From Kangiella sp. TOML190 (GTDB taxonomy: Bacteria; Pseudomonadota; Gammaproteobacteria; Enterobacterales; Kangiellaceae): a stretch of DNA of 64,000 nucleotides. Where the stretch lies: NCBI RefSeq assembly GCF_023706045.1, contig NZ_BQYL01000001.1, positions 434,001 to 498,000 of the forward strand. The letters are read 5' to 3'. How positions within the stretch are numbered: the first letter of the stretch is position 1; each line of letters starts with the position of its first letter. Positions 1 through 64,000 of this stretch are shown piece by piece. The translations under genes were made by a program, and so were the position numbers. Below the pieces are notes generated by a model. It worked only from the letters and a program-made list of their open reading frames with translations. It had not been told where the DNA came from and ran no database searches.

Positions 1-1
1 C

Positions 2-160
2 TTACAGCAACCTTGGTTACGGAATCTTGCAGCAGCACTTTTTATCGCTTGGGGTGGATATTTTATCTACTCGGCTCTAGCAGATCCGCATCAGCATGAC
101 CATTCACATGATGCGAAGCAGCAGGAGCAAACACCCAAAGAGCACCACCATCAGCATTAA
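2..160 (+). CDS. C-terminal fragment of a membrane protein, possibly TauE/SafE-type exporter
   Basis: An open frame enters from the left edge and ends at a TAA, giving 52 residues. It contains one hydrophobic segment (about residues 9-27 of the fragment, ending in GGYFIYSAL) and then a hydrophilic tail very rich in histidine (HQHDHSHD and HHHQH). The tail looks able to bind metal, but that is inference. In many gammaproteobacteria a TauE/SafE-like sulfite exporter lies between the cco cytochrome oxidase maturation genes and hemN-fnr, so that is the most likely identity from context. The body of the protein is outside the window, so the family cannot be confirmed from sequence here. The frame is clear; the name is weak. 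Confidence 0.45.
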   Translation, partial: LQQPWLRNLAAALFIAWGGYFIYSALADPHQHDHSHDAKQQEQTPKEHHHQH

Positions 161-192
161 AACCTGAAACAACCGAAGCTTAAGGATAAAAA

Positions 193-240
193 TTGATTTA
201 AATCAATTTTTGTTTTCCAGCAGTCAGTACCATTAATCTA
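193..240 (+). promoter_or_regulatory. FNR/ANR box and candidate hemN promoter
   Basis: TTGATTTAAATCAA at 193-206 is a perfect TTGAT-N4-ATCAA palindrome, the known FNR/ANR recognition sequence. A weak -10-like TACCAT at 228-233 would place the start of transcription near 240, so the box would be centred close to -41, the usual class II activating position. The next gene but one encodes an FNR-type regulator, so anaerobic activation of hemN by its neighbour is a natural inference. Confidence 0.75.
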
Positions 241-262
241 GTATTTTTGACACTGCCAAACC

Positions 263-1660
263 ATGATGCCGATAGACTCCAAGCTGCTCGAAAAATACAA
301 TGGCTCCGGCCCACGTTATACGTCCTATCCGACGGCGCTTGAGTTCGATCCAAATTTCTCGCCGAGTAAATACTTAGATGCGCTGCAAGCCACCGAAGGT
401 AAAACCCTATCCCTTTATATTCATATCCCTTTTTGCCGTAACATCTGTTACTACTGCGCTTGCAACAAGATCATTACTAAAGACTCCAGCAAAGCTGATA
501 CCTATATTGAATATTTACTCAAAGAAGCTGAGCTAATCGCAACAGCATTGAACAGCAAACAGGTGGGACAAATTCATTTTGGTGGTGGTTCGCCAACCTT
601 TTTAAGTCAGACTCAATTAACCACCGTGATGAATCATTTATCGCAGTTATTTGACCTTAATGCCGATGCCGAAATCGCCATTGAAATCGATCCTAGAACG
701 GTTAATGCTGAGGACATCATTTTCTATCGCAGCATTGGCTTTAATCGGCTATCTATCGGCGTGCAAGATCTGAATCCTCAAGTGCAAGTAGCAGTCAATC
801 GACAACACAGTTTCGATGAGGTTGCAGCTCTTGTGAGAACTGCAAAAGCACAGCAGTTCCAATCGCTAAATATCGATTTAATTACCGGACTGCCACGACA
901 AACTAAGGAATCCGTTGCTAAAACCATTTCGCAAATTATCCAGCTAGCGCCAGATCGGATTGCCATCTACAACTATGCACACTTACCGCACCGCTTTAAA
1001 CCGCAACGCCGTATTCACAGCAACGAACTACCCTCTGCAGAGCAAAAAATGGCTATTTTCGATTTGGCTAAAAACCAACTGATTGAGGCAGGCTACGTTT
1101 ACATAGGCATGGATCATTTTGCCCGAGAAAAAGATAGCTTAACTATTGCTCAACAAAGGGGGCAACTAAACCGAAATTTTCAAGGCTACACCACTCATAA
1201 GGATTACCAATTGGTTGGCTTAGGCGTGTCCTCGATTAGTAAAGTTGGCGACTGTTATAGCCAAAACCTAGTAGAGCTTAACGACTATTATCAAGCGCTG
1301 GATCAAGTACCGATAGAAAATACCATTACTGAAAACGCGCAAGCGTCTCTACCTATTTGGCGCGGCTACCATTTGGACTTTGATGATAACGTTAGACAGG
1401 CCGTGATCATGAGTTTAATCGCTAACTTTACACTTGATAAGACTGCCATAGAGCAGCAATTTTCAATCGATTTTGATCGTTATTTTGAGTCTGAACTGAT
1501 TCAACTTGCAGGCTTTGCCGATGATGGTCTGATTGAGCTGAGTCCAGAGCAGATTCTGGTAACTCCAGTTGGACGCTTCTTTATCCGCACTATTTGCATG
1601 CAATTTGACCGTTATTTGCAAGAGCTGTCACAGCTACAAGCCTATTCAAAGGTGATCTAG
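263..1660 (+). CDS. hemN: oxygen-independent coproporphyrinogen III oxidase
   Basis: This radical-SAM enzyme oxidatively decarboxylates coproporphyrinogen III to protoporphyrinogen IX without oxygen, in the cytoplasm, as part of haem synthesis. The product is 465 residues, the usual HemN length. The cluster motif is visible as C58-x3-C62-x2-C65 with the extra C67 typical of HemN (CRNICYYCACNK), followed by HFGGGSPT near residue 105, a SAM-binding glycine motif. The start is an ATG-ATG pair, so either methionine may be used. An FNR-type box lies about 60 bases upstream, and an fnr homologue follows directly, both fitting expression at low oxygen. Other haem genes in the window (hemE, hemJ, hemL) act in the same pathway. 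Confidence 0.96.
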   Translation: MMPIDSKLLEKYNGSGPRYTSYPTALEFDPNFSPSKYLDALQATEGKTLSLYIHIPFCRNICYYCACNKIITKDSSKADTYIEYLLKEAELIATALNSKQVGQIHFGGGSPTFLSQTQLTTVMNHLSQLFDLNADAEIAIEIDPRTVNAEDIIFYRSIGFNRLSIGVQDLNPQVQVAVNRQHSFDEVAALVRTAKAQQFQSLNIDLITGLPRQTKESVAKTISQIIQLAPDRIAIYNYAHLPHRFKPQRRIHSNELPSAEQKMAIFDLAKNQLIEAGYVYIGMDHFAREKDSLTIAQQRGQLNRNFQGYTTHKDYQLVGLGVSSISKVGDCYSQNLVELNDYYQALDQVPIENTITENAQASLPIWRGYHLDFDDNVRQAVIMSLIANFTLDKTAIEQQFSIDFDRYFESELIQLAGFADDGLIELSPEQILVTPVGRFFIRTICMQFDRYLQELSQLQAYSKVI

Positions 1661-1710
1661 ATGACGTTAGTTGATACACTTAAAAGGACATACGTTGTAG
1701 GGACATAACC

Positions 1711-2424
1711 ATGAAATTAGAGCAGATAAAATGCCAAAATTGCAGTATCAGTCAGCTCTGCTTGCCGGTGATGTTAGCCGATGCAGAAATCGAGCATCTT
1801 GATAGTATCGTCAAACGCCGCAAGCCGTACCAAAAAGACGAAACCTTGTTTCGCCATGGTGACACTTTAGAGTCTTTATTTGCGGTACGCTCTGGTTGCA
1901 TAAAAACCTACACACTGGATGTCGATGGGGTTGAACAAATTACTGGGTTTTATTTGCCTGGCGAAATTCTGGGGCTAGATGCGATTAGTGAAAACAGTCA
2001 TCAAAGCTTTGCTAAAGCGCTGGATACCTCTTTGGTTTGTGCCTTGCCTTACCACAAACTGGACATGTTGGCAGGGCAAATTCCGGGACTACGGAGTCAA
2101 CTGTTAAAGGTGATGAGCCACGAGATTCAGGATGATAAAGCGCTTTTTTTATTGTTAAATAAAAAAAATGCTGAGCAACGGTTGGCCGCTTTTATCGTCA
2201 ATATGTCGAAGCGATACTCTAACCGGGGCCTAGCTTGCGATCGTTTCCAGCTTCCCATGACCCAGGTAGATATTGCCAATTATCTTGGTATGGCGGTGGA
2301 AACTATTAGCCGCTTGTTCAAAAAACTTAATAAATTGGAGCTATTGGAGCTCAAACAAAAAGAAGTTACCATTTTAGATTTAGAACAATTGAGTCAATTT
2401 GCTGGCACCAGCTGCCATGCCTAA
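1711..2424 (+). CDS. fnr: FNR/ANR-family oxygen-sensing transcription regulator
   Basis: A 237-residue Crp/Fnr-family regulator that senses oxygen through a [4Fe-4S] cluster. The four cluster cysteines are all present: C8-x2-C11-x5-C17 at the N-terminus, and C110 in the SLVCALP segment, the equivalent of E. coli C122. The cyclic-nucleotide-binding-like beta-roll follows. The C-terminal helix-turn-helix carries VETISR, the recognition-helix pattern whose Glu, Ser and Arg contact TTGAT half-sites. A clear AGGGA ribosome site precedes the ATG. It lies 50 bases after hemN, whose promoter carries a perfect FNR box. It could equally be called anr; the oxygen-sensing class is not in doubt. Confidence 0.94.
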   Translation: MKLEQIKCQNCSISQLCLPVMLADAEIEHLDSIVKRRKPYQKDETLFRHGDTLESLFAVRSGCIKTYTLDVDGVEQITGFYLPGEILGLDAISENSHQSFAKALDTSLVCALPYHKLDMLAGQIPGLRSQLLKVMSHEIQDDKALFLLLNKKNAEQRLAAFIVNMSKRYSNRGLACDRFQLPMTQVDIANYLGMAVETISRLFKKLNKLELLELKQKEVTILDLEQLSQFAGTSCHA

Positions 2425-2442
2425 ATATTAAGAGATGTCATT

Positions 2443-3039
2443 ATGAAAAATCGTTTTAACCTACTCTATAAACCCGAAGAAACTTGGCAAACCATCAAAT
2501 CAAAAAACTTTACCATCCCCCAAGTTTACGTTCGCTTCTTAATTTTTATGGCCTTAATACCTGTTGTCGCCGCATTTATCGGCACCGTTTATATCGGTTG
2601 GCAAGTAGGCTCGGAAGAAGCCACCAAGCTCACTCCTGCTAGCGCCTTAAGGATTTCGATCGCTGCATATTTTGGGATGCTTGCTGGCGCTTATATTTTT
2701 TCTCACTTTGTTCGCTGGATGGCGAAAACTTACGGCTCAGATGCTAGCCTTGCGGACTGCTTTGCCTTGATTGTCTATTCGGCTTGTCCACTATTTTTAG
2801 CCAGTATTGTCAGTATTTATCCGATTTTATGGTTGGATACCCTAGTGACCATCGCGGCATTAGCTTACTCGGTACGCTTACTGTTTATCGGCACACCTAT
2901 CATGATGGGAGTGAATCAAGAAAAAGGATTTCTGTTTACCAATTCCATTCTCGCAGTTGCCATGGTCTTAGCCGTAGGCTCTATCGCCATTAGTGTTCTA
3001 TTTTGGGGAATGGGAGTCGCGCCAGAATTTACTGCTTAA
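2443..3039 (+). CDS. Yip1-family integral membrane protein
   Basis: A 198-residue protein with an amphipathic N-terminal region (NLLYKPEETWQTI) followed by five or so hydrophobic segments from about residue 30 onward. The N-terminal pattern, in which a tryptophan stretch of the kind 'P..TW..I' precedes the first helix, is characteristic of bacterial YIP1-domain proteins. Their role is not established in bacteria. It starts 18 bases after fnr and may be cotranscribed with it. A strong bidirectional terminator follows. I base the family call on the overall pattern, not on any catalytic motif. Confidence 0.7.
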   Translation: MKNRFNLLYKPEETWQTIKSKNFTIPQVYVRFLIFMALIPVVAAFIGTVYIGWQVGSEEATKLTPASALRISIAAYFGMLAGAYIFSHFVRWMAKTYGSDASLADCFALIVYSACPLFLASIVSIYPILWLDTLVTIAALAYSVRLLFIGTPIMMGVNQEKGFLFTNSILAVAMVLAVGSIAISVLFWGMGVAPEFTA

Positions 3040-3104
3040 ATGCTAGAGTCGCCGTTTTAGCATTGTTTTAGTATCAAGTACTGATTTTGCACTATCCGAG
3101 CCAC

Positions 3105-3136
3105 AAAAAAGCCTGAGCTTCAAACTCAGGCTTTTT
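3105..3136. terminator. bidirectional rho-independent terminator
   Basis: GCCTGAG at 3111-3117 pairs with CTCAGGC at 3125-3131 around a 7-base loop. Six A's stand on the left and five T's on the right, so it works in both directions. It separates the convergent Yip1-family and MipA-family genes. Confidence 0.9.
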
Positions 3137-3152
3137 GCTAGACAATTAAGGT

Positions 3153-3920
3153 TTAAAAGAATCGAGTAAAGCTGAGCAATACTCTGACATTGGAATCATC
3201 ATCCACCAGCGGGCTGTCTTCAATATCAGAATCATACCAAATATTTTGAACACTCAAGCTGGTCACGCCACCAAAAAACTCATTAGTTGTTAAGGTGATA
3301 CCCAATACTTTATTCAAGCTACTATCCGCACTAAATTGGGGACGTGCTAAGGTCGCTTCGCTCGCTTTGACCCCATAGTAGTAATCCATATAATCTTCAT
3401 CAAAATAATCCAGAGCAACCATTGGCTTTAACGAAAAACTACCCAGGTGGAATTTATAACTGGCTTTTGCCATTAACTCCATACCTTCGGAATTATTTAA
3501 AGCATCGAAAGCAGAGTTAAACTCAAAATCCCATGGCCCCGTTTTATAGCCTAAAACAATCCCTGGACCAAAAGAAAAATCTCGGTCTTCCATGCCCTCA
3601 AACAAAGAACTATCGTCCTCTTCATAGCCATGGCCCCAAGCTAACAAACTCAATTGCCCCGCGATTCTGAACCCATCCTTTTCGTAAAATTTATAGCGAA
3701 ATTCTGGACCAATAAAAGAAAACTTCTCACCTTTATAACCAATATAAGGGCCGATAAAAGTGCGAGTGCCGACATCATCATAGATATGGTAATCAGCCAG
3801 TGCACCAATTCCCCATAACCAGCCGGTCTTATTTTGATCGCCTTTAGCCAAACTGCTAAACAAAACCAAATTTAGCAAGACAAAAGCACTGAACAAGTAT
3901 TTTGTTTTCATAGATATCAC
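3153..3920 (-). CDS. MipA/OmpV-family outer membrane protein
   Basis: A 255-residue protein with an N-terminal signal peptide (hydrophobic core about residues 8-22, cleavage probably near SLAKG). Alternating beta-strand-like stretches follow, and the chain ends in phenylalanine, the usual outer-membrane beta-barrel terminus. Phrases such as GPYIGYKG, GPEFRYKF and GPGIVLGYK fit the MipA/OmpV scaffold/porin-like family. Members have been linked to murein synthesis scaffolding (MipA) or osmoregulated outer-membrane functions (OmpV), and the substrate here is unknown. The gene stands alone between convergent terminators. The ATG at 3920 has a second ATG three codons in, at MKTKYLF, which may be the true start. 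Confidence 0.8.
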   Translation of the reverse strand: MISMKTKYLFSAFVLLNLVLFSSLAKGDQNKTGWLWGIGALADYHIYDDVGTRTFIGPYIGYKGEKFSFIGPEFRYKFYEKDGFRIAGQLSLLAWGHGYEEDDSSLFEGMEDRDFSFGPGIVLGYKTGPWDFEFNSAFDALNNSEGMELMAKASYKFHLGSFSLKPMVALDYFDEDYMDYYYGVKASEATLARPQFSADSSLNKVLGITLTTNEFFGGVTSLSVQNIWYDSDIEDSPLVDDDSNVRVLLSFTRFF

Positions 3921-4114
3921 TCCTTTACTATGGCGAAACGGTTAATCCTTCTCTAATTTCAAAATAGCATAATTTCAAACACATTTAGTGATCAATCACA
4001 CATTCTTTAGGATCTGATCCTCCAAAATAAAGCCATAAAAAAACTTCAGTGTCACTACTGTTGTTGCTATTAGCAAATCAAAAAAGCTGATTCGAAAACT
4101 TAATTAGAATAGAT

Positions 4115-4675
4115 TTAACCAGCAGCCGTATAGGCTGCTTTCAACCATTCAATCAGCTCTTTATCGACTTGCTTACTATCGGTAAGCCTAACTCGATGCG
4201 ATACCATGGCATTAAAGCTCCCCGAACTTTCCAATCGCGCAGTCGGCTCAGTACCTTTTAGGTTAATGCCAACATCAAGCCGCGTTTTGGTTGACGGTTG
4301 AATCAAAGCAAACTGCTTGTTATGACGTAGACTGACGTAAGCTTTTTTAGGCACAATCTCCATACCCTTGCCAAACTTTTTAACTTCTTTTAACAACTTG
4401 TCATAGATCGGTTTTAGATCTGGTTTTTTCTCATACTGAGCCGCCACCAAATCATCGCCGGATACTTCTGGCGCGCCATCTTTTAAAAAGTCCGAGCTGA
4501 GCAGATTAGCAAAACCGTGGGTCACCCCGTGTTCGGTTTTCAACATCTTGACGATTTGACCGTGCTTTTCCAAACCTGCGGCCTTAATGATGAGGTTCCA
4601 TTCGGCCTGCGATTTTCCCGTTTTCTCAGGAATATTGTTACGCATAGTTTGCGCCATTTCTTCAGGACTGGCCAT
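4115..4675 (-). CDS. DUF4287 / DUF5655 domain protein
   Basis: A 186-residue soluble protein. The first 60 or so residues (AQTMRNNIPEKTGKS..EWNLIIK..GL..HG..VKMLK..HGVTHGFANLL) match the DUF4287 pattern. The rest (YDKLLKEVKKFGK, VSLRHNKQFALIQPSTKTRLDVGINLKG) matches the DUF5655-type C-terminal domain often joined to it. No function is established and no catalytic residues are recognisable. No signal peptide or membrane segment is present. A good GGAGCAG-like ribosome site stands upstream of the ATG. It appears monocistronic, divergent from purC. Confidence 0.8.
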   Translation of the reverse strand: MASPEEMAQTMRNNIPEKTGKSQAEWNLIIKAAGLEKHGQIVKMLKTEHGVTHGFANLLSSDFLKDGAPEVSGDDLVAAQYEKKPDLKPIYDKLLKEVKKFGKGMEIVPKKAYVSLRHNKQFALIQPSTKTRLDVGINLKGTEPTARLESSGSFNAMVSHRVRLTDSKQVDKELIEWLKAAYTAAG

Positions 4676-4953
4676 AGTACTGCTCCTTTTTCTGCTAAAT
4701 TTTTATCCACAGGCTGCCAATAATTGCACGCTGAAAAAGACAACGCAAGCTCCTCAGGCATCTTGGCAAAATCTTCCACTATTGCTTCATCATACTACAA
4801 GCTACCCTCTTTAACCCACGTCGAACAGGTTTTAGCATTAGTGGAAACCCGAGCCAGTTATCGGTAAAATACGCGCTTCTTGTTTGGCTGCTAGGCGTAA
4901 ACAACCGAATAGCCTGCACCATTAACAACCAGCAATTATCAGGATTAACAACC

Positions 4954-6060
4954 ATGAGTATCGCGGATAAAGTGCTTGCCGTTAATAACGATCTTCCGAT
5001 CCGTACTGATAAACCCGTACACAGCGGCAAAGTACGTTCAGTCTATTGGCTGACTGCGACAGACAGTCAGCGCTTAATCCGCGAACGGGGCTATGATGTT
5101 CCGAGTGATACACCGCTAGCCATTATGGTGATCAGCGACCGGATTTCGGCCTTTGACTGTATCTGGAAAGGCGAAGGCGGTATAGGCGGCGTACCGGGCA
5201 AAGGGGCGGCACTTAACGCTATTTCTAACCATTGGTTTAAATTATTTCGCGAGAATGGCTTGGCCGACAGTCATATCTTGGAAATTCCGCACCCATTCGT
5301 TTGGATTGTACAAAAAGCCAAACCCGTAAAAATCGAAGCCATTGCTCGTCAATACATAACTGGCTCTATGTGGCGAGCCTATGCCAAAGGCGAGCGTGAG
5401 TTTTGTGGGATCCGGCTACCAGAAGGCTTAGCTAAAGATCAAAAGCTCGACGGGTTATTAATCACCCCATCCACTAAAGGGATCCTCGAAGGTATCCCTG
5501 GCGTTCCAGCGCAAGATGATGTCAACATTAGCCGCCAAAATATCGAAGATAACTTTGCAGCCTTTAATTTTGTTTCTGTTGAAGATATCGACTTATACGA
5601 AAAGCTATTAAAAGACGGCTTTAATGTGATCAGCGAAGAGTTAGCCAAATTGGATCAAATGTTTGTCGATACCAAATTCGAGTTTGGTTACGTTACGGAT
5701 AAGAACGGCAACGAAAAATTGATCTATATGGACGAAGTAGGAACACCGGACTCGTCGCGTATTTGGGATAGTGTTGTATTCAGAGAACAAGGTAAAATTG
5801 TCGAAAACTCCAAAGAAGGTTTCCGCCAATTCTTGTTAAACCACTTCCCTGATCCGGATATTCTGTTAAACAAAGATCGGATGGATGAACGTGAAGCATT
5901 AGCTCGTGATAATGAACTACCACTTAGCGCCATTCAAATGGTTACCGATACTTATGTTGGCATTGCTGAAAAAATTACTGGTGAGAAAATTCATCTTTCA
6001 GATAATCCTAAAGCAGAGATTGTTCAGATCCTAAAAGACGAATTTAAGCTTGTAGATTAA
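4954..6060 (+). CDS. purC: phosphoribosylaminoimidazole-succinocarboxamide synthase
   Basis: Cytoplasmic enzyme of purine synthesis that joins CAIR and aspartate to SAICAR with ATP. The N-terminal nucleotide-binding stretch SGKVRSVYW (24-32) and SDRISAFD (61-68) are diagnostic, as are the central [12 protein letters not shown] and the later [12 protein letters not shown]. At 368 residues it belongs to the long PurC form found in several marine gammaproteobacteria, clearly longer than the E. coli enzyme of about 237. It is a single-gene unit closed by a strong hairpin. I see no PurR-type operator upstream. Confidence 0.96.
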
Positions 6061-6080
6061 GTTTTAAATAGTTAACCATA

Positions 6081-6103
6081 AAGGCGGGGTATCCCGCCTT
6101 TTT
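6081..6103 (+). terminator. rho-independent terminator after purC
   Basis: AAGGCGGG at 6081-6088 pairs perfectly with CCCGCCTT at 6093-6100 around a GTAT loop, followed by a T-run. It lies between the convergent purC and sirtuin genes. Confidence 0.9.
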
Positions 6104-6132
6104 CATATCAACACTCTTACACTTTGTAACGA

Positions 6133-6894
6133 TTAGTAATCTATCAGCTTAGGCAGTATTTCTCCCGCCTTACCTCTAATTTGATAATCCACCACCCTGC
6201 TTTGGGTCGGCTCTGGATTGACTTCTACAACCTTGGCACCTTGGCTTTTCGCCAGCATCATCAGACCGGCAGCGGGATAGACCTGGCTAGAAGTTCCTAT
6301 GGATAAAAATAGATCGCAACAATAGGCCGCGGTTTCGGCAACTTGCCATTTTGTCTCATCTAAAGCTTCGCCAAACCAGACCACCGATGGTCGTATTTGA
6401 CCACCGCACGATTGGCATGTCGGGACCGTTTGAATTCCAGTAACATCCTCTAAATAGGGCTTGTCGCAACCTAAGCAATGGTTCTGCCAAATATTGCCAT
6501 GAATCTCTATTACCGAAAACTGATCCGGATCAGAGCCCGCTTTTTGATGTAAGCCATCGACGTTTTGCGTGATTAGACTTACCTCTTGCTGACCGGAGTT
6601 TTTGGCGGCTTTCTGCCAGTTGGCTATAGCGGTATGGGCTGGATTAGGTTGTTTATCTTGATTAACTTGGCGGCGCCATTGATACCATCGCCAGACCATT
6701 TCAGGCTCTCTTAAAAAACCTTCAATACTGGCCAGTTGCTGCGGATCATACTGCGACCAGAGGCTTTCACCGGCCTCTTCAGAGTAACCTCTAAAGGTTG
6801 CAATCCCCGATTCGGCAGAAACTCCAGCGCCCGTTAAAACACAGACGCGTTTGGCTTTTCCAATAAGCGTTTTGACTTCCTCAATCGATTCCAT
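6133..6894 (-). CDS. NAD-dependent protein deacylase, sirtuin (CobB-like)
   Basis: A 253-residue class III-like sirtuin that removes acyl groups from lysine using NAD. The NAD motif TGAGVSAESGI (21-31), TQNVDGLH (109-116) and the catalytic H132 in EIHGN are present. The zinc ligands C140-x2-C143 and C160-x2-C163 are intact. Y71 and R74 (WYQWRR) correspond to the Tyr-Arg pair that gives Sirt5/CobB enzymes affinity for succinyl- and malonyl-lysine, so desuccinylase activity is likely. It differs from short CobB by an insert near residues 36-42. The gene may be cotranscribed with the small protein gene 27 bases upstream. Confidence 0.9.
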   Translation of the reverse strand: MESIEEVKTLIGKAKRVCVLTGAGVSAESGIATFRGYSEEAGESLWSQYDPQQLASIEGFLREPEMVWRWYQWRRQVNQDKQPNPAHTAIANWQKAAKNSGQQEVSLITQNVDGLHQKAGSDPDQFSVIEIHGNIWQNHCLGCDKPYLEDVTGIQTVPTCQSCGGQIRPSVVWFGEALDETKWQVAETAAYCCDLFLSIGTSSQVYPAAGLMMLAKSQGAKVVEVNPEPTQSRVVDYQIRGKAGEILPKLIDY

Positions 6895-6921
6895 CGGTAT
6901 CCGCTTCTAAGTTTTTAAGGA

Positions 6922-7185
6922 TTAATCTTCTACTAAAGAAAATTTGCTCAGATCAAAACGTACATGCTCAACTTCGCACTTTACCCCAGCTTGGTTTAAG
7001 CGCTCTTCAAGCTTCTCCGCATCTTCTTTTTCTAAGTCATCCTTAATGGTATGAGGTGGATTTTCTAAAATTCCCTTAAGTTCCTTACGATCCATCTGTA
7101 AAATTTCGGCAGCATCCACTTCGATATAATAGGTGCCTTTAGTATTGGTTTTATCATAACCATTTAAAATAACTTTATAAGCCAT
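6922..7185 (-). CDS. small protein resembling the ribosomal L7/L12 C-terminal domain
   Basis: An 87-residue soluble protein. Residues about 35-75 (ELKGILENPPHTIKDDLEKEDAEKLEERLNQAG, then VKCEVEHV) follow the pattern of the L7/L12 C-terminal domain, in which a helix is followed by PxxVKEGL, then SKEEAEELKKKLEEAGAKVE. That domain binds translation factors on the ribosome stalk. The hinge and dimerising N-terminal part of L7/L12 are absent, so this is not the ribosomal protein itself. Similar stand-alone folds occur in uncharacterised bacterial proteins. It lies between dUTPase and sirtuin on the same strand. The fold is an inference from pattern; the function is unknown. Confidence 0.6.
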   Translation of the reverse strand: MAYKVILNGYDKTNTKGTYYIEVDAAEILQMDRKELKGILENPPHTIKDDLEKEDAEKLEERLNQAGVKCEVEHVRFDLSKFSLVED

Positions 7186-7233
7186 ATTTTCTTCTACTTA
7201 AGTCCTCGCTTAAGTCCCCCCGTTTAAATCAAT

Positions 7234-7863
7234 TTACTTAGGATAATGTGTTGCTAAGCCTTGGTAGACTTTATCTTTAAATTCATGATCCGATGGATCT
7301 AGGCTGTTTAAAATATCCACCAAATACTCGTTATCTTCACGGCCATTCCATTCTTTGATGTAAGAACCTTCTTTATAACCATGATCTTGGCGGAAAAAGT
7401 TTAAGGTGTTTTTGCCCACATAACTTTTGTATAACTCTTCAAACGGCATCTCCATTTGTTGCATACAACCTGCGAAACTGGTGCCATCAAAATGTTGATA
7501 CATGACCGCTTGGCCAGCCAATACTTCCAAAGTTTGCTTGAAATCCTCTTTAACCAATGGCTCTGATAATTCCTCGGCTAGCTCCGCCGCAATATCCGAA
7601 TAGTCCATCTGACCATCGATACGCGAACTTAAGCCAAAGTGAAAAATATCCACTAACTCCATTTTCACCTGTTCAGCATCTGGTTGTTGATGTTTCCACC
7701 ATTTCCAACCATAGTGTTCCAACATTTCGCCACACTCGATCCAAATAGCTCGATACCACTCAAAACCCTGCTCAAACCAATTGTCGTTTACTTTGGTGTT
7801 CATCGCATTTTGCATTTCCAGCATAATGGCGATTTGTTTAGTCATTAATTCTTTATTTGTCAT
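7234..7863 (-). CDS. dimeric all-alpha dUTP diphosphatase
   Basis: A 209-residue enzyme of the dUTPase_2 family, which hydrolyses dUTP to dUMP and keeps uracil out of DNA. The metal site is visible as the helix E43-x2-E46-x2-E49 (ECGEMLEH) plus E69-x2-D72 (ELVDIF), the MazG/dUTPase all-alpha NTP pyrophosphatase arrangement. The tryptophan-rich segment HYGWKWWKHQ between them is typical of the family. It differs from the trimeric E. coli Dut, so the symbol dut is not used. It is the first gene of a probable three-gene set with the L7/L12-like protein and the sirtuin. Confidence 0.85.
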   Translation of the reverse strand: MTNKELMTKQIAIMLEMQNAMNTKVNDNWFEQGFEWYRAIWIECGEMLEHYGWKWWKHQQPDAEQVKMELVDIFHFGLSSRIDGQMDYSDIAAELAEELSEPLVKEDFKQTLEVLAGQAVMYQHFDGTSFAGCMQQMEMPFEELYKSYVGKNTLNFFRQDHGYKEGSYIKEWNGREDNEYLVDILNSLDPSDHEFKDKVYQGLATHYPK

Positions 7864-8044
7864 TTGATTTCCTATTGAAGGATATACTTATTTATTCTTA
7901 GCTAACATTAATTAGCTGATAGTAATTGAGCCTTATGTGCGACAAAAATACGCAGCAAACAATGGTTTTTATGCGCAGTTTAGTTGTCTAAATAAGAACA
8001 AAAAATATTACGTAACAAAGCAATTTCCTGCTAAATAGCCCAAT

Positions 8045-8863
8045 TTACCAATTCTTATGTTTTTCGATTAGTTCGTAGGCGCTTTTGATCTCTTGAGTCT
8101 TCTCAGTCGCGATCTTAATCATCGACTCTGGCAAACCTTTGGACACCAGTTTATCAGGATGGTGTTGCGACATTAAGCGTCGATAGGCTTTTTTTACCGT
8201 CGCCTTATCGTCGCCGGCAGAAACTCCTAACACCTGATAGGCCTGTTCAATACTTGGCGCATTATAGCCTGCTCCTGCAGTGCCTTGTCCAGACTGGTGT
8301 TGGGAATGTTCATAAAAGCGTTGTTGAGCTTGAACCATCTTGATCAGCTGGTCGATTACAAAGCTAGCGAAGCCGAGCTTTTGCCCTATTTGACGTAAAA
8401 TGGTCTGCTCTTGCTGATCAACGTCTCCATCCGCCATCGCCATACTAATCTGAATTTCTAAGAACATCTGCAGCAAATTACGCTGACGACCTACTTGGCT
8501 CTTAAATTGCGCCATAGTGCTGTCAAAGTCAAAATGCGGCTCTTTTCCCTGCTTGAACAAATCGATTGCATACTTTCTGGCAGCTTCATCCAGCCCCATA
8601 CGACTCATTACATTTTCCGCATGAGCTATTTCATTTTCCGAAACCCGCCCATCGGCTTTGGCGATATGCCCCATAATGGAAAAAGTGGCGGTGAAAAAAG
8701 TCGCTTGGATCCGCTCATGCGCTGCCGGATCGAGCCGTTCTTTCATTTCCTCGGTACGCTTATCAAACTGATGCCCCAAAAATGCACCAATCAAAGCGCC
8801 AATTGGCCCGCGAGTAAACAAATAACCCAATAAACCACCAATTAATTTGCCCATCCAACCCAT
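8045..8863 (-). CDS. djlA: DnaJ-like membrane co-chaperone DjlA
   Basis: A 272-residue inner-membrane-anchored J-protein that stimulates DnaK. An N-terminal glycine-rich transmembrane segment with TRGPIGALIGAFLGH (residues 17-31) is followed by a TerB-like helical domain with acidic DGRVSENE and DGDVDQQE motifs. A C-terminal J domain (about 205-272) carries HPD at 235-237. Gene order and length match DjlA. Its ATG shares one base with the stop codon of murU (TAATG), so the two are translationally coupled. In many relatives djlA also sits beside murU-amgK. Confidence 0.93.
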   Translation of the reverse strand: MGWMGKLIGGLLGYLFTRGPIGALIGAFLGHQFDKRTEEMKERLDPAAHERIQATFFTATFSIMGHIAKADGRVSENEIAHAENVMSRMGLDEAARKYAIDLFKQGKEPHFDFDSTMAQFKSQVGRQRNLLQMFLEIQISMAMADGDVDQQEQTILRQIGQKLGFASFVIDQLIKMVQAQQRFYEHSQHQSGQGTAGAGYNAPSIEQAYQVLGVSAGDDKATVKKAYRRLMSQHHPDKLVSKGLPESMIKIATEKTQEIKSAYELIEKHKNW

Positions 8864-9591
8864 TAGCTTGTCTCCTGAGGATCTGAGCCGTCTTTTAAGT
8901 CGAAATTGATGGTTTTTATTGGCTTTTGAAATTCTTTATTCAAGGCATCCAATCTTTCGGGCGTACCAATATCGCGCCATTGGCCTTGATAAAGCTGTCC
9001 CGTAACGTCTTGTTTTTCCATTAAATGTCTTAAAATGGGCGCCAAAGGTTCCGGCTTATCAAGCTCAAGCCCCTGAAACACTTGAGGCTGATAAACGCCA
9101 ATACCGGAAAAGGTATATTGAGTATCGCTACTGGCTAAAACGCTACCGTTATCCAAGCCAAAATCGCCATGGGGATGCTGCTGAGGATTCGGCACCAAAA
9201 TCAAATGCGCTTTGGCCTTGGGCTTATTTAAAAGCTCAAAATCGAAATCGCTCCAAATATCCCCATTGACCACCACAAAAGGCTGCTCTTCAAAAAAATC
9301 CAGCGCCTTGCGGATACCGCCAGCAGTTTCCAGTGCGCTATGTTCATGCGAATAGGTCAAATTTACGCCCCAATAGGCGCCATCGCCAAGGTATTCCGGA
9401 ATAATCTCACCAAGCCAAGCGGTGTTGATAATGATGTCGCGAATTCCGGCATCCTTTAAGGCTTCAATATGGTATTCGATCAAGGCTTTACCATCGACCT
9501 TAAGCAAAGGTTTTGGCAGCGTGTCGGTGAGCGGGCGCATCCGCTCGCCACGGCCAGCAGCCAGAATCATGGCTTTTTTAATATTGCTCAA
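8863..9591 (-). CDS. murU: N-acetylmuramate 1-phosphate uridylyltransferase
   Basis: A 242-residue nucleotidyltransferase that makes UDP-MurNAc from MurNAc-1-phosphate in the peptidoglycan recycling route that bypasses de novo MurA/B, known from Pseudomonas. The Rossmann-type signature AAGRGERMRPLT (11-22) with KPLLKV, and a metal-binding NGDIW segment near residue 108, are conserved. The family also includes sugar-1-phosphate guanylyltransferases. The adjacent amgK kinase gene makes MurU the best assignment. It follows amgK after 43 bases and overlaps djlA by one base. Confidence 0.88.
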   Translation of the reverse strand: MSNIKKAMILAAGRGERMRPLTDTLPKPLLKVDGKALIEYHIEALKDAGIRDIIINTAWLGEIIPEYLGDGAYWGVNLTYSHEHSALETAGGIRKALDFFEEQPFVVVNGDIWSDFDFELLNKPKAKAHLILVPNPQQHPHGDFGLDNGSVLASSDTQYTFSGIGVYQPQVFQGLELDKPEPLAPILRHLMEKQDVTGQLYQGQWRDIGTPERLDALNKEFQKPIKTINFDLKDGSDPQETS

Positions 9592-9634
9592 ACTTTTTCC
9601 TGTCGTTGCTTGTGGTTTGTATGTATCGCTTGGG

Positions 9635-10630
9635 CTATTGCACTTGTTTCAAGGAATCCATAGCGGGCAGGATTTTTTGTTGCATCCAGTCGCTAAATTC
9701 ATCTAATTGCGGGTATTTTTCAGCTTGTCGAACTATATATCTTAGGGTTAGCGGTATATCTTTCAAGTAAGCCGCTTTACCGTCGCGATAATTCAGCCGG
9801 GCGAAAATTCCTGCGACCTTAATATGGCGCTGCAAGCCCATCCAGTCGAACCATTGGATAAATTGTGCTTTATCCAACTCCCAATCCGACTGCTCGATAA
9901 AATAATCCATCCAAGCCTGCACCTGATAATCAGGCCACTCGATGTAGCAATCCCGCAGCAGTGACAAGAGATCATAGCTAATAGGCCCTTGCACCGCGTC
10001 TTGGAAGTCGATAATACCTGGCGGCTGATCTTGTAACCACATGATATTGCGCGAATGGTAATCGCGATGTACGAACACTTGCGGCTGCTCCAACGCGCTG
10101 TCCGTGAGCCATTGAAACAATTGGTCCAGCATTTGGTTTTCATCGCTGGAAAGCGTCAACTGCAAATGTTGTAGCAAAAACCACTCGCGAAACAGCTCCA
10201 TTTCTTGATTTAACAATTTAGCATCGTAGGCTGGCAAAATCTTCGCCGAATCAATTTGCTGCATCTTGATAAGGCTTTGGATAGCCGCTTGATAAAGCTT
10301 GTCTGCTGACTGCTCATTAAGTAACGGCAAATACAATTGATCACCGAGATCCGAAAGCAGCATGAAACCTTGCTCTAAATCATAAGCAATCACCTTGGGC
10401 GCATTCACTTGTGAAAGCAAGCTGGCGATCTTGATAAACTGCTCAGAATTTTCATGCTCCGGCGGCGCATCAACACAGATCCAGCTATTGTCGCCAGAGA
10501 TTATTCGGTAGTAGCGCCGAAAGCTGGCATCACCAGATACCAGTTGCCACTGGTAGTCAGAAAGCTTTTCTGTTTGCTCCAGTGTTTGCTGCGACCATTC
10601 TTTGAGCAGTTGTTGTCTAGCGTTCATCAT
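9635..10630 (-). CDS. amgK: N-acetylmuramate/N-acetylglucosamine anomeric kinase
   Basis: A 331-residue aminoglycoside-phosphotransferase-fold kinase. AmgK phosphorylates the anomeric carbon of MurNAc or GlcNAc, supplying MurU. The catalytic loop HRDYHSRNIMW has D190 and N195, and the metal-binding IIDFQDA has D208. The N-terminal SGDASFRRYYRI is characteristic of AmgK and its relatives. The start is an ATG-ATG pair. It is divergent from lptD across 123 bases, a conserved arrangement that ties cell-wall recycling to outer-membrane biogenesis genes. Confidence 0.9.
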   Translation of the reverse strand: MMNARQQLLKEWSQQTLEQTEKLSDYQWQLVSGDASFRRYYRIISGDNSWICVDAPPEHENSEQFIKIASLLSQVNAPKVIAYDLEQGFMLLSDLGDQLYLPLLNEQSADKLYQAAIQSLIKMQQIDSAKILPAYDAKLLNQEMELFREWFLLQHLQLTLSSDENQMLDQLFQWLTDSALEQPQVFVHRDYHSRNIMWLQDQPPGIIDFQDAVQGPISYDLLSLLRDCYIEWPDYQVQAWMDYFIEQSDWELDKAQFIQWFDWMGLQRHIKVAGIFARLNYRDGKAAYLKDIPLTLRYIVRQAEKYPQLDEFSDWMQQKILPAMDSLKQVQ

Positions 10631-10753
10631 GGGTTCAATTAGTTACCGATTTGGTTGATTAGAATTAAGATAAATTTTCAATCTTTGCTGTTAAGGTTTA
10701 TTATTAGCCCCTTATCTGATTGAATTGCAATTGGCTCGGATCATAACGGTTAG

Positions 10754-13189
10754 ATGGTAATCAAGAAAACGCCAAGGGTAAAACCTTTTTTTAATAAAAA
10801 GCCTCAAACAAGTTCCAAGTCCCGTTGGATCTTGAGTCGCTGTGTGAGCGCCTTTCTGCTAGCTGGGTTGCTACCATCAAGCTTTGCAGCGGAAACCCGC
10901 AGCTCTAACCCACTAGTTGATGAAGTTACTGTAAAAAACAATAAAGCCGCTGCCATTAACCAAGCTACAGAAGCCGCAGACGAATTTAGTTTCCCAGATT
11001 TTCGCTCTTGCCGTTTAGCGCCCGAGCCCATCAGCGCGAACACTACTTTTGCTAACCCTTTTAGCGAACCATCACTGCAAAACCCAATTCGCGCTTGGTC
11101 CGACGAAGGTTACACTGAGAACAATAAAGCCTATTTATCCGGCAATGTGCAAATCCGACAAGATGATCAACTGATCAAAGCAGATCGATTAGTCGCTGAT
11201 AATACCACTAAGAGTTATCACACCGAAGGCGAACTGCTTTTTGCTAGCCCCGATATCATTGTCGAAGCGGATCGATTGGCTTATCAAGAAGCCAATGGTT
11301 CGAGTCAAATCGACAATAGCCGTTTTTATCTGTACAGCAATAATGGTAATGGCACTGCTGAAAGTATCACCATCAGTGATAAACAGCTACTTACACTCTA
11401 TAATTCGGACTTTTCGACCTGCCCGCAAGATCAACGCAGCTGGGCATTTGAATCCGACAAGATCGTTATTGACAAAGAATCCGGCTGGGGCGAAGCCTAT
11501 GGCAGCGTGGTTAGGGTCGCCGATATTCCTGTTTTTTACTTGCCCTACATCACCTTTCCAATTGATGATCGGCGTAAAACCGGTTTATTACCGCCCGCTT
11601 TTAGTAATTCCGATCGTAATGGAGTCGATATCAGCGCCCCCTACTATTTGAATTTAGCGCCCAATTACGACTTAACCCTTTCGCCGCGTTATATGAGCAA
11701 AAGGGGCACCGGTTTAGACAGTGAATTTCGCTATTTACTACCAACATATGACGGCGAATTGAGCTTTAGCTACTTACCCGATGATGATTTAGCCGATAAG
11801 AATCCTGAAATTAGTGACAACCGTTGGGCCTACTCGGTCAAACACCATAACCAATTTAGCGAAAGCTGGAGCGCTGGAATTGATGCGCAAAAAGTTAGTG
11901 ATGATGCCTATTTTCAGGACTTTGGTGGCGGCGTCACCTCAAGCAATGAAACTAATTTGTCCCAACAACTGTATCTGCAGTATTTAACCGAAAATTGGAA
12001 CTTCAAAACCCAATATCGTGATTGGCAGCTGCTGAATACTTCCAGCCATCGCTATAAAATAGCGCCACGAATCGAAGCTACTCGCTATTTTCAAGGGCAA
12101 AATTATTATGCACAAATTTATGGCCAAGCAACTCGTTTTGAACAAGATGCAGCAACTCAAATAGAAGATGCCAACCGCTATCATCTTGAACCTACGGTTG
12201 GCTGGAACCTAGAAAGTCTTTACGGTTTTATTCGCCCGAAACTCAGCGTTGCGCTGACCCACTACCGTCAAACCGAGGTCAGTGGCGAGAAGCAGTCATT
12301 TGATCGTACTCTACCTACCTTTTCTTTAGATACTGGATTATTCTTGGAAAAGCCACTTCAAATCGGCAAAAATAGCTATACGCAAACGCTAGAGCCGCGG
12401 CTGTTTTACCTCTACACACCGTTCGAAGATCAAACCGGGATCGGGGTTTTCGATACCAGCGTTCCGACCTTTAACTTTACCGAACTCTTCAGCCGCAACC
12501 GTTTTGCTGGAATTGACCGCATCGGTGATTCCAATCAAATCAGCGCATCGCTGACCAGCCGCTTTATTGATCAATCCGGTCAAGAAAGAGTCAGTGTTAC
12601 TCTTGGCGGTGTGGGCTACTTTGAAGATCGCAAAGTCACTTTAAACGACGGCCAAGCCGCTGAAACCATTGGTCGCTCAGGGATCTTGGCCAAAGTGAAT
12701 TGGCGCTGGACCGACGATTTGGAAATTAAAGGTGGTATCGAATGGGATGACCGAGAAGAAAGAACCCAACGCGGGTTATTGATGCTTAGTTATCAACCCA
12801 AGCCCAATCATATCCTGAATCTTGGTCATCGTGTTCGTCGCAATTTTGATCGTCAATTAGAAGATATCGAGCTCGCTGCAGCTTGGCCAATCAGCGAAAA
12901 CTGGCGTATTTTAGGCCGATATAGCCGAGATTTAGCAGAAAATAGAACCAATGAGTCGTTTTTTGGTCTAGAATACGAGTCCTGCTGTTGGGCAGTTCGA
13001 GTCGTCAGTCGTCGTTATCTGAATATCCAGCTCGATAGTCAGGGTGATTTGCTTGCGAGCCAAGGCGACTTGCACAATTCAGGCGTTTTCGTGCAATTTG
13101 TATTGAAAGGTATTGGCAGCCTACGCGGAAGTACCACCCAATTCCTTGAAGAAAGCATTTACGGTTATCAAGATCGACTTGGCCAATAG
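10754..13189 (+). CDS. lptD: LPS-assembly outer membrane protein LptD
   Basis: An 811-residue outer-membrane beta-barrel that, with LptE, inserts lipopolysaccharide into the outer leaflet. A signal peptide ends near FAAET (about residue 47). An OstA-like beta-jellyroll (about 110-230) and the large barrel follow. The four cysteines that form the two essential interdomain disulfides are in place: C86, C223 and the adjacent pair C744-C745 (ESCCWA). The N-terminal stretch before the first cysteine is somewhat longer than in E. coli. It heads a probable lptD-surA-pdxA-rsmA operon. Its folding depends on the chaperone encoded next. Confidence 0.96.
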   Translation: MVIKKTPRVKPFFNKKPQTSSKSRWILSRCVSAFLLAGLLPSSFAAETRSSNPLVDEVTVKNNKAAAINQATEAADEFSFPDFRSCRLAPEPISANTTFANPFSEPSLQNPIRAWSDEGYTENNKAYLSGNVQIRQDDQLIKADRLVADNTTKSYHTEGELLFASPDIIVEADRLAYQEANGSSQIDNSRFYLYSNNGNGTAESITISDKQLLTLYNSDFSTCPQDQRSWAFESDKIVIDKESGWGEAYGSVVRVADIPVFYLPYITFPIDDRRKTGLLPPAFSNSDRNGVDISAPYYLNLAPNYDLTLSPRYMSKRGTGLDSEFRYLLPTYDGELSFSYLPDDDLADKNPEISDNRWAYSVKHHNQFSESWSAGIDAQKVSDDAYFQDFGGGVTSSNETNLSQQLYLQYLTENWNFKTQYRDWQLLNTSSHRYKIAPRIEATRYFQGQNYYAQIYGQATRFEQDAATQIEDANRYHLEPTVGWNLESLYGFIRPKLSVALTHYRQTEVSGEKQSFDRTLPTFSLDTGLFLEKPLQIGKNSYTQTLEPRLFYLYTPFEDQTGIGVFDTSVPTFNFTELFSRNRFAGIDRIGDSNQISASLTSRFIDQSGQERVSVTLGGVGYFEDRKVTLNDGQAAETIGRSGILAKVNWRWTDDLEIKGGIEWDDREERTQRGLLMLSYQPKPNHILNLGHRVRRNFDRQLEDIELAAAWPISENWRILGRYSRDLAENRTNESFFGLEYESCCWAVRVVSRRYLNIQLDSQGDLLASQGDLHNSGVFVQFVLKGIGSLRGSTTQFLEESIYGYQDRLGQ

Positions 13190-13240
13190 TCGAAGCTAAA
13201 TAATCACCAGTAATACCAAAGAAAAGCATTAGAGAATTAT

Positions 13241-14524
13241 ATGAAATTACAAAATCTAGTACTCGCGGCCAGCATTGGCTTTTTGAGTCTAAACGTATCG
13301 GCAGAAGTTATTGATAAAGTCATCGCTCAAGTCGAAGAAGACGTAGTGTTGCAATCGGAGTTGGATCGCAAAATAGCACAAGTTCGTGGTCAGCTGATTG
13401 CGCGCGGAACTGAAATGCCGTCAGAAGACGTCTTACGTAAAGAAATTCTAGATAACCTGATCTTGGAAAGCATTCAGTTACAAATGGCAGAGCGAGCGGG
13501 AGTACAAATTCCGGATGCTGAACTGCAGCACTTTGCAGGCCAAATTGCCCAAAGAAACGGTATGAGTATGCCTGAGTTTCGTCTAAAGCTTGCCGCTGAT
13601 GGCTTAGATTATGAAGTGTTCTTGGCCGATTTGCGCAAAGAAATTATGGTCAATCGCGTGCGCGAAGGCTTTGTTAATCAGCGTATCAAGATTAGCGAAA
13701 AAGAAGTGGAATCCATTGTCCAGGCGATCGATTCACAAAAGCAAATTGAATATCATCTGGGGCATATCCTGATCAGAGTCCCTGAAGACGCCGACGAACA
13801 AACAGAGAAATACTATCAAGATAAAGCAAAAAATTTGTTGCAGCAGATCCAAAACGGTAGTGACTTTTCAGTCATTGCGGCCAACAACTCGGAAGGACCA
13901 AATGCCGAATCCGGCGGTGACTTTGGTTGGCATACCGATGCTTCAATGCCCTCACTATTTTCCGATGTAGTTTACTATATGGATGTCGGTGAAGTATCTC
14001 GTTTGATTCGCTCACCTTCAGGTTTTCACATTGTAAAACTCCAAGATAAGCGCGGCGAAGAACAGCATCTGGTTTTTCAAGTTCATGCTCGCCACATTCT
14101 TATTCAGCCTGATGCCATTACCACAGAAGATGATGCACAAAAGCTCTTGGCTCGACTGCGCGAGCAAATTACTAACGGCGAAAAAGATTTTGCGGAATTA
14201 GCCAAACAGCATTCGAAAGATCCAGGCTCGGCCAACCTAGGCGGCGATTTAGGCTGGCAAAGCCCTGAAATCTACGACCCTATTTTTAAAGACGAGATTG
14301 GCAAGCTATCAGTTAATGAAATCAGCGTGCCTTTCAAAAGCAGTTTCGGCTGGCACATTGTTCAATTAATGGGCGAGCGCCAAGAAGACCAAACCGATGA
14401 AATGAAGAAAAACCAAGCTGCGCAGGTATTGCGCCGTCGTAAGTTTTCCGAAGAGATTGAAACTTGGCTGCAAGAGATACGCGATGAAGCCTACGTTAAA
14501 AAAGTGGTCGAAGATAACAGTTAA
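13241..14524 (+). CDS. surA: periplasmic chaperone / peptidyl-prolyl isomerase SurA
   Basis: A 427-residue periplasmic chaperone for outer-membrane proteins, including LptD. A signal peptide (1-21, ending NVSAE) is followed by the N-terminal SurA domain. Two parvulin (PpiC-type) domains lie at about 172-272 and 283-382, each with the pattern HILI..D and FxxLA/IA, then GGDLGW or GGDFGWH, then GWHIVQ or GFHIVKL. A C-terminal helix completes the chaperone module. It lies 51 bases after lptD and 51 before pdxA in the conserved operon. Confidence 0.96.
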   Translation: MKLQNLVLAASIGFLSLNVSAEVIDKVIAQVEEDVVLQSELDRKIAQVRGQLIARGTEMPSEDVLRKEILDNLILESIQLQMAERAGVQIPDAELQHFAGQIAQRNGMSMPEFRLKLAADGLDYEVFLADLRKEIMVNRVREGFVNQRIKISEKEVESIVQAIDSQKQIEYHLGHILIRVPEDADEQTEKYYQDKAKNLLQQIQNGSDFSVIAANNSEGPNAESGGDFGWHTDASMPSLFSDVVYYMDVGEVSRLIRSPSGFHIVKLQDKRGEEQHLVFQVHARHILIQPDAITTEDDAQKLLARLREQITNGEKDFAELAKQHSKDPGSANLGGDLGWQSPEIYDPIFKDEIGKLSVNEISVPFKSSFGWHIVQLMGERQEDQTDEMKKNQAAQVLRRRKFSEEIETWLQEIRDEAYVKKVVEDNS

Positions 14525-14575
14525 TTCAACTCTTGATTTAACCTTTTTAACTGAGCTTGCTGATTTAACTTTACG

Positions 14576-15568
14576 ATGAAAGTCCCTCGCATTTTGCTGA
14601 CCGCCGGAGAACCGGCGGGAATAGGCCCTGAAATTTTAGTCAAAATTGCTCAAGAGCCTTTCGATGCCGAACTAATTGCTTGCGCCGATGCCGAGCTCTT
14701 AACTCAAACGGCCAAGGAGCTTGGCTTACCACTTCAACTTATTCCTTTTGAGGCTAACACGCCCCCTCGGACTCAGCAGCCGTCACAAATCAAGATTATT
14801 GAAGTCCCGCTTAGTCAGCAAAGTATCGCCGGTCAGCTTAACAGAGCTAACGCCGATTATGTACTCAACACCTTGCGCATAGCCGCGCAAATGGCGCTAG
14901 ATTCGCAAGTCAATGCCATTGTTACTGGGCCTGTCCACAAGGGTATTATCAATGATGCGGGAATTGCTTTTTCTGGCCACACTGAGTTTTTTGCCGACAA
15001 AGCAGGCGTAGAAAAAGTTGTCATGATGCTCGCCACTGAAGGCTTACGAGTTGCATTGGCAACTACCCATCTACCGCTAAGCCAAGTGCCGAAGGCCATA
15101 ACACCGCAGTTATTAGAAGAAGTCATCACCATCATTTGTCATGAAATGAAGTTTAAATTTGGCTTGGAAAAACCGAGAATTATGGTACTTGGACTCAACC
15201 CGCATGCTGGCGAAAACGGACATTTAGGTCGAGAGGAATTGGATATCCTAATCCCAACACTAGAAGCGTTAAGAGAAAAGCTCGCCGCCGAACTGATTGG
15301 TCCGATCCCTGCTGATACCGGCTTTAATCCCAAGCTATTAGCCGACACCGACTGCGTTTTAGCCATGTATCACGATCAAGGTTTACCAGTGCTTAAATAC
15401 AAAGGCTTTGGTAACGCCATCAATATTACCCTAGGGTTACCTTTCATCCGAACTTCGGTCGATCATGGTACAGGGCTCGATATAGCTGGTCAAAACCTTG
15501 CCGATATTGGTAGCATGAGATATGCCATTAACAGCACTATAGATCTTATCAAGGCTAACCATGAGTAA
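14576..15568 (+). CDS. pdxA: 4-hydroxythreonine-4-phosphate dehydrogenase
   Basis: A 330-residue NAD-dependent enzyme of pyridoxal 5'-phosphate synthesis. GEPAGIGPE at 11-19 is the family signature. Metal ligands are seen in SGHTEFF, LNPHAGENG and MYHDQGL, and the substrate segment TSVDHGTG is near the C-terminus. The length is typical. It overlaps the start of rsmA by eight bases, which suggests coupled translation. The PLP made here serves, among others, the aminotransferase-type enzyme HemL encoded later in the window. Confidence 0.95.
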   Translation: MKVPRILLTAGEPAGIGPEILVKIAQEPFDAELIACADAELLTQTAKELGLPLQLIPFEANTPPRTQQPSQIKIIEVPLSQQSIAGQLNRANADYVLNTLRIAAQMALDSQVNAIVTGPVHKGIINDAGIAFSGHTEFFADKAGVEKVVMMLATEGLRVALATTHLPLSQVPKAITPQLLEEVITIICHEMKFKFGLEKPRIMVLGLNPHAGENGHLGREELDILIPTLEALREKLAAELIGPIPADTGFNPKLLADTDCVLAMYHDQGLPVLKYKGFGNAINITLGLPFIRTSVDHGTGLDIAGQNLADIGSMRYAINSTIDLIKANHE

Positions 15569-16400
15569 AGATCCTAACCGCCATTCGCAACGATCAAAGT
15601 TAGTCAAAGGCCATCAAGCGCGGAAGCGCTTTGGACAAAACTTCCTGTCCGATCCGTTTTATATTCAAAGGATTGTTGATGCCATAGCGCCGACTAAGCA
15701 AGATAGCATGGTAGAAATTGGCCCTGGGCTGGGCGCTATCACAGAATTGCTAGTAGACCAAGTTGAAGGCTTACATGTGGTTGAGCTGGACAATGATCTG
15801 ATCCCAAGACTAGAAGCGAGCTTTGGCAGCAGAAACAATTTTCATATTCACCACGCCGATGCCTTAAAGTTCGATTTTGGACAATTGGCTACGACAAAGT
15901 CCGAAGCCAAGCTACGAATTGTTGGCAATCTTCCTTACAACATTTCGACCCCATTGATTTTTCATTTGCTGCAATACAATCACTTGATTGAAGATATGTA
16001 CTTTATGCTGCAAAAAGAAGTGGTGCAGCGAATTTGTGCTCCGGTATCCACTAACCATTACGGTCGACTTAGTGTCATGAGCCAATACTATTGCCAAACC
16101 CAGATGCTGTTTGAGGTGCCGCCTGGTGCTTTTCAACCGGCTCCAAAAGTCGATTCAGCAATTGTGCGACTAGTGCCGCGCCCAGCAAGCGAGTTACTGG
16201 TCGTCCAGCCACAACAACTGAAGCAATTAGTGATCACAGCCTTTAACCAAAGACGTAAAACGATTCGTAATAACCTCAAGCAATGGTTTTCTGATGAAGC
16301 CCTTGCCCAGCAGGGCGTTGACCCCAAATTAAGACCCGAAAATATCGAGCTAGCGAGCTACATTAAGCTCGCCAATGCACTCTCTAATGGCCAATTGTGA
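15561..16400 (+). CDS. rsmA: 16S rRNA dimethyladenosine transferase (KsgA)
   Basis: A 279-residue methyltransferase that dimethylates two adjacent adenosines in helix 45 of 16S rRNA. RFGQNFLSD (23-31), the SAM-binding EIGPGLGAIT, the acidic VELDNDL and the catalytic NLPYNIST are all present, as is the C-terminal FNQRRKTIRNNLK. It ends the lptD-surA-pdxA-rsmA group. apaG and apaH, which often follow, are absent here. A PilZ gene follows instead, after a 171-base gap that contains its own regulatory site. Confidence 0.95.
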   Translation: MSKDPNRHSQRSKLVKGHQARKRFGQNFLSDPFYIQRIVDAIAPTKQDSMVEIGPGLGAITELLVDQVEGLHVVELDNDLIPRLEASFGSRNNFHIHHADALKFDFGQLATTKSEAKLRIVGNLPYNISTPLIFHLLQYNHLIEDMYFMLQKEVVQRICAPVSTNHYGRLSVMSQYYCQTQMLFEVPPGAFQPAPKVDSAIVRLVPRPASELLVVQPQQLKQLVITAFNQRRKTIRNNLKQWFSDEALAQQGVDPKLRPENIELASYIKLANALSNGQL

Positions 16401-16480
16401 CATTTATTGTCACCTTTTAGGCGAATCCCGTTAAAGTTAATACCATCAATTTTGCTTGCTAAAGCGCCATATCACTTGAT

Positions 16481-16502
16481 AAGTGAGATGTAGCTCACAT
16501 TT
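16481..16502 (+). promoter_or_regulatory. CRP-like site upstream of the PilZ gene
   Basis: The 22 bases here match the E. coli CRP consensus at 18 positions by my count. The right half TCACATTT is perfect, while the left half reads TGAGA instead of TGTGA. The same bases also form the dyad GTGAG-N6-CTCAC, and TCACTT-GAT-AAGTGA overlaps on the left (16472-16486). A possible -10 is TATCAT at 16532-16537. A cAMP-responsive regulator is inferred, not shown. Confidence 0.5.
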
Positions 16503-16571
16503 TTCTTTACAACAGGCTCTGAGATTCTTAATATCATAAGTATAGGCTGTTTTTTTCAGAGAGGAGTTGTC

Positions 16572-16874
16572 ATGACAGCAGGAGTCGCCACAGCAAGAAC
16601 TAGCGCCGAAAACTCTCGTCGCTTCACTCGCGTCAGAATTCAATTGCCCGTAGCCATTCGACAAGCGGATGCGCAAGTCTTCCTTAGTGAAACCCTTGAT
16701 TTATCAGAAGGCGGCATACTCGTTCGTAACAATGAAAATGCCAAGTTATCCGTTGGCGATCAAGTTAAAGTTCATATTGATGGCATTCTGGGAGAAGAGC
16801 AAAGCAAAATGGTGCTCCATGAAATGACCGTGGTTCGCATTGAAGAAGCGATCATCGCACTCGAGTTTATTTAA
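16572..16874 (+). CDS. PilZ-domain c-di-GMP-binding protein
   Basis: A 100-residue single-domain PilZ protein. The c-di-GMP contacts are seen as the R16-x3-R20 motif (RRFTR) and the DLSEGGI motif at 43-49 (D/N-x-S-x-x-G), with the beta-barrel between and after. Such proteins act as receptors for c-di-GMP, often on motility, pili or exopolysaccharide. The type IV pilus operon is about 24 kb away and a diguanylate cyclase lies at the right edge. The start has a GAGAGGAG ribosome site. A CRP-like palindrome lies about 70 bases upstream. Confidence 0.88.
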   Translation: MTAGVATARTSAENSRRFTRVRIQLPVAIRQADAQVFLSETLDLSEGGILVRNNENAKLSVGDQVKVHIDGILGEEQSKMVLHEMTVVRIEEAIIALEFI

Positions 16875-16972
16875 CAGCTGATATTATTAATCACTAATTT
16901 AGCAATTTCTCACATAAGTTTTTTTTATTCATTTCTTACAAAATCATAACTTTTATTGTAACCCCTTTGTAC

Positions 16973-17017
16973 AAATGTGATAAAGGTCACATTTTTGCTT
17001 TATTGATATTGTATAGT
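16973..17017 (+). promoter_or_regulatory. CRP site and -10 of the subtilase promoter
   Basis: TGTGA-TAAAGG-TCACA at 16976-16991 is a perfect CRP core, and the surrounding 22 bases (16973-16994) match the E. coli consensus at 19 positions by my count. A -10 TATAGT lies at 17012-17017, so transcription should start near 17024 and the site is centred near -41, the class II position. This implies activation of the secreted protease by a CRP/Vfr-type protein. Confidence 0.75.
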
Positions 17018-17126
17018 CACCGAGCGCTGTAAGGGAATCTCATCAATAAGGAAGTCCCAAGCAGCCAAATCATTTATGAAACCATCGAGTTTCAATGGGG
17101 TAGTATCAAATCTTAGGAGTTAAATA

Positions 17127-19247
17127 ATGAAAAAACCTTTCAATAAGGCTTTGGCGCCTATTGCTGTGTCTTGCGCACTAGCAGCCGCGTCAGTAACCGC
17201 AGTTGAGTATGATAGTAACGGCGAACCAATTTTTGATTTTGAAGCATATAGCTCACAGGCCAACCAAGAAATAGGAGCTGGCTTAATTATTAAATATCGC
17301 AACTCTAGCGCTCAAACTAAACGCGCATCGATTAGTAATAGCAAAGCCATGAGCCAACTGAGCGCTCGCTTGGGAGTCAAAGCCAAGCATAAACGCTTCA
17401 ATGCATTTGGTTCACAAATTGTTGATTTTGATAGTAAACAAAGCGTTCGAGCTTTAGAAAGAATGGCTGCAAAATTACGCAGTGACTCCGACATCGAGTA
17501 TGTTGAAGTTAACCGCATCATGAAGCCTTTTGCTACGGCCAACGATACTCACTATGGCGTTCAGTGGCATTACACCGATCCAACCTCTGGCATTAACCTT
17601 GAATCTGCTTGGGATACGACCCAGGGCGAAGGGGTAACGGTTGCCGTATTGGATACCGGCATTACTAACCACTCAGACTTAAATGCCAACGTTATCGGCG
17701 GTTATGATTTTATTTCCAACACCACCTATTCGAATGATGGCAATGGTCGTGATTCAGACGCGTCAGATCCGGGTGACTGGACTACCGGTCAATGTGGCCC
17801 TGCCAGCAATTCTTCTTGGCACGGCACTCACGTAGCAGGCACTATCGGCGCAGTCACCAACAACAACCAAGGTGTGGCAGGCGTTGCTTACAAATCCAAA
17901 ATCGTACCCGTGCGCGTGCTAGGCACTTGCGGCGGTACCACTGCCGACATCGCGGATGCCATAATCTGGTCAGCGGGCGGTATCGTTTCTGGCGTTCCAA
18001 CTAATCCAAACCCAGCTAAAGTCATCAACATGTCTTTAGGCGGTTCAGGTTCCTGTTCAACCACAACCCAAAATGCTATCAACTCAGCACGCGCTAACGG
18101 CACGGTAGTAGTAGTTGCGGCAGGTAACTCAAACGCTAACGTTTCGGGCTTCAATCCAGGTAACTGCTCTGGGGTCATTTCAGTAGCCGCAACCAACAAG
18201 CAAGCCAATCGTGCAAGCTATTCAAACTACGGCTCATTAATTGATATCGCAGCTCCAGGCGGTGAAGGCGGAGCTGACGGCGTTGCCTCAACCGTTAACA
18301 GTGGCTCACAAGGTCCAACAACCGAAAGTTATGCATATTATGCAGGTACTTCGATGGCCGCTCCGCACGTCGCTGGGGTTGCAGCCTTGATGTTTGCTGT
18401 AAACCCAAATTTAACTCCGGATGAAGTTGAATCTAGATTAAAATCTTCGGCCAAATCTTTCCCTTCAGGCTCTAGCTGTAGCACTGCAAACTGTGGTGAT
18501 GGCATGCTTGACGCCGCAGCAGCGATTGCCGCCGCGCAAGGTGGTGGTAACCCGCCTCCAACAGGCGATGGCGTTCTTGAAAAAGGCGTTGCCCAAACCG
18601 GACTATCGGGAGCCACCGGTTCGGAAACCTTCTTCACCATTGATGTACCAGCTGGTGCAACTAACCTAAGCTTTACCATGAGCGGCGGTACTGGTGATGC
18701 CGATCTCTATACCCGTCGTGGGGCCAAGCCGACCACTTCGAGTTACGATTGCCGCCCGTATAAAGCGGGTAACTCTGAGACCTGTACCGTAGCAGCTCCT
18801 GCAGCAGACACTTATCACGTCATGATACGTGGCTACAGCGCTTACTCGGGCGTAACTTTGGTGGCAGACTATACTGAAGCTACCACCCCTCCTCCTGGCG
18901 GCTCTAATGAGTTCACCAATAATACCAATGTGAATATTTACGATAACACCACGGTAAGCAGCTCGGTAAACGTTACCGGTCGTACTAGCATTGGTAACAT
19001 CGATATCATTGTCGACATCAAGCATACTTACATCGGTGACTTAGAAGTGAAAATCATTGCTCCTGACGGTAAGTCTGCAGTTCTACACAACCGTACAGGC
19101 GGTAGTGCTAACGATATTCAACAAACCTACAGCTTAAATGCTAGCTCAGTTAGCAATAGTGGTAACGGTACTTGGAGACTGCAAGTTAATGATAACTACA
19201 ATGGCGACACTGGTTACATTGACACCTGGACTTTAAAATTTAAGTAA
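17127..19247 (+). CDS. secreted S8 subtilisin-like serine protease with PPC and P domains
   Basis: A 706-residue exported endopeptidase. The signal peptide ends near residue 25 (ASVTAVEY). A propeptide/inhibitor I9-like region spans about 50-135. The catalytic triad is D176 (AVLDTGI), H232 (WHGTHVAGT) and S409 (AGTSMAAPHVAG), with oxyanion N334 (AAGNSN). After a PPP linker, a pre-peptidase C-terminal domain (about 490-583) is followed by a second PPPGG linker and a P domain of proprotein-convertase type (about 596-706). The multi-domain C-terminus suggests substrate attachment or secretion-linked processing. A ribosome site AGGAG precedes the ATG. A strong CRP site lies upstream and a terminator follows, so it is monocistronic. 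Confidence 0.94.
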   Translation: MKKPFNKALAPIAVSCALAAASVTAVEYDSNGEPIFDFEAYSSQANQEIGAGLIIKYRNSSAQTKRASISNSKAMSQLSARLGVKAKHKRFNAFGSQIVDFDSKQSVRALERMAAKLRSDSDIEYVEVNRIMKPFATANDTHYGVQWHYTDPTSGINLESAWDTTQGEGVTVAVLDTGITNHSDLNANVIGGYDFISNTTYSNDGNGRDSDASDPGDWTTGQCGPASNSSWHGTHVAGTIGAVTNNNQGVAGVAYKSKIVPVRVLGTCGGTTADIADAIIWSAGGIVSGVPTNPNPAKVINMSLGGSGSCSTTTQNAINSARANGTVVVVAAGNSNANVSGFNPGNCSGVISVAATNKQANRASYSNYGSLIDIAAPGGEGGADGVASTVNSGSQGPTTESYAYYAGTSMAAPHVAGVAALMFAVNPNLTPDEVESRLKSSAKSFPSGSSCSTANCGDGMLDAAAAIAAAQGGGNPPPTGDGVLEKGVAQTGLSGATGSETFFTIDVPAGATNLSFTMSGGTGDADLYTRRGAKPTTSSYDCRPYKAGNSETCTVAAPAADTYHVMIRGYSAYSGVTLVADYTEATTPPPGGSNEFTNNTNVNIYDNTTVSSSVNVTGRTSIGNIDIIVDIKHTYIGDLEVKIIAPDGKSAVLHNRTGGSANDIQQTYSLNASSVSNSGNGTWRLQVNDNYNGDTGYIDTWTLKFK

Positions 19248-19275
19248 GTCCAACTAGAAGTCTAAGCTTCGAATG

Positions 19276-19304
19276 AAAGCAACTCTTAATGAGTTGCTTT
19301 TTTT
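19276..19304 (+). terminator. rho-independent terminator after the subtilase
   Basis: AAAGCAACTC at 19276-19285 pairs perfectly with GAGTTGCTTT at 19291-19300 around a TTAAT loop, followed by T's. Confidence 0.92.
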
Positions 19305-19348
19305 GCCTTACCGTCACAGGGTTTATCACTTTTTTTTCCTTCAAGAAC

Positions 19349-19385
19349 CAGTTACCATTCAGTTACCGTACAGTTTGTTTAATCT
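19349..19385 (+). promoter_or_regulatory. 11-bp-phased direct repeats and -10 upstream of pyrE
   Basis: CAGTTACC occurs at 19349-19356 and again at 19360-19367, and CAGTTTG follows at 19371, so CAGTT recurs with an 11-bp period. TAATCT at 19380-19385 is a -10 candidate. Direct repeats with 11-bp phasing ending about 10 bases before a -10 is the usual layout of OmpR/PhoB-family activator sites. No regulator can be named from this. The predicted start leaves only a few bases before the pyrE ATG. Confidence 0.35.
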
Positions 19386-19397
19386 AGACTAACCACT

Positions 19398-20039
19398 ATG
19401 CAAGACTATCAGCGCCAATTTATCGATTTGGCCCTCAGTAAAAAAGTTCTCAAGTTCGGCGAATTTACCCTTAAATCCGGTCGTCTTAGTCCTTATTTCT
19501 TTAATACCGGTCTATTTGATGATGGTAACGACTTGGCCAAACTCGGCCAGTTCTACGCCCAGACGTTGGTGGAAAATAAAGTCGAGTTTGATCTCTTATT
19601 CGGCCCAGCTTACAAAGGCATTCCTTTAGTCAGTAGCACTGCCATAGCACTGGCTGATAAACACCAGCTCAATAAGCCCTACAGTTTTAACCGTAAAGAA
19701 AAAAAGGACCATGGGGAAGGCGGTAATATCGTTGGTAGTCCACTCAAAGGCGACGTTTTGATCGTAGATGATGTGATATCCGCCGGTACTGCTATTCGCG
19801 AAGCCATCGATATTATTAGCGCCAACGGTGCCAAACCCAAAGCGGTATTGATTGCGCTGGATCGACAAGAAAAAGGCCAGGGCGAATTGTCCGCAGTGCA
19901 AGAAGTGGAGCAAGATTATGGCTTGCCAGTGTACTCAATCGTGACCTTAACCGATCTTATTAGCTACCTAGAGCAAAACGATCAGTTTAGCCAATTTTAT
20001 GATAAGGTAGTGGCGTACCGAAAAACCTATGGAGTTTAG
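19398..20039 (+). CDS. pyrE: orotate phosphoribosyltransferase
   Basis: A 213-residue enzyme that converts orotate and PRPP to OMP in pyrimidine synthesis. [17 protein letters not shown] near the N-terminus and the PRPP loop [13 protein letters not shown] are diagnostic, and [10 protein letters not shown] is the flexible catalytic loop. The length matches the E. coli enzyme. No clear ribosome site precedes the ATG. pyrB, for an earlier step of the same pathway, is near the right end of the window. A DUF4124 gene follows after only six bases. Confidence 0.96.
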
Positions 20040-20045
20040 TTCTTA

Positions 20046-21011
20046 ATGAAGAGATTAACCTTGTTAATAGCCGCTTTTGCTATTTTCCAATCGCCTTTAG
20101 TTGAGGCCAAGAATTACTACCGCTACAAAGATAAGGCTGGCAATATCGTCGTTAAGGACTATCTACCGACTCATGCTGTAAAAGCAGGTTATGAAGTGGT
20201 TAATGAATCGGGGCGCGTTTTAGAAATTGTCGGGCCCGAACTTACTGCCAAACAAAAACGCTTGCAAGCGATCCGCCAAGAGCAACTTGATGCTCAGGCC
20301 GAAGCTCGTCGTAAAGAGCGCCAGCGTGATACGCTGCTGTTGCGCCAATACCAATCGGTCGAAGATATTGAGCGCACCAAAAAAAGTCAGACGGCAACTT
20401 TAAATATTAATCTACGCATTGTTGATAACCACACCAAGTCACTCAAGCGAAAATTGGAGCAACAACAAAAGCGTGCTGCCGATTACGAACGACGCGGTAA
20501 AGCGGTTCCTGAAGCAACCTTACACGAAATTGCCGCCATCAAAAACCAAATAACCTCGAACGATGACTCTATCACTAGATACAATCAACAGATCAATGAA
20601 ATTGATGCTCAATTTGAAAAAGATCGTATCCGTTTTCAAGAGCTCAAAGCCGAACAATACATCACCGAGTCAATGCGCGATCCGAACCAAATTGATGTCA
20701 AAGATATTTTCGCCTGCGAAACCCGAATTAGTTGCGATAAAGCTTGGAGTTATGCCCAAGTTTTTGCTCACGAAAACGCCTCAAGACCTTTATCTATCGT
20801 CACCAATACTCTTATCGTAAGTCGCAAACCTGAATACGAGAATGAAATCGCACTCTCCATCACGCGAGTGCCAAATAAGGAAACTGATGAAGGTATGAAC
20901 ATTGTGATGTCTATTCAATGCCACCCTTCTGAAAGTGGTCAGAAAAAGTGCGGTAGTAGTGATGTCGTTGCACTCAAGCAACGCTTTATTGATTACCTAA
21001 GTTCTAGATAA
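20046..21011 (+). CDS. DUF4124 protein with long coiled coil, exported
   Basis: A 321-residue protein with a signal peptide (cleavage near VEAKN, residue 22). A DUF4124 domain follows immediately (YYRYKDKAGNIVVKDYLPTHAVKAGYEVVNE), the pattern seen at the N-terminus of many periplasmic proteins. A highly charged helical region from about residue 70 to 210 (KQKRLQAIRQEQLDAQAEARRK and beyond) should form a coiled coil. A C-terminal globular part holds three or four cysteines that may pair (ACETRISC, QCHPS, KKCGSS). No function is known. It starts six bases after pyrE and is probably cotranscribed, though unrelated in role. Confidence 0.8.
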   Translation: MKRLTLLIAAFAIFQSPLVEAKNYYRYKDKAGNIVVKDYLPTHAVKAGYEVVNESGRVLEIVGPELTAKQKRLQAIRQEQLDAQAEARRKERQRDTLLLRQYQSVEDIERTKKSQTATLNINLRIVDNHTKSLKRKLEQQQKRAADYERRGKAVPEATLHEIAAIKNQITSNDDSITRYNQQINEIDAQFEKDRIRFQELKAEQYITESMRDPNQIDVKDIFACETRISCDKAWSYAQVFAHENASRPLSIVTNTLIVSRKPEYENEIALSITRVPNKETDEGMNIVMSIQCHPSESGQKKCGSSDVVALKQRFIDYLSSR

Positions 21012-21039
21012 CAAGCCACAATTCTTACACAAATTATGC

Positions 21040-21627
21040 TTAACAAATGATCTTTAACAGAGACCATTCTTGCTCCCAATTAGCCAGTGGCGACTGTAAA
21101 AAGTTGGTTCGGACATACTGCTGAATACGCCCTTCGGCAAATGCCATCAAAATATTGGCACGACTAGCTGCATCGGGACTAAAAGTATCCTGTCTAACTA
21201 ACTCTGCCTGTTTAAACAACTGCTTAAGGTGTGTTTCCAATCGGTTAAACAATTGACTGATGCGGCCTCGCAAACGCTCATGCTCGCCAGTTAGAGCCTC
21301 ACCAGTAAGTAAACGACTTATCCCAGGATTACGGCTAGCAAAGGTTAGAATCAAAGCAATAATTTGCTGACACTGGTTCTCGAGTAAATCCTGCTCTTTG
21401 GAAATTCGATTGACTCGCGAAAAGAGCTCTTGCTCGGCAAACTCAATCAAACCTTCAAACATCCGCGCTTTACTGGGAAAGTGCCGGTACAAGGCTGCCT
21501 CGGAAACCCCAACCGCCGCGGCCAACTTAGAAGTAGTAATCCTCGCCCCAGGCTCTTTTTCTAACATCAGAGCCAAGGCTTGTAATATTTCTTCTTTTCT
21601 TTTGGTAGATTTTTTTGTCAATGCCAT
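21040..21627 (-). CDS. slmA: nucleoid occlusion factor SlmA
   Basis: A 195-residue TetR-family DNA-binding protein that blocks FtsZ ring assembly over the nucleoid. The N-terminal helix-turn-helix reads ITTSKLAAAVGVSEAALYRHFPSKARMFEGLIEF (about 30-63). The remainder matches SlmA through GEALTGEHERLRGRI and FAEGRIQQYVR. The adjacent algC and coaBC genes are usual neighbours of slmA. It lies 17 bases from algC on the same strand and is probably cotranscribed. Confidence 0.94.
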   Translation of the reverse strand: MALTKKSTKRKEEILQALALMLEKEPGARITTSKLAAAVGVSEAALYRHFPSKARMFEGLIEFAEQELFSRVNRISKEQDLLENQCQQIIALILTFASRNPGISRLLTGEALTGEHERLRGRISQLFNRLETHLKQLFKQAELVRQDTFSPDAASRANILMAFAEGRIQQYVRTNFLQSPLANWEQEWSLLKIIC

Positions 21628-21644
21628 TGTTTTCTACTTCTTTA

Positions 21645-24047
21645 TTAAAAATTAACTTTCAGTTTCGGAGCGACGACCCCAAGTTGTGCTTTCAAAATAT
21701 TCTTCAGCCGCTCTAAAGCAATATCATTATCCGCTTCAAATTTAACAACTATGCTCGGCGTAGTATTTGAAGCTCTAACTAGGAACCAGCCCTGCTCATA
21801 CTCGGCGCGAATACCATCAATGGTATTCAAGTTAGCGCCTTCAAAATCGACTTTCTCAGATAAGGCATCGATCAATTTGAACTTAACCTTATCAGGAATA
21901 GGTACATTAATTTCTTCCGACGAAACCCCTTCTGGGAAACCCGAGAAAATCGCTTCCGATGAACGACTATCTTTGGATAGTAATTCCAGCAAGCGAACTG
22001 CGGCATAAATGGCGTCGTCAAAACCATTCCAGCGTTCTTTAAAATAGATATGACCGCTACCTTCACCACCTAACGGAGCACCCGTTTCGCGCATTTTGGC
22101 CTTCATCAAGGAATGACCCGTTTTCCACATCACTGGCGTCCCTTGGTTTTGACGAATAACCTCCGCTAAATAACGGCTGCATTTAACATCGAACAAGATC
22201 TCCGCACCAGAATTTCTGGATAAAACATCCATCGCAAACAGCATCATCACGCGGTCGGTCCAAATAATTTTGCCACTCGAATCAACCACTCCCAGCCTAT
22301 CGCCATCGCCATCAAAAGCTAAGCCAATGTCAGCTTCTTCTGTACGCACCATGGCTATCAAATCTTGTAAGTTAGCCGAGCTATTGGGATCGGGATGATG
22401 ATTTGGGAAGTTACCATCCACTTCGGTGTACAACGCTATTACTTCGCAACCCAACGCCTGCAATAAGCGAGGAACGAGATTACCGGTTACCCCATTACCG
22501 CAGTCCACCACCACTTTTAGTGGTTTATCGAGCTGAATATCGGAGACCACTTTTTCCAGATAAGATTGTTCAAAGTCCAGTTGCTTAACTTCGCCTTTAC
22601 CACTTAACAAATCATTATCTTTGATGCGATTGTAAATGGCTTCAATATCGCGACCGTATAAAGTCTCGCCTGCCAATACCACCTTTAATCCATTGTGTTG
22701 GGCAGGATTATGGCTGCCTGTCAACATCACACCGGAGCGCACATTTAAGGCTTGAGTGGCAAAGTACATCACTGGAGTGGGCACCATGCCTAAATCAATA
22801 ATGTCACGACCACTTGAGGTCATGCCTTGTAACAGCGCATTGTGTAAGCGCGGGCTAGAAATTCGTCCGTCTCTAGCCACCAAAATTTTCTGTTCGCCAC
22901 GAGCATAAGCTTCACTACCGATGGCACGTCCTAAAGCATAGACAATTTCTTCATTCAGATTTTTACCCGCAACCCCCCGAATATCGTAAGCACGGAAAAT
23001 CTCTGGCGAAATTTTTTCTGCCACTTGGATTAAATCGACTTCCAGCTTATCAGTCGCCACCTCATCGTCAGCTTTTTCTGAAGTATCTGTCGTAACTTCT
23101 TGCGCCTCTTCAAGCACTTCATCCACCTCATCGGTGGCATGTACCCGGCGATAACTTGCCGCCAGCTCGTTGAAGAAACCCATCTTGAAGTTCGAAGGCA
23201 TACGATTATCAGCGATCCCTTTAATAAAGCTTCGTGCTTCGGATTTGAGTTGCGAATTTAAATTCAGATAAGGCAATAATGCAGTCACTAACACTCCGCC
23301 CAAAATGGCCAAAAGACAAGCTAAAGGCAGTAACATGCTCGGGCTAAAAGCACTAGCATCTTGCCATAAGCCCACGGACCAATTAGTACCAAAACGCTCT
23401 GATTCAACCAACGGAACACCAGCAGCTGCGCTGTAATTGCCGGCACTGGCAATCAAGTGATTACCATCGGTGTAGTGTTGTAAGACCTGCAACTGCAAAG
23501 GTCCCTGAATGGCGCCCAACATAGTCGCAAAGCGTTGCGGTTGGATGGCCACCAACACCAATTTATTTGGCATATCAGCAGCATCAGATTGGCTCGTCAA
23601 CTTGCTGACAAAGGCAACATAACTGGGGTTTCCATCTTTGATAATTAGCTCAGGCGCTGTATTAGCACCACCTAACGCTTGTCGAAATAAATCAAGCACT
23701 ACATGGGTAATGGCTGGAGAGGCGTCAGGCTTAACATTTAAATTATCTTCAGCAATAAAGACCACCGAATCCACCTCAGGTAACCACTGTTGCACCTTGG
23801 CTTTAAACTGTTCTTCGTTTGACTCGGTTTTCGCTAGCTGATCAACTCTAGCTTGGATTTCAGCAATACGGTCAGCGATCTTTTTAGCTTTTTCATCCAC
23901 CGTAGACTGCAAATAAAAGCTGGCTTGCTGCTCTAGCGGTTGCTTATAACCCCAAAAGTAAAAGGCAGCAGCAGCCACCAAAATTAGTACCGCACCAATT
24001 GCTATCGCTGGAATAAAAAAGCTTAATAAATTTTTACCCTTTCTCAT
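21645..24047 (-). CDS. algC: phosphomannomutase/phosphoglucomutase with membrane-anchored N-terminal domain
   Basis: An 800-residue protein. The C-terminal 455 residues (from about 345) are a full PMM/PGM: phosphoserine S445 in LTGSHNP, the metal loop DGDGDR near 578, the sugar-binding GEGSGH, and the C-terminal phosphate-binding RASNTTPSIVVK. It supplies Man-1-P or Glc-1-P for LPS and exopolysaccharide. The N-terminal 340 residues hold two transmembrane segments (about 11-32 and 237-259) flanking a periplasmic dCache-like domain, then an acidic linker (EVDEVLEEAQE). Such an extension occurs in other gammaproteobacteria, but the role of the external domain is unknown. It sits between coaBC and slmA, a conserved order. 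Confidence 0.93.
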   Translation of the reverse strand: MRKGKNLLSFFIPAIAIGAVLILVAAAAFYFWGYKQPLEQQASFYLQSTVDEKAKKIADRIAEIQARVDQLAKTESNEEQFKAKVQQWLPEVDSVVFIAEDNLNVKPDASPAITHVVLDLFRQALGGANTAPELIIKDGNPSYVAFVSKLTSQSDAADMPNKLVLVAIQPQRFATMLGAIQGPLQLQVLQHYTDGNHLIASAGNYSAAAGVPLVESERFGTNWSVGLWQDASAFSPSMLLPLACLLAILGGVLVTALLPYLNLNSQLKSEARSFIKGIADNRMPSNFKMGFFNELAASYRRVHATDEVDEVLEEAQEVTTDTSEKADDEVATDKLEVDLIQVAEKISPEIFRAYDIRGVAGKNLNEEIVYALGRAIGSEAYARGEQKILVARDGRISSPRLHNALLQGMTSSGRDIIDLGMVPTPVMYFATQALNVRSGVMLTGSHNPAQHNGLKVVLAGETLYGRDIEAIYNRIKDNDLLSGKGEVKQLDFEQSYLEKVVSDIQLDKPLKVVVDCGNGVTGNLVPRLLQALGCEVIALYTEVDGNFPNHHPDPNSSANLQDLIAMVRTEEADIGLAFDGDGDRLGVVDSSGKIIWTDRVMMLFAMDVLSRNSGAEILFDVKCSRYLAEVIRQNQGTPVMWKTGHSLMKAKMRETGAPLGGEGSGHIYFKERWNGFDDAIYAAVRLLELLSKDSRSSEAIFSGFPEGVSSEEINVPIPDKVKFKLIDALSEKVDFEGANLNTIDGIRAEYEQGWFLVRASNTTPSIVVKFEADNDIALERLKNILKAQLGVVAPKLKVNF

Positions 24048-24080
24048 TTGTTCTCCTGCTAACCTCTATCCTTATATCTT

Positions 24081-25295
24081 CTACTGCTGTTGTAATTGCT
24101 CGATAAGTTCTACTAATTCTTTTGCTACATCTTTTTTCAACGCTGGTCCAATCACAAAGTGTCGCGCTTCTTCTGCCGAGTTTGCTGATTGATAAAAGAC
24201 CTTAAGCTCATTTCGATCGCTGCCAAACCCGATATCACTTCGACCCACATCATTGGCACAGATCATCGAAATGCCCTTTTTTACCATCTTATTCTTAGCG
24301 TACGCTTCTAGATTGTCGGTTTCCGCGGCAAAGCCCACACAAAAGGCCCCAGATTCAGCCGCCATCCACTTTAAAATATCAGGATTTTGCACCAGTTCTA
24401 ATTGTAAACCAGCATCACCCGACTTTTTCATCTTATGCTCGGCGCTATCTTTGGCTCGATAATCGGAAACCGCTGCACATGCCACAAAACAGTCTGTACC
24501 TACAGACTGCTCCTGTACCACCGCTAACATCTGTTGCGCCGACTCAACATTAATTCGTTTAACGCCAGCTGGCGTAGATAGATTCACGGGGCCGCTAACT
24601 AGCACCAGCTCTGCGCCCAAACTCACCGCTGCCGCGGCAATCGCAAACCCCATCTTTCCTGAACTATGATTAGTCAAATAGCGCACGGGATCGATCTTTT
24701 CTACCGTTGGCCCAGCAGTAATCAGCCAGCGCTGACCTTTTAAGGGTTTATGATGGAAAAACTCATCCACTTTTTGAGCGATTTCGATAGGCTCGATCAT
24801 TCGCCCCAAACCCACATCGCCGCAAGCCTGCTCGCCAGAAGCTGGCCCCCAAATCTGCATACCACGTCGTGCAGCAACCTCGAGATTGGCCTGAGTAGCA
24901 GGGTTAGCCCACATTTGCTGGTTCATTGCCGGCACCAAAACTACTGGCTTAGCAGTGGCAAGACACAAAGTCGCCAGTAAATCATCAGCCATTCCCGCAG
25001 TGCTTCTAGCAATGAAATCTGCACTCGCTGGAGCAATTAAGATCAAATCCGGCCATTTTGCCAATTCAATATGCCCCATGGCCGCTTCGGCATTGGGATC
25101 AAGCAAATCGTCGTGAACCGGATTGCCAGAAAGTGCCTGCAGAGTCAAAGGGGTAATAAAGGCTTTTGCACCCTTAGTCATCACCACCCGAACTTCCGCC
25201 CCAGACTTTACTAGCTGTCGACAAAGATCGGCTACTTTATAGGCCGCAATCCCCCCCGTTAAGCCCAATAGTATTTTCTTTTGGCTTAAATTCAT
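24081..25295 (-). CDS. coaBC: bifunctional phosphopantothenoylcysteine decarboxylase / synthetase
   Basis: Two steps of coenzyme A synthesis in one protein: CoaC (flavin-dependent decarboxylase) and CoaB (CTP-dependent ligase). CoaC shows [19 protein letters not shown] and the active-site loop [13 protein letters not shown]. CoaB shows [24 protein letters not shown] and [12 protein letters not shown] set the start at the ATG giving [11 protein letters not shown], which matches the usual N-terminus. The frame stays open 18 codons further upstream to a GTG at 25349, but that extension has no counterpart in the family and no ribosome site. With coaD in the window, two CoA genes are present. Confidence 0.95.
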
Positions 25296-25434
25296 CCTAA
25301 ATAGTTGATTTGGTTCACATTGATGGCAATAGTTTACGCTTTTGCGCACTAAAATTATAGAGATTGAAGCAATTACTAACTCACTAACACAATTTACACT
25401 GCAAGTAAGGATTTAACTGGATAAGGAAATACCC

Positions 25435-26109
25435 ATGAAAATTATGGAATGGCCACAAGCCGAAAGACCCCGAGAACGCCTAATGACAAGGGGTGCAGCC
25501 CATTTAAGTGACGCCGAACTGCTAGCAATATTCCTGCGAACCGGCACCAGAAAACTTAACGTAGTGGATTTAGCACGCTATCTATTGCACGACTTTCAAG
25601 GGCTCAAAGCCTTGCTAGAAGCCGACTTTTCCACTTTTAAGCGCTATCCAGGGTTAGGAACTGCCAAATTTTGTCAGCTGCAAGCGGCCTTAGAGTTATC
25701 TAAGCGCTATCTACAGCAGTCTTTAGAGCTAGAGCAAGCGTTCACTAACCCCGAACAGGTTAAGCTGTACTTGAAAAGCTTACTATCCCAACAAAAACGT
25801 GAACAATTTTGCCTGTTGCTACTTAACTCTCAACACCAATTGCGGGCTACCGAAGTCTTGTTCCAAGGCACTATTAATAGCGCCGAAGTGCACCCAAGAA
25901 TTGTGGTAGAAAAAGCCCTCGCCTACCAAGCTGCAGCAGTAATTTTTGCCCATAATCACCCTAGCGGCGAACCCAAACCAAGCGAAGCAGATATTAGCCT
26001 CACTCAACAACTAAAAAAAGCCTTAAAATTGGTTGATATTCGTACGCTGGATCATATAATCGTCGCCCAGTCCAAGACCTACTCTTTTGCCGAGCATGGG
26101 CTCTTATAA
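25435..26109 (+). CDS. radC: RadC-family JAB/MPN-domain protein
   Basis: A 224-residue protein of the RadC family, historically named for DNA repair though the role is disputed. The N-terminal helix-hairpin-helix part (LSDAELLAIFLRTGT..NVVDLARYLL and YPGLGTAK) precedes the JAB1/MPN metalloprotease-like domain with E129-region LFQGTINSAEVHPR and the zinc motif HNHPSGEPKPSEAD. It is divergent from coaBC and precedes rpmB-rpmG, the classic coaBC/radC/rpmBG neighbourhood. Confidence 0.93.
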   Translation: MKIMEWPQAERPRERLMTRGAAHLSDAELLAIFLRTGTRKLNVVDLARYLLHDFQGLKALLEADFSTFKRYPGLGTAKFCQLQAALELSKRYLQQSLELEQAFTNPEQVKLYLKSLLSQQKREQFCLLLLNSQHQLRATEVLFQGTINSAEVHPRIVVEKALAYQAAAVIFAHNHPSGEPKPSEADISLTQQLKKALKLVDIRTLDHIIVAQSKTYSFAEHGLL

Positions 26110-26192
26110 GGTAGGCATCCGTTCGGACTCTAGTAAGAATCGCCGAAAAGCGGCGAAATCGCGTATTTATAGCTAAAATCCTTGGCTTTTCA

Positions 26193-26221
26193 TTGCTAAA
26201 GGCGGCCGATTTTGGTATAAA
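26193..26221 (+). promoter_or_regulatory. candidate rpmB-rpmG promoter
   Basis: TTGCTA at 26193-26198 and TATAAA at 26216-26221 are separated by 17 bases, a good sigma70-type match. Transcription would begin near 26228, leaving a leader of about 70 bases before rpmB. Confidence 0.6.
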
Positions 26222-26296
26222 GTGCGCCCTAATTTGCAGTATCGCCTTAAAAATACCAATTAAGGCGGAATTTAAGGTTATTTTTGGAGGCTAATC

Positions 26297-26533
26297 ATGG
26301 CTAAAGTTTGTCAGGTAACTGGTAAGCGCCCAGTGACAGGTAACAATGTGTCACACGCAAAAAACCGCACTAAGCGTCGTTTTTTACCTAATCTACACAC
26401 TCACCGTTTTTGGGTTGAGTCTGAAAACCGTTTCGTGAAACTGCGCGTTTCTACGAAAGGTATGCGCATCATCGACAAGAAAGGTATCGACTCGGTACTA
26501 GTTGACGTTCGCAAAGCTGGTCATAAGGTATAA
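26297..26533 (+). CDS. rpmB: 50S ribosomal protein L28
   Basis: A 78-residue basic protein of the large ribosomal subunit. [12 protein letters not shown] followed by [17 protein letters not shown] is the family signature. It has no CxxC zinc pairs, so it is the zinc-free form found in E. coli. A TTGGAGG-type ribosome site precedes the ATG. rpmG follows after 11 bases, the standard pair. Confidence 0.98.
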
Positions 26534-26544
26534 GGAGCTAAATC

Positions 26545-26700
26545 ATGCGTGATAAAATTCGTTTAAATTCTAGCGCTGGTACAGGTCACTTCTATACCAC
26601 TGACAAGAACAAGAAAAACATGCCTGGTAAAATGGAGATCAAAAAGTTTGATCCTGTGGTACGCAAGCACGTAATGTACAAAGAAGGCAAAATTAAGTAA
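26545..26700 (+). CDS. rpmG: 50S ribosomal protein L33
   Basis: A 51-residue protein of the large subunit, starting [19 protein letters not shown] and ending [17 protein letters not shown] and [15 protein letters not shown] are highly conserved. It lacks cysteines, so it is the zinc-independent type. A GGAG ribosome site lies eight bases before the ATG. It ends the rpmB-rpmG operon and is followed by a strong terminator. Confidence 0.98.
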
Positions 26701-26745
26701 TTAATTGGTTTAATCTTAAATTACTGCAGCCTCCTTCGGCAGTTT

Positions 26746-26773
26746 AAAAAACCCAGCACTTGCTGGGTTTTTT
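26746..26773 (+). terminator. rho-independent terminator after rpmG
   Basis: ACCCAGCA at 26751-26758 pairs with TGCTGGGT at 26761-26768, extended by an A-run on the left and T-run on the right. Confidence 0.92.
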
Positions 26774-26885
26774 CTTTTCAATTCCAGATCATTTTCTCAC
26801 AGCCCTAGCTAGCCATCTTTAAACTTATTCTCTACTATAGCTTCATTCAATCGAAGTAATTTCACTGATATATAATGGAGTCAAT

Positions 26886-27278
26886 ATGAGTCAAAATCAG
26901 TCTACAGCAAAGTTTCTCCCTATCTGGGTTTGGATTATTATCTTAGTGCAAATCGGTCTAGTTACATTCTTTTCCATAGGCACCTCTATGAGTCCTGGTG
27001 ATTTTATTCCAGGTATATCAGAACTCAATTACGTCACACAACTGTATATCACTAGAAACCTAGTAACAGCGATAGGTATTGTAGTCGCGCTACTTCTCAA
27101 GTCGCACAAAGCTCTATTAACCATTTTAATCGTCAGAGTATTAACCGACATCGCCGATGTCGTATCCGTTTACGCCTTTAACGTAGAAGTTATTAAAGAC
27201 AGCGTACCCATGGTTATTGCATTACTTATTATTCCAGCGCTAGCAGCGATAACTTACTTATTTAAAAGAATTAAGTAA
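26886..27278 (+). CDS. unrecognised small four-helix membrane protein
   Basis: A 130-residue protein I do not recognise. Four hydrophobic segments are visible at about 13-32, 55-76, 78-96 and 106-124, with a short polar N-terminus (MSQNQSTAK) and a basic C-terminus (FKRIK), suggesting both ends inside. A loop of about 20 residues with SMSPGDFIPGISELNYV lies between helices one and two. A GGAG ribosome site (TGGAGTCAAT) precedes the ATG. It has its own terminator and is framed by another before it, so it is an isolated unit. No function can be proposed. Confidence 0.7.
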   Translation: MSQNQSTAKFLPIWVWIIILVQIGLVTFFSIGTSMSPGDFIPGISELNYVTQLYITRNLVTAIGIVVALLLKSHKALLTILIVRVLTDIADVVSVYAFNVEVIKDSVPMVIALLIIPALAAITYLFKRIK

Positions 27279-27291
27279 TTTTGAAGTTTCG

Positions 27292-27316
27292 AAGCCCAGT
27301 TTTTGCTGGGCTTTTT
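27292..27316 (+). terminator. rho-independent terminator
   Basis: AAGCCCAG at 27292-27299 pairs with CTGGGCTT at 27306-27313, followed by T's. It closes the small membrane-protein gene. Confidence 0.9.
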
Positions 27317-27350
27317 GATATACTAAAGAAAACATCTTATATAAAATAAT

Positions 27351-27665
27351 ATGCATCCCCAGCTATTCGCAATATCAAGCGCTCAAATTGAAAAAAACGA
27401 ACTTCCCAAAGATATAAATAATTTCAAAATTGAAATCGAAATTAGAGAGCCTTCTGGTGATGATATTGAAACATTTTACTGCTATGTTGTATCCCCATCT
27501 TATTTAATCAGCACAGAACCATGCTGGGGAAGAGGGTTGCTAATTTTAGCAGAATTTAATTGGTTTGATATAGAGATTAGTATCAAGAAAATGCTTTCCC
27601 ACTGTTCAGGGAATAGCTGGGAAGAAATTAAATTAAAGATTAAACACTTTATTAATAATGCCTGA
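27351..27665 (+). CDS. Imm8-like immunity-family protein
   Basis: A 104-residue soluble protein. The pattern of a beta-rich first half (FKIEIEIREPSGDDIETFYCYVVSPSYL), a GRGLLILAEFNWFDIE segment and a helix ending CSGNSWEEIKLKIKHFI resembles the immunity protein 8 family. In that family F-x-V-C-[ST]-P-x-W-L, GRHxLIVxEYD and C-x-G-x-[ST]-W-E-E-[IV] recur. Imm8 proteins are predicted antidotes to polymorphic toxins. No toxin gene is recognisable nearby, so this would be an orphan. The gene overlaps the start of mutM by eight bases, so mutM may depend on its translation. The family call rests on pattern only. Confidence 0.6.
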   Translation: MHPQLFAISSAQIEKNELPKDINNFKIEIEIREPSGDDIETFYCYVVSPSYLISTEPCWGRGLLILAEFNWFDIEISIKKMLSHCSGNSWEEIKLKIKHFINNA

Positions 27666-28467
27666 ACTACCCGAAGTAGAAACCACCAGAAAAGGTTTAG
27701 AGCCTTATATTCTTAGCTCCAAAGTTAAAGCGGTGAATATCCACTTTAAGACTTTGCGCTGGCCTATTGCGATAGAAACAAAATCTATCGAAGGCTTAAA
27801 AAGCACAGGGTTAGAGCGCCGAGCTAAATATCTGTTATGGCATTTTAAACACGGTACGGTAGTTATGCATTTAGGTATGTCTGGCGCTATGCGAATTGTC
27901 TCAAGCAAAGAACCTTTGCAAAAACACGACCATTTCGAAGTGATTTTTGCCAATGATAAAGCTCTACGTTTTAACGATCCGCGTCGCTTTGGCGCGGTGT
28001 TATGGCAAACCAAAAATCAGCCATTGGCTATCTTGGATAATCTAGGGCCAGAGCCATTAACCGATAAGTTTAATCCTGAGTATCTACATCAAGCGCTATG
28101 CAAACGCAAAGGCGCCATTAAAAACGCCATTATGACCAATCAAGTTGTGGTCGGCGTTGGCAATATCTATGCATCGGAAGCTTTATTCCTCGCGGGGATA
28201 AAGCCCACTGCGATTGCCAATAAAGTCAGCAAAGTACGTTTAAGCAAACTGGTGGATGCGATAAAGCATGTATTAGCCAAAGCCATAGCCGAGGGCGGCA
28301 CCACCCTAAAAGACTTTACCCAAACCGACGGTAATCCGGGCTATTTTGCACAGCAGTTAAATGTTTACGGACGTGATGGTGAAGCTTGCTTGAAATGCCA
28401 ATCCACCATCAAACGCAAAGTCATTGGGCAAAGAGCCAGTTATTATTGTGGCAATTGCCAGAGATAA
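27658..28467 (+). CDS. mutM: formamidopyrimidine-DNA glycosylase
   Basis: A 269-residue base-excision repair enzyme that removes 8-oxoguanine and formamidopyrimidines and cuts the abasic site. It starts MPELPEVETTRKGL, giving the catalytic N-terminal proline (after Met removal) and glutamate. The conserved lysine loop RRAKYLLW, NDPRRFGAVLW, VVGVGNIYASEALF and the C-terminal zinc finger (CLKCQ at the start and YYCGNCQR at the end) are all intact. The start ATG lies within the last codons of the Imm8-like gene. It is unusual to find mutM directly behind such a gene; coaD, a common neighbour, is about 3.5 kb away. Confidence 0.96.
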   Translation: MPELPEVETTRKGLEPYILSSKVKAVNIHFKTLRWPIAIETKSIEGLKSTGLERRAKYLLWHFKHGTVVMHLGMSGAMRIVSSKEPLQKHDHFEVIFANDKALRFNDPRRFGAVLWQTKNQPLAILDNLGPEPLTDKFNPEYLHQALCKRKGAIKNAIMTNQVVVGVGNIYASEALFLAGIKPTAIANKVSKVRLSKLVDAIKHVLAKAIAEGGTTLKDFTQTDGNPGYFAQQLNVYGRDGEACLKCQSTIKRKVIGQRASYYCGNCQR

Positions 28468-28589
28468 CTAGCAATTAAGGAGTGCACAAACTGGACTTTT
28501 TTCGCTAGATCCCCTTTAATGTGTCGGCTACAATGTAGTAAATTAGCTATTTTAATGGCGGCGAAAGTCGCAAGTGGTAGGAAATACAG

Positions 28590-29012
28590 ATGAGAAGAAA
28601 ACATAGAGAAGACGACGAAACGAATATCGATATGACGCCGATGCTAGACATCGTGTTTATCATGTTGATTTTCTTTATCGTTACTACCTCGTTTATTAAA
28701 GAATCCGCGATCGATCTAAAGCGTCCAAGTAATAACTCTGACTCGCCTCCAACCGAAGATCCACCGCAGGTTATCGTGATCTCGATTGATGATAAGAGCA
28801 GTATTACCCTTGAGGAGCGTATCATCGACCCTGAAGCGATTGGCGCAAATATCGAAACTAAGCTTTCCGAAGATCCGCGTTCACCAGTATTGATCCGCGT
28901 TCATAATGAAGCGGAAAACGAAATTATGTTGCGAGCCGTCGACCAAGCGCGAGACGCTGGAGTTGACCCTAAAAAGATCACCGTAGCCCGTTGGCTGGTG
29001 GGAAAAAAGTAA
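28590..29012 (+). CDS. ExbD/TolR-family biopolymer transport protein
   Basis: A 140-residue inner-membrane protein with one transmembrane helix near the N-terminus (about 18-36). The proton-pathway aspartate D20 lies in IDMTPMLDIVFIMLIFF, the ExbD signature. The periplasmic C-terminal domain follows (VIVISIDDKSSITLEERII through VARWLVGKK). ExbD works with ExbB to energise TonB, or with related partners, using proton motive force. No exbB or tonB gene is next to it in the window, which is unusual. A perfect terminator follows, so it is expressed alone or after mutM. Confidence 0.9.
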   Translation: MRRKHREDDETNIDMTPMLDIVFIMLIFFIVTTSFIKESAIDLKRPSNNSDSPPTEDPPQVIVISIDDKSSITLEERIIDPEAIGANIETKLSEDPRSPVLIRVHNEAENEIMLRAVDQARDAGVDPKKITVARWLVGKK

Positions 29013-29028
29013 CACTGGCAATTTTGCT

Positions 29029-29053
29029 AAAGGCGACTTAGGTCGCCTTTTTT
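29029..29053 (+). terminator. rho-independent terminator after the exbD-like gene
   Basis: AAAGGCGAC at 29029-29037 pairs perfectly with GTCGCCTTT at 29042-29050 around a TTAG loop, then T's. Confidence 0.93.
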
Positions 29054-29090
29054 AATGATAATTTACCACTAATAAACAACCGAACCGTCA

Positions 29091-29393
29091 ATGACTTATC
29101 TTTTTATCCTGCTTTTTATTGCACTTTTAACCGGCCTCTATAGCTACAATACGACAGTTCGAGAGTCCGCTTATCGAGCTGCGCAACAGGCCTGTCAAGA
29201 ATCACAGGTGCAGAACCTTGATGGCTATGTTGCCTTAAAAAGCCTGTATTTTGGCCGAAATAACGAGAATAAGTTAAGATTACTCAAACGTTATCAGTTT
29301 GAATTCACCACCACTGGTTCTAAACGCTATTTGGGGCATATTATTATGCAAGGTAAATTTCCGATAATAGTGGAAATGGAACCCACGGACTAA
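29091..29393 (+). CDS. DUF3301 protein, membrane-anchored
   Basis: A 100-residue protein with one N-terminal hydrophobic helix (about 3-20). A soluble part follows, with RESAYRAAQQACQESQVQ, then YVALKSLYFGRNNENKLRLLKRYQFEF and HIIMQG. These are the core features of DUF3301: an ARxxC-like helix, 'LD..V.L..L' strand, basic RLLKRYxFEF strand. Function is unknown. It is 18 bases before the CvfB-like gene on the same strand and probably cotranscribed. Confidence 0.8.
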   Translation: MTYLFILLFIALLTGLYSYNTTVRESAYRAAQQACQESQVQNLDGYVALKSLYFGRNNENKLRLLKRYQFEFTTTGSKRYLGHIIMQGKFPIIVEMEPTD

Positions 29394-29410
29394 CCACAGG
29401 CGAACTATCT

Positions 29411-30256
29411 TTGAGCATAAAACTCGGACAATACAATCAACTTTTTGTCTTAAAAAGCAATGAGCATGGCCTTTATTTAGGCGAGAGAGAGTCCAGCCCG
29501 CCTCACGATAGGATTTTATTGCCCTTACGCTACGCCTCGTCCAATCTTGCGATTGGCGATAAAATTGAGGTTTTCGTGTATCTCGACTCTGAAGACCGCC
29601 CTATTGCCACCACTGAGACGCCCAAAGCCCAAGTCGGCAAATTCCAGTTACTCAAATGCTTGGAAGTCAACAAAGTCGGGGCCTTTATGGACTGGGGTCT
29701 GCCAAAAGATTTATTGGCTCCCTATGGCCAACAGTTTAAACCAATGCAAGCGGGCCGCTCTTATCTCGTTTATCTGTATATTGATAATGCCAGCCAAAGA
29801 ATTGTCGCCACCAGTAAGTTAGATCGTTATTTGGATAAAACTCCAACTTTCTATAAAAAACGCCAAGCGGTGGATCTGATTATTCGACGCAAAACCGATC
29901 TGGGCTATCTAGCTATCGTTAATCATCAGCATTCAGGGATGATATTTAAAGACCAAACCGTAACACCCTTAAAAGTCGGGCAATCGCTACAAGGTTTTAT
30001 CAAAGAACTACGACCGGATGGAAAAATCCATTTGGCTTTGAGTAAAGGCGCGATTCAAGACAAGGATCGCTTGGCAGGCGACGTGATCAATGAGTTAAAA
30101 AAGCAAAGAGGCTATTTGCCGCTCAATGACAAGAGCCGCCCAGAAGATATTTATCGTACTTTCAAGGTGAGTAAAGCCGTGTTCAAACGCACCATCGGTA
30201 AACTCTACAAAGAGCGCAAAATTCGTATCGAAGCGGATGGCATTTACCTAGTATAA
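29411..30256 (+). CDS. CvfB-like S1-domain RNA-binding protein
   Basis: A 281-residue protein with tandem S1-like OB folds and a C-terminal winged helix. The N-terminal part (LGQYNQLFVLKSNEHGLYLGE, RILLPLRYA), the second module with VGAFMDWGLPKDLLAPYGQQ, and the third with GYLAIVNHQHSGMIF..VGQSLQGFIKELRPDGKIHLAL match the CvfB/YitL family. The winged helix reads INELKKQRGYLPLNDKS through the end. Members bind RNA; in Staphylococcus CvfB affects virulence gene expression. The start is TTG, with AGG about ten bases upstream. No ATG near it would keep the conserved N-terminus. Confidence 0.85.
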   Translation: MSIKLGQYNQLFVLKSNEHGLYLGERESSPPHDRILLPLRYASSNLAIGDKIEVFVYLDSEDRPIATTETPKAQVGKFQLLKCLEVNKVGAFMDWGLPKDLLAPYGQQFKPMQAGRSYLVYLYIDNASQRIVATSKLDRYLDKTPTFYKKRQAVDLIIRRKTDLGYLAIVNHQHSGMIFKDQTVTPLKVGQSLQGFIKELRPDGKIHLALSKGAIQDKDRLAGDVINELKKQRGYLPLNDKSRPEDIYRTFKVSKAVFKRTIGKLYKERKIRIEADGIYLV

Positions 30257-30257
30257 A

Positions 30258-31023
30258 CTAGCCTGCTACCGACACATTCGAATCTATTAATTCCATATTT
30301 AAAGCGCGGCGCGTGGCAAAGTAAGCCCTTTGATAGGCTTCTTGTCCCACCTCAAGTTTCAACGGACCAGAACGTGGCAAATCGTAAATAGCTAACGAAG
30401 CTAAGTTGTCACGCTTGGGGATCTGGATCGAAGGATCCTCTTTTTTACGCCAAGAAGATTTAGAAGCTATGTGGTGAAAAAATATCCGCTCATCGGACTG
30501 GGCAGCGGCTAACGCTGGCCGATCCTTTACCCCGCCATCAATCAAACGAAAGCCTTGATAATCAAGAGGTTGGAACATCACAGGAATGGCGCAAGAGGCA
30601 TAAATCGCCGCAACCAGATCGCCCGAATCCAACACCAGCGTTTGCCTACTTTTTTAGATCATAGGCGGATAAAGCCAGCGGAATAGGACAATCTTCGAAA
30701 CGATTTACGGGCAAAATTTCCGCTAACTTTTGTCGAAATTTTTCACCTTTAAGTAATCCCCAACCAAAACCCGGATCCCAAAAATCTTGCCGTTTTAGCG
30801 CAAATAAAATGGTGCGCAAATCAATCGAGTTAATCCCCGCCGCCCAACAAGCTCCTGCCAAAGCACCTGAGCTAGCCCCTAACACTCTTTGCGGAGTTAA
30901 TCCCTCTTCTTCCAGTACGGTTAAGACTCCGGTATGAGCAAAAAAGCCGAAGAAACCCGAGGATAACGTCAAACTAAAAGGCTCTTGTTTTAGCCAATCA
31001 AGTAGCGTGATTTTTTTCGACAT
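30258..31023 (-). pseudogene. patatin-like phospholipase, split by a one-base frameshift
   Basis: Two consecutive frames on the minus strand make one patatin. The upstream frame (31023-30646, 125 residues) holds the glycine-rich oxyanion region SSGFFGFFAHTGVL and the nucleophile motif GASSG with S51. It stops with TAG just after AYDLKK. The downstream part resumes as RQTLVLDSGDLVAAIYASCAIP and carries the catalytic aspartate motif DGGVKD, ending at 30258. The break lies in a run of six A's (plus-strand T's at 30650-30655). Removing one A restores a continuous reading frame. It may be a real mutation, a sequencing error or a slippage site. Intact, it would be an RssA-like lipid acyl hydrolase of about 255 residues. 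Confidence 0.8.
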
Positions 31024-31048
31024 AATGATTTTTATTTTTAACTAGGAT

Positions 31049-31073
31049 AAAAAAAGCGACCTTAAGCCGCTTT
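31049..31073 (-). terminator. rho-independent terminator after the ferredoxin gene
   Basis: On the minus strand AAAGCG pairs with CGCTTT around an imperfect GC-rich loop, followed by seven T's. It lies directly after the ferredoxin stop. Confidence 0.75.
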
Positions 31074-31083
31074 GCATTACGAA

Positions 31084-31356
<273 letters not shown>

Positions 31357-31483
31357 TTACTCTCGGTTCTCAAGACTTGATACTATCGGATCTTGGATTG
31401 ACTTACTTTCTGGCTCTATTATCCCTGAAATTAAAATAAAGTTCGAGTGCTTCCAGCGCTCACTTTAGCCGTCAGCTCATACC

Positions 31484-31993
<510 letters not shown>

Positions 31994-32047
31994 TTAAATT
32001 AGGCTTATCTTACTGAATTTTAAACGATTATGATAGTTAGACTGAAC

Positions 32048-33616
32048 TTACTCAGAGGCACGCTTGGAAACTTGCGTAGACAAGTTGGTGGCCAGTTTGG
32101 CTACTAAGCCATAAATCGATAATTGCGGATTGGCACCAATGCTGGTGGGAAAGATTGAGCCATCAAAAATGTGCAATCCATCCAGCCAACGAAATTTGCC
32201 TTGCTCATCCACAACCGATAGCTTGTCATCGGCTCCCATCGCATTTCCCCCCATTAGGTGCGCACTAAAGACCATTGTTTTTAATTCTTTCATGGTAAAT
32301 TGTTTTATCGCTTTGTTTGCTTGGTGCCAGCTAGGGTATTTTTTTGCGTCCATATGCGATGGATAGACTGACTTAGCACCTGCTGCAAATTGCAGTTCGG
32401 CCATAGCGAGTAAGGCGCTGCGCGCACCAGTCCAAAAATAATCATTCAATGGATAATCCAATTTAGGATAACCAAACTTATCTAACCACACCTGACCACC
32501 TTGACTGTCTTCTGAAAAGCCATCGCGCAATAAGGCAAGCGATCCTTGAATTTTAGAAAAATCCTTAAATAAATCAAAATGCTGCTCGGAAAAAGGGGTT
32601 AGCACTGTCGAAACTAATGAAGGATGCAGCGGCGCCGCTTCAATCTTAAAGCCCATCTTATTAGCCTTTGGCCACAAAAACTCATCGCTATAAATCGACT
32701 GAGGGGCGCCGTAAAAGCCATTGACTTGATGTGGCATAAAAGCCGCGCTTGCCACCACTGGATGTAAAAAGGTTCGCTTACCCACTCTGTTAAAAGGATC
32801 CGGAACCTTCGATCGCAATAACACCGCGGGCGAGCCAATCGAGCCAGCACTTAAGATAGTATGTTTTGCTTTAATGGTGATGGCTGCATTGTGCGTTCTT
32901 TTCGAAGCATGGTTAACCGGATAGACCTCACAACCAACGACCTTATCTGCCTCAATCAGCAATCGCTCCACACGCGCTTGATATAAGACTTTAGCACCCA
33001 GTTTTTTTGCCGCAGGAATGGTCGACACCAACATCGATTGTTTGGCATTGAGCAGACAGCCCATGCCACAATAACCCAAATTTGCGCAGCCTTTAACGTT
33101 GCGAGCGATAGTTCTTGCTGACCAACCCAGTTTTTTTGCGCCCCGACTAATTGCATCATTATTGGCATTGGCTGGAGTCGCCCAAGGCGCTATATTTAAG
33201 CGCTGCTCCATTTTCTCAAACCAAGGAGCCATCTTATCTGGACTCAGATCAGCCAAGCCATAATGCTTCTGCCAATGAGCTAAGGTTTTGTCAGGAGTAC
33301 GAAAACTTGAGGTCCAATTAACCGTTGTTGAGCCGCCAACGCTCCGCCCTTGAAGAATATTAATTGCCTTATCTTTGGTTTTTCTGGCAGCGGATTCTTG
33401 GTAGAGCAACGGATAGGCCTCTTTTTCCTGCATCTTAAAATCACGCGCCGTGAGGTAAGGTCCTTCCTCTAGCAGTAGCACCCTAAATCCTTGTTTGGCA
33501 AAAATCTCCGCGCTCACCCCACCGCCAGCACCACTACCAATGATTGCAATGTCGGTCTCTAGGACTCTTGATCCAAGTTGGTTAGCATCGATAGCTTGAG
33601 GATCGTTTTTTATCAT
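32048..33616 (-). CDS. GMC-family FAD-dependent oxidoreductase
   Basis: A 522-residue flavoprotein of the glucose-methanol-choline family, which oxidises alcohols. The FAD dinucleotide fold has GSGAGG at 27-32, followed by the acidic LLLEEGPYL. GRSVGGSTTVNWT and the C-terminal DGSIFPTSIGANPQLSIYGLVAKLA are the GMC signatures. No signal peptide is seen. It is last in a likely operon with a Tat-signal protein and an aldehyde dehydrogenase, so oxidation of an alcohol to an aldehyde and then an acid is a reasonable inference. The substrate (long-chain or aromatic alcohol) cannot be told from sequence. Confidence 0.9.
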   Translation of the reverse strand: MIKNDPQAIDANQLGSRVLETDIAIIGSGAGGGVSAEIFAKQGFRVLLLEEGPYLTARDFKMQEKEAYPLLYQESAARKTKDKAINILQGRSVGGSTTVNWTSSFRTPDKTLAHWQKHYGLADLSPDKMAPWFEKMEQRLNIAPWATPANANNDAISRGAKKLGWSARTIARNVKGCANLGYCGMGCLLNAKQSMLVSTIPAAKKLGAKVLYQARVERLLIEADKVVGCEVYPVNHASKRTHNAAITIKAKHTILSAGSIGSPAVLLRSKVPDPFNRVGKRTFLHPVVASAAFMPHQVNGFYGAPQSIYSDEFLWPKANKMGFKIEAAPLHPSLVSTVLTPFSEQHFDLFKDFSKIQGSLALLRDGFSEDSQGGQVWLDKFGYPKLDYPLNDYFWTGARSALLAMAELQFAAGAKSVYPSHMDAKKYPSWHQANKAIKQFTMKELKTMVFSAHLMGGNAMGADDKLSVVDEQGKFRWLDGLHIFDGSIFPTSIGANPQLSIYGLVAKLATNLSTQVSKRASE

Positions 33617-33632
33617 AAAGCTCTAAAGGAAA

Positions 33633-34199
33633 TTACTCATCAAATTGAGCATAGAAATCATCATTCAAATTCAATTTTGGAGGCCCTGAGTAACCGATAG
33701 CAGCCCAACTGGGTTCTTGCGCGTAAAAAGCCCCAAAAATTAATTGATGTAAACCCAAATAACCAGCACGAAGCAAAGCGATAAAACTTTCACGCCAATC
33801 TTGCAAAAAGCTGCTCAGCTGAGCTGGAGATGCTTGATTCCAGTTGGTCCAAACGCCTGCCACGTAAGCTCGCCCTAATTGATGGCTCAGTAGGTCCAGT
33901 AATTGTTGCAACTCCAGTTGGCTTTGCTGTGACACAAAGGCAAGCGCCTGATCGATTTCTCGGATCAAACCTAATCTAAATTCAGTCGAATCTAACGGCG
34001 CTAAAGCAGAGCCTAAATACGCAGGCAATAAAGCATAAATTAGTAGCCGCTGATCTTGATTCAGAAATTGATATCGATAGGGATCAGACTCTACAGCCTG
34101 TTGCGAATCTTCCAAGCTGTATTGCCAAATAGACACTCCGGAAGCGACAGCTAGGCTCCCCAATAATGATACTTTCAGAAAGGCTCGACGAGTTGCCAT
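33633..34199 (-). CDS. Tat-signal protein, possible small subunit of the GMC oxidoreductase
   Basis: A 188-residue protein beginning with a twin-arginine signal: TRRAFLK at 3-9 followed by a hydrophobic stretch (VSLLGSLAVASGVSIW). The mature part is mostly helical and rich in leucine and glutamine. I see no cofactor motif. Gluconate 2-dehydrogenase-type small subunits, which carry Tat signals and pair with GMC flavoproteins, are the obvious comparison. The GMC partner here lies 16 bases downstream. Such small subunits can carry their flavoprotein through the Tat pathway, which would explain why the GMC protein lacks a signal. This is inference from context. Confidence 0.6.
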   Translation of the reverse strand: MATRRAFLKVSLLGSLAVASGVSIWQYSLEDSQQAVESDPYRYQFLNQDQRLLIYALLPAYLGSALAPLDSTEFRLGLIREIDQALAFVSQQSQLELQQLLDLLSHQLGRAYVAGVWTNWNQASPAQLSSFLQDWRESFIALLRAGYLGLHQLIFGAFYAQEPSWAAIGYSGPPKLNLNDDFYAQFDE

Positions 34200-34205
34200 T
34201 AAAAA

Positions 34206-35612
34206 TTAGCGGCCTCGCATTAATCGATAAAGCATTTTGGCCAATTTAGAGTAGGGTGGATACATGAGTTTAGTACCAGCCAATCGACTTTGTTTAAACA
34301 CACTTTTGGCTTTGGAGAAAGTCTTGAAGCCTTCATAGCCATGATAGTGACCCATGCCTGAATTACCGACACCACCAAAGGGCAGACTCTCTTGGCTGAC
34401 ATGCAAGATCACATCGTTGAGGGTCACGCCGCCCGAAGTGGTTTCAGTTAAAATACGTTTTATGCGCTTTTGGTTATGACTAAATAAATACAAGGCTAAA
34501 GGCCGCGGATGGTCATTAACATAATCAATCACTTCATCAAAATTTTGGTAAGAAACTATCGGTAACACAGGTCCGAAAATTTCTTCTTGCCGAATTTGCA
34601 TCTCAGCTTGAGTCTGCAAAACCACTGCAGGCGACATTTTCCGACCATCAGTGGTTTCTTGATTATTATTTAAATAAACAATTTCAGCGCCCTTATCAAT
34701 CGCATCTTGCAGCATCGCTTCTTGGCGCTGAAATTGTTTCGACGAGTTAATTGCTGAATATTCTTTAGCATTCCATTTAGGATAAAATTTTTGCGCAGCC
34801 GTTTTACAGGCTTCGGCAAAAGCTTCTTCTTGACCCGCTTTAACAAAAACATAGTCGGGCGCTAAGCAAGTTTGCCCTGAATTTAACAACTTACCAAACA
34901 TGATCTTTTCGGCAGCAAGCGCTAAAGAGAAATTTTCGTCAATGATGGTAGGTGACTTGCCGCCAAGCTCCAAGGTCACGGGTGTCAAATTATCACTAGC
35001 AGCCTTCATCACCATCTTGCCCACCCTACTTGAGCCTGTGAATAGTATATGGTCAAAAGGTAATTGCGAAAATTCGGCCCCGACGTCTGGGCCACCATTA
35101 ACTACCGAGATCACATCAGCGGGCAAATATTTTTTTACTAATTCGGCAAAAAGTTGGCTAAAGTTTGGAGTAAACTCTGACATTTTCAGCATCACTCGAT
35201 TACCCGCAGCAATGGCACAAGCCAAGGGACCCAAGGCCATATACAACGGATAGTTCCAGGGCACAATAATCCCAGCCACTCCTAAAGGTTGGTAGATTAT
35301 TTTAGCCGCTGCCGGTTTAAACCAGATTGAAACCGGCCTTTTTTCAGGTTTCATCCAACTAGACAGCTTTTTCTTTGCGTGTTTTATCGCTTTTATTGAG
35401 GGGTAAATTTCTGCTAGTTGAGTTTCAAACTCAGCACGACCAGTAAAGTCTTTGTCAATCGCTTCAATAATTGCGATTTCATTTTCTAAGACCAGAGTTT
35501 GCAGCAAATCAAGCCACTTTTTACGTTCAGCTAAACTTGGGAAAGGATTTTGACGACGGGCTTTTTGTAATTTTTCGAATGTCTGCTGCATCAAATTCAG
35601 AGTGACTAACAA
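34206..35612 (-). CDS. coniferyl-aldehyde-dehydrogenase-type aldehyde dehydrogenase
   Basis: A 468-residue NAD(P)-dependent aldehyde dehydrogenase. The general base E215 (LELGGKSP) and nucleophile C249 (SGQTCLAPDYV) are present, with the cofactor-binding FTGSSRVGK and PWNYPLYMALGPL motifs. The hydrophobic C-terminus (LMYPPYSKLAKMLYRLMRGR) recalls the membrane-associated fatty-aldehyde/coniferyl-aldehyde type. It lies six bases before the Tat-signal gene and leads the putative alcohol-oxidation operon. The start could also be the internal ATG seven codons in (MQQTFEKL). Confidence 0.9.
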   Translation of the reverse strand: MLVTLNLMQQTFEKLQKARRQNPFPSLAERKKWLDLLQTLVLENEIAIIEAIDKDFTGRAEFETQLAEIYPSIKAIKHAKKKLSSWMKPEKRPVSIWFKPAAAKIIYQPLGVAGIIVPWNYPLYMALGPLACAIAAGNRVMLKMSEFTPNFSQLFAELVKKYLPADVISVVNGGPDVGAEFSQLPFDHILFTGSSRVGKMVMKAASDNLTPVTLELGGKSPTIIDENFSLALAAEKIMFGKLLNSGQTCLAPDYVFVKAGQEEAFAEACKTAAQKFYPKWNAKEYSAINSSKQFQRQEAMLQDAIDKGAEIVYLNNNQETTDGRKMSPAVVLQTQAEMQIRQEEIFGPVLPIVSYQNFDEVIDYVNDHPRPLALYLFSHNQKRIKRILTETTSGGVTLNDVILHVSQESLPFGGVGNSGMGHYHGYEGFKTFSKAKSVFKQSRLAGTKLMYPPYSKLAKMLYRLMRGR

Positions 35613-35647
35613 TGGTCAAACCAGCATAGCAAAACTGTATGAAAATG

Positions 35648-36652
35648 CTAGGCAGATTTCTCTTTAGCATCTACAAAACTACTGAAATAATCAAGAATTG
35701 AAGTTTCCAAATAAAAACTATTGCCGCTTTTATCAATATCGCGAACAAAGCCTACATGGCCGCCATTTTCCGAAATGCGCAGCTCTAATGAGCTTGTCAG
35801 TTCAGACTCCTTCGGGATAATTTCTGGCGACATAAAGGGATCGTCAGCCGCATGCATAACCACGGTTGGCACTTGTATGTATTTAAGATACTGCTTGCTA
35901 GAAGATTGAACATAATAGTCGTTAGCATCAAGAAAACCGTTGAGCTTAGAGCTAATTCTATCGTCAAACTCACGCATACTGCTGATCAACAAAATATCTT
36001 TAGCGGTTAAGTTCAGCAGTTTTAACAAACGCTCAGCTGAATACTTGGCGATTATTTTTTTCTTCAAGGTGCTTAACAGATAATGCTTATAAATTTTCGA
36101 AAAGCCTTTATCTATAGAATCGGCACAAATAGATAAGTCAAACGGCGTGGATACCGCAAAGCCTGCTCGAATAGGCGCGTCGAGACCATCGCGGCCTTTT
36201 TCGCCAAGCCATTTCAGTAAAATATTAGCGCCTAGAGAGTAACCGGCGACGAAAATAGGCTGCTCGATATCATTCGCAGCTAAATGTTGCATCACAGCTT
36301 CTAAATCTTCACTGCGTCCGGCATGGTAAGTTTTATCGGTTCGGTTAGGTTCACCGCTACAACCACGCCAATAAACCAAAAGTCCCCGCCAGCCTTTAGC
36401 TTCAAGCTGATTCAGCATGCGTCTAAGATAAGGCGAGTCAAGATTACCTTCTAAGCCATGTAGCAGCACTAGAGTGGGGCTCGTTTTGTCCCGATTAACC
36501 CAGTCCAAATCTAGAAAGTCGCCGTCTGCTAACTCCAAGCGCTTTCGCAATAAATTCGGTATAGGAGTCTTTGGAGCCAAAGGACTCCAAAAGGTTTGTA
36601 GATGACGGTTGCTGAGCCACCAAGGCGGCTTAAACTCACTTTCTTTTAGCAT
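35648..36652 (-). CDS. YheT-family alpha/beta hydrolase
   Basis: A 334-residue alpha/beta-fold hydrolase. PPWWLSNRHLQTFWSPL at the N-terminus is the hallmark of the YheT/ABHD1-3 family. The oxyanion stretch LVLLHGLEGN, nucleophile elbow GYSLGAN, acid in HAADDPFM and histidine in GGHVGFV complete the triad. Substrates are thought to be acyl esters or phospholipids, but none is proven for bacteria. It lies 36 bases before the aldehyde dehydrogenase and 51 after hemE on the same strand. Confidence 0.88.
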   Translation of the reverse strand: MLKESEFKPPWWLSNRHLQTFWSPLAPKTPIPNLLRKRLELADGDFLDLDWVNRDKTSPTLVLLHGLEGNLDSPYLRRMLNQLEAKGWRGLLVYWRGCSGEPNRTDKTYHAGRSEDLEAVMQHLAANDIEQPIFVAGYSLGANILLKWLGEKGRDGLDAPIRAGFAVSTPFDLSICADSIDKGFSKIYKHYLLSTLKKKIIAKYSAERLLKLLNLTAKDILLISSMREFDDRISSKLNGFLDANDYYVQSSSKQYLKYIQVPTVVMHAADDPFMSPEIIPKESELTSSLELRISENGGHVGFVRDIDKSGNSFYLETSILDYFSSFVDAKEKSA

Positions 36653-36702
36653 GGCTGCTACTTTTACTAATCCCTTAACTTTGTTATCAGTTTGTTCGAA
36701 TA

Positions 36703-37770
36703 TTACAAATGATACTGTGGACTTAATTCGTGAACTGCTTTAATAAAAGCACCCGCTTTTTCAGGCTCCACCGTTTGATGGATGCCATGACCTAAATTAA
36801 ACACATGACCAGAGCCTTGTCCATAACTGGCGAGAATTTTGCTAACCTCTTCACGAATTCTTTGTTCCGAGCCATACAGAATCGAAGGGTCCATATTACC
36901 TTGCAAAGCGGTTTTGCCGTTAACCAGTGCCCGAGCATCCTGCAAATTAGTGGTCCAATCGACCCCTAAACAATCCGCCCCAGTCTGTGCCATTTGCTCC
37001 AGCCAATTACCGGCGCCTTTGGTGAACAAAGTGACCGGTATTTTTTGTCCATCTTTTTCTCGGGTGAGTCCGGCTACAATCTTTTGCATATAACGCAGCG
37101 AAAATTCTTGGTAATCGGCTGGAGTTAATACTCCGCCCCAAGTATCAAAAATCATCAAGGCTTGAGCTCCAGCCGCGACCTGTGCATTCAAGTAAAGAAT
37201 GATTGAGTCTGCCAGCTTCTCCAGCAAGGCATGCATCGCTTTGGGCTCTTGGTACATCATGCCTTTAACCCAAGAAAAGTTTTTGGTGCTCGCGCCTTCC
37301 ACCATATAGGTGGCTAAGGTCCAAGGACTGCCGGAAAAACCAATCAGCGGCACTTGGCCTTGCAAAGCTTTTCTGATGGTCGCTACGGCATCGGTAACGT
37401 ACTTTAACTCTTGGTTAGGATTGGGGATCGGCAACGCCGCGACTTCCGCCATAGAGCGCACGGGCTTTTCAAACGCTGGGCCTTCACCAGGAGTGAAGTA
37501 CAATCCTAAGCCCATAGCATCAGGGATGGTCAAAATATCTGAAAATAAAATAGCCGCATCTAGCGGAAAGCGACGCAATGGTTGTAGCGTTACTTCACAA
37601 GCCAGCTCAGGATTGGTACACAGATCCATAAAACTTCCAGCTTCAGCCCGCAGCTGACGATATTCAGGCAAGTAGCGCCCGGCTTGGCGCATCATCCAAA
37701 TCGGAGTTCTATCGGTTTCTTGTTGTAAACAGGCACGAATATAACGATCGTTTTTTAAAGCAGCTGACAT
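36703..37770 (-). CDS. hemE: uroporphyrinogen decarboxylase
   Basis: A 355-residue cytoplasmic enzyme that removes four carboxyl groups from uroporphyrinogen III to give coproporphyrinogen III, the substrate of HemN at the left end. The signature [16 protein letters not shown] is near the N-terminus, with [12 protein letters not shown] (catalytic aspartate), [13 protein letters not shown] and the C-terminal FNLGHGI. It is downstream of the SPOR gene on the same strand, as in some gammaproteobacteria with a damX-hemE neighbourhood. Confidence 0.97.
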
Positions 37771-37846
37771 GAAATTTTAGCACTTAACAATTTGCCGCCA
37801 TTATAAAGCAAAGCTTAGGCGGCTACAGCATAATTCTTAGGATAAT

Positions 37847-39088
37847 CTATTGCTGCAATTCTTTGGCGAGCGAGCTAAAAGAGCGAAGCCAAGGCTTTTG
37901 CTGCATAATCGATTGGGGGAGCGATTGAATCGCCAGTTGGGCCCGTGCTCGATTGGGATAGTCTCCCCAAATCACACGAAAATGCGTCTCACCATTCACT
38001 CTTGCCGGATACACATAAGAATCGGCCAAATCCAATTCTTGCTTAAAAGCTTCGGCTTCTTGTTTAGATTTATGAGAAAACAGTTGAATGGTAAAATGCT
38101 CTGGCGAGCGAGTTTCAATCCAGACCTCAAAACTGTTGTTGGCAATCGCCGCTGACTGCGTCGACTCAATCACCAATTCCCCACCTTCGACCTCTTTTTC
38201 AGCCTCTGTCTGACCTTCGCTACTAGCACCAGCTGTTTCAGAACTGCTTTGTTTCAAGATAGGGATCGGCAACTCGCCTCCATCGATCACTTGAGTTTTA
38301 GACTCAGCTTCAGAAGTATTTTGCTCCAATGGCTTGGGGCTTTGAATTGCTTGTTCTTGGCTTTCACCGCCAGCAAACAGTAAATAACCTAGGAAAATCA
38401 ATACGCCAAGTCCAATGATAAGAGACGAAAGCACTCCACGGTTAGCTAAATCATAACTTTTAAGGCTGGAAGCTTTTTTCTTTAGCTTGACTTGTAGCTG
38501 CTCGCCAAGCCTTAAAACTTCGCCTGGAAATCCTCGGCTTTCGAAATAAATCAGCTCACTTTCCAAAGAGGGAATATCAAGACTGGGATCAATGCTGTGT
38601 TGCTGTTTATTCAATAGCTTATGGCAATCTTCCTTGTTGAAAAGCGGCAGAGTAAAGCGTGATTCTTGCAAACGCGGGATCCGATCCAGCAGTTCTGGCT
38701 CACCTAACACCACAAAATATTTGTCGATGTTGCTGCTAATTATCCGCTCTAATTGTGATGGGTCTACGTCCATGCAATCATCTAAGATCACCAGTTGGAT
38801 CTGGGATTGGAAGCTGTCTACATCAGGGATAGCGCCGAGGATTTGCTCGGTTGTTGATAAGGGATGCAGATTTTGATAACTGACGGATATTTCCTCATTT
38901 AATGTCAGCTTTTTGCTTAAGACACTGGCAAAGGTTGTTTTCCCAGCCTGATGAGGCGCTTCAATAAAAATAAAATGATTGGGTCTAAGTTGGTGACGAA
39001 TTACCGCAATCAAACGCTGCCACGACTCTGGCACGTGAATTGGCTGATGCTTTTTGGGGAGTTCTGAAGTATCCGCTGAAAATGACAT
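37847..39088 (-). CDS. DamX-like SPOR-domain protein with AAA ATPase module
   Basis: A 413-residue bitopic membrane protein. An N-terminal AAA-type module has Walker A APHQAGKTT (K50) and Walker B LVILDDC (D103-D104), followed by one transmembrane helix (about 219-238). An acidic, low-complexity periplasmic linker follows, then a SPOR domain (about 335-410, starting FTIQLFSHKSKQEAE). SPOR domains bind denuded peptidoglycan at the division septum. The order aroK-aroB-SPOR is conserved and marks this as the DamX equivalent. It starts two bases after aroB. Confidence 0.88.
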   Translation of the reverse strand: MSFSADTSELPKKHQPIHVPESWQRLIAVIRHQLRPNHFIFIEAPHQAGKTTFASVLSKKLTLNEEISVSYQNLHPLSTTEQILGAIPDVDSFQSQIQLVILDDCMDVDPSQLERIISSNIDKYFVVLGEPELLDRIPRLQESRFTLPLFNKEDCHKLLNKQQHSIDPSLDIPSLESELIYFESRGFPGEVLRLGEQLQVKLKKKASSLKSYDLANRGVLSSLIIGLGVLIFLGYLLFAGGESQEQAIQSPKPLEQNTSEAESKTQVIDGGELPIPILKQSSSETAGASSEGQTEAEKEVEGGELVIESTQSAAIANNSFEVWIETRSPEHFTIQLFSHKSKQEAEAFKQELDLADSYVYPARVNGETHFRVIWGDYPNRARAQLAIQSLPQSIMQQKPWLRSFSSLAKELQQ

Positions 39089-39090
39089 TA

Positions 39091-40182
39091 TTATTGTTGG
39101 CTTAAAAAGTCCGCCAACTCCCTATAACTCGTCTTTTCGCTAATCATAACCTGTCCTATTTTTTTTGGCAAAATCAAACGCGGATTCTTGCTCAAGTTTT
39201 TTTTGTCTAACCCCATCGCTGCTACCATTGCATTAACATCAAGATCCTTAGGAAGTCGAATAGGCAACTCAAACGCTGCTAGCAACTGGCTCACGCGCTC
39301 GGCTTGGGCTGCAGTTAACAGATTGAGTTTCTGGCTTAACCTACTCGCTAACACCATACCAATCGCAACGGCTTCGCCATGCAACATCTGTCCATATCCC
39401 AGAGTTTTCTCGATCGCATGACCAAAACTGTGCCCCAAATTTAACAAGGCTCGTACTCCTTGCTCTGTTTCATCCTGCTGCACGATCTTTGCCTTGATAA
39501 CGCAAGCCTGCTCAATCATCTTGATCAGAAAGTCAGGATTGAAGCTTTTGATATCTTCAACATTTGATTCAAGCCAATTAAAAAAATCAGTCGAATCAAT
39601 TATAGCGGCTTTAACAATCTCCGCCATTCCGGCTGCAAACTCTCGCCGCGGTAAACTTCGTAGACAATGGATATCAATCACAACTTTATGCGGTTGATGG
39701 AAGGCGCCAATCATATTTTTACCAAGCGGATGGTTAATTGCTGTCTTGCCTCCGATTGAAGAATCAACCATGGCCAGTAGGCTGGTTGGGATCTGAACAA
39801 ATGCTATGCCTCGTTGGTAGGTGGCCGCGCAAAAACCGGTAATATCGCCAATAACACCGCCGCCCAGTGCTATTAGTCCATCGTTTCTTTTAAGTTGCTC
39901 TTGCAGTAAAAAACTTTGAATTTTTTGGAAACTGTCAAAAGATTTATAAGATTCACCATCTTCTAAAACAAAATCAATAATCGTTAACTGCGGATTGGCA
40001 GTCTGTAATGAGTGTTTTAGTGAATCCAAGTAGAGGGGTGCCAAACTTTTATTGGTAATGATCACCACTTTATGGGCAAAAGGAAGATCTTTAAAGTTAC
40101 TCGGCGAAGAGAGAGTGCCTTCGCCAATCTGGATTTGGTAATGATGTGGTTTAGCTGATAGCGATAGTTGTAGGTTTTTCAA
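39091..40182 (-). CDS. aroB: 3-dehydroquinate synthase
   Basis: A 363-residue NAD- and zinc-dependent enzyme that closes the ring of DAHP to 3-dehydroquinate in the shikimate pathway. The NAD-binding DGLIALGGGVIGDITGF, the substrate segment QIPTSLLAMVDSSIGGKTAIN, and zinc ligands in LNLGHSFGHAIE and HGEAVAIGM are present. It follows aroK by 31 bases, the standard pair. Confidence 0.97.
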   Translation of the reverse strand: MKNLQLSLSAKPHHYQIQIGEGTLSSPSNFKDLPFAHKVVIITNKSLAPLYLDSLKHSLQTANPQLTIIDFVLEDGESYKSFDSFQKIQSFLLQEQLKRNDGLIALGGGVIGDITGFCAATYQRGIAFVQIPTSLLAMVDSSIGGKTAINHPLGKNMIGAFHQPHKVVIDIHCLRSLPRREFAAGMAEIVKAAIIDSTDFFNWLESNVEDIKSFNPDFLIKMIEQACVIKAKIVQQDETEQGVRALLNLGHSFGHAIEKTLGYGQMLHGEAVAIGMVLASRLSQKLNLLTAAQAERVSQLLAAFELPIRLPKDLDVNAMVAAMGLDKKNLSKNPRLILPKKIGQVMISEKTSYRELADFLSQQ

Positions 40183-40213
40183 TAAGTTATCGCCCGTAGC
40201 TTGTTCTGTCTAG

Positions 40214-40735
40214 TTAGATACTTTGATCCATTAGCTCAACAATTTGTTTCGCTACGGATTTTACCGAACTAATATTAGTCGGCACTGTAAGATCGGCAAT
40301 CTCAGTATAAAGCGTTTCCCTTTCCGTCATCAAACTCTCTAGCACTTCCTTTGGATTATCATTTTGGATCAAAGGACGTCTTTTATCACGACGGGTTCTT
40401 TCCAGTTGCTGCTCAATTGAAGTTTCAAGATAGACCACCACACCACGAGCAGCCAAAAAGTTACGACTTTTATCAGAAACAATTGCGCCACCGCCAGTTG
40501 CCAATACCACGCCTTGCATTTGCGTTAACTCTTCTATGATGGCTTCTTCACGCTTACGAAAACCATCTTCGCCTTCAATATCAAAAATCCAATCAATAGG
40601 CGCACCGGTTCGCTTTTCAAGCTCATGATCGCTATCAATAAACTCGAGTTTTAGAATTTCTGCCAGTTGCTTGCCAATGGTGGTTTTGCCAGCCCCCATA
40701 GGGCCGACTAAAAAGATGTTGCGCTTACCTTTCAT
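40214..40735 (-). CDS. aroK: shikimate kinase
   Basis: A 173-residue kinase that phosphorylates shikimate at the 3-hydroxyl. The Walker A loop [12 protein letters not shown] (11-22), the shikimate-binding DSD motif ([11 protein letters not shown]), GGGAI and the lid R-containing TRRDKRRPL are visible. It stands between pilQ and aroB. A possible terminator for pilQ that contains a -10-like TATAAT precedes it, so it may have its own promoter. Confidence 0.96.
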
Positions 40736-40770
40736 GAATTATTCTTACTCTTGATTTTCTGATATTAAAA

Positions 40771-40808
40771 AGCCAAAAACCTAGGCATACGGATTATACC
40801 TAGGTTTT
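40771..40808 (-). terminator. pilQ terminator hairpin with an embedded -10-like hexamer
   Basis: AAAACCTAGG at 40776-40785 is the inverse of CCTAGGTTTT at 40799-40808. On the minus strand the stem is followed by T-rich sequence. The 13-base loop carries TATAAT (minus strand, 40798-40793), a perfect -10 hexamer with no good -35. It may end pilQ transcripts, start aroK transcripts, or both. Confidence 0.55.
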
Positions 40809-40827
40809 AGCTAATTGGGTATGAAAC

Positions 40828-43038
40828 TTATAATTTCAAGTCGTTATTCAATATTTTTGGAGTGACGAAAATTAACAGCTCTTGCTTATTGTCAAAACGC
40901 TCGGTGCTTCTAAACAACCAGCCCATAAAAGGAATATCACCCAACAGCGGAACTTTTGTCTCAGTATGCTGAGTTCTATGCTGGAAGATACCACCCAGAA
41001 CAATGGTCTCACCATTATTAACCAGAACCGTTGTACCTATTTCCTGAGTATTAATCGCAGGGGCGCCCACGTTACCTTCACCTTGGAATGCAATAGTTTC
41101 ACCACGAGTATCCTGTTTTATGGCAAGATTGAGGTTCACTCTTCCATCAGGAGTGATTTGTGGAGTAACTCGCAACTCAAGTACTGCTTCTTTAAACTCT
41201 ACGGTTACATTACCGCCTAGGCCGCCTGAACCACCAGAGTTTTGCTGGTATGGGATTTCCTCACCCGCCTTGATAAAGGCTTCCTGCTGATTGGCAGTAA
41301 TCACTTTCGGGCTGGCAACTACCTCACCACGATTTTCAGATTCTAGCGCTGAAATTTCTAAATCAAGAATCAAACCTTCGGCTAATCTAAAGAAGGACAA
41401 GCCTAAAGAACCAGCCGGGTTAGCCACAGGCAGGTTGACATTTAATCGGTCATCAATACTGCCAATGCTATTAGGATCTAGGCCCTCTACAATAATGCCA
41501 GGGTTATTAATGACAGCACCATCTAAAGTACCGGAAACAGATGCTTCATCAGAGTTAAAGATATCAGTCACCCCGACTCGAGCACCAATATCTCGCGAGA
41601 AGCCATCATCCGCCGTAACAATTCTTGCTTCAATCAGCACTTGCTGAACAGGAATATCCAATTGTTCGACTAAACGTCTAGCATCTTCTAATTTGCTAGG
41701 TACGTCTTTAACAATAAGGCTATTGGTTCTGACGTCAACAGAAACAGCCCCACGATCCGATAAAATACCAACCGTTTGATCTGCGCTAGTCGTGCCATCA
41801 CCAGAACTGGTCTGTAGATTAGAAGGTTTAAGTAAAGAAGCAAATTCTACCGCTTTACCATAATTAACTTGGATAATCTCGGTTCTTAGCGGTGCCAACT
41901 CTTCGACCTGCTTTAGAGCCTCTAACTCTTGCTCTTCACGCGCTGCTATCACATCGGCAGGCGCAATCATAATTACGTTGCCTTCTTGGCGTTTGCCTAA
42001 ACCTTTCGATTTAAGAATAATATCCAGCGCCTGATCCCAAGGAACATTCACCAGATTAAGTGCCATTGAACCTTGAACATCATCACTAATTACGATATTT
42101 AAGCCAGCAAAATCACCAAGCGTGTGTAAAATCGCTTTCAGATCCATATCCTGGAATTGCAAGGTTAAACGATCACCCGAATACTTAGGCTTCTCACGCT
42201 CGCGACGTTCGATTTCAGCTTTGGTTAATGGCTTTAACTCGATGGTGTATTGATCATCAGCTTGGTAAGCCAAGTAATCAAAGTTATCATTAGCTTTAAC
42301 CACTAAACGAACCGTATTGCCACGGCTGCTGGTTTCAATAATCTGCGCCGGAGTGCCAAAATCCACAACATCTAGTCGACGAATAAAGTTCGGATCAATG
42401 TCCGTATCAATAAAGTCGGCAATCACATTACGTCCTTCTTGACGCAAATCCACCGATACATTAGGGCTTCCTAAATTAACTAACACTCGCCCTTCGCCTT
42501 CCGTACCGCGGCGAAAATCAATACTGGCAATATCATAATCGCTGCTAGCGGAACTTCTGGGTAGGCTTGCAGCTACATTACCGCTAGAAGCAGAGCCGGA
42601 ACCAGCGTTACTCAACGTCACAAAAAAGTCATTACCTTGAATACGACTGTTATAACTCACCATCTGCTCAAGATTGATAATCACTCGAGTTTTATCGCCC
42701 GCTTCAAGCGCGGTTACTGAGTTTAAAACCCCGACATCGATTGCTTTAGTTTTATAGCTTAAGCCAGAGTCGACTCCATCAAAGTCCATCGAAATTCTAG
42801 CCGGATTGGCAGTGGTAAACTCTTGCGGACTTGGCGGCGCTGAACTGTATTCAAAACGCAACTGAACCTTATCACCCGGTAGCACTTGATAATCAATTGC
42901 CTGTAACTGACTAGCATTTACACCCCAAGATGCTAGTAAGGCTACCATCGTTATTGAACATTTATTGAGAAAACCTTTTGTCGACATAATTTTTTTACCC
43001 AAGTGTAGCTGTGAATTCCTTGTATTTGATTGTTTCAT
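40828..43038 (-). CDS. pilQ: type IV pilus secretin PilQ
   Basis: The outer-membrane secretin through which the type IV pilus passes. The chosen start gives 736 residues, with a signal peptide near residues 25-45 (MVALLASWGVNASQ). One or two AMIN domains (peptidoglycan binding, about 50-270) are followed by the STN/N-domains with LTLQFQDMDLKAILHTLGDFAGLNIVI and the secretin core with VEFKEAVLELRVTPQIT and VPLLGDIPFMGWLFRS. I chose the ATG at 43038 because GGGGGG lies just upstream. The frame stays open to 43092 inside pilP. An inner ATG at 42987 is an alternative. It is the last gene of pilMNOPQ. Confidence 0.95.
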   Translation of the reverse strand: MKQSNTRNSQLHLGKKIMSTKGFLNKCSITMVALLASWGVNASQLQAIDYQVLPGDKVQLRFEYSSAPPSPQEFTTANPARISMDFDGVDSGLSYKTKAIDVGVLNSVTALEAGDKTRVIINLEQMVSYNSRIQGNDFFVTLSNAGSGSASSGNVAASLPRSSASSDYDIASIDFRRGTEGEGRVLVNLGSPNVSVDLRQEGRNVIADFIDTDIDPNFIRRLDVVDFGTPAQIIETSSRGNTVRLVVKANDNFDYLAYQADDQYTIELKPLTKAEIERREREKPKYSGDRLTLQFQDMDLKAILHTLGDFAGLNIVISDDVQGSMALNLVNVPWDQALDIILKSKGLGKRQEGNVIMIAPADVIAAREEQELEALKQVEELAPLRTEIIQVNYGKAVEFASLLKPSNLQTSSGDGTTSADQTVGILSDRGAVSVDVRTNSLIVKDVPSKLEDARRLVEQLDIPVQQVLIEARIVTADDGFSRDIGARVGVTDIFNSDEASVSGTLDGAVINNPGIIVEGLDPNSIGSIDDRLNVNLPVANPAGSLGLSFFRLAEGLILDLEISALESENRGEVVASPKVITANQQEAFIKAGEEIPYQQNSGGSGGLGGNVTVEFKEAVLELRVTPQITPDGRVNLNLAIKQDTRGETIAFQGEGNVGAPAINTQEIGTTVLVNNGETIVLGGIFQHRTQHTETKVPLLGDIPFMGWLFRSTERFDNKQELLIFVTPKILNNDLKL

Positions 43039-43049
43039 TATCTGCCCCC

Positions 43050-43598
43050 CTACTGTCCTAAGACCAAGTATTGCGGACGTTTTTCCCAACATCCTTTTGA
43101 GTTCGGAACTATGGCTTCGATAGTAATCTGATCGTTATCAATCTTAAGCACCTTACCATCGTTCAAACCAATGTATTCGCCTACATGAATCGGCTGAATC
43201 ACTCCAGCACTGTCACCCGACTCGATTTTAATCAAACCTCGATGCTCGCGTTTATTAGAAATTAACCCCACATACTGCAAAGCATCCAACCCAAAGCGCT
43301 CTAAATCAAACTTGCGGCGATTCGGATCCGGCTGGATATCAGTTTCGCAGCCTTCTTCGATTTGCAATAAACGAGTTTCAAACTCGGGATCCAATTCAGC
43401 AAAAGGACTGCGTAAATCGACCGCACTGTAGGTAAAAGGCTCGTAAGGAATGACCGGAGGTAATTCTTTAATTCCCGTCGGTGTTGAATCTTTAATTTTT
43501 TGAACTTCCTGCTGTAGCTCACTCAAGCCATTACCTTGACAGGCGCTTAAAGCTAAGGTCATCAAGCTCAAACTGATCATTGTCTTTATTTTTTTCAT
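43050..43598 (-). CDS. pilP: type IV pilus lipoprotein PilP
   Basis: An inner-membrane lipoprotein linking the PilMNO platform to PilQ. The chosen ATG gives 182 residues with a lipoprotein signal (SLMTLALSACQG, lipobox LSAC) and is preceded by a strong AAGGTGG ribosome site. The frame is open 11 codons further upstream within pilO, but that form would bury the signal peptide. The C-terminal beta-domain (GLIKIESGDSAGVIQPIHVGEYIGLNDGKV) matches PilP. It ends 11 bases before pilQ. Confidence 0.93.
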   Translation of the reverse strand: MKKIKTMISLSLMTLALSACQGNGLSELQQEVQKIKDSTPTGIKELPPVIPYEPFTYSAVDLRSPFAELDPEFETRLLQIEEGCETDIQPDPNRRKFDLERFGLDALQYVGLISNKREHRGLIKIESGDSAGVIQPIHVGEYIGLNDGKVLKIDNDQITIEAIVPNSKGCWEKRPQYLVLGQ

Positions 43599-43611
43599 AT
43601 CATTAGCCACC

Positions 43612-44220
43612 TTATTGATCCTGAGGTTCATAACGATAAGTTTTCGCTAAAACCGAAAAGCTCAGCACTTCATTCTCACCTTCATCGAAACCTTTTTTAG
43701 CATCCTTGGCTGGCTCGATTTTAAAATCATGCAAAGTTACAATTCTTGGTAAGCTGGAGATTCGACTAACAAAATCAGCAATTTGGTGGTAGCTACCACT
43801 TGCTAAAATAGAAATTGGCTTTTCTTTGTAGAACTCTTTTGGCACTTCGGTTTGATAGGAGTGGGAAATTAAGTCGATTCCGGCACCCGAAGCGGCGTAA
43901 GAAATTTCATCCAATAAACCTGGAATCTCTGTACTTTTTGGCAAGCGCTCTAATAAGTCATTAAAGATACCTTGCATTTCTTCCATTTGAATTCGATATA
44001 GCTCAAGGTTCGCCGCTTTTTTATACTTAGTGCTAAACTCACCTAGCTTATCGCGCTCGATACGCTCTTTTGCCTTAAGCTCTTCAATCTGGTCACTGGT
44101 AAAAAAGTAATAGCCTAAGCCAAACACTGCCAGCATCACGATAATGATGACCACGATTTTGCCAGGCCAAGGCCAATTGCCAATATTATTGATGTCTTGA
44201 TATTTACTCATATCAGCCAT
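43612..44220 (-). CDS. pilO: type IV pilus inner-membrane protein PilO
   Basis: A 202-residue bitopic protein that pairs with PilN in the pilus alignment complex. One transmembrane helix (about 19-38) follows a short cytoplasmic stretch with NWPWPGK, a PilO feature. A coiled coil (about 40-85) and the ferredoxin-like periplasmic domain follow. Its ATG overlaps the stop of pilN (TAATG). A GGAGGGG ribosome site is in the last codons of pilN. Confidence 0.93.
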   Translation of the reverse strand: MADMSKYQDINNIGNWPWPGKIVVIIIVMLAVFGLGYYFFTSDQIEELKAKERIERDKLGEFSTKYKKAANLELYRIQMEEMQGIFNDLLERLPKSTEIPGLLDEISYAASGAGIDLISHSYQTEVPKEFYKEKPISILASGSYHQIADFVSRISSLPRIVTLHDFKIEPAKDAKKGFDEGENEVLSFSVLAKTYRYEPQDQ

Positions 44221-44807
44221 TATTTAGCCCCTCCCTGATTGTTACTATCTTCCGCTGGCGTAGCGCCCGGAATGACTTGTAGCGCTTCTAGTACAAACAC
44301 TTGCGCTGGCACTCCTTTACGTTCTTTTTCAACTTCTTTTAAGTCTTTGTACTTTAAGCGCTCGGAAGAATTCATCTTGCGCATAAATTCAGAAATTCGG
44401 GTATTAGTTTCACCACGACCTACAAACGTAAGATTTTGATCATTTTTGCGCTCAAGGCTGTTCAGGTGAATACCTTCTGGAACAGAGCGGACTAACTCAT
44501 CAAACAAACGAACCACTTCTGGGCGGCTGCGTTGTAAGTTTTGAATGACTTCCATCTGTTGTTCCAACTCTGCCAATTTTTTCTCGATCTCATCAATTTC
44601 TTTAATCTGTCGATCAAGCTGGCGAATTTCGGTAGTCAAGTATTGGTTACGCTCTTCTTGGCCTGCGATTTTATTGTTCATGATCCAATAAACCAACGCC
44701 ATAATTGCTACTGCCAATAAAGCCATAAGGCCTAGAGTAATAAAGAACTCTTTTTGACGCTGTTGGCGTGCTTCTTCACGCCAATCAAGTAAGTTAATCA
44801 AAGCCAT
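44220..44807 (-). CDS. pilN: type IV pilus inner-membrane protein PilN
   Basis: A 195-residue bitopic protein. The N-terminal INLLDWREEARQQRQKEF (about 3-21) is the conserved cytoplasmic motif that docks into PilM. One transmembrane helix (about 23-45), a coiled coil and a periplasmic ferredoxin-like domain follow. Its ATG overlaps the pilM stop (TAATG), and GGAG stands just before it. It belongs to the pilMNOPQ operon that supports twitching motility and DNA uptake. Confidence 0.94.
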   Translation of the reverse strand: MALINLLDWREEARQQRQKEFFITLGLMALLAVAIMALVYWIMNNKIAGQEERNQYLTTEIRQLDRQIKEIDEIEKKLAELEQQMEVIQNLQRSRPEVVRLFDELVRSVPEGIHLNSLERKNDQNLTFVGRGETNTRISEFMRKMNSSERLKYKDLKEVEKERKGVPAQVFVLEALQVIPGATPAEDSNNQGGAK

Positions 44808-45874
44808 TAGTCAAAACTCCTTAGTGCAAGTCCGCAACTGATCATCATCGCTGGCGCATCCGAGCTGAGCGCTTGCGTATTCACATGCGAAGAGATGGAC
44901 ATTTCCGCAAAAGGATTCGCGACCCGAGTTGGGGTTCCTAAATGTTCTTGAATCATCATGTCCAAGCCGTTAATAGAAGCACAACCGCCGGCCAGAATAA
45001 TCTCATTGACCGAATTAAACTCACTGGCTGAGAAGAAAAATTGCAAGGCACGACCCACTTGCTGCGTAATGATTTCAGCAAAAGGTACTAAAATTTCAGA
45101 TTCATAATCGTCAGGTAAGCTGCCTTGTTTCTTGGCTAAACCCGCTTCTTGATAAGAAAGGCCGTAACGACTTTGAATTTCTTCGGTCAGCTGGTTACCG
45201 CCAAACAGTTGTTCGCGGTTATAAATCACCTGACCATTTTGCAGTACGTTTAGACTGGTAATGGTCGCGCCAATGTCAATGATCGCCACTACCGAATTTT
45301 CGATATGCTCAACCGTTTTCTTTTTGGTCAACTGATAAGCGCGTTCGATGGCGTAAGCCTCGATATCGACAATTTTTGGTACTAAGTCTGCATCTTCGAG
45401 TGCTTCGACCCGCGAATCCACGTTGGTACTGCGTGATGCCGCCAACAGCACATCCACCATATTCTCGCCAGAAACAGAATCGCCCAACACCTGAAAGTCT
45501 AAATTGACCTCTTCCAACGGATAGGGGATATATTGATCCGCTTCGATACGGATGCGATCTTCCATTTCCTCATCATCCAAACCTTTTTCCATTTGGATGG
45601 AGCGAGTAATTACTGCGGAGCCAGATACCGCAACCGCTGCATACTTGGTAGTAGCGCGAGCTTTTTGCACTGCTTTTTTAATGGCATTACCAACCGCTTC
45701 AGTGTCTCTGATGTCGCGCTCAACAACGGCGCCTTGTGGAAGTGGTTCTACTGCGTATCGGTCAACCCTATATCGATTCCCAACTTTACCGAGCTGAAGA
45801 ACCTTGACTGCAGTGGAACTGATGTCGATACCGACTACCGGTACCTGTTTATTTTGAAATAACCCCAGAACCAT
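44807..45874 (-). CDS. pilM: type IV pilus actin-like ATPase PilM
   Basis: A 355-residue cytoplasmic actin-fold protein that binds the PilN N-terminus and links the pilus platform to the assembly ATPases. The phosphate-1 motif VGIDISSTAVKVLQL is near the N-terminus. IDIGATITSLNVL and the adenosine-binding ILAGGCASINGL follow. It heads pilMNOPQ and is divergent from the PBP1A gene, a highly conserved arrangement. A plausible promoter lies about 55 bases upstream. Confidence 0.95.
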   Translation of the reverse strand: MVLGLFQNKQVPVVGIDISSTAVKVLQLGKVGNRYRVDRYAVEPLPQGAVVERDIRDTEAVGNAIKKAVQKARATTKYAAVAVSGSAVITRSIQMEKGLDDEEMEDRIRIEADQYIPYPLEEVNLDFQVLGDSVSGENMVDVLLAASRSTNVDSRVEALEDADLVPKIVDIEAYAIERAYQLTKKKTVEHIENSVVAIIDIGATITSLNVLQNGQVIYNREQLFGGNQLTEEIQSRYGLSYQEAGLAKKQGSLPDDYESEILVPFAEIITQQVGRALQFFFSASEFNSVNEIILAGGCASINGLDMMIQEHLGTPTRVANPFAEMSISSHVNTQALSSDAPAMMISCGLALRSFD

Positions 45875-45927
45875 AATTCCTATGCCTCTTTTATTGTGTG
45901 GTTCATTAATTTCCTTATCGCAAGCCT

Positions 45928-45955
45928 ATACTAGCGCTTATCACCCAAAAATCAA
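45928..45955 (-). promoter_or_regulatory. candidate pilM promoter
   Basis: On the minus strand TTGATT (45955-45950) and TAGTAT (45933-45928) are 16 bases apart, giving a leader of about 47 bases to the pilM ATG. The -10 matches at four of six positions. Confidence 0.4.
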
Positions 45956-46036
45956 ACTTGTTATTGGTTAATAAGTTAAACTTTTTTCTTAACTAATGTC
46001 TCTAAGATACTATATTTACACTGATTTACAAAAAAA

Positions 46037-46066
46037 TTCAGCCCTTTTTTTAAAAAAAGGTATACT
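46037..46066 (+). promoter_or_regulatory. candidate PBP1A promoter next to an 18-bp palindrome
   Basis: TATACT at 46061-46066 is a good -10; TTCAGC 18 bases upstream is a poor -35. Between them lies the perfect palindrome CCTTTTTTTAAAAAAAGG (46043-46060), directly abutting the -10. It may be an operator or simply an intrinsically bent A-tract. Confidence 0.4.
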
Positions 46067-46114
46067 TGGCTTGTGTAAGGAATCCCCATTCGAGCAACCA
46101 CACTAATTCTTTTT

Positions 46115-48646
46115 ATGAAAATTGCCATCAACATATTGAAGAAAATCGCCTTTTTTGTGAGCTTACTCACAATATTTGGTGTTATGATCGTTTTAGGCGC
46201 CTATCTTTTCTCGGCACCACAAATCCCAGCGATCGATTCGTTAAAAAATATTCAGCTGCAAACGCCGATGCGAATTTACACCAAAGACCACAAATTGATT
46301 GGCGAATTTGGTGACGTGCGACGTATTCCAGTGACCCTTGAGCAAGTACCGCAGGACTTTATTAATGCGCTAATTGCTACGGAAGATCAACGGTTTAGAG
46401 AGCATTCTGGGGTTGATATTTTCGGCATACTGCGGGTAATCAAAGTCGCTCTAACCACTCAAGAAGCCACCGAAGGCGCCAGTACTCTAACCATGCAGAC
46501 CGCGCGAAATATGTTCCTAACTCGCGAAAAAAGCCTTAAAAGAAAGCTAATTGAGATATTTTTGGCATTACGCATGGAACAAGAATTGTCAAAAGATGAC
46601 ATTCTTGAGCTTTATACTAACAAAGTTCACTTTAGCCACCGCGCCTATGGCCTCGGTGCGGCAGCGCAAGTCTATTACGGCAAAGACATTACAGAGTTGG
46701 ATTTACCCCAATCGGCAATGATGGCAGGCCTGTTAAAAGGTGAATCGGCCTACAACCCTATTTCTAATCCCGAACGCGCCGTTGGTCGTCGTAATTTGGT
46801 ATTAAGTCGAATGTTATCAGAGGGTTACATCGATCAACAGCAGTATGATGATGCTATAGATACGCCTTTATCCGCCAAAAAGCATACTGCGGATCTGGAT
46901 TTGGACGCACCCTATGTCGCGGAAATGGCACGTTTAGATACCATCGAGCGTTTTGGTCGTGAAAAAGCCTATACCGAAGGGTTGGAAATTTACACTACGC
47001 TGGATTCCAAGCAGCAAATTGCCGCCAATATAGGCTTGAAAAAAGGGCTCTTAGCTTATGACAGGCGTCATGGCTATAAAGGCCCTGAAATGCAAATTGA
47101 AGACTTCGACCCAACTGATGAGGAAGCGCTTACTACGCTGCTAGAGTCGACTCCTTCTATCGGTGGTTTAGAAGCAGCAATTGTGACTAAGGTTAACGAA
47201 AAGTCCATCGAAGTCCTTAATGCGCAATTAGAAACACAAGTTATCGATTGGGATGGTTTAAAATGGGCCGCCAAGTTTATCAGTGATGATCGCATTGGTT
47301 ATAAACCCAAAAAAGCAGATGAAATTGTCAGTGTTGGCAGCTTGATCCGAATTATTGATCTTGGCCCTGAGACGGATAAAGAGGGGAATCTTGTTGCAGA
47401 GCATCAATGGCAACTGAGCCAAGTACCGGAAGCCTCGGCCGGTTTTGTCGCGCTTGATCCAAAAGACGGTGCCATCAGCGCTTTGGTCGGCGGCTTTGAT
47501 TATCTTTCCAATAAATTTAATTTGGTGACTCAGGCTCGACGCCAACCAGGTTCGGTTATCAAACCTTTTATTTACGCAGCGGCCTTGAATAAAGGCTTTA
47601 CTCCGGCCAGCTTGGTTAATGACGCACCTTTTATAAAGGTCAATAAAGCCATCGACGAGATTTGGCGTCCGCAAAATGATAATTTAAAATACAATGGCCC
47701 AACTCGCCTCAGAATTGGACTAAAGCGCTCCATCAATACCATTTCAATTCGCTTAATCGATTCTATTGGCGCTGATTATGCCGAAAAGTATCTAGCCAAA
47801 CTGGGCTTGCCCGATGAGCATATGGATCCTTATCAATCACTCGCTTTGGGTGCGGCCAGCTTTACCCCGCTAGAAATAGCAATGGCTTATGCGGTCTTAG
47901 CTAATGGCGGCTATCAAGTAGATCCTTATTTTATCAGCGAAGTGAAGTCTTCCGATGGCGAAGTTTTGTATCAAGCGTCACCCAAAGTGGTTTGTAAGGA
48001 GTGTGAGCAGCTTATTATTGAGCATCGATTGAGAACTACCGCCTCAAATCAAACTCCTGAAGACTTGACCCTACCAGTACCTGAAGAGCAGATGGCGCCG
48101 CTAGTTATGGATCCGCGCGATGCCTTTGTGATTTATGACATGATGAAAGATGTGATTAAAAGCGGAACTGGTTACACGCCGCTAAAACGTCGCAATAGCG
48201 ATTTACTTAAGCGTAACGACCTAGCGGGCAAAACCGGCACCGCCAACGATTATAAAGACGCCTGGTTCTCAGGCTACAACAGCGAACTGGTAGCCTCAGC
48301 ATGGGTAGGTTTTTCCGATCATCGACGAGGGCTCGGTAAATTCGAATACGGTGGTAAAGCTGCCATGCCAATTTGGGCAGAGTTTATGGAGCGAGTGCTT
48401 GAGGGCGCTCCTGAAAAAGCCATTACTCAGCCGCCGGGTTTGGTTACCGCCAAAATCGATCCAAAGACTGGAAAACTTGCCGCCATCGGCCAAACCAATG
48501 GTATTTTCGAGTTTTTCCGTGACGACAATGTACCAACTGAAATCGCTAATACCAACGATGGACTCGATGCCATTTACGATGTACTTGATCCAGAATCGGA
48601 AGATCCTCTAAATCTTGAGGAAGAGCAAGAAGGCTCGATATTTTAA
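46115..48646 (+). CDS. mrcA: bifunctional penicillin-binding protein 1A
   Basis: An 843-residue inner-membrane enzyme that polymerises and cross-links peptidoglycan. A transmembrane segment (about 10-30) is followed by the GT51 transglycosylase (catalytic ATEDQRFREHSGVD, then EGASTLTMQTARN and KRKLIEIFLALRMEQ) and an OB-like insert. The transpeptidase carries SVIK in QPGSVIKPFIY, the SIN motif in RSINTISIR and KTGT in AGKTGTAND. It is divergent from pilM as in most gammaproteobacteria. No clear ribosome site precedes the ATG. Confidence 0.96.
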   Translation: MKIAINILKKIAFFVSLLTIFGVMIVLGAYLFSAPQIPAIDSLKNIQLQTPMRIYTKDHKLIGEFGDVRRIPVTLEQVPQDFINALIATEDQRFREHSGVDIFGILRVIKVALTTQEATEGASTLTMQTARNMFLTREKSLKRKLIEIFLALRMEQELSKDDILELYTNKVHFSHRAYGLGAAAQVYYGKDITELDLPQSAMMAGLLKGESAYNPISNPERAVGRRNLVLSRMLSEGYIDQQQYDDAIDTPLSAKKHTADLDLDAPYVAEMARLDTIERFGREKAYTEGLEIYTTLDSKQQIAANIGLKKGLLAYDRRHGYKGPEMQIEDFDPTDEEALTTLLESTPSIGGLEAAIVTKVNEKSIEVLNAQLETQVIDWDGLKWAAKFISDDRIGYKPKKADEIVSVGSLIRIIDLGPETDKEGNLVAEHQWQLSQVPEASAGFVALDPKDGAISALVGGFDYLSNKFNLVTQARRQPGSVIKPFIYAAALNKGFTPASLVNDAPFIKVNKAIDEIWRPQNDNLKYNGPTRLRIGLKRSINTISIRLIDSIGADYAEKYLAKLGLPDEHMDPYQSLALGAASFTPLEIAMAYAVLANGGYQVDPYFISEVKSSDGEVLYQASPKVVCKECEQLIIEHRLRTTASNQTPEDLTLPVPEEQMAPLVMDPRDAFVIYDMMKDVIKSGTGYTPLKRRNSDLLKRNDLAGKTGTANDYKDAWFSGYNSELVASAWVGFSDHRRGLGKFEYGGKAAMPIWAEFMERVLEGAPEKAITQPPGLVTAKIDPKTGKLAAIGQTNGIFEFFRDDNVPTEIANTNDGLDAIYDVLDPESEDPLNLEEEQEGSIF

Positions 48647-48651
48647 TCATT

Positions 48652-48675
48652 AAAGCGGCTAATGCCGCTTTTTTT
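48652..48675 (+). terminator. rho-independent terminator after the PBP1A gene
   Basis: AAAGCGGC at 48652-48659 pairs with GCCGCTTT at 48664-48671 around TAAT, followed by a run of T's. Confidence 0.92.
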
Positions 48676-48757
48676 GTCCTTGATTCTGGGCTAACGCTCC
48701 TCAAAATAAAACCCACCAATAAAAAAGGAATAAAACTTAGTTGGCTACGTTAATTCA

Positions 48758-49303
48758 ATGAAATCCAAACTATCGGGAGCTAAAGTGACTCCGAGTCAAT
48801 CGCAAGAACTGCTAACTTTTAGCCATAAAGCATTGATTTTTGCTAAGCAAATGCTGGGCAATCTCAGTGATGCCGAAGACTTGGTGCAGGCCAGCGTGGT
48901 AAAAGTTTTAAGCCACCCCAGCGCACCGCAAGGTGGGGTTGATTTGCAGAAATGGCTTTATCGTGTGGTTCGCAATGGTGCTATCGATAAACTGCGTGAG
49001 CGCTCTCGCTACCAAACAATCGCAGAGACAGAGGTTATTACCGATGTTTCACCCGAGCATAAACTGGAAAATGATCAACTTAAACAGCGCTTAGCCGCAG
49101 CCCTGCAACAACTGGCGCCGCAGCACCGAGAAATTATTGTGCTGCGCGATTATCACCAAACTTCCTACACTGAAATAGCCGATATTTTAGCAATTGCTAA
49201 AGGAACGGTAATGTCTCGTTTGCACCGCGCGCGGCTCGCGTTACGACAAATACTTATCGAACAGCAGCAGATTCAAGAGGTTCACCATGAAACTGTGTCA
49301 TAA
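48758..49303 (+). CDS. ECF-type RNA polymerase sigma factor
   Basis: A 181-residue group 4 sigma factor. Region 2 (about 22-92) contains LGNLSDAEDLVQASVVKVL, the DAEDxxQ-type helix that contacts the -10, and KWLYRVVRNGAIDKLR. Region 4 (about 110-165) contains LAPQHREIIVLRDYHQTSYTEIADILAIAKGTVMSRLHRAR, the helix-turn-helix for the -35. No transmembrane or extra domain is present. The next gene encodes a zinc anti-sigma factor and overlaps it by 17 bases, so the pair is coupled. The inducing signal is unknown. Confidence 0.93.
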   Translation: MKSKLSGAKVTPSQSQELLTFSHKALIFAKQMLGNLSDAEDLVQASVVKVLSHPSAPQGGVDLQKWLYRVVRNGAIDKLRERSRYQTIAETEVITDVSPEHKLENDQLKQRLAAALQQLAPQHREIIVLRDYHQTSYTEIADILAIAKGTVMSRLHRARLALRQILIEQQQIQEVHHETVS

Positions 49304-49727
49304 AACTCAAGAGCTTATTAGCGGTTATCTCGATAATGAGCTAACTCAACAACAAAACCAACTGGTTCGCGTCCATCTCGAGACTTGTGTCAACTGCCAA
49401 GCGGTTTATCAAGACTTAAAAGCCATCAAAGAATCAATCAGTGGACTCGAATACCCAGAATGTGAGGAACAAAAAATGGAAAAAATCCTACAAGATCCGA
49501 CTGCAAAAAAAATATCCATCGTCGGCTGGGTGTTACTCATCATCCCTTTGGCGATACTTTTTATTTACCACCTCTATACGGTTTTTACTGTAGGCAGCTT
49601 CTCTTTGTTCTCCATGAAAACCTTAATTTTATTAATCGAAGCTGGCGCTTTGTTATTATTCATTAGCGTCTTACGCCAGCGCTTAATAGCGCGCAAAACC
49701 GACAAATATAGGAACGTTAAATTATGA
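49287..49727 (+). CDS. zinc-finger (ZAS/zf-HC2) anti-sigma factor
   Basis: A 146-residue membrane anti-sigma factor. The N-terminal domain carries H-x3-C-x2-C (HLETCVNC) with an upstream zinc ligand in CHKTQELISGYLDNEL, the zf-HC2 pattern. Two hydrophobic segments follow (about 75-95 and 105-127), so the ZAS domain is cytoplasmic and there is almost no periplasmic sensor. It overlaps the sigma gene by 17 bases, has an AGAGG ribosome site inside it, and overlaps the YbjQ gene as ATGA. It should sequester the sigma factor, possibly releasing it by a redox or membrane signal. Confidence 0.9.
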   Translation: MKLCHKTQELISGYLDNELTQQQNQLVRVHLETCVNCQAVYQDLKAIKESISGLEYPECEEQKMEKILQDPTAKKISIVGWVLLIIPLAILFIYHLYTVFTVGSFSLFSMKTLILLIEAGALLLFISVLRQRLIARKTDKYRNVKL

Positions 49728-50071
49728 TCGCAGATGTCCAAGTGTTTACTTTAGAACAGGTTCCCAATTATAAAGTGGTCAAAGTCATTGGCTTGGTGCG
49801 TGGCAATTCGGTGCGCTCGCGGCATGTGGGAAAAGATATTCTGGCCGGTTTACGCAACCTAGTCGGTGGCGAGGTGATGGAATACACCAAACTAATGGCG
49901 GAAAGCCGTGAACAAGCGATTGATAGAATGTGCGAAGAAGCCAAAATGTTAGGAGCCAATGCGGTTATTGGAGCGCGTTTTTCTACCTCCATGGTCGCTT
50001 CGATGGCAGCTGAATTGTTGGCTTTTGGAACTGCGGTTGTTTTGGAAGAATTGCCTAGTGAACCAAGCTAA
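49724..50071 (+). CDS. YbjQ/UPF0145-family protein
   Basis: A 115-residue soluble protein. The core VVKVIGLVRGNSVRSRHVGKDILAGLRNLVGGEVMEYTKLMAESREQAIDRM..EAKMLGANAVIGARFSTS (given here in parts) is the YbjQ pattern, predicted to form a pentameric ring with a possible heavy-metal-binding role. Its start overlaps the anti-sigma stop (ATGA), so sigma, anti-sigma and YbjQ form one coupled operon. That context hints that it takes part in the stress response governed by the sigma factor. Confidence 0.88.
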   Translation: MIADVQVFTLEQVPNYKVVKVIGLVRGNSVRSRHVGKDILAGLRNLVGGEVMEYTKLMAESREQAIDRMCEEAKMLGANAVIGARFSTSMVASMAAELLAFGTAVVLEELPSEPS

Positions 50072-50167
50072 TTCTAGCTTAACCTTGTAACTTTTTCAGC
50101 TTGCCAGTATCTAATGGGTACTCATAGGGAACAATTTAACTGATAACCATAGACAAGAGATAAGCCA

Positions 50168-51505
50168 ATGCTGAAATTTATCACTTCCATTGCTACTGTT
50201 GCGCTAATCTTTATTGGCATTTTTGCGCTCGCCAATAACCCCAAGCCGTCTGCTGACAATCCATTGCTGGCTAAAACCGTGGCGCTTAAATCCGATAACA
50301 CTCAGCAAAAAATGGCTGCTACCAAGCAACTCGATTCGATTGTATTGGGTGAAGGCTGTTTTTGGGGGGCTGAAAAGCGCTTAGAAGCGCTGGATGGCGT
50401 GGTCGATGCAGTTTCAGGTTATGCCGATGGGCGTGGTTTTGCCGCCAGTTATCAGGAGATCATCAAGCGAAAAAATAAAAATAATCCTGACAACTATGCG
50501 GAAGTGGTTAAGGTCACTTTTAATCCGCAACAAATTAAGCTGGAAACCATCCTTAAGGATTATTTTGAAGCGCATGATCCGACCCAAATTAATCGCCAAG
50601 GCAATGATATTGGTACTCAGTACCGCTCGACTATTTTAACTAATAGCGCTGAACAAACCGCCATTGCCAAGCGTTTGATTGCAGAGTATCAACCCTTACT
50701 AAGCCAAGCAGGTTATGGCCAAATCGCCACTATCGTCAAGCCGCTGGATAGATTCCACGCCGCCGAAGAGTACCACCAAGATTATTTGCAAAAAAATCCT
50801 AATGGCTATTGTCCCGATCATTCCACCGGAGTTAAATTTGATCGCTCTCAAACAGAGGCCAAGGTTGATAATTCTGCTTTGCAACATGGCAAACAGATCC
50901 TGGTCATCGATTCAGAAAACTACTGCCCCTATTGCGAAAAATTTAAGCAAGATGTTGCTAATGACTATCAAGGATCGATTGCCTTAACTTACCGCTACGC
51001 CTCACAGCTAGCTGGACTCAACATCAATACCGAAACTTGGGCTACGCCCACCATTATCTTTTTAGACAACGGCAAAGAGGTATTTGCCCATCAAGGTTAC
51101 TTAAACCCTGAAGAGTTTTATAAACTACTCGGCGCTTTCAAACTGGGTGATTCAGAAGCCTATAAAGTCGCTTTCCAACAAGGAACAGACGGTCGTTTCT
51201 GCAAGCAATACGAGATTTTTAAAAACACCCCAGACGGGGTTTTTACTGACAAACTCAGCGGCGCCGCTTTATTCGATACCCGAGATCGCTTCGACTCTGG
51301 AACAGGCTGGTTATCTTTTACCAAACCGGTTGATAATGCGGTCACCGAGCACTTGGACACCAGCTACAACATGGTTCGCACCGAAATACGCTCTAAATCT
51401 ACTGGGATTCATTTAGGCCACGTTTTTGATGATGGCCCTAATGGCCTACCGCGCTACTGTATCAACGCCACAGTGTTAGACTTTAAACCTCGTGACAACA
51501 CATAA
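50168..51505 (+). CDS. msrAB: methionine sulfoxide reductase fusion MsrA-thioredoxin-MsrB, membrane-anchored
   Basis: A 445-residue three-domain repair enzyme for oxidised methionine in envelope proteins. A signal anchor (about 4-22) exports it. MsrA spans about 55-225: catalytic C64 in GEGCFWGAE, candidate resolving C215 in NGYCPDH. A central thioredoxin-like domain (about 240-325) has CPYC at C253-C256 and the cis-proline ATPTI. MsrB spans about 330-440, with DSGTGW, HLGHVFDDGP and catalytic C431 in RYCINATVLDF. The MsrB zinc CxxC pairs are missing. Neisseria PilB has the order thioredoxin-MsrA-MsrB, so the internal thioredoxin here is notable. Confidence 0.92.
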   Translation: MLKFITSIATVALIFIGIFALANNPKPSADNPLLAKTVALKSDNTQQKMAATKQLDSIVLGEGCFWGAEKRLEALDGVVDAVSGYADGRGFAASYQEIIKRKNKNNPDNYAEVVKVTFNPQQIKLETILKDYFEAHDPTQINRQGNDIGTQYRSTILTNSAEQTAIAKRLIAEYQPLLSQAGYGQIATIVKPLDRFHAAEEYHQDYLQKNPNGYCPDHSTGVKFDRSQTEAKVDNSALQHGKQILVIDSENYCPYCEKFKQDVANDYQGSIALTYRYASQLAGLNINTETWATPTIIFLDNGKEVFAHQGYLNPEEFYKLLGAFKLGDSEAYKVAFQQGTDGRFCKQYEIFKNTPDGVFTDKLSGAALFDTRDRFDSGTGWLSFTKPVDNAVTEHLDTSYNMVRTEIRSKSTGIHLGHVFDDGPNGLPRYCINATVLDFKPRDNT

Positions 51506-51609
51506 GCAAAGTTCATAATTCGCCATAATTGAACAATTAAACCGTCATAGTCATTTTCTAAAATTCTTTCCTAGAACAATAACCTGTTGCTCATAATTTC
51601 TAGGAGAGA

Positions 51610-52950
51610 ATGATGACTGATATCCAAACGATTAAACAAAGATTTTCACACAGTATTTCATTCAAATTAGCAGTGATAGCATTTTTATTGCTGCTGCTGC
51701 AGATCCCAATGGCTTATGTCGAAGGACTGATTTATGAAAGACAATCCATGCAAACTCAGGCTCAGCAGGATATTAGCCAACGCTGGGGCGGCTCTCAGCA
51801 TATTGGCGCTCCGATACTAGCGGTACAATATAAGAAAAGCGTCAAGGTCAAAGATAACGGCGGTCAACACAATCTTGTCAGTTACGAATATAATAGCCAT
51901 ATCTTGAGTGAGGAGTTTTTAGGGGATATCAATCTGGTGGCCAATAAACGTTATTTAGGTATCTACGAAGTACCAGTTTTTACTTCTAAAGTTATCTTAT
52001 CAGGAGCTATTGAAGTCGAACCAGACTTACACCTCGGGCAACACGATGATTGGTCAATGCAGCAACTATTTTTGCCAATAAAGGAAATGCGCGGTTTAAA
52101 AAGTATCGATAAACTGCTGATCAACAACCAACCTGTAACCGTTGCCCAGCAGCAACAGAAATTAAGAGGACTCACAGGTCTAAGTATTCGCTTAGATAAA
52201 ATTCAGCGAACTCATAGACTCAATTATCATGTTGAACTTACCTTATCAGGTTCAGAACAGTTTGATTTACTACCGCTAGCTGGACAATCACAAGTTACCA
52301 TCAGCTCGAACTGGCCTTCGCCGTCTTTTGTCGGCAACTTTCTTCCGGAGAAACGCACTATAAACGAACAGGGCTTTGAAGCCTTGTGGCAAGTGAATGA
52401 GCTTAACCATAATTTTGGCCGCGTGCTCAAAGGGGATAAAGACTATAATCTCAATAACACCAAATCAATATTTGGCGTCAAAATAATCATCCCTGCAAAT
52501 ATTTATCAAGTCAATGAGCGTACTGTTAAATATGGGCTTTTGATCATGCTACTAACATTTGCGGGCTTTTTCTTGGCAGAGATGTTTTTCAAGCTCAAGT
52601 TGCATCCCTTCCAGTACTTATTAATAGGATTTGCTTTAAGTATATTTTTCTTACTGCTATTAGCACTTTCTGAGTATTTACGCTTCGCTTGGGCATTTTT
52701 AGTTTCTGCATTAGCCATCATCTTACTCATTTCTGGTTATTGCTCTGTAGTGTTGGGGCAACGCAAACGCGGCTTTTACACAGCGGTATTATTTGCACTA
52801 CTTTATGGCTTCATCTACATAATGGTACGAGCTAAACAAACCTCTCTATTGATGGGCGCAATTGGAATATGGCTGTTCTTGGCAGCTGTGATGTATCTAA
52901 CACGCAAAATTAATTGGTACTCAGTTTCTTCATCCGAACAAAAACCCTAA
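51610..52950 (+). CDS. creD: CreD-family inner membrane protein
   Basis: A 446-residue membrane protein. A first transmembrane helix (about 18-36, LAVIAFLLLLLQIPM) is followed by a large external domain beginning VEGLIYERQSMQ..A..DISQRWGGSQHIGAPILAVQY (given in parts), the CreD signature. Several helices then fill the last 150 residues. CreD is induced by the CreBC system in E. coli and linked to envelope integrity and colicin or beta-lactam tolerance; its biochemical role is unknown. creB and creC are not in the window. A GGAGAG ribosome site precedes the ATG pair. Confidence 0.92.
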   Translation: MMTDIQTIKQRFSHSISFKLAVIAFLLLLLQIPMAYVEGLIYERQSMQTQAQQDISQRWGGSQHIGAPILAVQYKKSVKVKDNGGQHNLVSYEYNSHILSEEFLGDINLVANKRYLGIYEVPVFTSKVILSGAIEVEPDLHLGQHDDWSMQQLFLPIKEMRGLKSIDKLLINNQPVTVAQQQQKLRGLTGLSIRLDKIQRTHRLNYHVELTLSGSEQFDLLPLAGQSQVTISSNWPSPSFVGNFLPEKRTINEQGFEALWQVNELNHNFGRVLKGDKDYNLNNTKSIFGVKIIIPANIYQVNERTVKYGLLIMLLTFAGFFLAEMFFKLKLHPFQYLLIGFALSIFFLLLLALSEYLRFAWAFLVSALAIILLISGYCSVVLGQRKRGFYTAVLFALLYGFIYIMVRAKQTSLLMGAIGIWLFLAAVMYLTRKINWYSVSSSEQKP

Positions 52951-53022
52951 TAAACTGGCGAGAACTTAAAACATACTCTAGGATAGGTAGTTTATAATCT
53001 AAATTATTATGAGTAGTTTTAA

Positions 53023-53331
53023 ATGTTAAAACTCAAGCCCTCTTGCGAGCATTGCGATAAAATTTTAGCCGCGGATTCAACCGAGGCGATGATTTGTAGT
53101 TTTGAATGTACTTTTTGTCGAGACTGCGTTGACAATATTTTAGCCAATGTCTGTCCGAATTGTGGCGGTGGCTTTTGTTCAAGGCCTATCCGACCCAGCC
53201 AAGAACACATTGCTGGCGTTAGTTTGCAGCAATACCCTGCGTCGAGGGAAAAAGTGTATAAGCCGGTTGAGTTAGATAAACATCAAAGCTTGCTTTTGAA
53301 GCTTAAAACCATCGAACCAAAAGATCGTTAG
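53023..53331 (+). CDS. DUF1272 zinc-ribbon-like protein
   Basis: A 102-residue cytoplasmic protein. The first 55 residues are cysteine-rich: CEHCDKIL, then CSFECTFCRDCVDNILANVCPNCGGGF, the DUF1272 pattern. This is expected to bind one or two zinc ions in a treble-clef or RING-like arrangement. The C-terminal half is basic and unstructured in appearance. Function is unknown. It is convergent with hemJ, with 12 bases between them and no visible terminator. Confidence 0.88.
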   Translation: MLKLKPSCEHCDKILAADSTEAMICSFECTFCRDCVDNILANVCPNCGGGFCSRPIRPSQEHIAGVSLQQYPASREKVYKPVELDKHQSLLLKLKTIEPKDR

Positions 53332-53343
53332 TTGTTCGAAATT

Positions 53344-53763
53344 TTAGAACGGTTTTACCACCACCAAGATCATAATTCCAACCAGAATTAAAACCGGGAA
53401 CTCGTTAAACCAGCGAAAAAAAACGTGGCTTTTTTCGCAGCGGCCATCAGCAAATTGTTTTTGAAAATGGCCACAAATAAAGTGGTAAATCACCAGCAAT
53501 ACCACTAAAAATACTTTGCCGTGAAACCAGCCTGCAGTTTTGAAATAAGGCCAGTTATAAGTTGTCAGCCAAGCACCAAAAACCACCGTCAACACCATAA
53601 AAGGAGTGATAAAACGATACAGTTTTTGCGCCATCGTATTAAGTTGGTTGAAGGCGCCATCGTTTTCAGTCATGGCTAAATTGACGAAAATTCGGGGTAA
53701 ATAAAATATGCCAGCGAACCAACTAACCATAAAAACCAAATGAAATGTTTTAACCCACAGCAT
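53344..53763 (-). CDS. hemJ: protoporphyrinogen IX oxidase HemJ / CopD-family membrane protein
   Basis: A 139-residue protein with four transmembrane helices. LWVKTFHLVFMVSWFAGIFYLPR at the N-terminus (given in full pattern terms: W-x-K-x-x-H with FAGxFYLPR) and WFHGKVFLV with FFRWFNEFPVL are conserved in HemJ. HemJ oxidises protoporphyrinogen IX to protoporphyrin IX, the step after HemN, and H8 is the likely haem ligand. The same fold is annotated CopD in some genomes. The downstream erpA/bactofilin genes are usual HemJ neighbours in gammaproteobacteria, supporting the HemJ reading. Confidence 0.85.
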   Translation of the reverse strand: MLWVKTFHLVFMVSWFAGIFYLPRIFVNLAMTENDGAFNQLNTMAQKLYRFITPFMVLTVVFGAWLTTYNWPYFKTAGWFHGKVFLVVLLVIYHFICGHFQKQFADGRCEKSHVFFRWFNEFPVLILVGIMILVVVKPF

Positions 53764-53780
53764 TTAATATCCTTCCAATT

Positions 53781-55628
53781 TTAAGCCGTTTCCAAGCGAC
53801 TCGAATCACGCTTAGCAAAAATGTATTGGTCAGTAATCATATCGCGAGTTAAGACTCCATAGATACGTTCTTGATCGTCAGCTGTGAGACGATAGACATA
53901 AGCCGCGGTTATTTTTCGCTGCTCCATTTTGTCGAAAGTCTCCTCTAGCGTCGCTTGCAAGTTGATTGAAATCACATCTTGTCGGTTAGCGGGTATTTTC
54001 ATCAGGTCAATAAGGTGCTCTTCTTTGGCTTCCTCGATCGCTCCGCCTTCTTGCTCAGTTGCCTCATTATTTTCATCACCACTATCAGCATCTTCACTCG
54101 CAGGCGCTAGTTCAAGCAAATAACGCGCCAGATCACTCGCCACCATCAGCGACATTATCTGATCCTGCTCTTTGACCAACACCCAACGCGGGTTGTCTTT
54201 TAGCAGCAATTCCAAATTAATCGGATTGTTAAAGCGCTCCGACACCACCGTTTTACGCTCCATCACCCCAGCGACACCAATACTACGCAGCACCTGCTTG
54301 ATTGGACTAACCTTAATCTCCAAGCCGCGATCGCCCATTTGGGTTTCCCAAAAGGCTCGTTGCTTAAACACCTGCGTCACCACCATATTGGCAACAACAA
54401 TAGAAAACATTCCGGGTAAAATAATATTCGGATTGTTAGTCAACTCTAATAACGCCATCAACGCCGCTAAGGGTGCCTGCAACACCGCGCTCATCAAAGT
54501 CGCCATGCCGATGATGGCATAAAAGCCTTCAAAGCTGGAATGATCCGGAAAAACATTACCACCAATATTACCCAACACTCCGCCCAACATCGCGCCCATA
54601 AACAAGGTTGGACCTATCACGCCGCCAGGCAATGACAAGCCCGAACAGATGATGGTTGCGATAAACTTACCCACCAAAGCAAAAAGCAGCACTTTTAAAA
54701 ATAACTCGTTATGAATCGCGCCATTGACCGTATCATAGCCAATCCCCATTACTTCAGGGATACCAATAGCAATTACGCCGACGCTGCTGCCGGCGATAAA
54801 GGTTTTTAGCCAAACTGGCCACTTGCGACTGGCTCTGGCCACTCGCCGAGTAAGAAAAATAAAGGCGCTGGCTACGCAACCGCCAATCACTCCCAGCAAA
54901 AGGAAGTAGGGCATTTCCCACAAAGACTGAACGTCCAAATGGGACGGCACGTCAAAAGCCGGATCGCTGCCAAACACCCATTGGGTCATCACAGCGCCTG
55001 CAACCGCCGCCAAAATGATCGGAATAAAGCTCGCCACGGCATATTCCATCACGATAATTTCCATCGCAAACACGACTCCCGCCAAAGGAGTGTTAAAACT
55101 GGCTGAAATAGCCGCGGCGCAACCACAGCCGACTAAAATGCGAGTGCTGTTATTGGGCAATTTTAATTTGCGACCGAGCCAAGAACCCGAAGTAGAGCCC
55201 AGATGAATGCCAGGACCTTCGCGCCCTACCGATTGGCCTGAAGCAATGGTCATGCCACCGACAATAAACTGAGTGACTGCATTTTTGACCGGCAAATTGC
55301 CCTGATGATAATTAAGCCGCTCCAACACATGAGAAACGCCCACTTGACGCGTTTCCGGCGCTAACCTTTGCAACACCAAGCCAACCACTAGACCCCCAAT
55401 GGTGGGCAGCAGTAAGCGAAACTGCCAACTGACTCCTTCAAAGTCTTGTTCTTGATTTTCACTAGCAAGCACATCCGGCGCCCACAGCACCAAGCCTGAT
55501 TCGGTAAATAACCGAAATAAGACATTAGAACCGCCTGCTAATATGCCACAAATCAAGCCGATCACGGCCATTAATGCTAGCGCATCAAAACCGCCCAGTT
55601 TCAATCGTAATCGGTCAATTAATGTCAT
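53781..55628 (-). CDS. CLC-family chloride channel/antiporter with CBS domains
   Basis: A 615-residue membrane protein. The selectivity-filter motifs are visible: GSNVLFR near the N-terminus, SVGREGPGIHLGS (with the gating glutamate) and GLSLPGGVIGPTLFMGA. About ten helices are followed by a cytoplasmic region from about 430 with two CBS motifs, the second being MKIPANRQDVISINLQATLEETFDKM. A highly acidic insert (ASEDADSGDENNEATEQEGG) separates the CBS motifs. CLC proteins move chloride, often in exchange for protons. The gene lies 17 bases upstream of hemJ on the same strand, so the two may be cotranscribed. Confidence 0.92.
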   Translation of the reverse strand: MTLIDRLRLKLGGFDALALMAVIGLICGILAGGSNVLFRLFTESGLVLWAPDVLASENQEQDFEGVSWQFRLLLPTIGGLVVGLVLQRLAPETRQVGVSHVLERLNYHQGNLPVKNAVTQFIVGGMTIASGQSVGREGPGIHLGSTSGSWLGRKLKLPNNSTRILVGCGCAAAISASFNTPLAGVVFAMEIIVMEYAVASFIPIILAAVAGAVMTQWVFGSDPAFDVPSHLDVQSLWEMPYFLLLGVIGGCVASAFIFLTRRVARASRKWPVWLKTFIAGSSVGVIAIGIPEVMGIGYDTVNGAIHNELFLKVLLFALVGKFIATIICSGLSLPGGVIGPTLFMGAMLGGVLGNIGGNVFPDHSSFEGFYAIIGMATLMSAVLQAPLAALMALLELTNNPNIILPGMFSIVVANMVVTQVFKQRAFWETQMGDRGLEIKVSPIKQVLRSIGVAGVMERKTVVSERFNNPINLELLLKDNPRWVLVKEQDQIMSLMVASDLARYLLELAPASEDADSGDENNEATEQEGGAIEEAKEEHLIDLMKIPANRQDVISINLQATLEETFDKMEQRKITAAYVYRLTADDQERIYGVLTRDMITDQYIFAKRDSSRLETA

Positions 55629-55828
55629 GTGTCACAGCTTGCTGTTAAGCCAATTCCCTTGGTTAGTATTTTTTGCTCTAATGAGCAATCTGACAGTGTT
55701 GATACAATACCAAATTAAAGAATGGTTATAATGGCCTTAGGCATTAACAATTAATAAATTCGCCATTACATTCAATTAGTTACATAATAAGTAAATGTGA
55801 CTGCAAGAACAAATTATTTCAATCTTTT

Positions 55829-56653
55829 ATGAATCAAGACACCCATAAACCCGATTATGTGATCCGAAAACGCAAAAGTAGCCAGTGGTACTGGGCCATG
55901 AGCCTATTGCTGATCGCTATTTTAGGGGTTGCCACTGGCTTTGGTTATTGGCTCAACCTAAAGCGTTACGACTTTTCAGAAACCGCTGAACAGCAGCTTA
56001 ATCAGCTGCAAGCAAGCCTAAAAGAATCTAACGCCAGCGCTGTGCGTTGGCAGCAGCAGTATGAAGTTGAAAAACAAGTCAATACCGAATTGCGCAAACA
56101 CACCATGGCGCTGGAATTGCAACTGAATAACCGCAAAAAAGAAACTGAAGCCTATCAACGAATTTTCGATCCGAACTCGGTTGAATCTGGCCTACAAATC
56201 GCCAGCTTTGCTTGGGAGCCGGTGAACAATAACCAATACAACTACCGCTTAATTTTGATCCAAGCCAAACAACAAACGGCGCAAATTCGCGGTAGCTATG
56301 AATTAACTTTAGTGGGAGAAACAACTGGTGAAGTCGCTGGCGACAGCAACAGCGAGAACGTTGGGCAGCTCAAAGAAATCAGTTTTGATGAACTGGAGAG
56401 CTTAACTGCTAAAGATCGCAAGTTCCGCTTTCAATATATGCAAAATCTAGCAGGACAATTCAAGCTACCGGACAACTTTTATCCGAAATTTATTCGGGTG
56501 ACAGTAACTAGTGCTGGCAAGGGCGGCAAATCAATTTTACAAGATTTTAACTGGACAACAACAGTCGAAACTAATGCTAATCGTGCAAAATCCGACAACA
56601 GCGAGCAAAATGCACAACAAAACAATGAACAAACTGGAGGCAGCGAAAGCTAA
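55829..56653 (+). CDS. DUF6776-type membrane protein with coiled coil
   Basis: A 274-residue bitopic protein. A basic N-terminus (VIRKRKSSQWYW) precedes one transmembrane helix (about 22-42), a coiled coil (about 50-110, with QLNQLQASLKESNA and ALELQLNNRKKETEAYQ) and a beta-rich external domain starting VESGLQIASFAWEP. The tail is low-complexity and rich in Asn, Gln, Ser and Glu. This is the DUF6776 pattern. Its function is unknown. Its stop overlaps the bactofilin start (TAATG), so the two are coupled and probably work together at the membrane. Confidence 0.8.
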   Translation: MNQDTHKPDYVIRKRKSSQWYWAMSLLLIAILGVATGFGYWLNLKRYDFSETAEQQLNQLQASLKESNASAVRWQQQYEVEKQVNTELRKHTMALELQLNNRKKETEAYQRIFDPNSVESGLQIASFAWEPVNNNQYNYRLILIQAKQQTAQIRGSYELTLVGETTGEVAGDSNSENVGQLKEISFDELESLTAKDRKFRFQYMQNLAGQFKLPDNFYPKFIRVTVTSAGKGGKSILQDFNWTTTVETNANRAKSDNSEQNAQQNNEQTGGSES

Positions 56654-57114
56654 TGTGGGGCAAGAAAAAAACCAACCAAATCGATACTATCATCGCCAAA
56701 AACACCAAGGTTGAAGGCCATTTTCAAATTAAAGGCAACTTGTTTGTTGATGGCGATATCGTGGGTGATATTCGTAGCGATAACAGCCAAGAAGCCATTG
56801 TTTCGATAGGTCTTAATGGTGATATTCATGGCAATGTGTATGCACCCTATGTGATTATTTTTGGCCAAGTACATGGCGATGTGCATGCTGCTGAAAAAGT
56901 TGAACTCAAACCCGGCGCTCGCGTCAAAGGCGATCTCTACTATAAAGTCATCGAGATGAACGCAGGCTCCGAAGTGAATGGTAAAATGGTTGCCATGGGT
57001 GAATCTGCCCAGCTAGAACACCAAACGGAAACAGCCGCTGTGGATGAAGTGCCAACCGAAACCGACAATAAAGAATATAATGTTGCCAAATCCTCGGGCA
57101 TTGTTGCTGATTAG
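56653..57114 (+). CDS. bactofilin (polymer-forming cytoskeletal protein)
   Basis: A 153-residue protein with a central right-handed beta-helix (about 15-115) made of short repeats such as GNLFVDGDIVGDI, NGDIHGNVYAPYV and GQVHGDVHAAEKV, flanked by polar tails. Bactofilins self-assemble into filaments without nucleotide and scaffold cell-wall or polar machinery. An N-terminal WGKKK motif may serve as a membrane-targeting stretch. It is coupled by one-base overlap to the DUF6776 gene and lies before erpA. Confidence 0.93.
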   Translation: MWGKKKTNQIDTIIAKNTKVEGHFQIKGNLFVDGDIVGDIRSDNSQEAIVSIGLNGDIHGNVYAPYVIIFGQVHGDVHAAEKVELKPGARVKGDLYYKVIEMNAGSEVNGKMVAMGESAQLEHQTETAAVDEVPTETDNKEYNVAKSSGIVAD

Positions 57115-57252
57115 TTCCTCACCAAGATCACGAATAATGCCACTGGCGATCAGCGACAAAAGTCCTTGATTGAAGCCCAACACTTGAAAAGATGGTCGCC
57201 AAGCCGCATATTGGTTTATAATATCAGCATTGATTGTGCACAGATCCTATTT

Positions 57253-57579
57253 ATGAACATCAGCGTCACTCAGGCGGCCACCGACAAGGTGCGCACCCTT
57301 ATCGAAGAAGAAGAGAATTTCGAGCTAAAACTGCGCGTTTTCGTGACGGGCGGCGGCTGCTCGGGCTTTCAGTACGGCTTTAGCTTCGACGAACAACAAA
57401 AAGAAAACGATATGTTGATTGAGCAAGGTGGGGTCAAGGTCCTAATCGACCATCTAAGCTATCAATACCTAATGGGCTCGGAAATCGACTATACCGAAGG
57501 CTTGCAGGGCTCGCGCTTTCTGATCAATAACCCCATGGCCAAATCCACCTGCGGCTGCGGCAGTTCTTTTACGATTTAA
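57253..57579 (+). CDS. erpA: iron-sulfur cluster insertion protein ErpA
   Basis: A 108-residue A-type carrier that delivers Fe-S clusters to targets such as IspG/IspH. The three cysteines are C36 ([11 protein letters not shown]) and C100/C102 (TCGCGSSF). I use the ATG that gives [13 protein letters not shown]. The frame is open further up to a TTG at 57166, but the extra 29 residues have no match in the family. FNR, HemN, ferredoxin and rubredoxin (iron only) in the window show the need for iron-sulfur or iron loading. A strong terminator follows. Confidence 0.95.
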
Positions 57580-57620
57580 CCATTCCCTACAAAGCAGTCC
57601 TCTAGCGCAAGGCACTGAAT

Positions 57621-57647
57621 AAAGGTGTTGCTTGCAACACCTTTTTT
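57621..57647 (+). terminator. rho-independent terminator after erpA
   Basis: AAAGGTGTTGC at 57621-57631 pairs perfectly with GCAACACCTTT at 57634-57644, followed by T's. Confidence 0.92.
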
Positions 57648-57702
57648 AATTCTGGTATTGCAAGCTATTGGCAGCAATGGCTCGACAATCTAATCAATAG
57701 TG

Positions 57703-57850
57703 CGTCATTGCGAGCTTACGTCGGTAAGCGTGGCATATAAAGATATTCCCTGCGGTCTCAATCTCCAAAGGTTTGTATGATGCTTATTAAAGGTTCCATA
57801 TTGCTGGTATAAGATTACCGCGTCGTAGCGAGCTACTCCTCGTAATGACG
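57703..57850. repeat. REP-like inverted-repeat element
   Basis: CGTCATTGCGAG at 57703-57714 returns inverted as CTCGTAATGACG at 57839-57850. Further matching bases extend inward on both sides (ACGTCGGTAAGCGTGGC against the inverse of ACCGCGTCGTAGCGAGC). The 'GTCATTGCGAG' word is the start of a family of short dispersed repeats seen in many proteobacterial genomes. The element is 148 bases long with about 70 unrelated bases in the middle. The rest of the erpA to oxidoreductase interval (57648-57702 and 57851-57978) shows nothing else recognisable. Confidence 0.65.
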
Positions 57851-57978
57851 GGTAAAAAGTAATACAGAGATCCTCTAAGCCTATAATTTCTATCAATAAA
57901 ATCGACACTTTGAAAATTTATTGCTATAAATTAAGCTGTTACAATCGTTTTCACATATTACTATGTTAATATAAGAAA

Positions 57979-59367
57979 ATGAGAACCCTAATCTTAATAT
58001 CAGTTATTGTATTGAATTTAATATCCTGTCAAACATCTGAAAAGATAGAGGATATTGTTGTGATTGGAGGTGGTCTCATGGGCAGCTCAACGGCATGGGA
58101 ACTTTCTAAATATGGACAAAATGTTTTACTGCTTGAACAGCAAGATTCAATATACACTTTTGGCTCTAGTTTTGGAGAGGCAAGAATTTCAAGAAGTTTA
58201 GGTCCAAAAGAAGATATCTTCTCATTTCTACAGCAAACCTCTGTGAAAGAAACGCAAAGTTTGATTGAATTCTTGAATGAAGGAGAAATAAAAGCACTTC
58301 ACTCGATGGAGGATGTTTACAGAACTTCACCTGTAACTTATATCTACTCTCAATCACAATTAAAAGATGTTGAAAATCTACTTGATGGACAATTAGATAA
58401 ATATGAATATGCATCAAATAAAGAGGAAGCAGTAGAAAAATTTGGAATGAAAATTTCAGATACTACTCTGATCATTCGTGAATATAAAGAGTACACTGGC
58501 ACTCTAAATCCGAAGATGTTAATTAAAAAGCTACATCAAGGAATAAGAAAATCCGGAAATAGAATAAACTACAACCAAAAGGTTACCAGTTTAAAAAAAG
58601 AAGATGGAGCTTATAAAATCGGCATTTCAGATACCAAAACTGGAAAAAACAAAACCATCTTGAGCAAAAAGGTAGTAGCTGCAGCTGGCCCATACAATGG
58701 AACTTTGGTGAAAGATGTGGCACCTTATTTTAGCAATTTGATAAGTCCAAAGCGTTTATTTCTCTCGTTTTTAAAAATAAAATCAGAAAAGTATGATATG
58801 TTGACTAGTGACCAGAAAAATAGGCTCATATCCTCTTATCCTGTTGCATATCTAAATTCTGAAATATTTTATTCTATGATTGAGAAGTTTGACAGTGACC
58901 AAAGGCCTTTATTAAAAGTTGGAGGGCATTTTTTAAGGGCAGACATTCAGGATTTAGATGAAGTGTGGGCGATGAAATTAACCGATCAAGAAATTCAGTG
59001 GAGTAAAGAAAATACGGTTGACTATCTAAAAAAACTTGATTTACCAATAATAGCGTCTGATTTAGAATATGTCACAGGATATTCTTGTGTTTATTCACTA
59101 ACAAAATCTGAAGTACCTTATGTAAGTAATATAGTAAAAAATAAAATGGACATTGATTCTAGTTTTGTTCTGGTTGGAGGAATGTCTGGTATTGGAGCAA
59201 AAGGTTCTCTGGCCTACGGTCTAATTGCAGCAGATCTTATGTTAGATAAAAAAAATGATTCATTTATGTATCAAAAAACTAAATCAGCTTTAGGTTTCCA
59301 AAGATTAATGAAAGAAATCCAGAATATTGATAAACAGAATACTAATACCAACAATGGCTATAAGTAA
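57979..59367 (+). CDS. sarcosine-oxidase-like FAD-dependent oxidoreductase, lipoprotein, probably acquired
   Basis: A 462-residue flavoprotein of the monomeric sarcosine oxidase / N-methyltryptophan oxidase family. A lipoprotein signal (LNLISC, lipid on C17) precedes the FAD fold VVIGGGLMGSSTAWELS and the GSSFGEARISR motif. C370 in GYSCVYSLTKSE lies where the family binds FAD covalently, and GGMSGIGAKGS near the end matches the GFSGHGFK loop. These enzymes oxidise N-methylated or secondary amines, usually in the cytoplasm; a lipid-anchored form is unusual. The gene is visibly AT-rich, has no ribosome site (AATATAAGAAA before the ATG) and stands next to a repeat element. Origin from Bacteroidota is a guess. 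Confidence 0.85.
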   Translation: MRTLILISVIVLNLISCQTSEKIEDIVVIGGGLMGSSTAWELSKYGQNVLLLEQQDSIYTFGSSFGEARISRSLGPKEDIFSFLQQTSVKETQSLIEFLNEGEIKALHSMEDVYRTSPVTYIYSQSQLKDVENLLDGQLDKYEYASNKEEAVEKFGMKISDTTLIIREYKEYTGTLNPKMLIKKLHQGIRKSGNRINYNQKVTSLKKEDGAYKIGISDTKTGKNKTILSKKVVAAAGPYNGTLVKDVAPYFSNLISPKRLFLSFLKIKSEKYDMLTSDQKNRLISSYPVAYLNSEIFYSMIEKFDSDQRPLLKVGGHFLRADIQDLDEVWAMKLTDQEIQWSKENTVDYLKKLDLPIIASDLEYVTGYSCVYSLTKSEVPYVSNIVKNKMDIDSSFVLVGGMSGIGAKGSLAYGLIAADLMLDKKNDSFMYQKTKSALGFQRLMKEIQNIDKQNTNTNNGYK

Positions 59368-59492
59368 TTGCTCGCTCTCGTTTACTTCTAAAAATCCTCG
59401 CAGGTTTTCAGCTTAGTGTGTACTTGCACAGTTTCAATAAAGGGGGCGGTGACATATGATTGCCATTCCCAACAACAACTGCTGTTATCTTA

Positions 59493-59520
59493 CTATAAAA
59501 AAGCCAGCTGACTTTTATAG
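59493..59520. terminator. possible bidirectional terminator
   Basis: CTATAAAA at 59493-59500 is the inverse of TTTTATAG at 59513-59520, with AAG/CTT adding to the stem. The stem is AT-rich, so strength is doubtful. It lies between the convergent oxidoreductase and rubredoxin genes. Confidence 0.45.
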
Positions 59521-59530
59521 AATACCCAAT

Positions 59531-59719
59531 CTACAACGACTTTTTAAACTCGTCGGTCATTAATTCAAAATCTTCTTTGCCAACACCACAGTCAGGGCAA
59601 TACCAGTCGTCCGGAATATCTTCCCACTTGGTGCCGGGGGCGATGCCATCTTCTTCCCAACCTTTTTCTTCATCATAAACAAAATCACAGACCAAACAAC
59701 GGTACTTTTTAAATTCCAC
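59531..59719 (-). CDS. rubredoxin
   Basis: A small electron carrier binding one iron by four cysteines: [12 protein letters not shown] and [14 protein letters not shown], the two CxxCG/CxxCD-type loops. I set the start at a GTG (59719), which gives about 62 residues beginning MEFKKYRC and is preceded by TGAGG six bases away. The frame also holds an ATG four codons upstream, at 59731, which would place that ribosome site inside the gene. Rubredoxins can pass electrons to alkane hydroxylases or to oxygen-detoxifying enzymes. It is divergent from pyrB and near hemL, a usual neighbour. Confidence 0.93.
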
Positions 59720-59941
59720 AACAAACCTCATTTACAACGGCATGACTCGCATGCGCTTTTAGCCAGCGGCTATTCTAGTAAATTTAGCCAGAATTACCAG
59801 CGGTTCGCGGCAATTCGGCTGCACCAAACAACCCTTAAAATTGTCGCCAATCTTGGCAATTACCCTAACAATTGGCAAACTTCGTGCTAAAATTGCGCCA
59901 ACTTGTTAACGACTACAATAATGGCTAGGTGCGGGTAACTT

Positions 59942-60949
59942 ATGGATTTTCAAGGTCAACACATTGTTTCTATCGAACAATTTGATCTCCAAGCGGTTGA
60001 GGCGGTGCTCCAACTAGCGGCACAAATGACGCCATACGTTAATCGCCAAAAGGGATCGCGAGTGTTGGATGGCGCCTCGTTGGCCAGCCTGTTTTTTGAA
60101 CCAAGCACCCGCACTCGGGTTAGTTTCGCCAGCGCCTTTCATTTATTGGGCGGCAAGGTAATGGAAACCACGGGGATGGGTACTTCCTCTTTGACCAAGG
60201 GCGAGTCGCTGTTTGATACTGCGCAAGTCATCTCAGGCTATGCTGATGCGATTGCCATGCGCCACCCGCAGGCCTTTTCGGTCAGCGAGTTTGCCAAGGG
60301 TGCGACTGTACCGGTATTAAATGGCGGCGATGGCGCCAACGAACACCCTACTCAGGCGTTATTGGATACCTTTACCATTTTCGATGAGCTGCAACGGCTT
60401 GGTAAAGCACAAAGCCCGATTAGAATTGCTTTAGTCGGAGATTTAAAAAACGGTCGCACGGTGCATTCTTTAAGCCGGGTGTTAAGCATTTTTCCAAAGA
60501 TAGAATTTACCTTTGTCGCTCCGAATGCGCTTACCATGCCCGAAAAGATTGTCGCTCAATGTGACGATGCGCACCACCGCATTAACTTCACTCAAGACTT
60601 AATTCAAGGCATTCAAAACCAAGACATTGTCTATATGACGCGGGTGCAAGAAGAGCGCTTTGAAACCCAAGAAGAAGCCGATCTTTACCGTGGAAAATAC
60701 CGCCTAACACAGAGTATTTATGATAAATATTGTGCCCCCAATACCATTATTATGCACCCGCTGCCGCGCGATTCTCGCCTTGAAGCGAATGAGCTAAGTG
60801 ATGATTTGAATAAGAACCCCAATTTGGCCATTTTCCGCCAATCGCAAAATGGGGTAAAAGTACGGATGGCCTTATTTGCTTTAGTGTTGGGAGTGGACAA
60901 ACAGCTCGCGCAACATGAGGTAGCCATCAACTGGCGCAGTCGCCAATAA
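59942..60949 (+). CDS. pyrB: aspartate carbamoyltransferase catalytic subunit
   Basis: A 335-residue enzyme joining carbamoyl phosphate and aspartate in pyrimidine synthesis. The carbamoyl-phosphate site FFEPSTRTRVSF (51-62) and KGESLFDTAQVISGYADAIAMRHP, HPTQALLDTFTI and the aspartate-loop MHPLPRDSRLEAN are present. It is longer than the E. coli catalytic chain by about 25 residues and no pyrI gene follows, so it is of a type that may work without that regulatory subunit. An extended -10-like TGCTAAAAT lies at 59885-59893. Confidence 0.94.
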   Translation: MDFQGQHIVSIEQFDLQAVEAVLQLAAQMTPYVNRQKGSRVLDGASLASLFFEPSTRTRVSFASAFHLLGGKVMETTGMGTSSLTKGESLFDTAQVISGYADAIAMRHPQAFSVSEFAKGATVPVLNGGDGANEHPTQALLDTFTIFDELQRLGKAQSPIRIALVGDLKNGRTVHSLSRVLSIFPKIEFTFVAPNALTMPEKIVAQCDDAHHRINFTQDLIQGIQNQDIVYMTRVQEERFETQEEADLYRGKYRLTQSIYDKYCAPNTIIMHPLPRDSRLEANELSDDLNKNPNLAIFRQSQNGVKVRMALFALVLGVDKQLAQHEVAINWRSRQ

Positions 60950-61036
60950 TCACTATGTCCATGAGCAATGACTAACCGTTAGGGTTGTTTAACCTACTTC
61001 CGATTAACCATCACTAAAATGACAGAATTCATAGTT

Positions 61037-62311
61037 ATGAGCAATTCAGAGCAACTTTTTTCTCGCGCCCAACAGCATATCCCCGGCGGCGTTAATTCGC
61101 CGGTTCGTGCCTTTAATGGCGTCGGCGGCACGCCGATTTTTATTGAGTCAGCCAATGGCGCCTACTTTACTTCCGCCGATGGCCATGACTACATCGACTA
61201 TGTAGGCTCTTGGGGGCCAATGATTTTAGGCCATAACCACCCTGCCATTAAAGAAGCGGTGATCAAAGCAGCAGAAAAAGGTCTAAGTTATGGTGCGCCA
61301 ACCGAAATCGAAGCGCAAATGGCGGAAAAAATTTGTTCACTAATCCCATCGATAGAAATGGTACGCATGGTCAACTCCGGCACCGAAGCGACCATGAGCG
61401 CTTTGCGCTTAGCGCGCGGCTATACCGGACGCGATAAGTTTATTAAATTCGAAGGCTGCTATCACGGCCATGCCGATTGTTTGTTAGTGAAAGCTGGCTC
61501 AGGCGCCTTAACCTTGGGCGAACCGACTTCGCCAGGAGTACCGGCTGATTTTGCCAAGCACACTCTAACCGCCGAGTTTAATAACCTTGATTCGGTTAAA
61601 ACACTTTTTGAGCAATATCCGGATCAGATTTCTTCAATCATAGTCGAGCCAATCGCTGGAAATATGAATTGTATTCCGCCGGTTGACGGCTTCTTGCAAG
61701 GTCTGCGCGAGCTGTGCGATCAACACCAAGCCGTCTTGATTTTTGATGAAGTCATGACCGGCTTTAGAATGGGCCTAGACGGTGCTCAAGGCTATTATGG
61801 CATCACTCCCGATCTTACTACCTTGGGTAAAGTTATTGGTGGCGGCATGCCGGTTGGCGCCTTTGGTGGCAAAAAAACCATTATGAACCACATGGCACCA
61901 ATTGGCCCTGTCTATCAGGCGGGAACCCTCTCTGGCAATCCGGTTGCCATGGCTGCAGGCTTGGCTGCCTTAAATGAAATTTCCAAGCCCGGCTTTTATC
62001 AGCCTCTTCTTGATTATACCGAGCAACTCGTTAGCGGTATGCAAGCCATCGCTAAGGAAAAAGGCGTTGCTTTTACCACCAATCATGTTGGCTCTATGTT
62101 TGGCTACTTCTTTAGCGACACACCTAAAATTAGCCGTTATGCTCAAGTAGCCGCTGGCAACATGGATTATTTTAAAAGCTTCTATCATAAAATGCTGGAT
62201 AACCATATCTATATGGCACCCTCTGCCTTTGAGGCTGGCTTTGTCTCTTTGCAGCATGGCGACAAAGAACTGGAACAAACCTTAGATAGTTTTAGCAAAT
62301 CCCTTTTGTAA
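61037..62311 (+). CDS. hemL: glutamate-1-semialdehyde 2,1-aminomutase
   Basis: A PLP enzyme that moves the amino group of glutamate-1-semialdehyde to make 5-aminolevulinate, the first haem precursor. [36 protein letters not shown] and the lysine loop [18 protein letters not shown] are all conserved. I place the start at the ATG giving [12 protein letters not shown], which aligns with the E. coli protein. An ATG six codons upstream (61019) is also in frame, and neither has a good ribosome site. The length from the chosen start is 424 residues. Together with hemE, hemN and hemJ this gives four haem genes in the window. Confidence 0.96.
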
Positions 62312-62349
62312 AATAATTAGACATAAATTTACAATTAGCCACTAGAGTC

Positions 62350-62390
62350 TAATGCAAGCTTGCATTAAAATTTAATGCAAATTTGCATTA
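62350..62390. repeat. two tandem 18-bp perfect palindromes
   Basis: TAATGCAAGCTTGCATTA (62350-62367) and TAATGCAAATTTGCATTA (62373-62390) differ only in the central two bases and are centred 23 bp apart, roughly two helical turns. They stand between hemL and the diguanylate cyclase start at 62401. A dimeric repressor or activator binding side by side is the likeliest reading. Local hairpins in the mRNA are the other possibility. Confidence 0.7.
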
Positions 62391-62400
62391 TTTGATTCTG

Positions 62401-64000
62401 GTGAGCGCTATAAGCAATTCTGATGCTCAAGAAGCAAAAGGATTTACCAACTATTTGATTCTAGGCCTGATCTTAGTGATCTTAGGCTTGGCTAGTCATG
62501 CCTACAATTTATACATCGCTTCCGAAAATGAACAGCTCAGCAATCAATACCAACAAGACTTTGCTCAATATCAGCGTGATAATGTCTACTTCTCACCGCT
62601 CAACACCATCAATTGGATTGAAATTCGACAAAACGAAAATGGCTACTTTGTCACCAACCCCGATCTGATCAATGAACCTTCGCAATACAACCAAAATAGT
62701 TTGCGCGCAACTCGTTACGCGGTAACCACCTTGGCGCAACTAAACGGCGTTGGGAACATCAGTGAGCAGACGGTGTTAGATTTCCTTGAGAGCCGTTACC
62801 ATGAGTTTGAACAAAATAACGTCAAACTTGCCGGTTTTTCAACCCTAGAAAATACTGAAGTTGCGGTTCGCACTACCATGGACGCGATCCTGACGCTGAA
62901 GCATTTGGATGCTTTTGATAAGTTAAACATTGATTGGGATGCAGTACGCCGGTTTATTCTAAAGCACCAAAATTCTGATGGCGGCTTTTGGGATCCCCAT
63001 TATCCAAAATTTGGCACCACCTCTTGTTTAAAGTGTACCTCTTTTGCATTGCGCGCTTTAGGTGCTTTAAACGAGTTTGAGGGTAAACACTTCCCCAAAT
63101 CCTTCCAGCAAAAAGTTATTCATTACGTCAAAGCAAGCTGGGATAAAAATCGCGATGCCTATTCAGCTCGACTAGGAGTTGAAGCTGAAGATAGCTACGA
63201 TATTTTTCGTGCTTTTATTATTTTTTGGAATTTGACCAATGGTAATGCCGAACTAAAGCGCAACCTTGTTTTAGAGCAGTTCCCACTCGAATCGGTCGAG
63301 GAAACCTTACAAGCACACTTTATTACCAAGGATCGAGCCTATGCTCGTAAGTGGGATGCCCAATACCCGTCAATGAAAGCAACTCACCTGATGGTCTGGA
63401 TGTATTACAACTTGGGGATGCTCGATCGACTGGATAGAAATGGCATTATCGATTTTGTATTCATCAATGAAAAAAACCCCGGCGAATATGGCGGTGACAT
63501 TTATAACACCTACTCAGCCACGGGCATTTTGACCAAGCTGGATATCAATACTGAACCCTTAAGTCCACCGCAGGAACCTCAGCTACAACATTCGATACTG
63601 CCCAACTTTCTGCCTTATTTATTGTATATATTAGCTCTTGCGACAACCTTAATATATTTCAATAAAGACAAGCGTAAATTGATCGATAAAAACTTATTGC
63701 TGGAAAATAAAGCCTTTAAAGACAAGCTTACCGGACTCCACAACCGCGAATTTATTGAGCGCGCTTACCAATACCATCAAGAAACTGATGAAGTTTTAAG
63801 CCTGATCTTGATCGACATTGATAACTTCAAAGTCATCAATGACAACCATGGTCATTTGATCGGCGATAAGGTTTTGCAAGACTTTGCCAAGCTGTTACAA
63901 ACCAGTTTGCGCTCATCCGATACTTTAGCCCGCTGGGGTGGCGAAGAATTTGCATTGCTTTGCCCCTACACCGATATGAGCTCGGCGATAGTTCTAGCAG
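62401..64000 (+). CDS. diguanylate cyclase with extracytoplasmic alpha/alpha-toroid-like sensor (partial)
   Basis: The frame runs 533 codons and leaves the right edge. Residues 18-39 form a first transmembrane helix. About 45-395 are outside the cytoplasm, then a second helix (403-420) leads to a GGDEF domain: DKLTGLHNR at 441-449, I-site RSSD at 504-507 and GGEEF at 513-517, so it should make c-di-GMP with product inhibition. The external part has helix-pair repeats with terpenoid-cyclase/prenyltransferase-like words: HQNSDGGFWD (189-198), CTSFALRALGAL, and GEYGGDIYNTYSATGIL (361-377). C209 and C212 form a CxxC. The start is GTG without a clear ribosome site; no ATG is available before residue 160. 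The 3' end is missing. Confidence 0.8.
   Translation, partial: MSAISNSDAQEAKGFTNYLILGLILVILGLASHAYNLYIASENEQLSNQYQQDFAQYQRDNVYFSPLNTINWIEIRQNENGYFVTNPDLINEPSQYNQNSLRATRYAVTTLAQLNGVGNISEQTVLDFLESRYHEFEQNNVKLAGFSTLENTEVAVRTTMDAILTLKHLDAFDKLNIDWDAVRRFILKHQNSDGGFWDPHYPKFGTTSCLKCTSFALRALGALNEFEGKHFPKSFQQKVIHYVKASWDKNRDAYSARLGVEAEDSYDIFRAFIIFWNLTNGNAELKRNLVLEQFPLESVEETLQAHFITKDRAYARKWDAQYPSMKATHLMVWMYYNLGMLDRLDRNGIIDFVFINEKNPGEYGGDIYNTYSATGILTKLDINTEPLSPPQEPQLQHSILPNFLPYLLYILALATTLIYFNKDKRKLIDKNLLLENKAFKDKLTGLHNREFIERAYQYHQETDEVLSLILIDIDNFKVINDNHGHLIGDKVLQDFAKLLQTSLRSSDTLARWGGEEFALLCPYTDMSSAIVLA

Follow-up and report, generated by a model that had tools for sequence, protein, structure and literature searches.

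A probable membrane diguanylate cyclase of Kangiella with a predicted prenyltransferase-like toroid as its external sensor

What kind of domain provides the input of a diguanylate cyclase, from a marine Kangiella, whose external part had been likened, from its sequence, to the toroids of terpenoid cyclases and prenyltransferases? The gene lies at the end of the 64,000-nucleotide stretch of DNA analysed here (the window, bases 434001–498000 of a 2.45 Mb genome on a single contig) and is cut by it, its true 3' end in the genome being equivalent to window position 64176. GTG 62401 is the likely start codon because it is in register with the ATG of Kangiella locus L018 in an alignment made by eye; in-frame TTG codons lie at 62383 and 62392. 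The encoded protein of 591 residues consists of a membrane helix, a stretch of ~345 residues, a second membrane helix and a GGDEF domain, with the two hydropathic segments at about residues 12–41 and 399–421 of the whole protein (P0001). The GGDEF profile of Pfam scores 137 bits against a curated cut-off of 23.8. The first-pass annotation had placed this open reading frame, a sensor between two membrane helices and a GGDEF domain with GGEEF and an RSSD I-site, all of which are borne out by the ORF list, by hydropathy and by the motifs found (Table 1), and the product is probably a membrane enzyme that makes c-di-GMP. Because the GGDEF domain must be cytoplasmic, NKDKRK directly follows the second helix and there are two helices, the middle stretch is predicted to be extracytoplasmic; charges ahead of the first helix are mixed and carry little information on topology.

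Table 1. Positions of the features discussed, in window coordinates
Feature	Position	Strand	Basis
Palindrome AATGCAAGCTTGCATT, putative operator 1	62351–62366	.	
Palindrome AATGCAAATTTGCATT, putative operator 2	62374–62389	.	
Diguanylate cyclase gene with external prenyltransferase-like toroid (part in window)	62401–64000	+	ORF and Pfam
TM1 (approximate)	62440–62508	+	Hydropathy
Alpha/alpha toroid sensor, P0002 residues 17–340	62584–63555	+	
Toroid repeat 1	62587–62754	+	Repeat profiles and model; borders by eye
Toroid repeat 2	62755–62928	+	Repeat profiles and model; borders by eye
Toroid repeat 3, with QNSDGGFWD	62929–63093	+	Repeat profiles and model; borders by eye
Toroid repeat 4	63094–63252	+	Repeat profiles and model; borders by eye
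Toroid repeat 5	63253–63432	+	Repeat profiles and model; borders by eye
Ser279-Met-Lys281 (P0002 numbering), at places of zinc ligands Asp238 and Cys240	63370–63378	+	A3, HMM register
Toroid repeat 6, with GEYGGDIYNTYSATGIL	63433–63561	+	Repeat profiles and model; borders by eye
Asn324, at place of zinc ligand His290	63505–63507	+	Counted back from aligned end; A2 columns
TM2 (approximate)	63595–63663	+	Hydropathy
GGDEF domain, cut by window end	63700–64000	+	137 bits
RSSD I-site	63910–63921	+	Sequence
GGEEF signature	63937–63951	+	Sequence

The sensor matches PF00432 with 46.5 bits on its own and 43.7 bits within the whole protein (gathering cut-off 26.5), as do all 14 sensors of alignment A1, which comprises the window sensor and 13 others from the same genus. 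A search of the PDB with the single sensor sequence gave no significant match (best E value 0.36), unlike the sensor profile and the structure model, both of which do find matches there. In the predicted structure, six alpha-alpha hairpins form a barrel, and in a structural alignment against 994 chains all of the 50 matches listed are protein prenyltransferases by title. The words NSDGGFWD and GEYGGDIYNTYSATGIL, on which the toroid had originally been proposed, are both present in the sensor, and the recurring helical pairs seen with them correspond to the six hairpins of the model and to internal repeats. Compared as profiles, these repeats are similar in 6 of 15 pairs at E < 1e-3 versus 0 of 300 column-shuffled pairs; a common helix pattern may account for part of this similarity, because the repeat borders were set by eye and column shuffling destroys helical periodicity. 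No Cache, CHASE, PAS or TPR profile is listed for the sensor by Pfam at E values up to 10 (the filters drop most matches above 0.1), and the model has a fold other than Cache, CHASE or PAS. An external barrel of the protein-prenyltransferase beta-subunit type is thus supported by the predicted structure and the fold search that the first-pass annotation had suggested for its toroid.

As regards the kinship proposed there, the prenyltransferase half stood better than the terpenoid-cyclase half. DxDD is the acid motif of class II terpenoid cyclases and CGEQ the thioester word of TED domains; both are absent from all 21 sensors inspected. The Pfam profile SQHop_cyclase_C is matched weakly by 5 of the 14 A1 sensors (best E value 8.4e-5), and comparison of the sensor profile with 13 hopene-cyclase-like stretches is also weak (probability 24%, E value 8.5e-4 over 154 columns). 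Given the absence of DxDD, this weak profile similarity and the prenyltransferase titles among the 50 of 994 matches listed, we rejected a terpenoid cyclase as the nearest kin, with the caveat that the weak SQHop_cyclase_C matches exist. The TED_complement profile is likewise matched weakly, by 9 of the 14 A1 sensors, with a best E value of 1.9e-5.

In the beta subunit of RabGGTase, zinc is bound by Asp238, Cys240 and His290, nine aromatic positions contact GGPP, and protein prenyltransferases hold peptides in the same cavity (PMC9141697, in excerpt). These positions were transferred to the sensor by sequence arithmetic, not by superposition. In a profile of the last 128 residues, positions 73–98 aligned to residues 249–274 of 1dce chain B, a weak stretch of 1.5 bits (stretches on other repeats reached 16.1 bits) that was chosen because it alone agrees in register with the structural alignment; extending it backwards ungapped puts Asp238 and Cys240 at profile positions 62 and 64, that is, at Ser279 and Lys281. 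His290 was counted back from the last aligned pair of the structural alignment (339 in the sensor, 305 in the enzyme) to Asn324, the weakest of the three assignments. By this arithmetic none of the ligands Asp, Cys and His is kept in the sensor: Ser279 and Lys281 are invariant in 22 of 22 sequences of alignment A3, and relatives carry N, S or T at the position of Asn324 (A2 columns). Five of the nine GGPP positions could be mapped in the same way, with Tyr241 falling on Ala282, Trp243 on His284, Trp244 on Leu285 and Phe293 on Ser327; the sole aromatic kept is Tyr323, in place of Phe289. The alpha-subunit repeat PPTA (PF01239) has no match in the Kangiella genome, where a diverged copy could escape detection. 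The zinc site of the barrel has apparently been replaced or lost. Because the zinc ligands are replaced, no PPTA alpha subunit was found and both DxDD and CGEQ are absent, the barrel is probably neither a prenyltransferase nor a cyclase; the metal site being apparently replaced, an enzyme fold therefore seems to have turned into a receptor. A conserved CxxC acting as a redox switch was considered and rejected, as the cysteines of SCLKC are not kept and 7 of 21 sequences are cysteine-free in the scanned region.

The conservation pattern, computed from the 63 invariant or near-invariant columns of A3 with inner, outer, mouth and base assigned by us from the helix order after seeing the alignment, is concentrated within the barrel: 29 of 83 inner-helix residues versus 3 of 76 outer-helix residues are conserved (Fisher p = 7e-7). 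Among loop residues, conservation reaches 28 of 116 at the outer-to-inner mouth against 3 of 39 at the opposite end (p = 0.035), and within the inner helices the first seven residues (23 of 42) are more conserved than the remainder (6 of 41; p = 2e-4). Near the mouth, a basic residue is conserved in five of the six inner helices (Arg57/Arg60, Arg112, Lys166, Arg225 and Lys281); Asp153 is also counted among the mouth residues. TM1 and TM2 are both joined to the end of the barrel opposite the conserved mouth, which would therefore face away from the membrane. Such a pattern is what one would expect of a receptor whose ligand is soluble or exposed.

The distribution of the fusion, which the first-pass annotation had left as a matter to be checked, covers several genera and is patchy. 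A pattern scan of species genomes with two peptide patterns derived from A1, which relatives lacking those peptides would escape, returned 73 stretches, 21 of them encoding a relative. GG[DE]EF is found in the same open reading frame in 20 of the 21, the exception (L030) being cut by a contig end. With the window included and L030 left out, each of the 21 sequences compared retains GGEEF and RxxD. All eight of these 21 relatives that were scanned whole pass both Pfam cut-offs. Beyond Kangiella and Kangiellaceae, relatives come from Thiotrichales, Thiodiazotropha, a Ctena symbiont, Sedimenticola, Thiolapillus, Chromatiaceae, unplaced Gammaproteobacteria and one genome labelled Krumholzibacteriia, whose copy sits among gammaproteobacterial ones in the tree. 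A whole-genome search found the family in 15 of 61 relatives, all of the same genus, in which 14 of 19 other members carry a match and five do not. A class-wide search gave 5 of 369 genomes, including that of the window, and 5 of 147 genomes were matched in the order of genome G408. The five class matches all lie in open frames of 606–641 aa, of which four (G000, G122, G358 and G191) were checked for GG[DE]EF. A further search yielded 3 of 398 genomes: that of the window and two others, L074 and L075, which matched weakly. By eye no GGDEF word is visible in the frames of these two, of which L075 was seen in part. The same toroid with other outputs was rejected as a candidate, since no output domain other than GGDEF was found among the 5 of 369 class matches or the 3 of 398 further ones. 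PF00432 itself is matched in 42 of 339 class genomes at 46 places, 30 of them given as loci; four of these 30 are GGDEF fusions, all of the present family, and 19 of the other 26 have DxDD and the length of a cyclase or nearly so. For several of the remaining loci, L054, L058, L063 and L065 among them, the longest frame that was chosen may be the wrong one. In the Kangiella genome of the window, the toroid cyclase gene is the only PF00432 match.

The gene is inherited within Kangiella, because all 11 other Kangiella and Kangiellaceae loci share with the window the order pyrB-hemL-gene-SDR-ALDH and thus place it between hemL and the SDR-ALDH pair. In other genera the neighbours, read by eye from ORF starts, differ, and no neighbour gene is common to Kangiella and those genera. 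Gene context was therefore rejected as a guide to the ligand: the Kangiella neighbours are housekeeping genes, those elsewhere are different, and neither names a signal. In trees of 21 rows, one built from the sensor and one from the GGDEF domain, copies from outside Kangiella stand apart, as does one Kangiella group; the other Kangiella copies form a weakly supported group in one tree and no group in the other. In that Kangiella group (L034–L038), which keeps the same genomic place, the sensor branch measures 2.34 versus 0.42 for the GGDEF branch, which fits changed specificity or loosened constraint. In L014, a copy from another genome of the genus with 40% sensor identity, an in-frame stop interrupts the sensor. 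The gene is dispensable, because the sensor changes fast in one subgroup, one copy is broken by a stop and 5 of 19 genus members have no match.

Two perfect palindromes of the form AATGCAANNTTGCATT precede the gene, at 62351 and 62374. When up to two mismatches are allowed, 29 of 100 window shuffles also give two matches, so that the looser count is no evidence; the exactness of the copies is. The exact palindrome occurs nine times in the genome, against 0.09 expected under a first-order model of window composition, and the reversed control pattern has no copies there; 19 other members of the genus have 0–3 exact copies each. The listed positions are window 62351–62389, L096:3385–3422, L095:1888 and L098:3015. 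Copies paired 22–23 bp apart are found at only two places, the toroid cyclase promoter and directly before a gene for a 140-aa protein with a borderline Cro/C1-type HTH (PF13443, 22.0 bits versus a cut-off of 22). This regulator gene (L096:2943–3365, minus strand) is present in 19 of the 20 Kangiella genomes. In all 19 a copy with up to two mismatches begins no more than 61 bp upstream of it, and 13 of 19 have two copies (up to three mismatches each) ~22 bp apart, both counts having been made without a shuffle control. The regulator is likely to control itself, and the toroid cyclase gene is its clearest other predicted target in this species, the link being a shared DNA motif. A rhomboid-like membrane protein gene, named by eye, adjoins the regulator gene (L096:2293–2925, minus strand). 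Of the five other exact sites, four precede a TPR-GGDEF gene, a DUF3391-HD gene (HD-GYP type), a surface-protein-like gene and a DUF3644 gene, and the fifth falls within the beginning of a subtilase ORF; two of these single sites thus precede c-di-GMP genes. The link is limited to the species: the motif precedes the toroid cyclase gene at 3 of 12 Kangiella loci (the window, L018 with two mismatches and L024 with one) and is absent at nine, four of which have another palindrome and five neither. That other palindrome, of 26 bp (AATCCAAGTC-NNN-TTTGACTTGGATT), lies ~30 bp before the gene in L019, L020, L021 and L031, in diverged form in the last; the match of these four loci is no test of the pattern, because it was read off some of them. 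It looks as though control of the promoter had passed from one regulator to another in sister species.

Taken as a whole, the explanation that we favour and hold to be probable is a membrane diguanylate cyclase with a prenyltransferase-beta-type barrel as its receptor, its zinc site lost and its amount set by a regulator. A putative ligand, for which a polar or acidic molecule of the periplasm is the likeliest candidate, would enter the conserved mouth, pointing away from the membrane on fold topology, where polar and basic residues at the N-terminal ends of the inner helices would hold it. Its binding would alter the barrel or its dimer; the change would be relayed by both membrane helices, and c-di-GMP synthesis by the GGDEF domains would then start or cease, with product inhibition expected at the RxxD site. 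The small Cro/C1-type regulator would probably set the amount of protein through the twin promoter palindromes, presumably by repression. Of this scheme, the computations give the domain content, the predicted fold, the conservation pattern and the pairing of the operators; orientation, loss of catalysis, ligand binding, signal transfer and repression are deduced. In a narrower version, to which we give little credence, the barrel would act in the periplasm as a receptor of phosphorylated or diphosphate ligands: the invariant lysine that stands where the zinc-binding cysteine was would recognise an anionic group, which might belong to a lipid-linked precursor of the cell wall or of exopolysaccharide; if so, envelope synthesis would directly set c-di-GMP.

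The toroid could instead be a protein-docking or purely structural domain. Binding of another periplasmic or outer-membrane protein, whose state would be the signal, would parallel the way in which TED-type and prenyltransferase toroids hold chains, and is in keeping with the TED_complement matches and with the peptides that sit in this cavity in protein prenyltransferases (PMC9141697, in excerpt). We consider it unlikely, as conservation peaks inside the barrel, not on the outer helices, and Kangiella and the other genera share no neighbour gene. Quite improbable is a periplasmic isoprenoid receptor that kept the lipid-binding use of the fold, for example for a prenyl diphosphate or a cell-wall lipid carrier: the closest fold among the matches listed is an isoprenoid-binding enzyme subunit and the conserved basic residues of the mouth could hold a diphosphate, but the mouth seems to face away from the membrane. 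Loss of the zinc site and of four among the five mapped aromatic lining positions (of the nine in the excerpt of PMC9141697), which leaves Tyr323 alone, further weakens the case for an isoprenoid, one of the ligands originally suggested. A catalytically active barrel (prenyltransferase, cyclase or glycan-cleaving toroid), its catalysis coupled to signalling, is very improbable indeed, for all that the near folds among the matches listed are enzyme subunits and the lumen side is strongly conserved, given the zinc ligands replaced by sequence arithmetic, the missing DxDD and CGEQ and the lack of a PF01239 match in the genome.

The layout of the cyclase is ordinary; its input domain is not. The claim that a toroid would be an unusual input to c-di-GMP agrees with the literature searched: no toroid-GGDEF sensor was found by title or abstract start (subscription journals lie mostly outside this coverage), and the words prenyl, toroid, terpen, isopren and squalene are absent from the main text of a 2022 review of c-di-GMP sensors (PMC8846402). 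The pair may already be present, uncommented, in domain-architecture databases, because Pfam alone would reveal it. The family adds to c-di-GMP signalling a class of external sensor not found described in the literature searched, in which a barrel familiar chiefly from the enzymes of eukaryotic protein lipidation appears to be re-used as a receptor, with an invariant Ser/Lys pair in place of the metal site. It is compact, occurs in named Kangiella strains and offers definite residues and a promoter for testing.

Compared with known systems, the protein shares with transmembrane diguanylate cyclases that have Cache, CHASE or PBP-type sensors the order TM1-sensor-TM2-GGDEF, the GGEEF signature and the I-site, but its sensor is an all-helical toroid. 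Like squalene-hopene cyclases, the sensor belongs to the PF00432 toroid family, has DGG(F/W) words and, in some members, matches SQHop_cyclase_C; unlike them, it forms a single barrel and lacks DxDD. It resembles the TED domain of alpha-2-macroglobulins through weak profile matches and differs from it in lacking the thioester word. In contrast to the beta subunit of RabGGTase (PDB 3dss and 1dce), whose zinc ligands it appears to have replaced, the sensor is tethered between two membrane helices and fused to a GGDEF domain, with no alpha subunit found.
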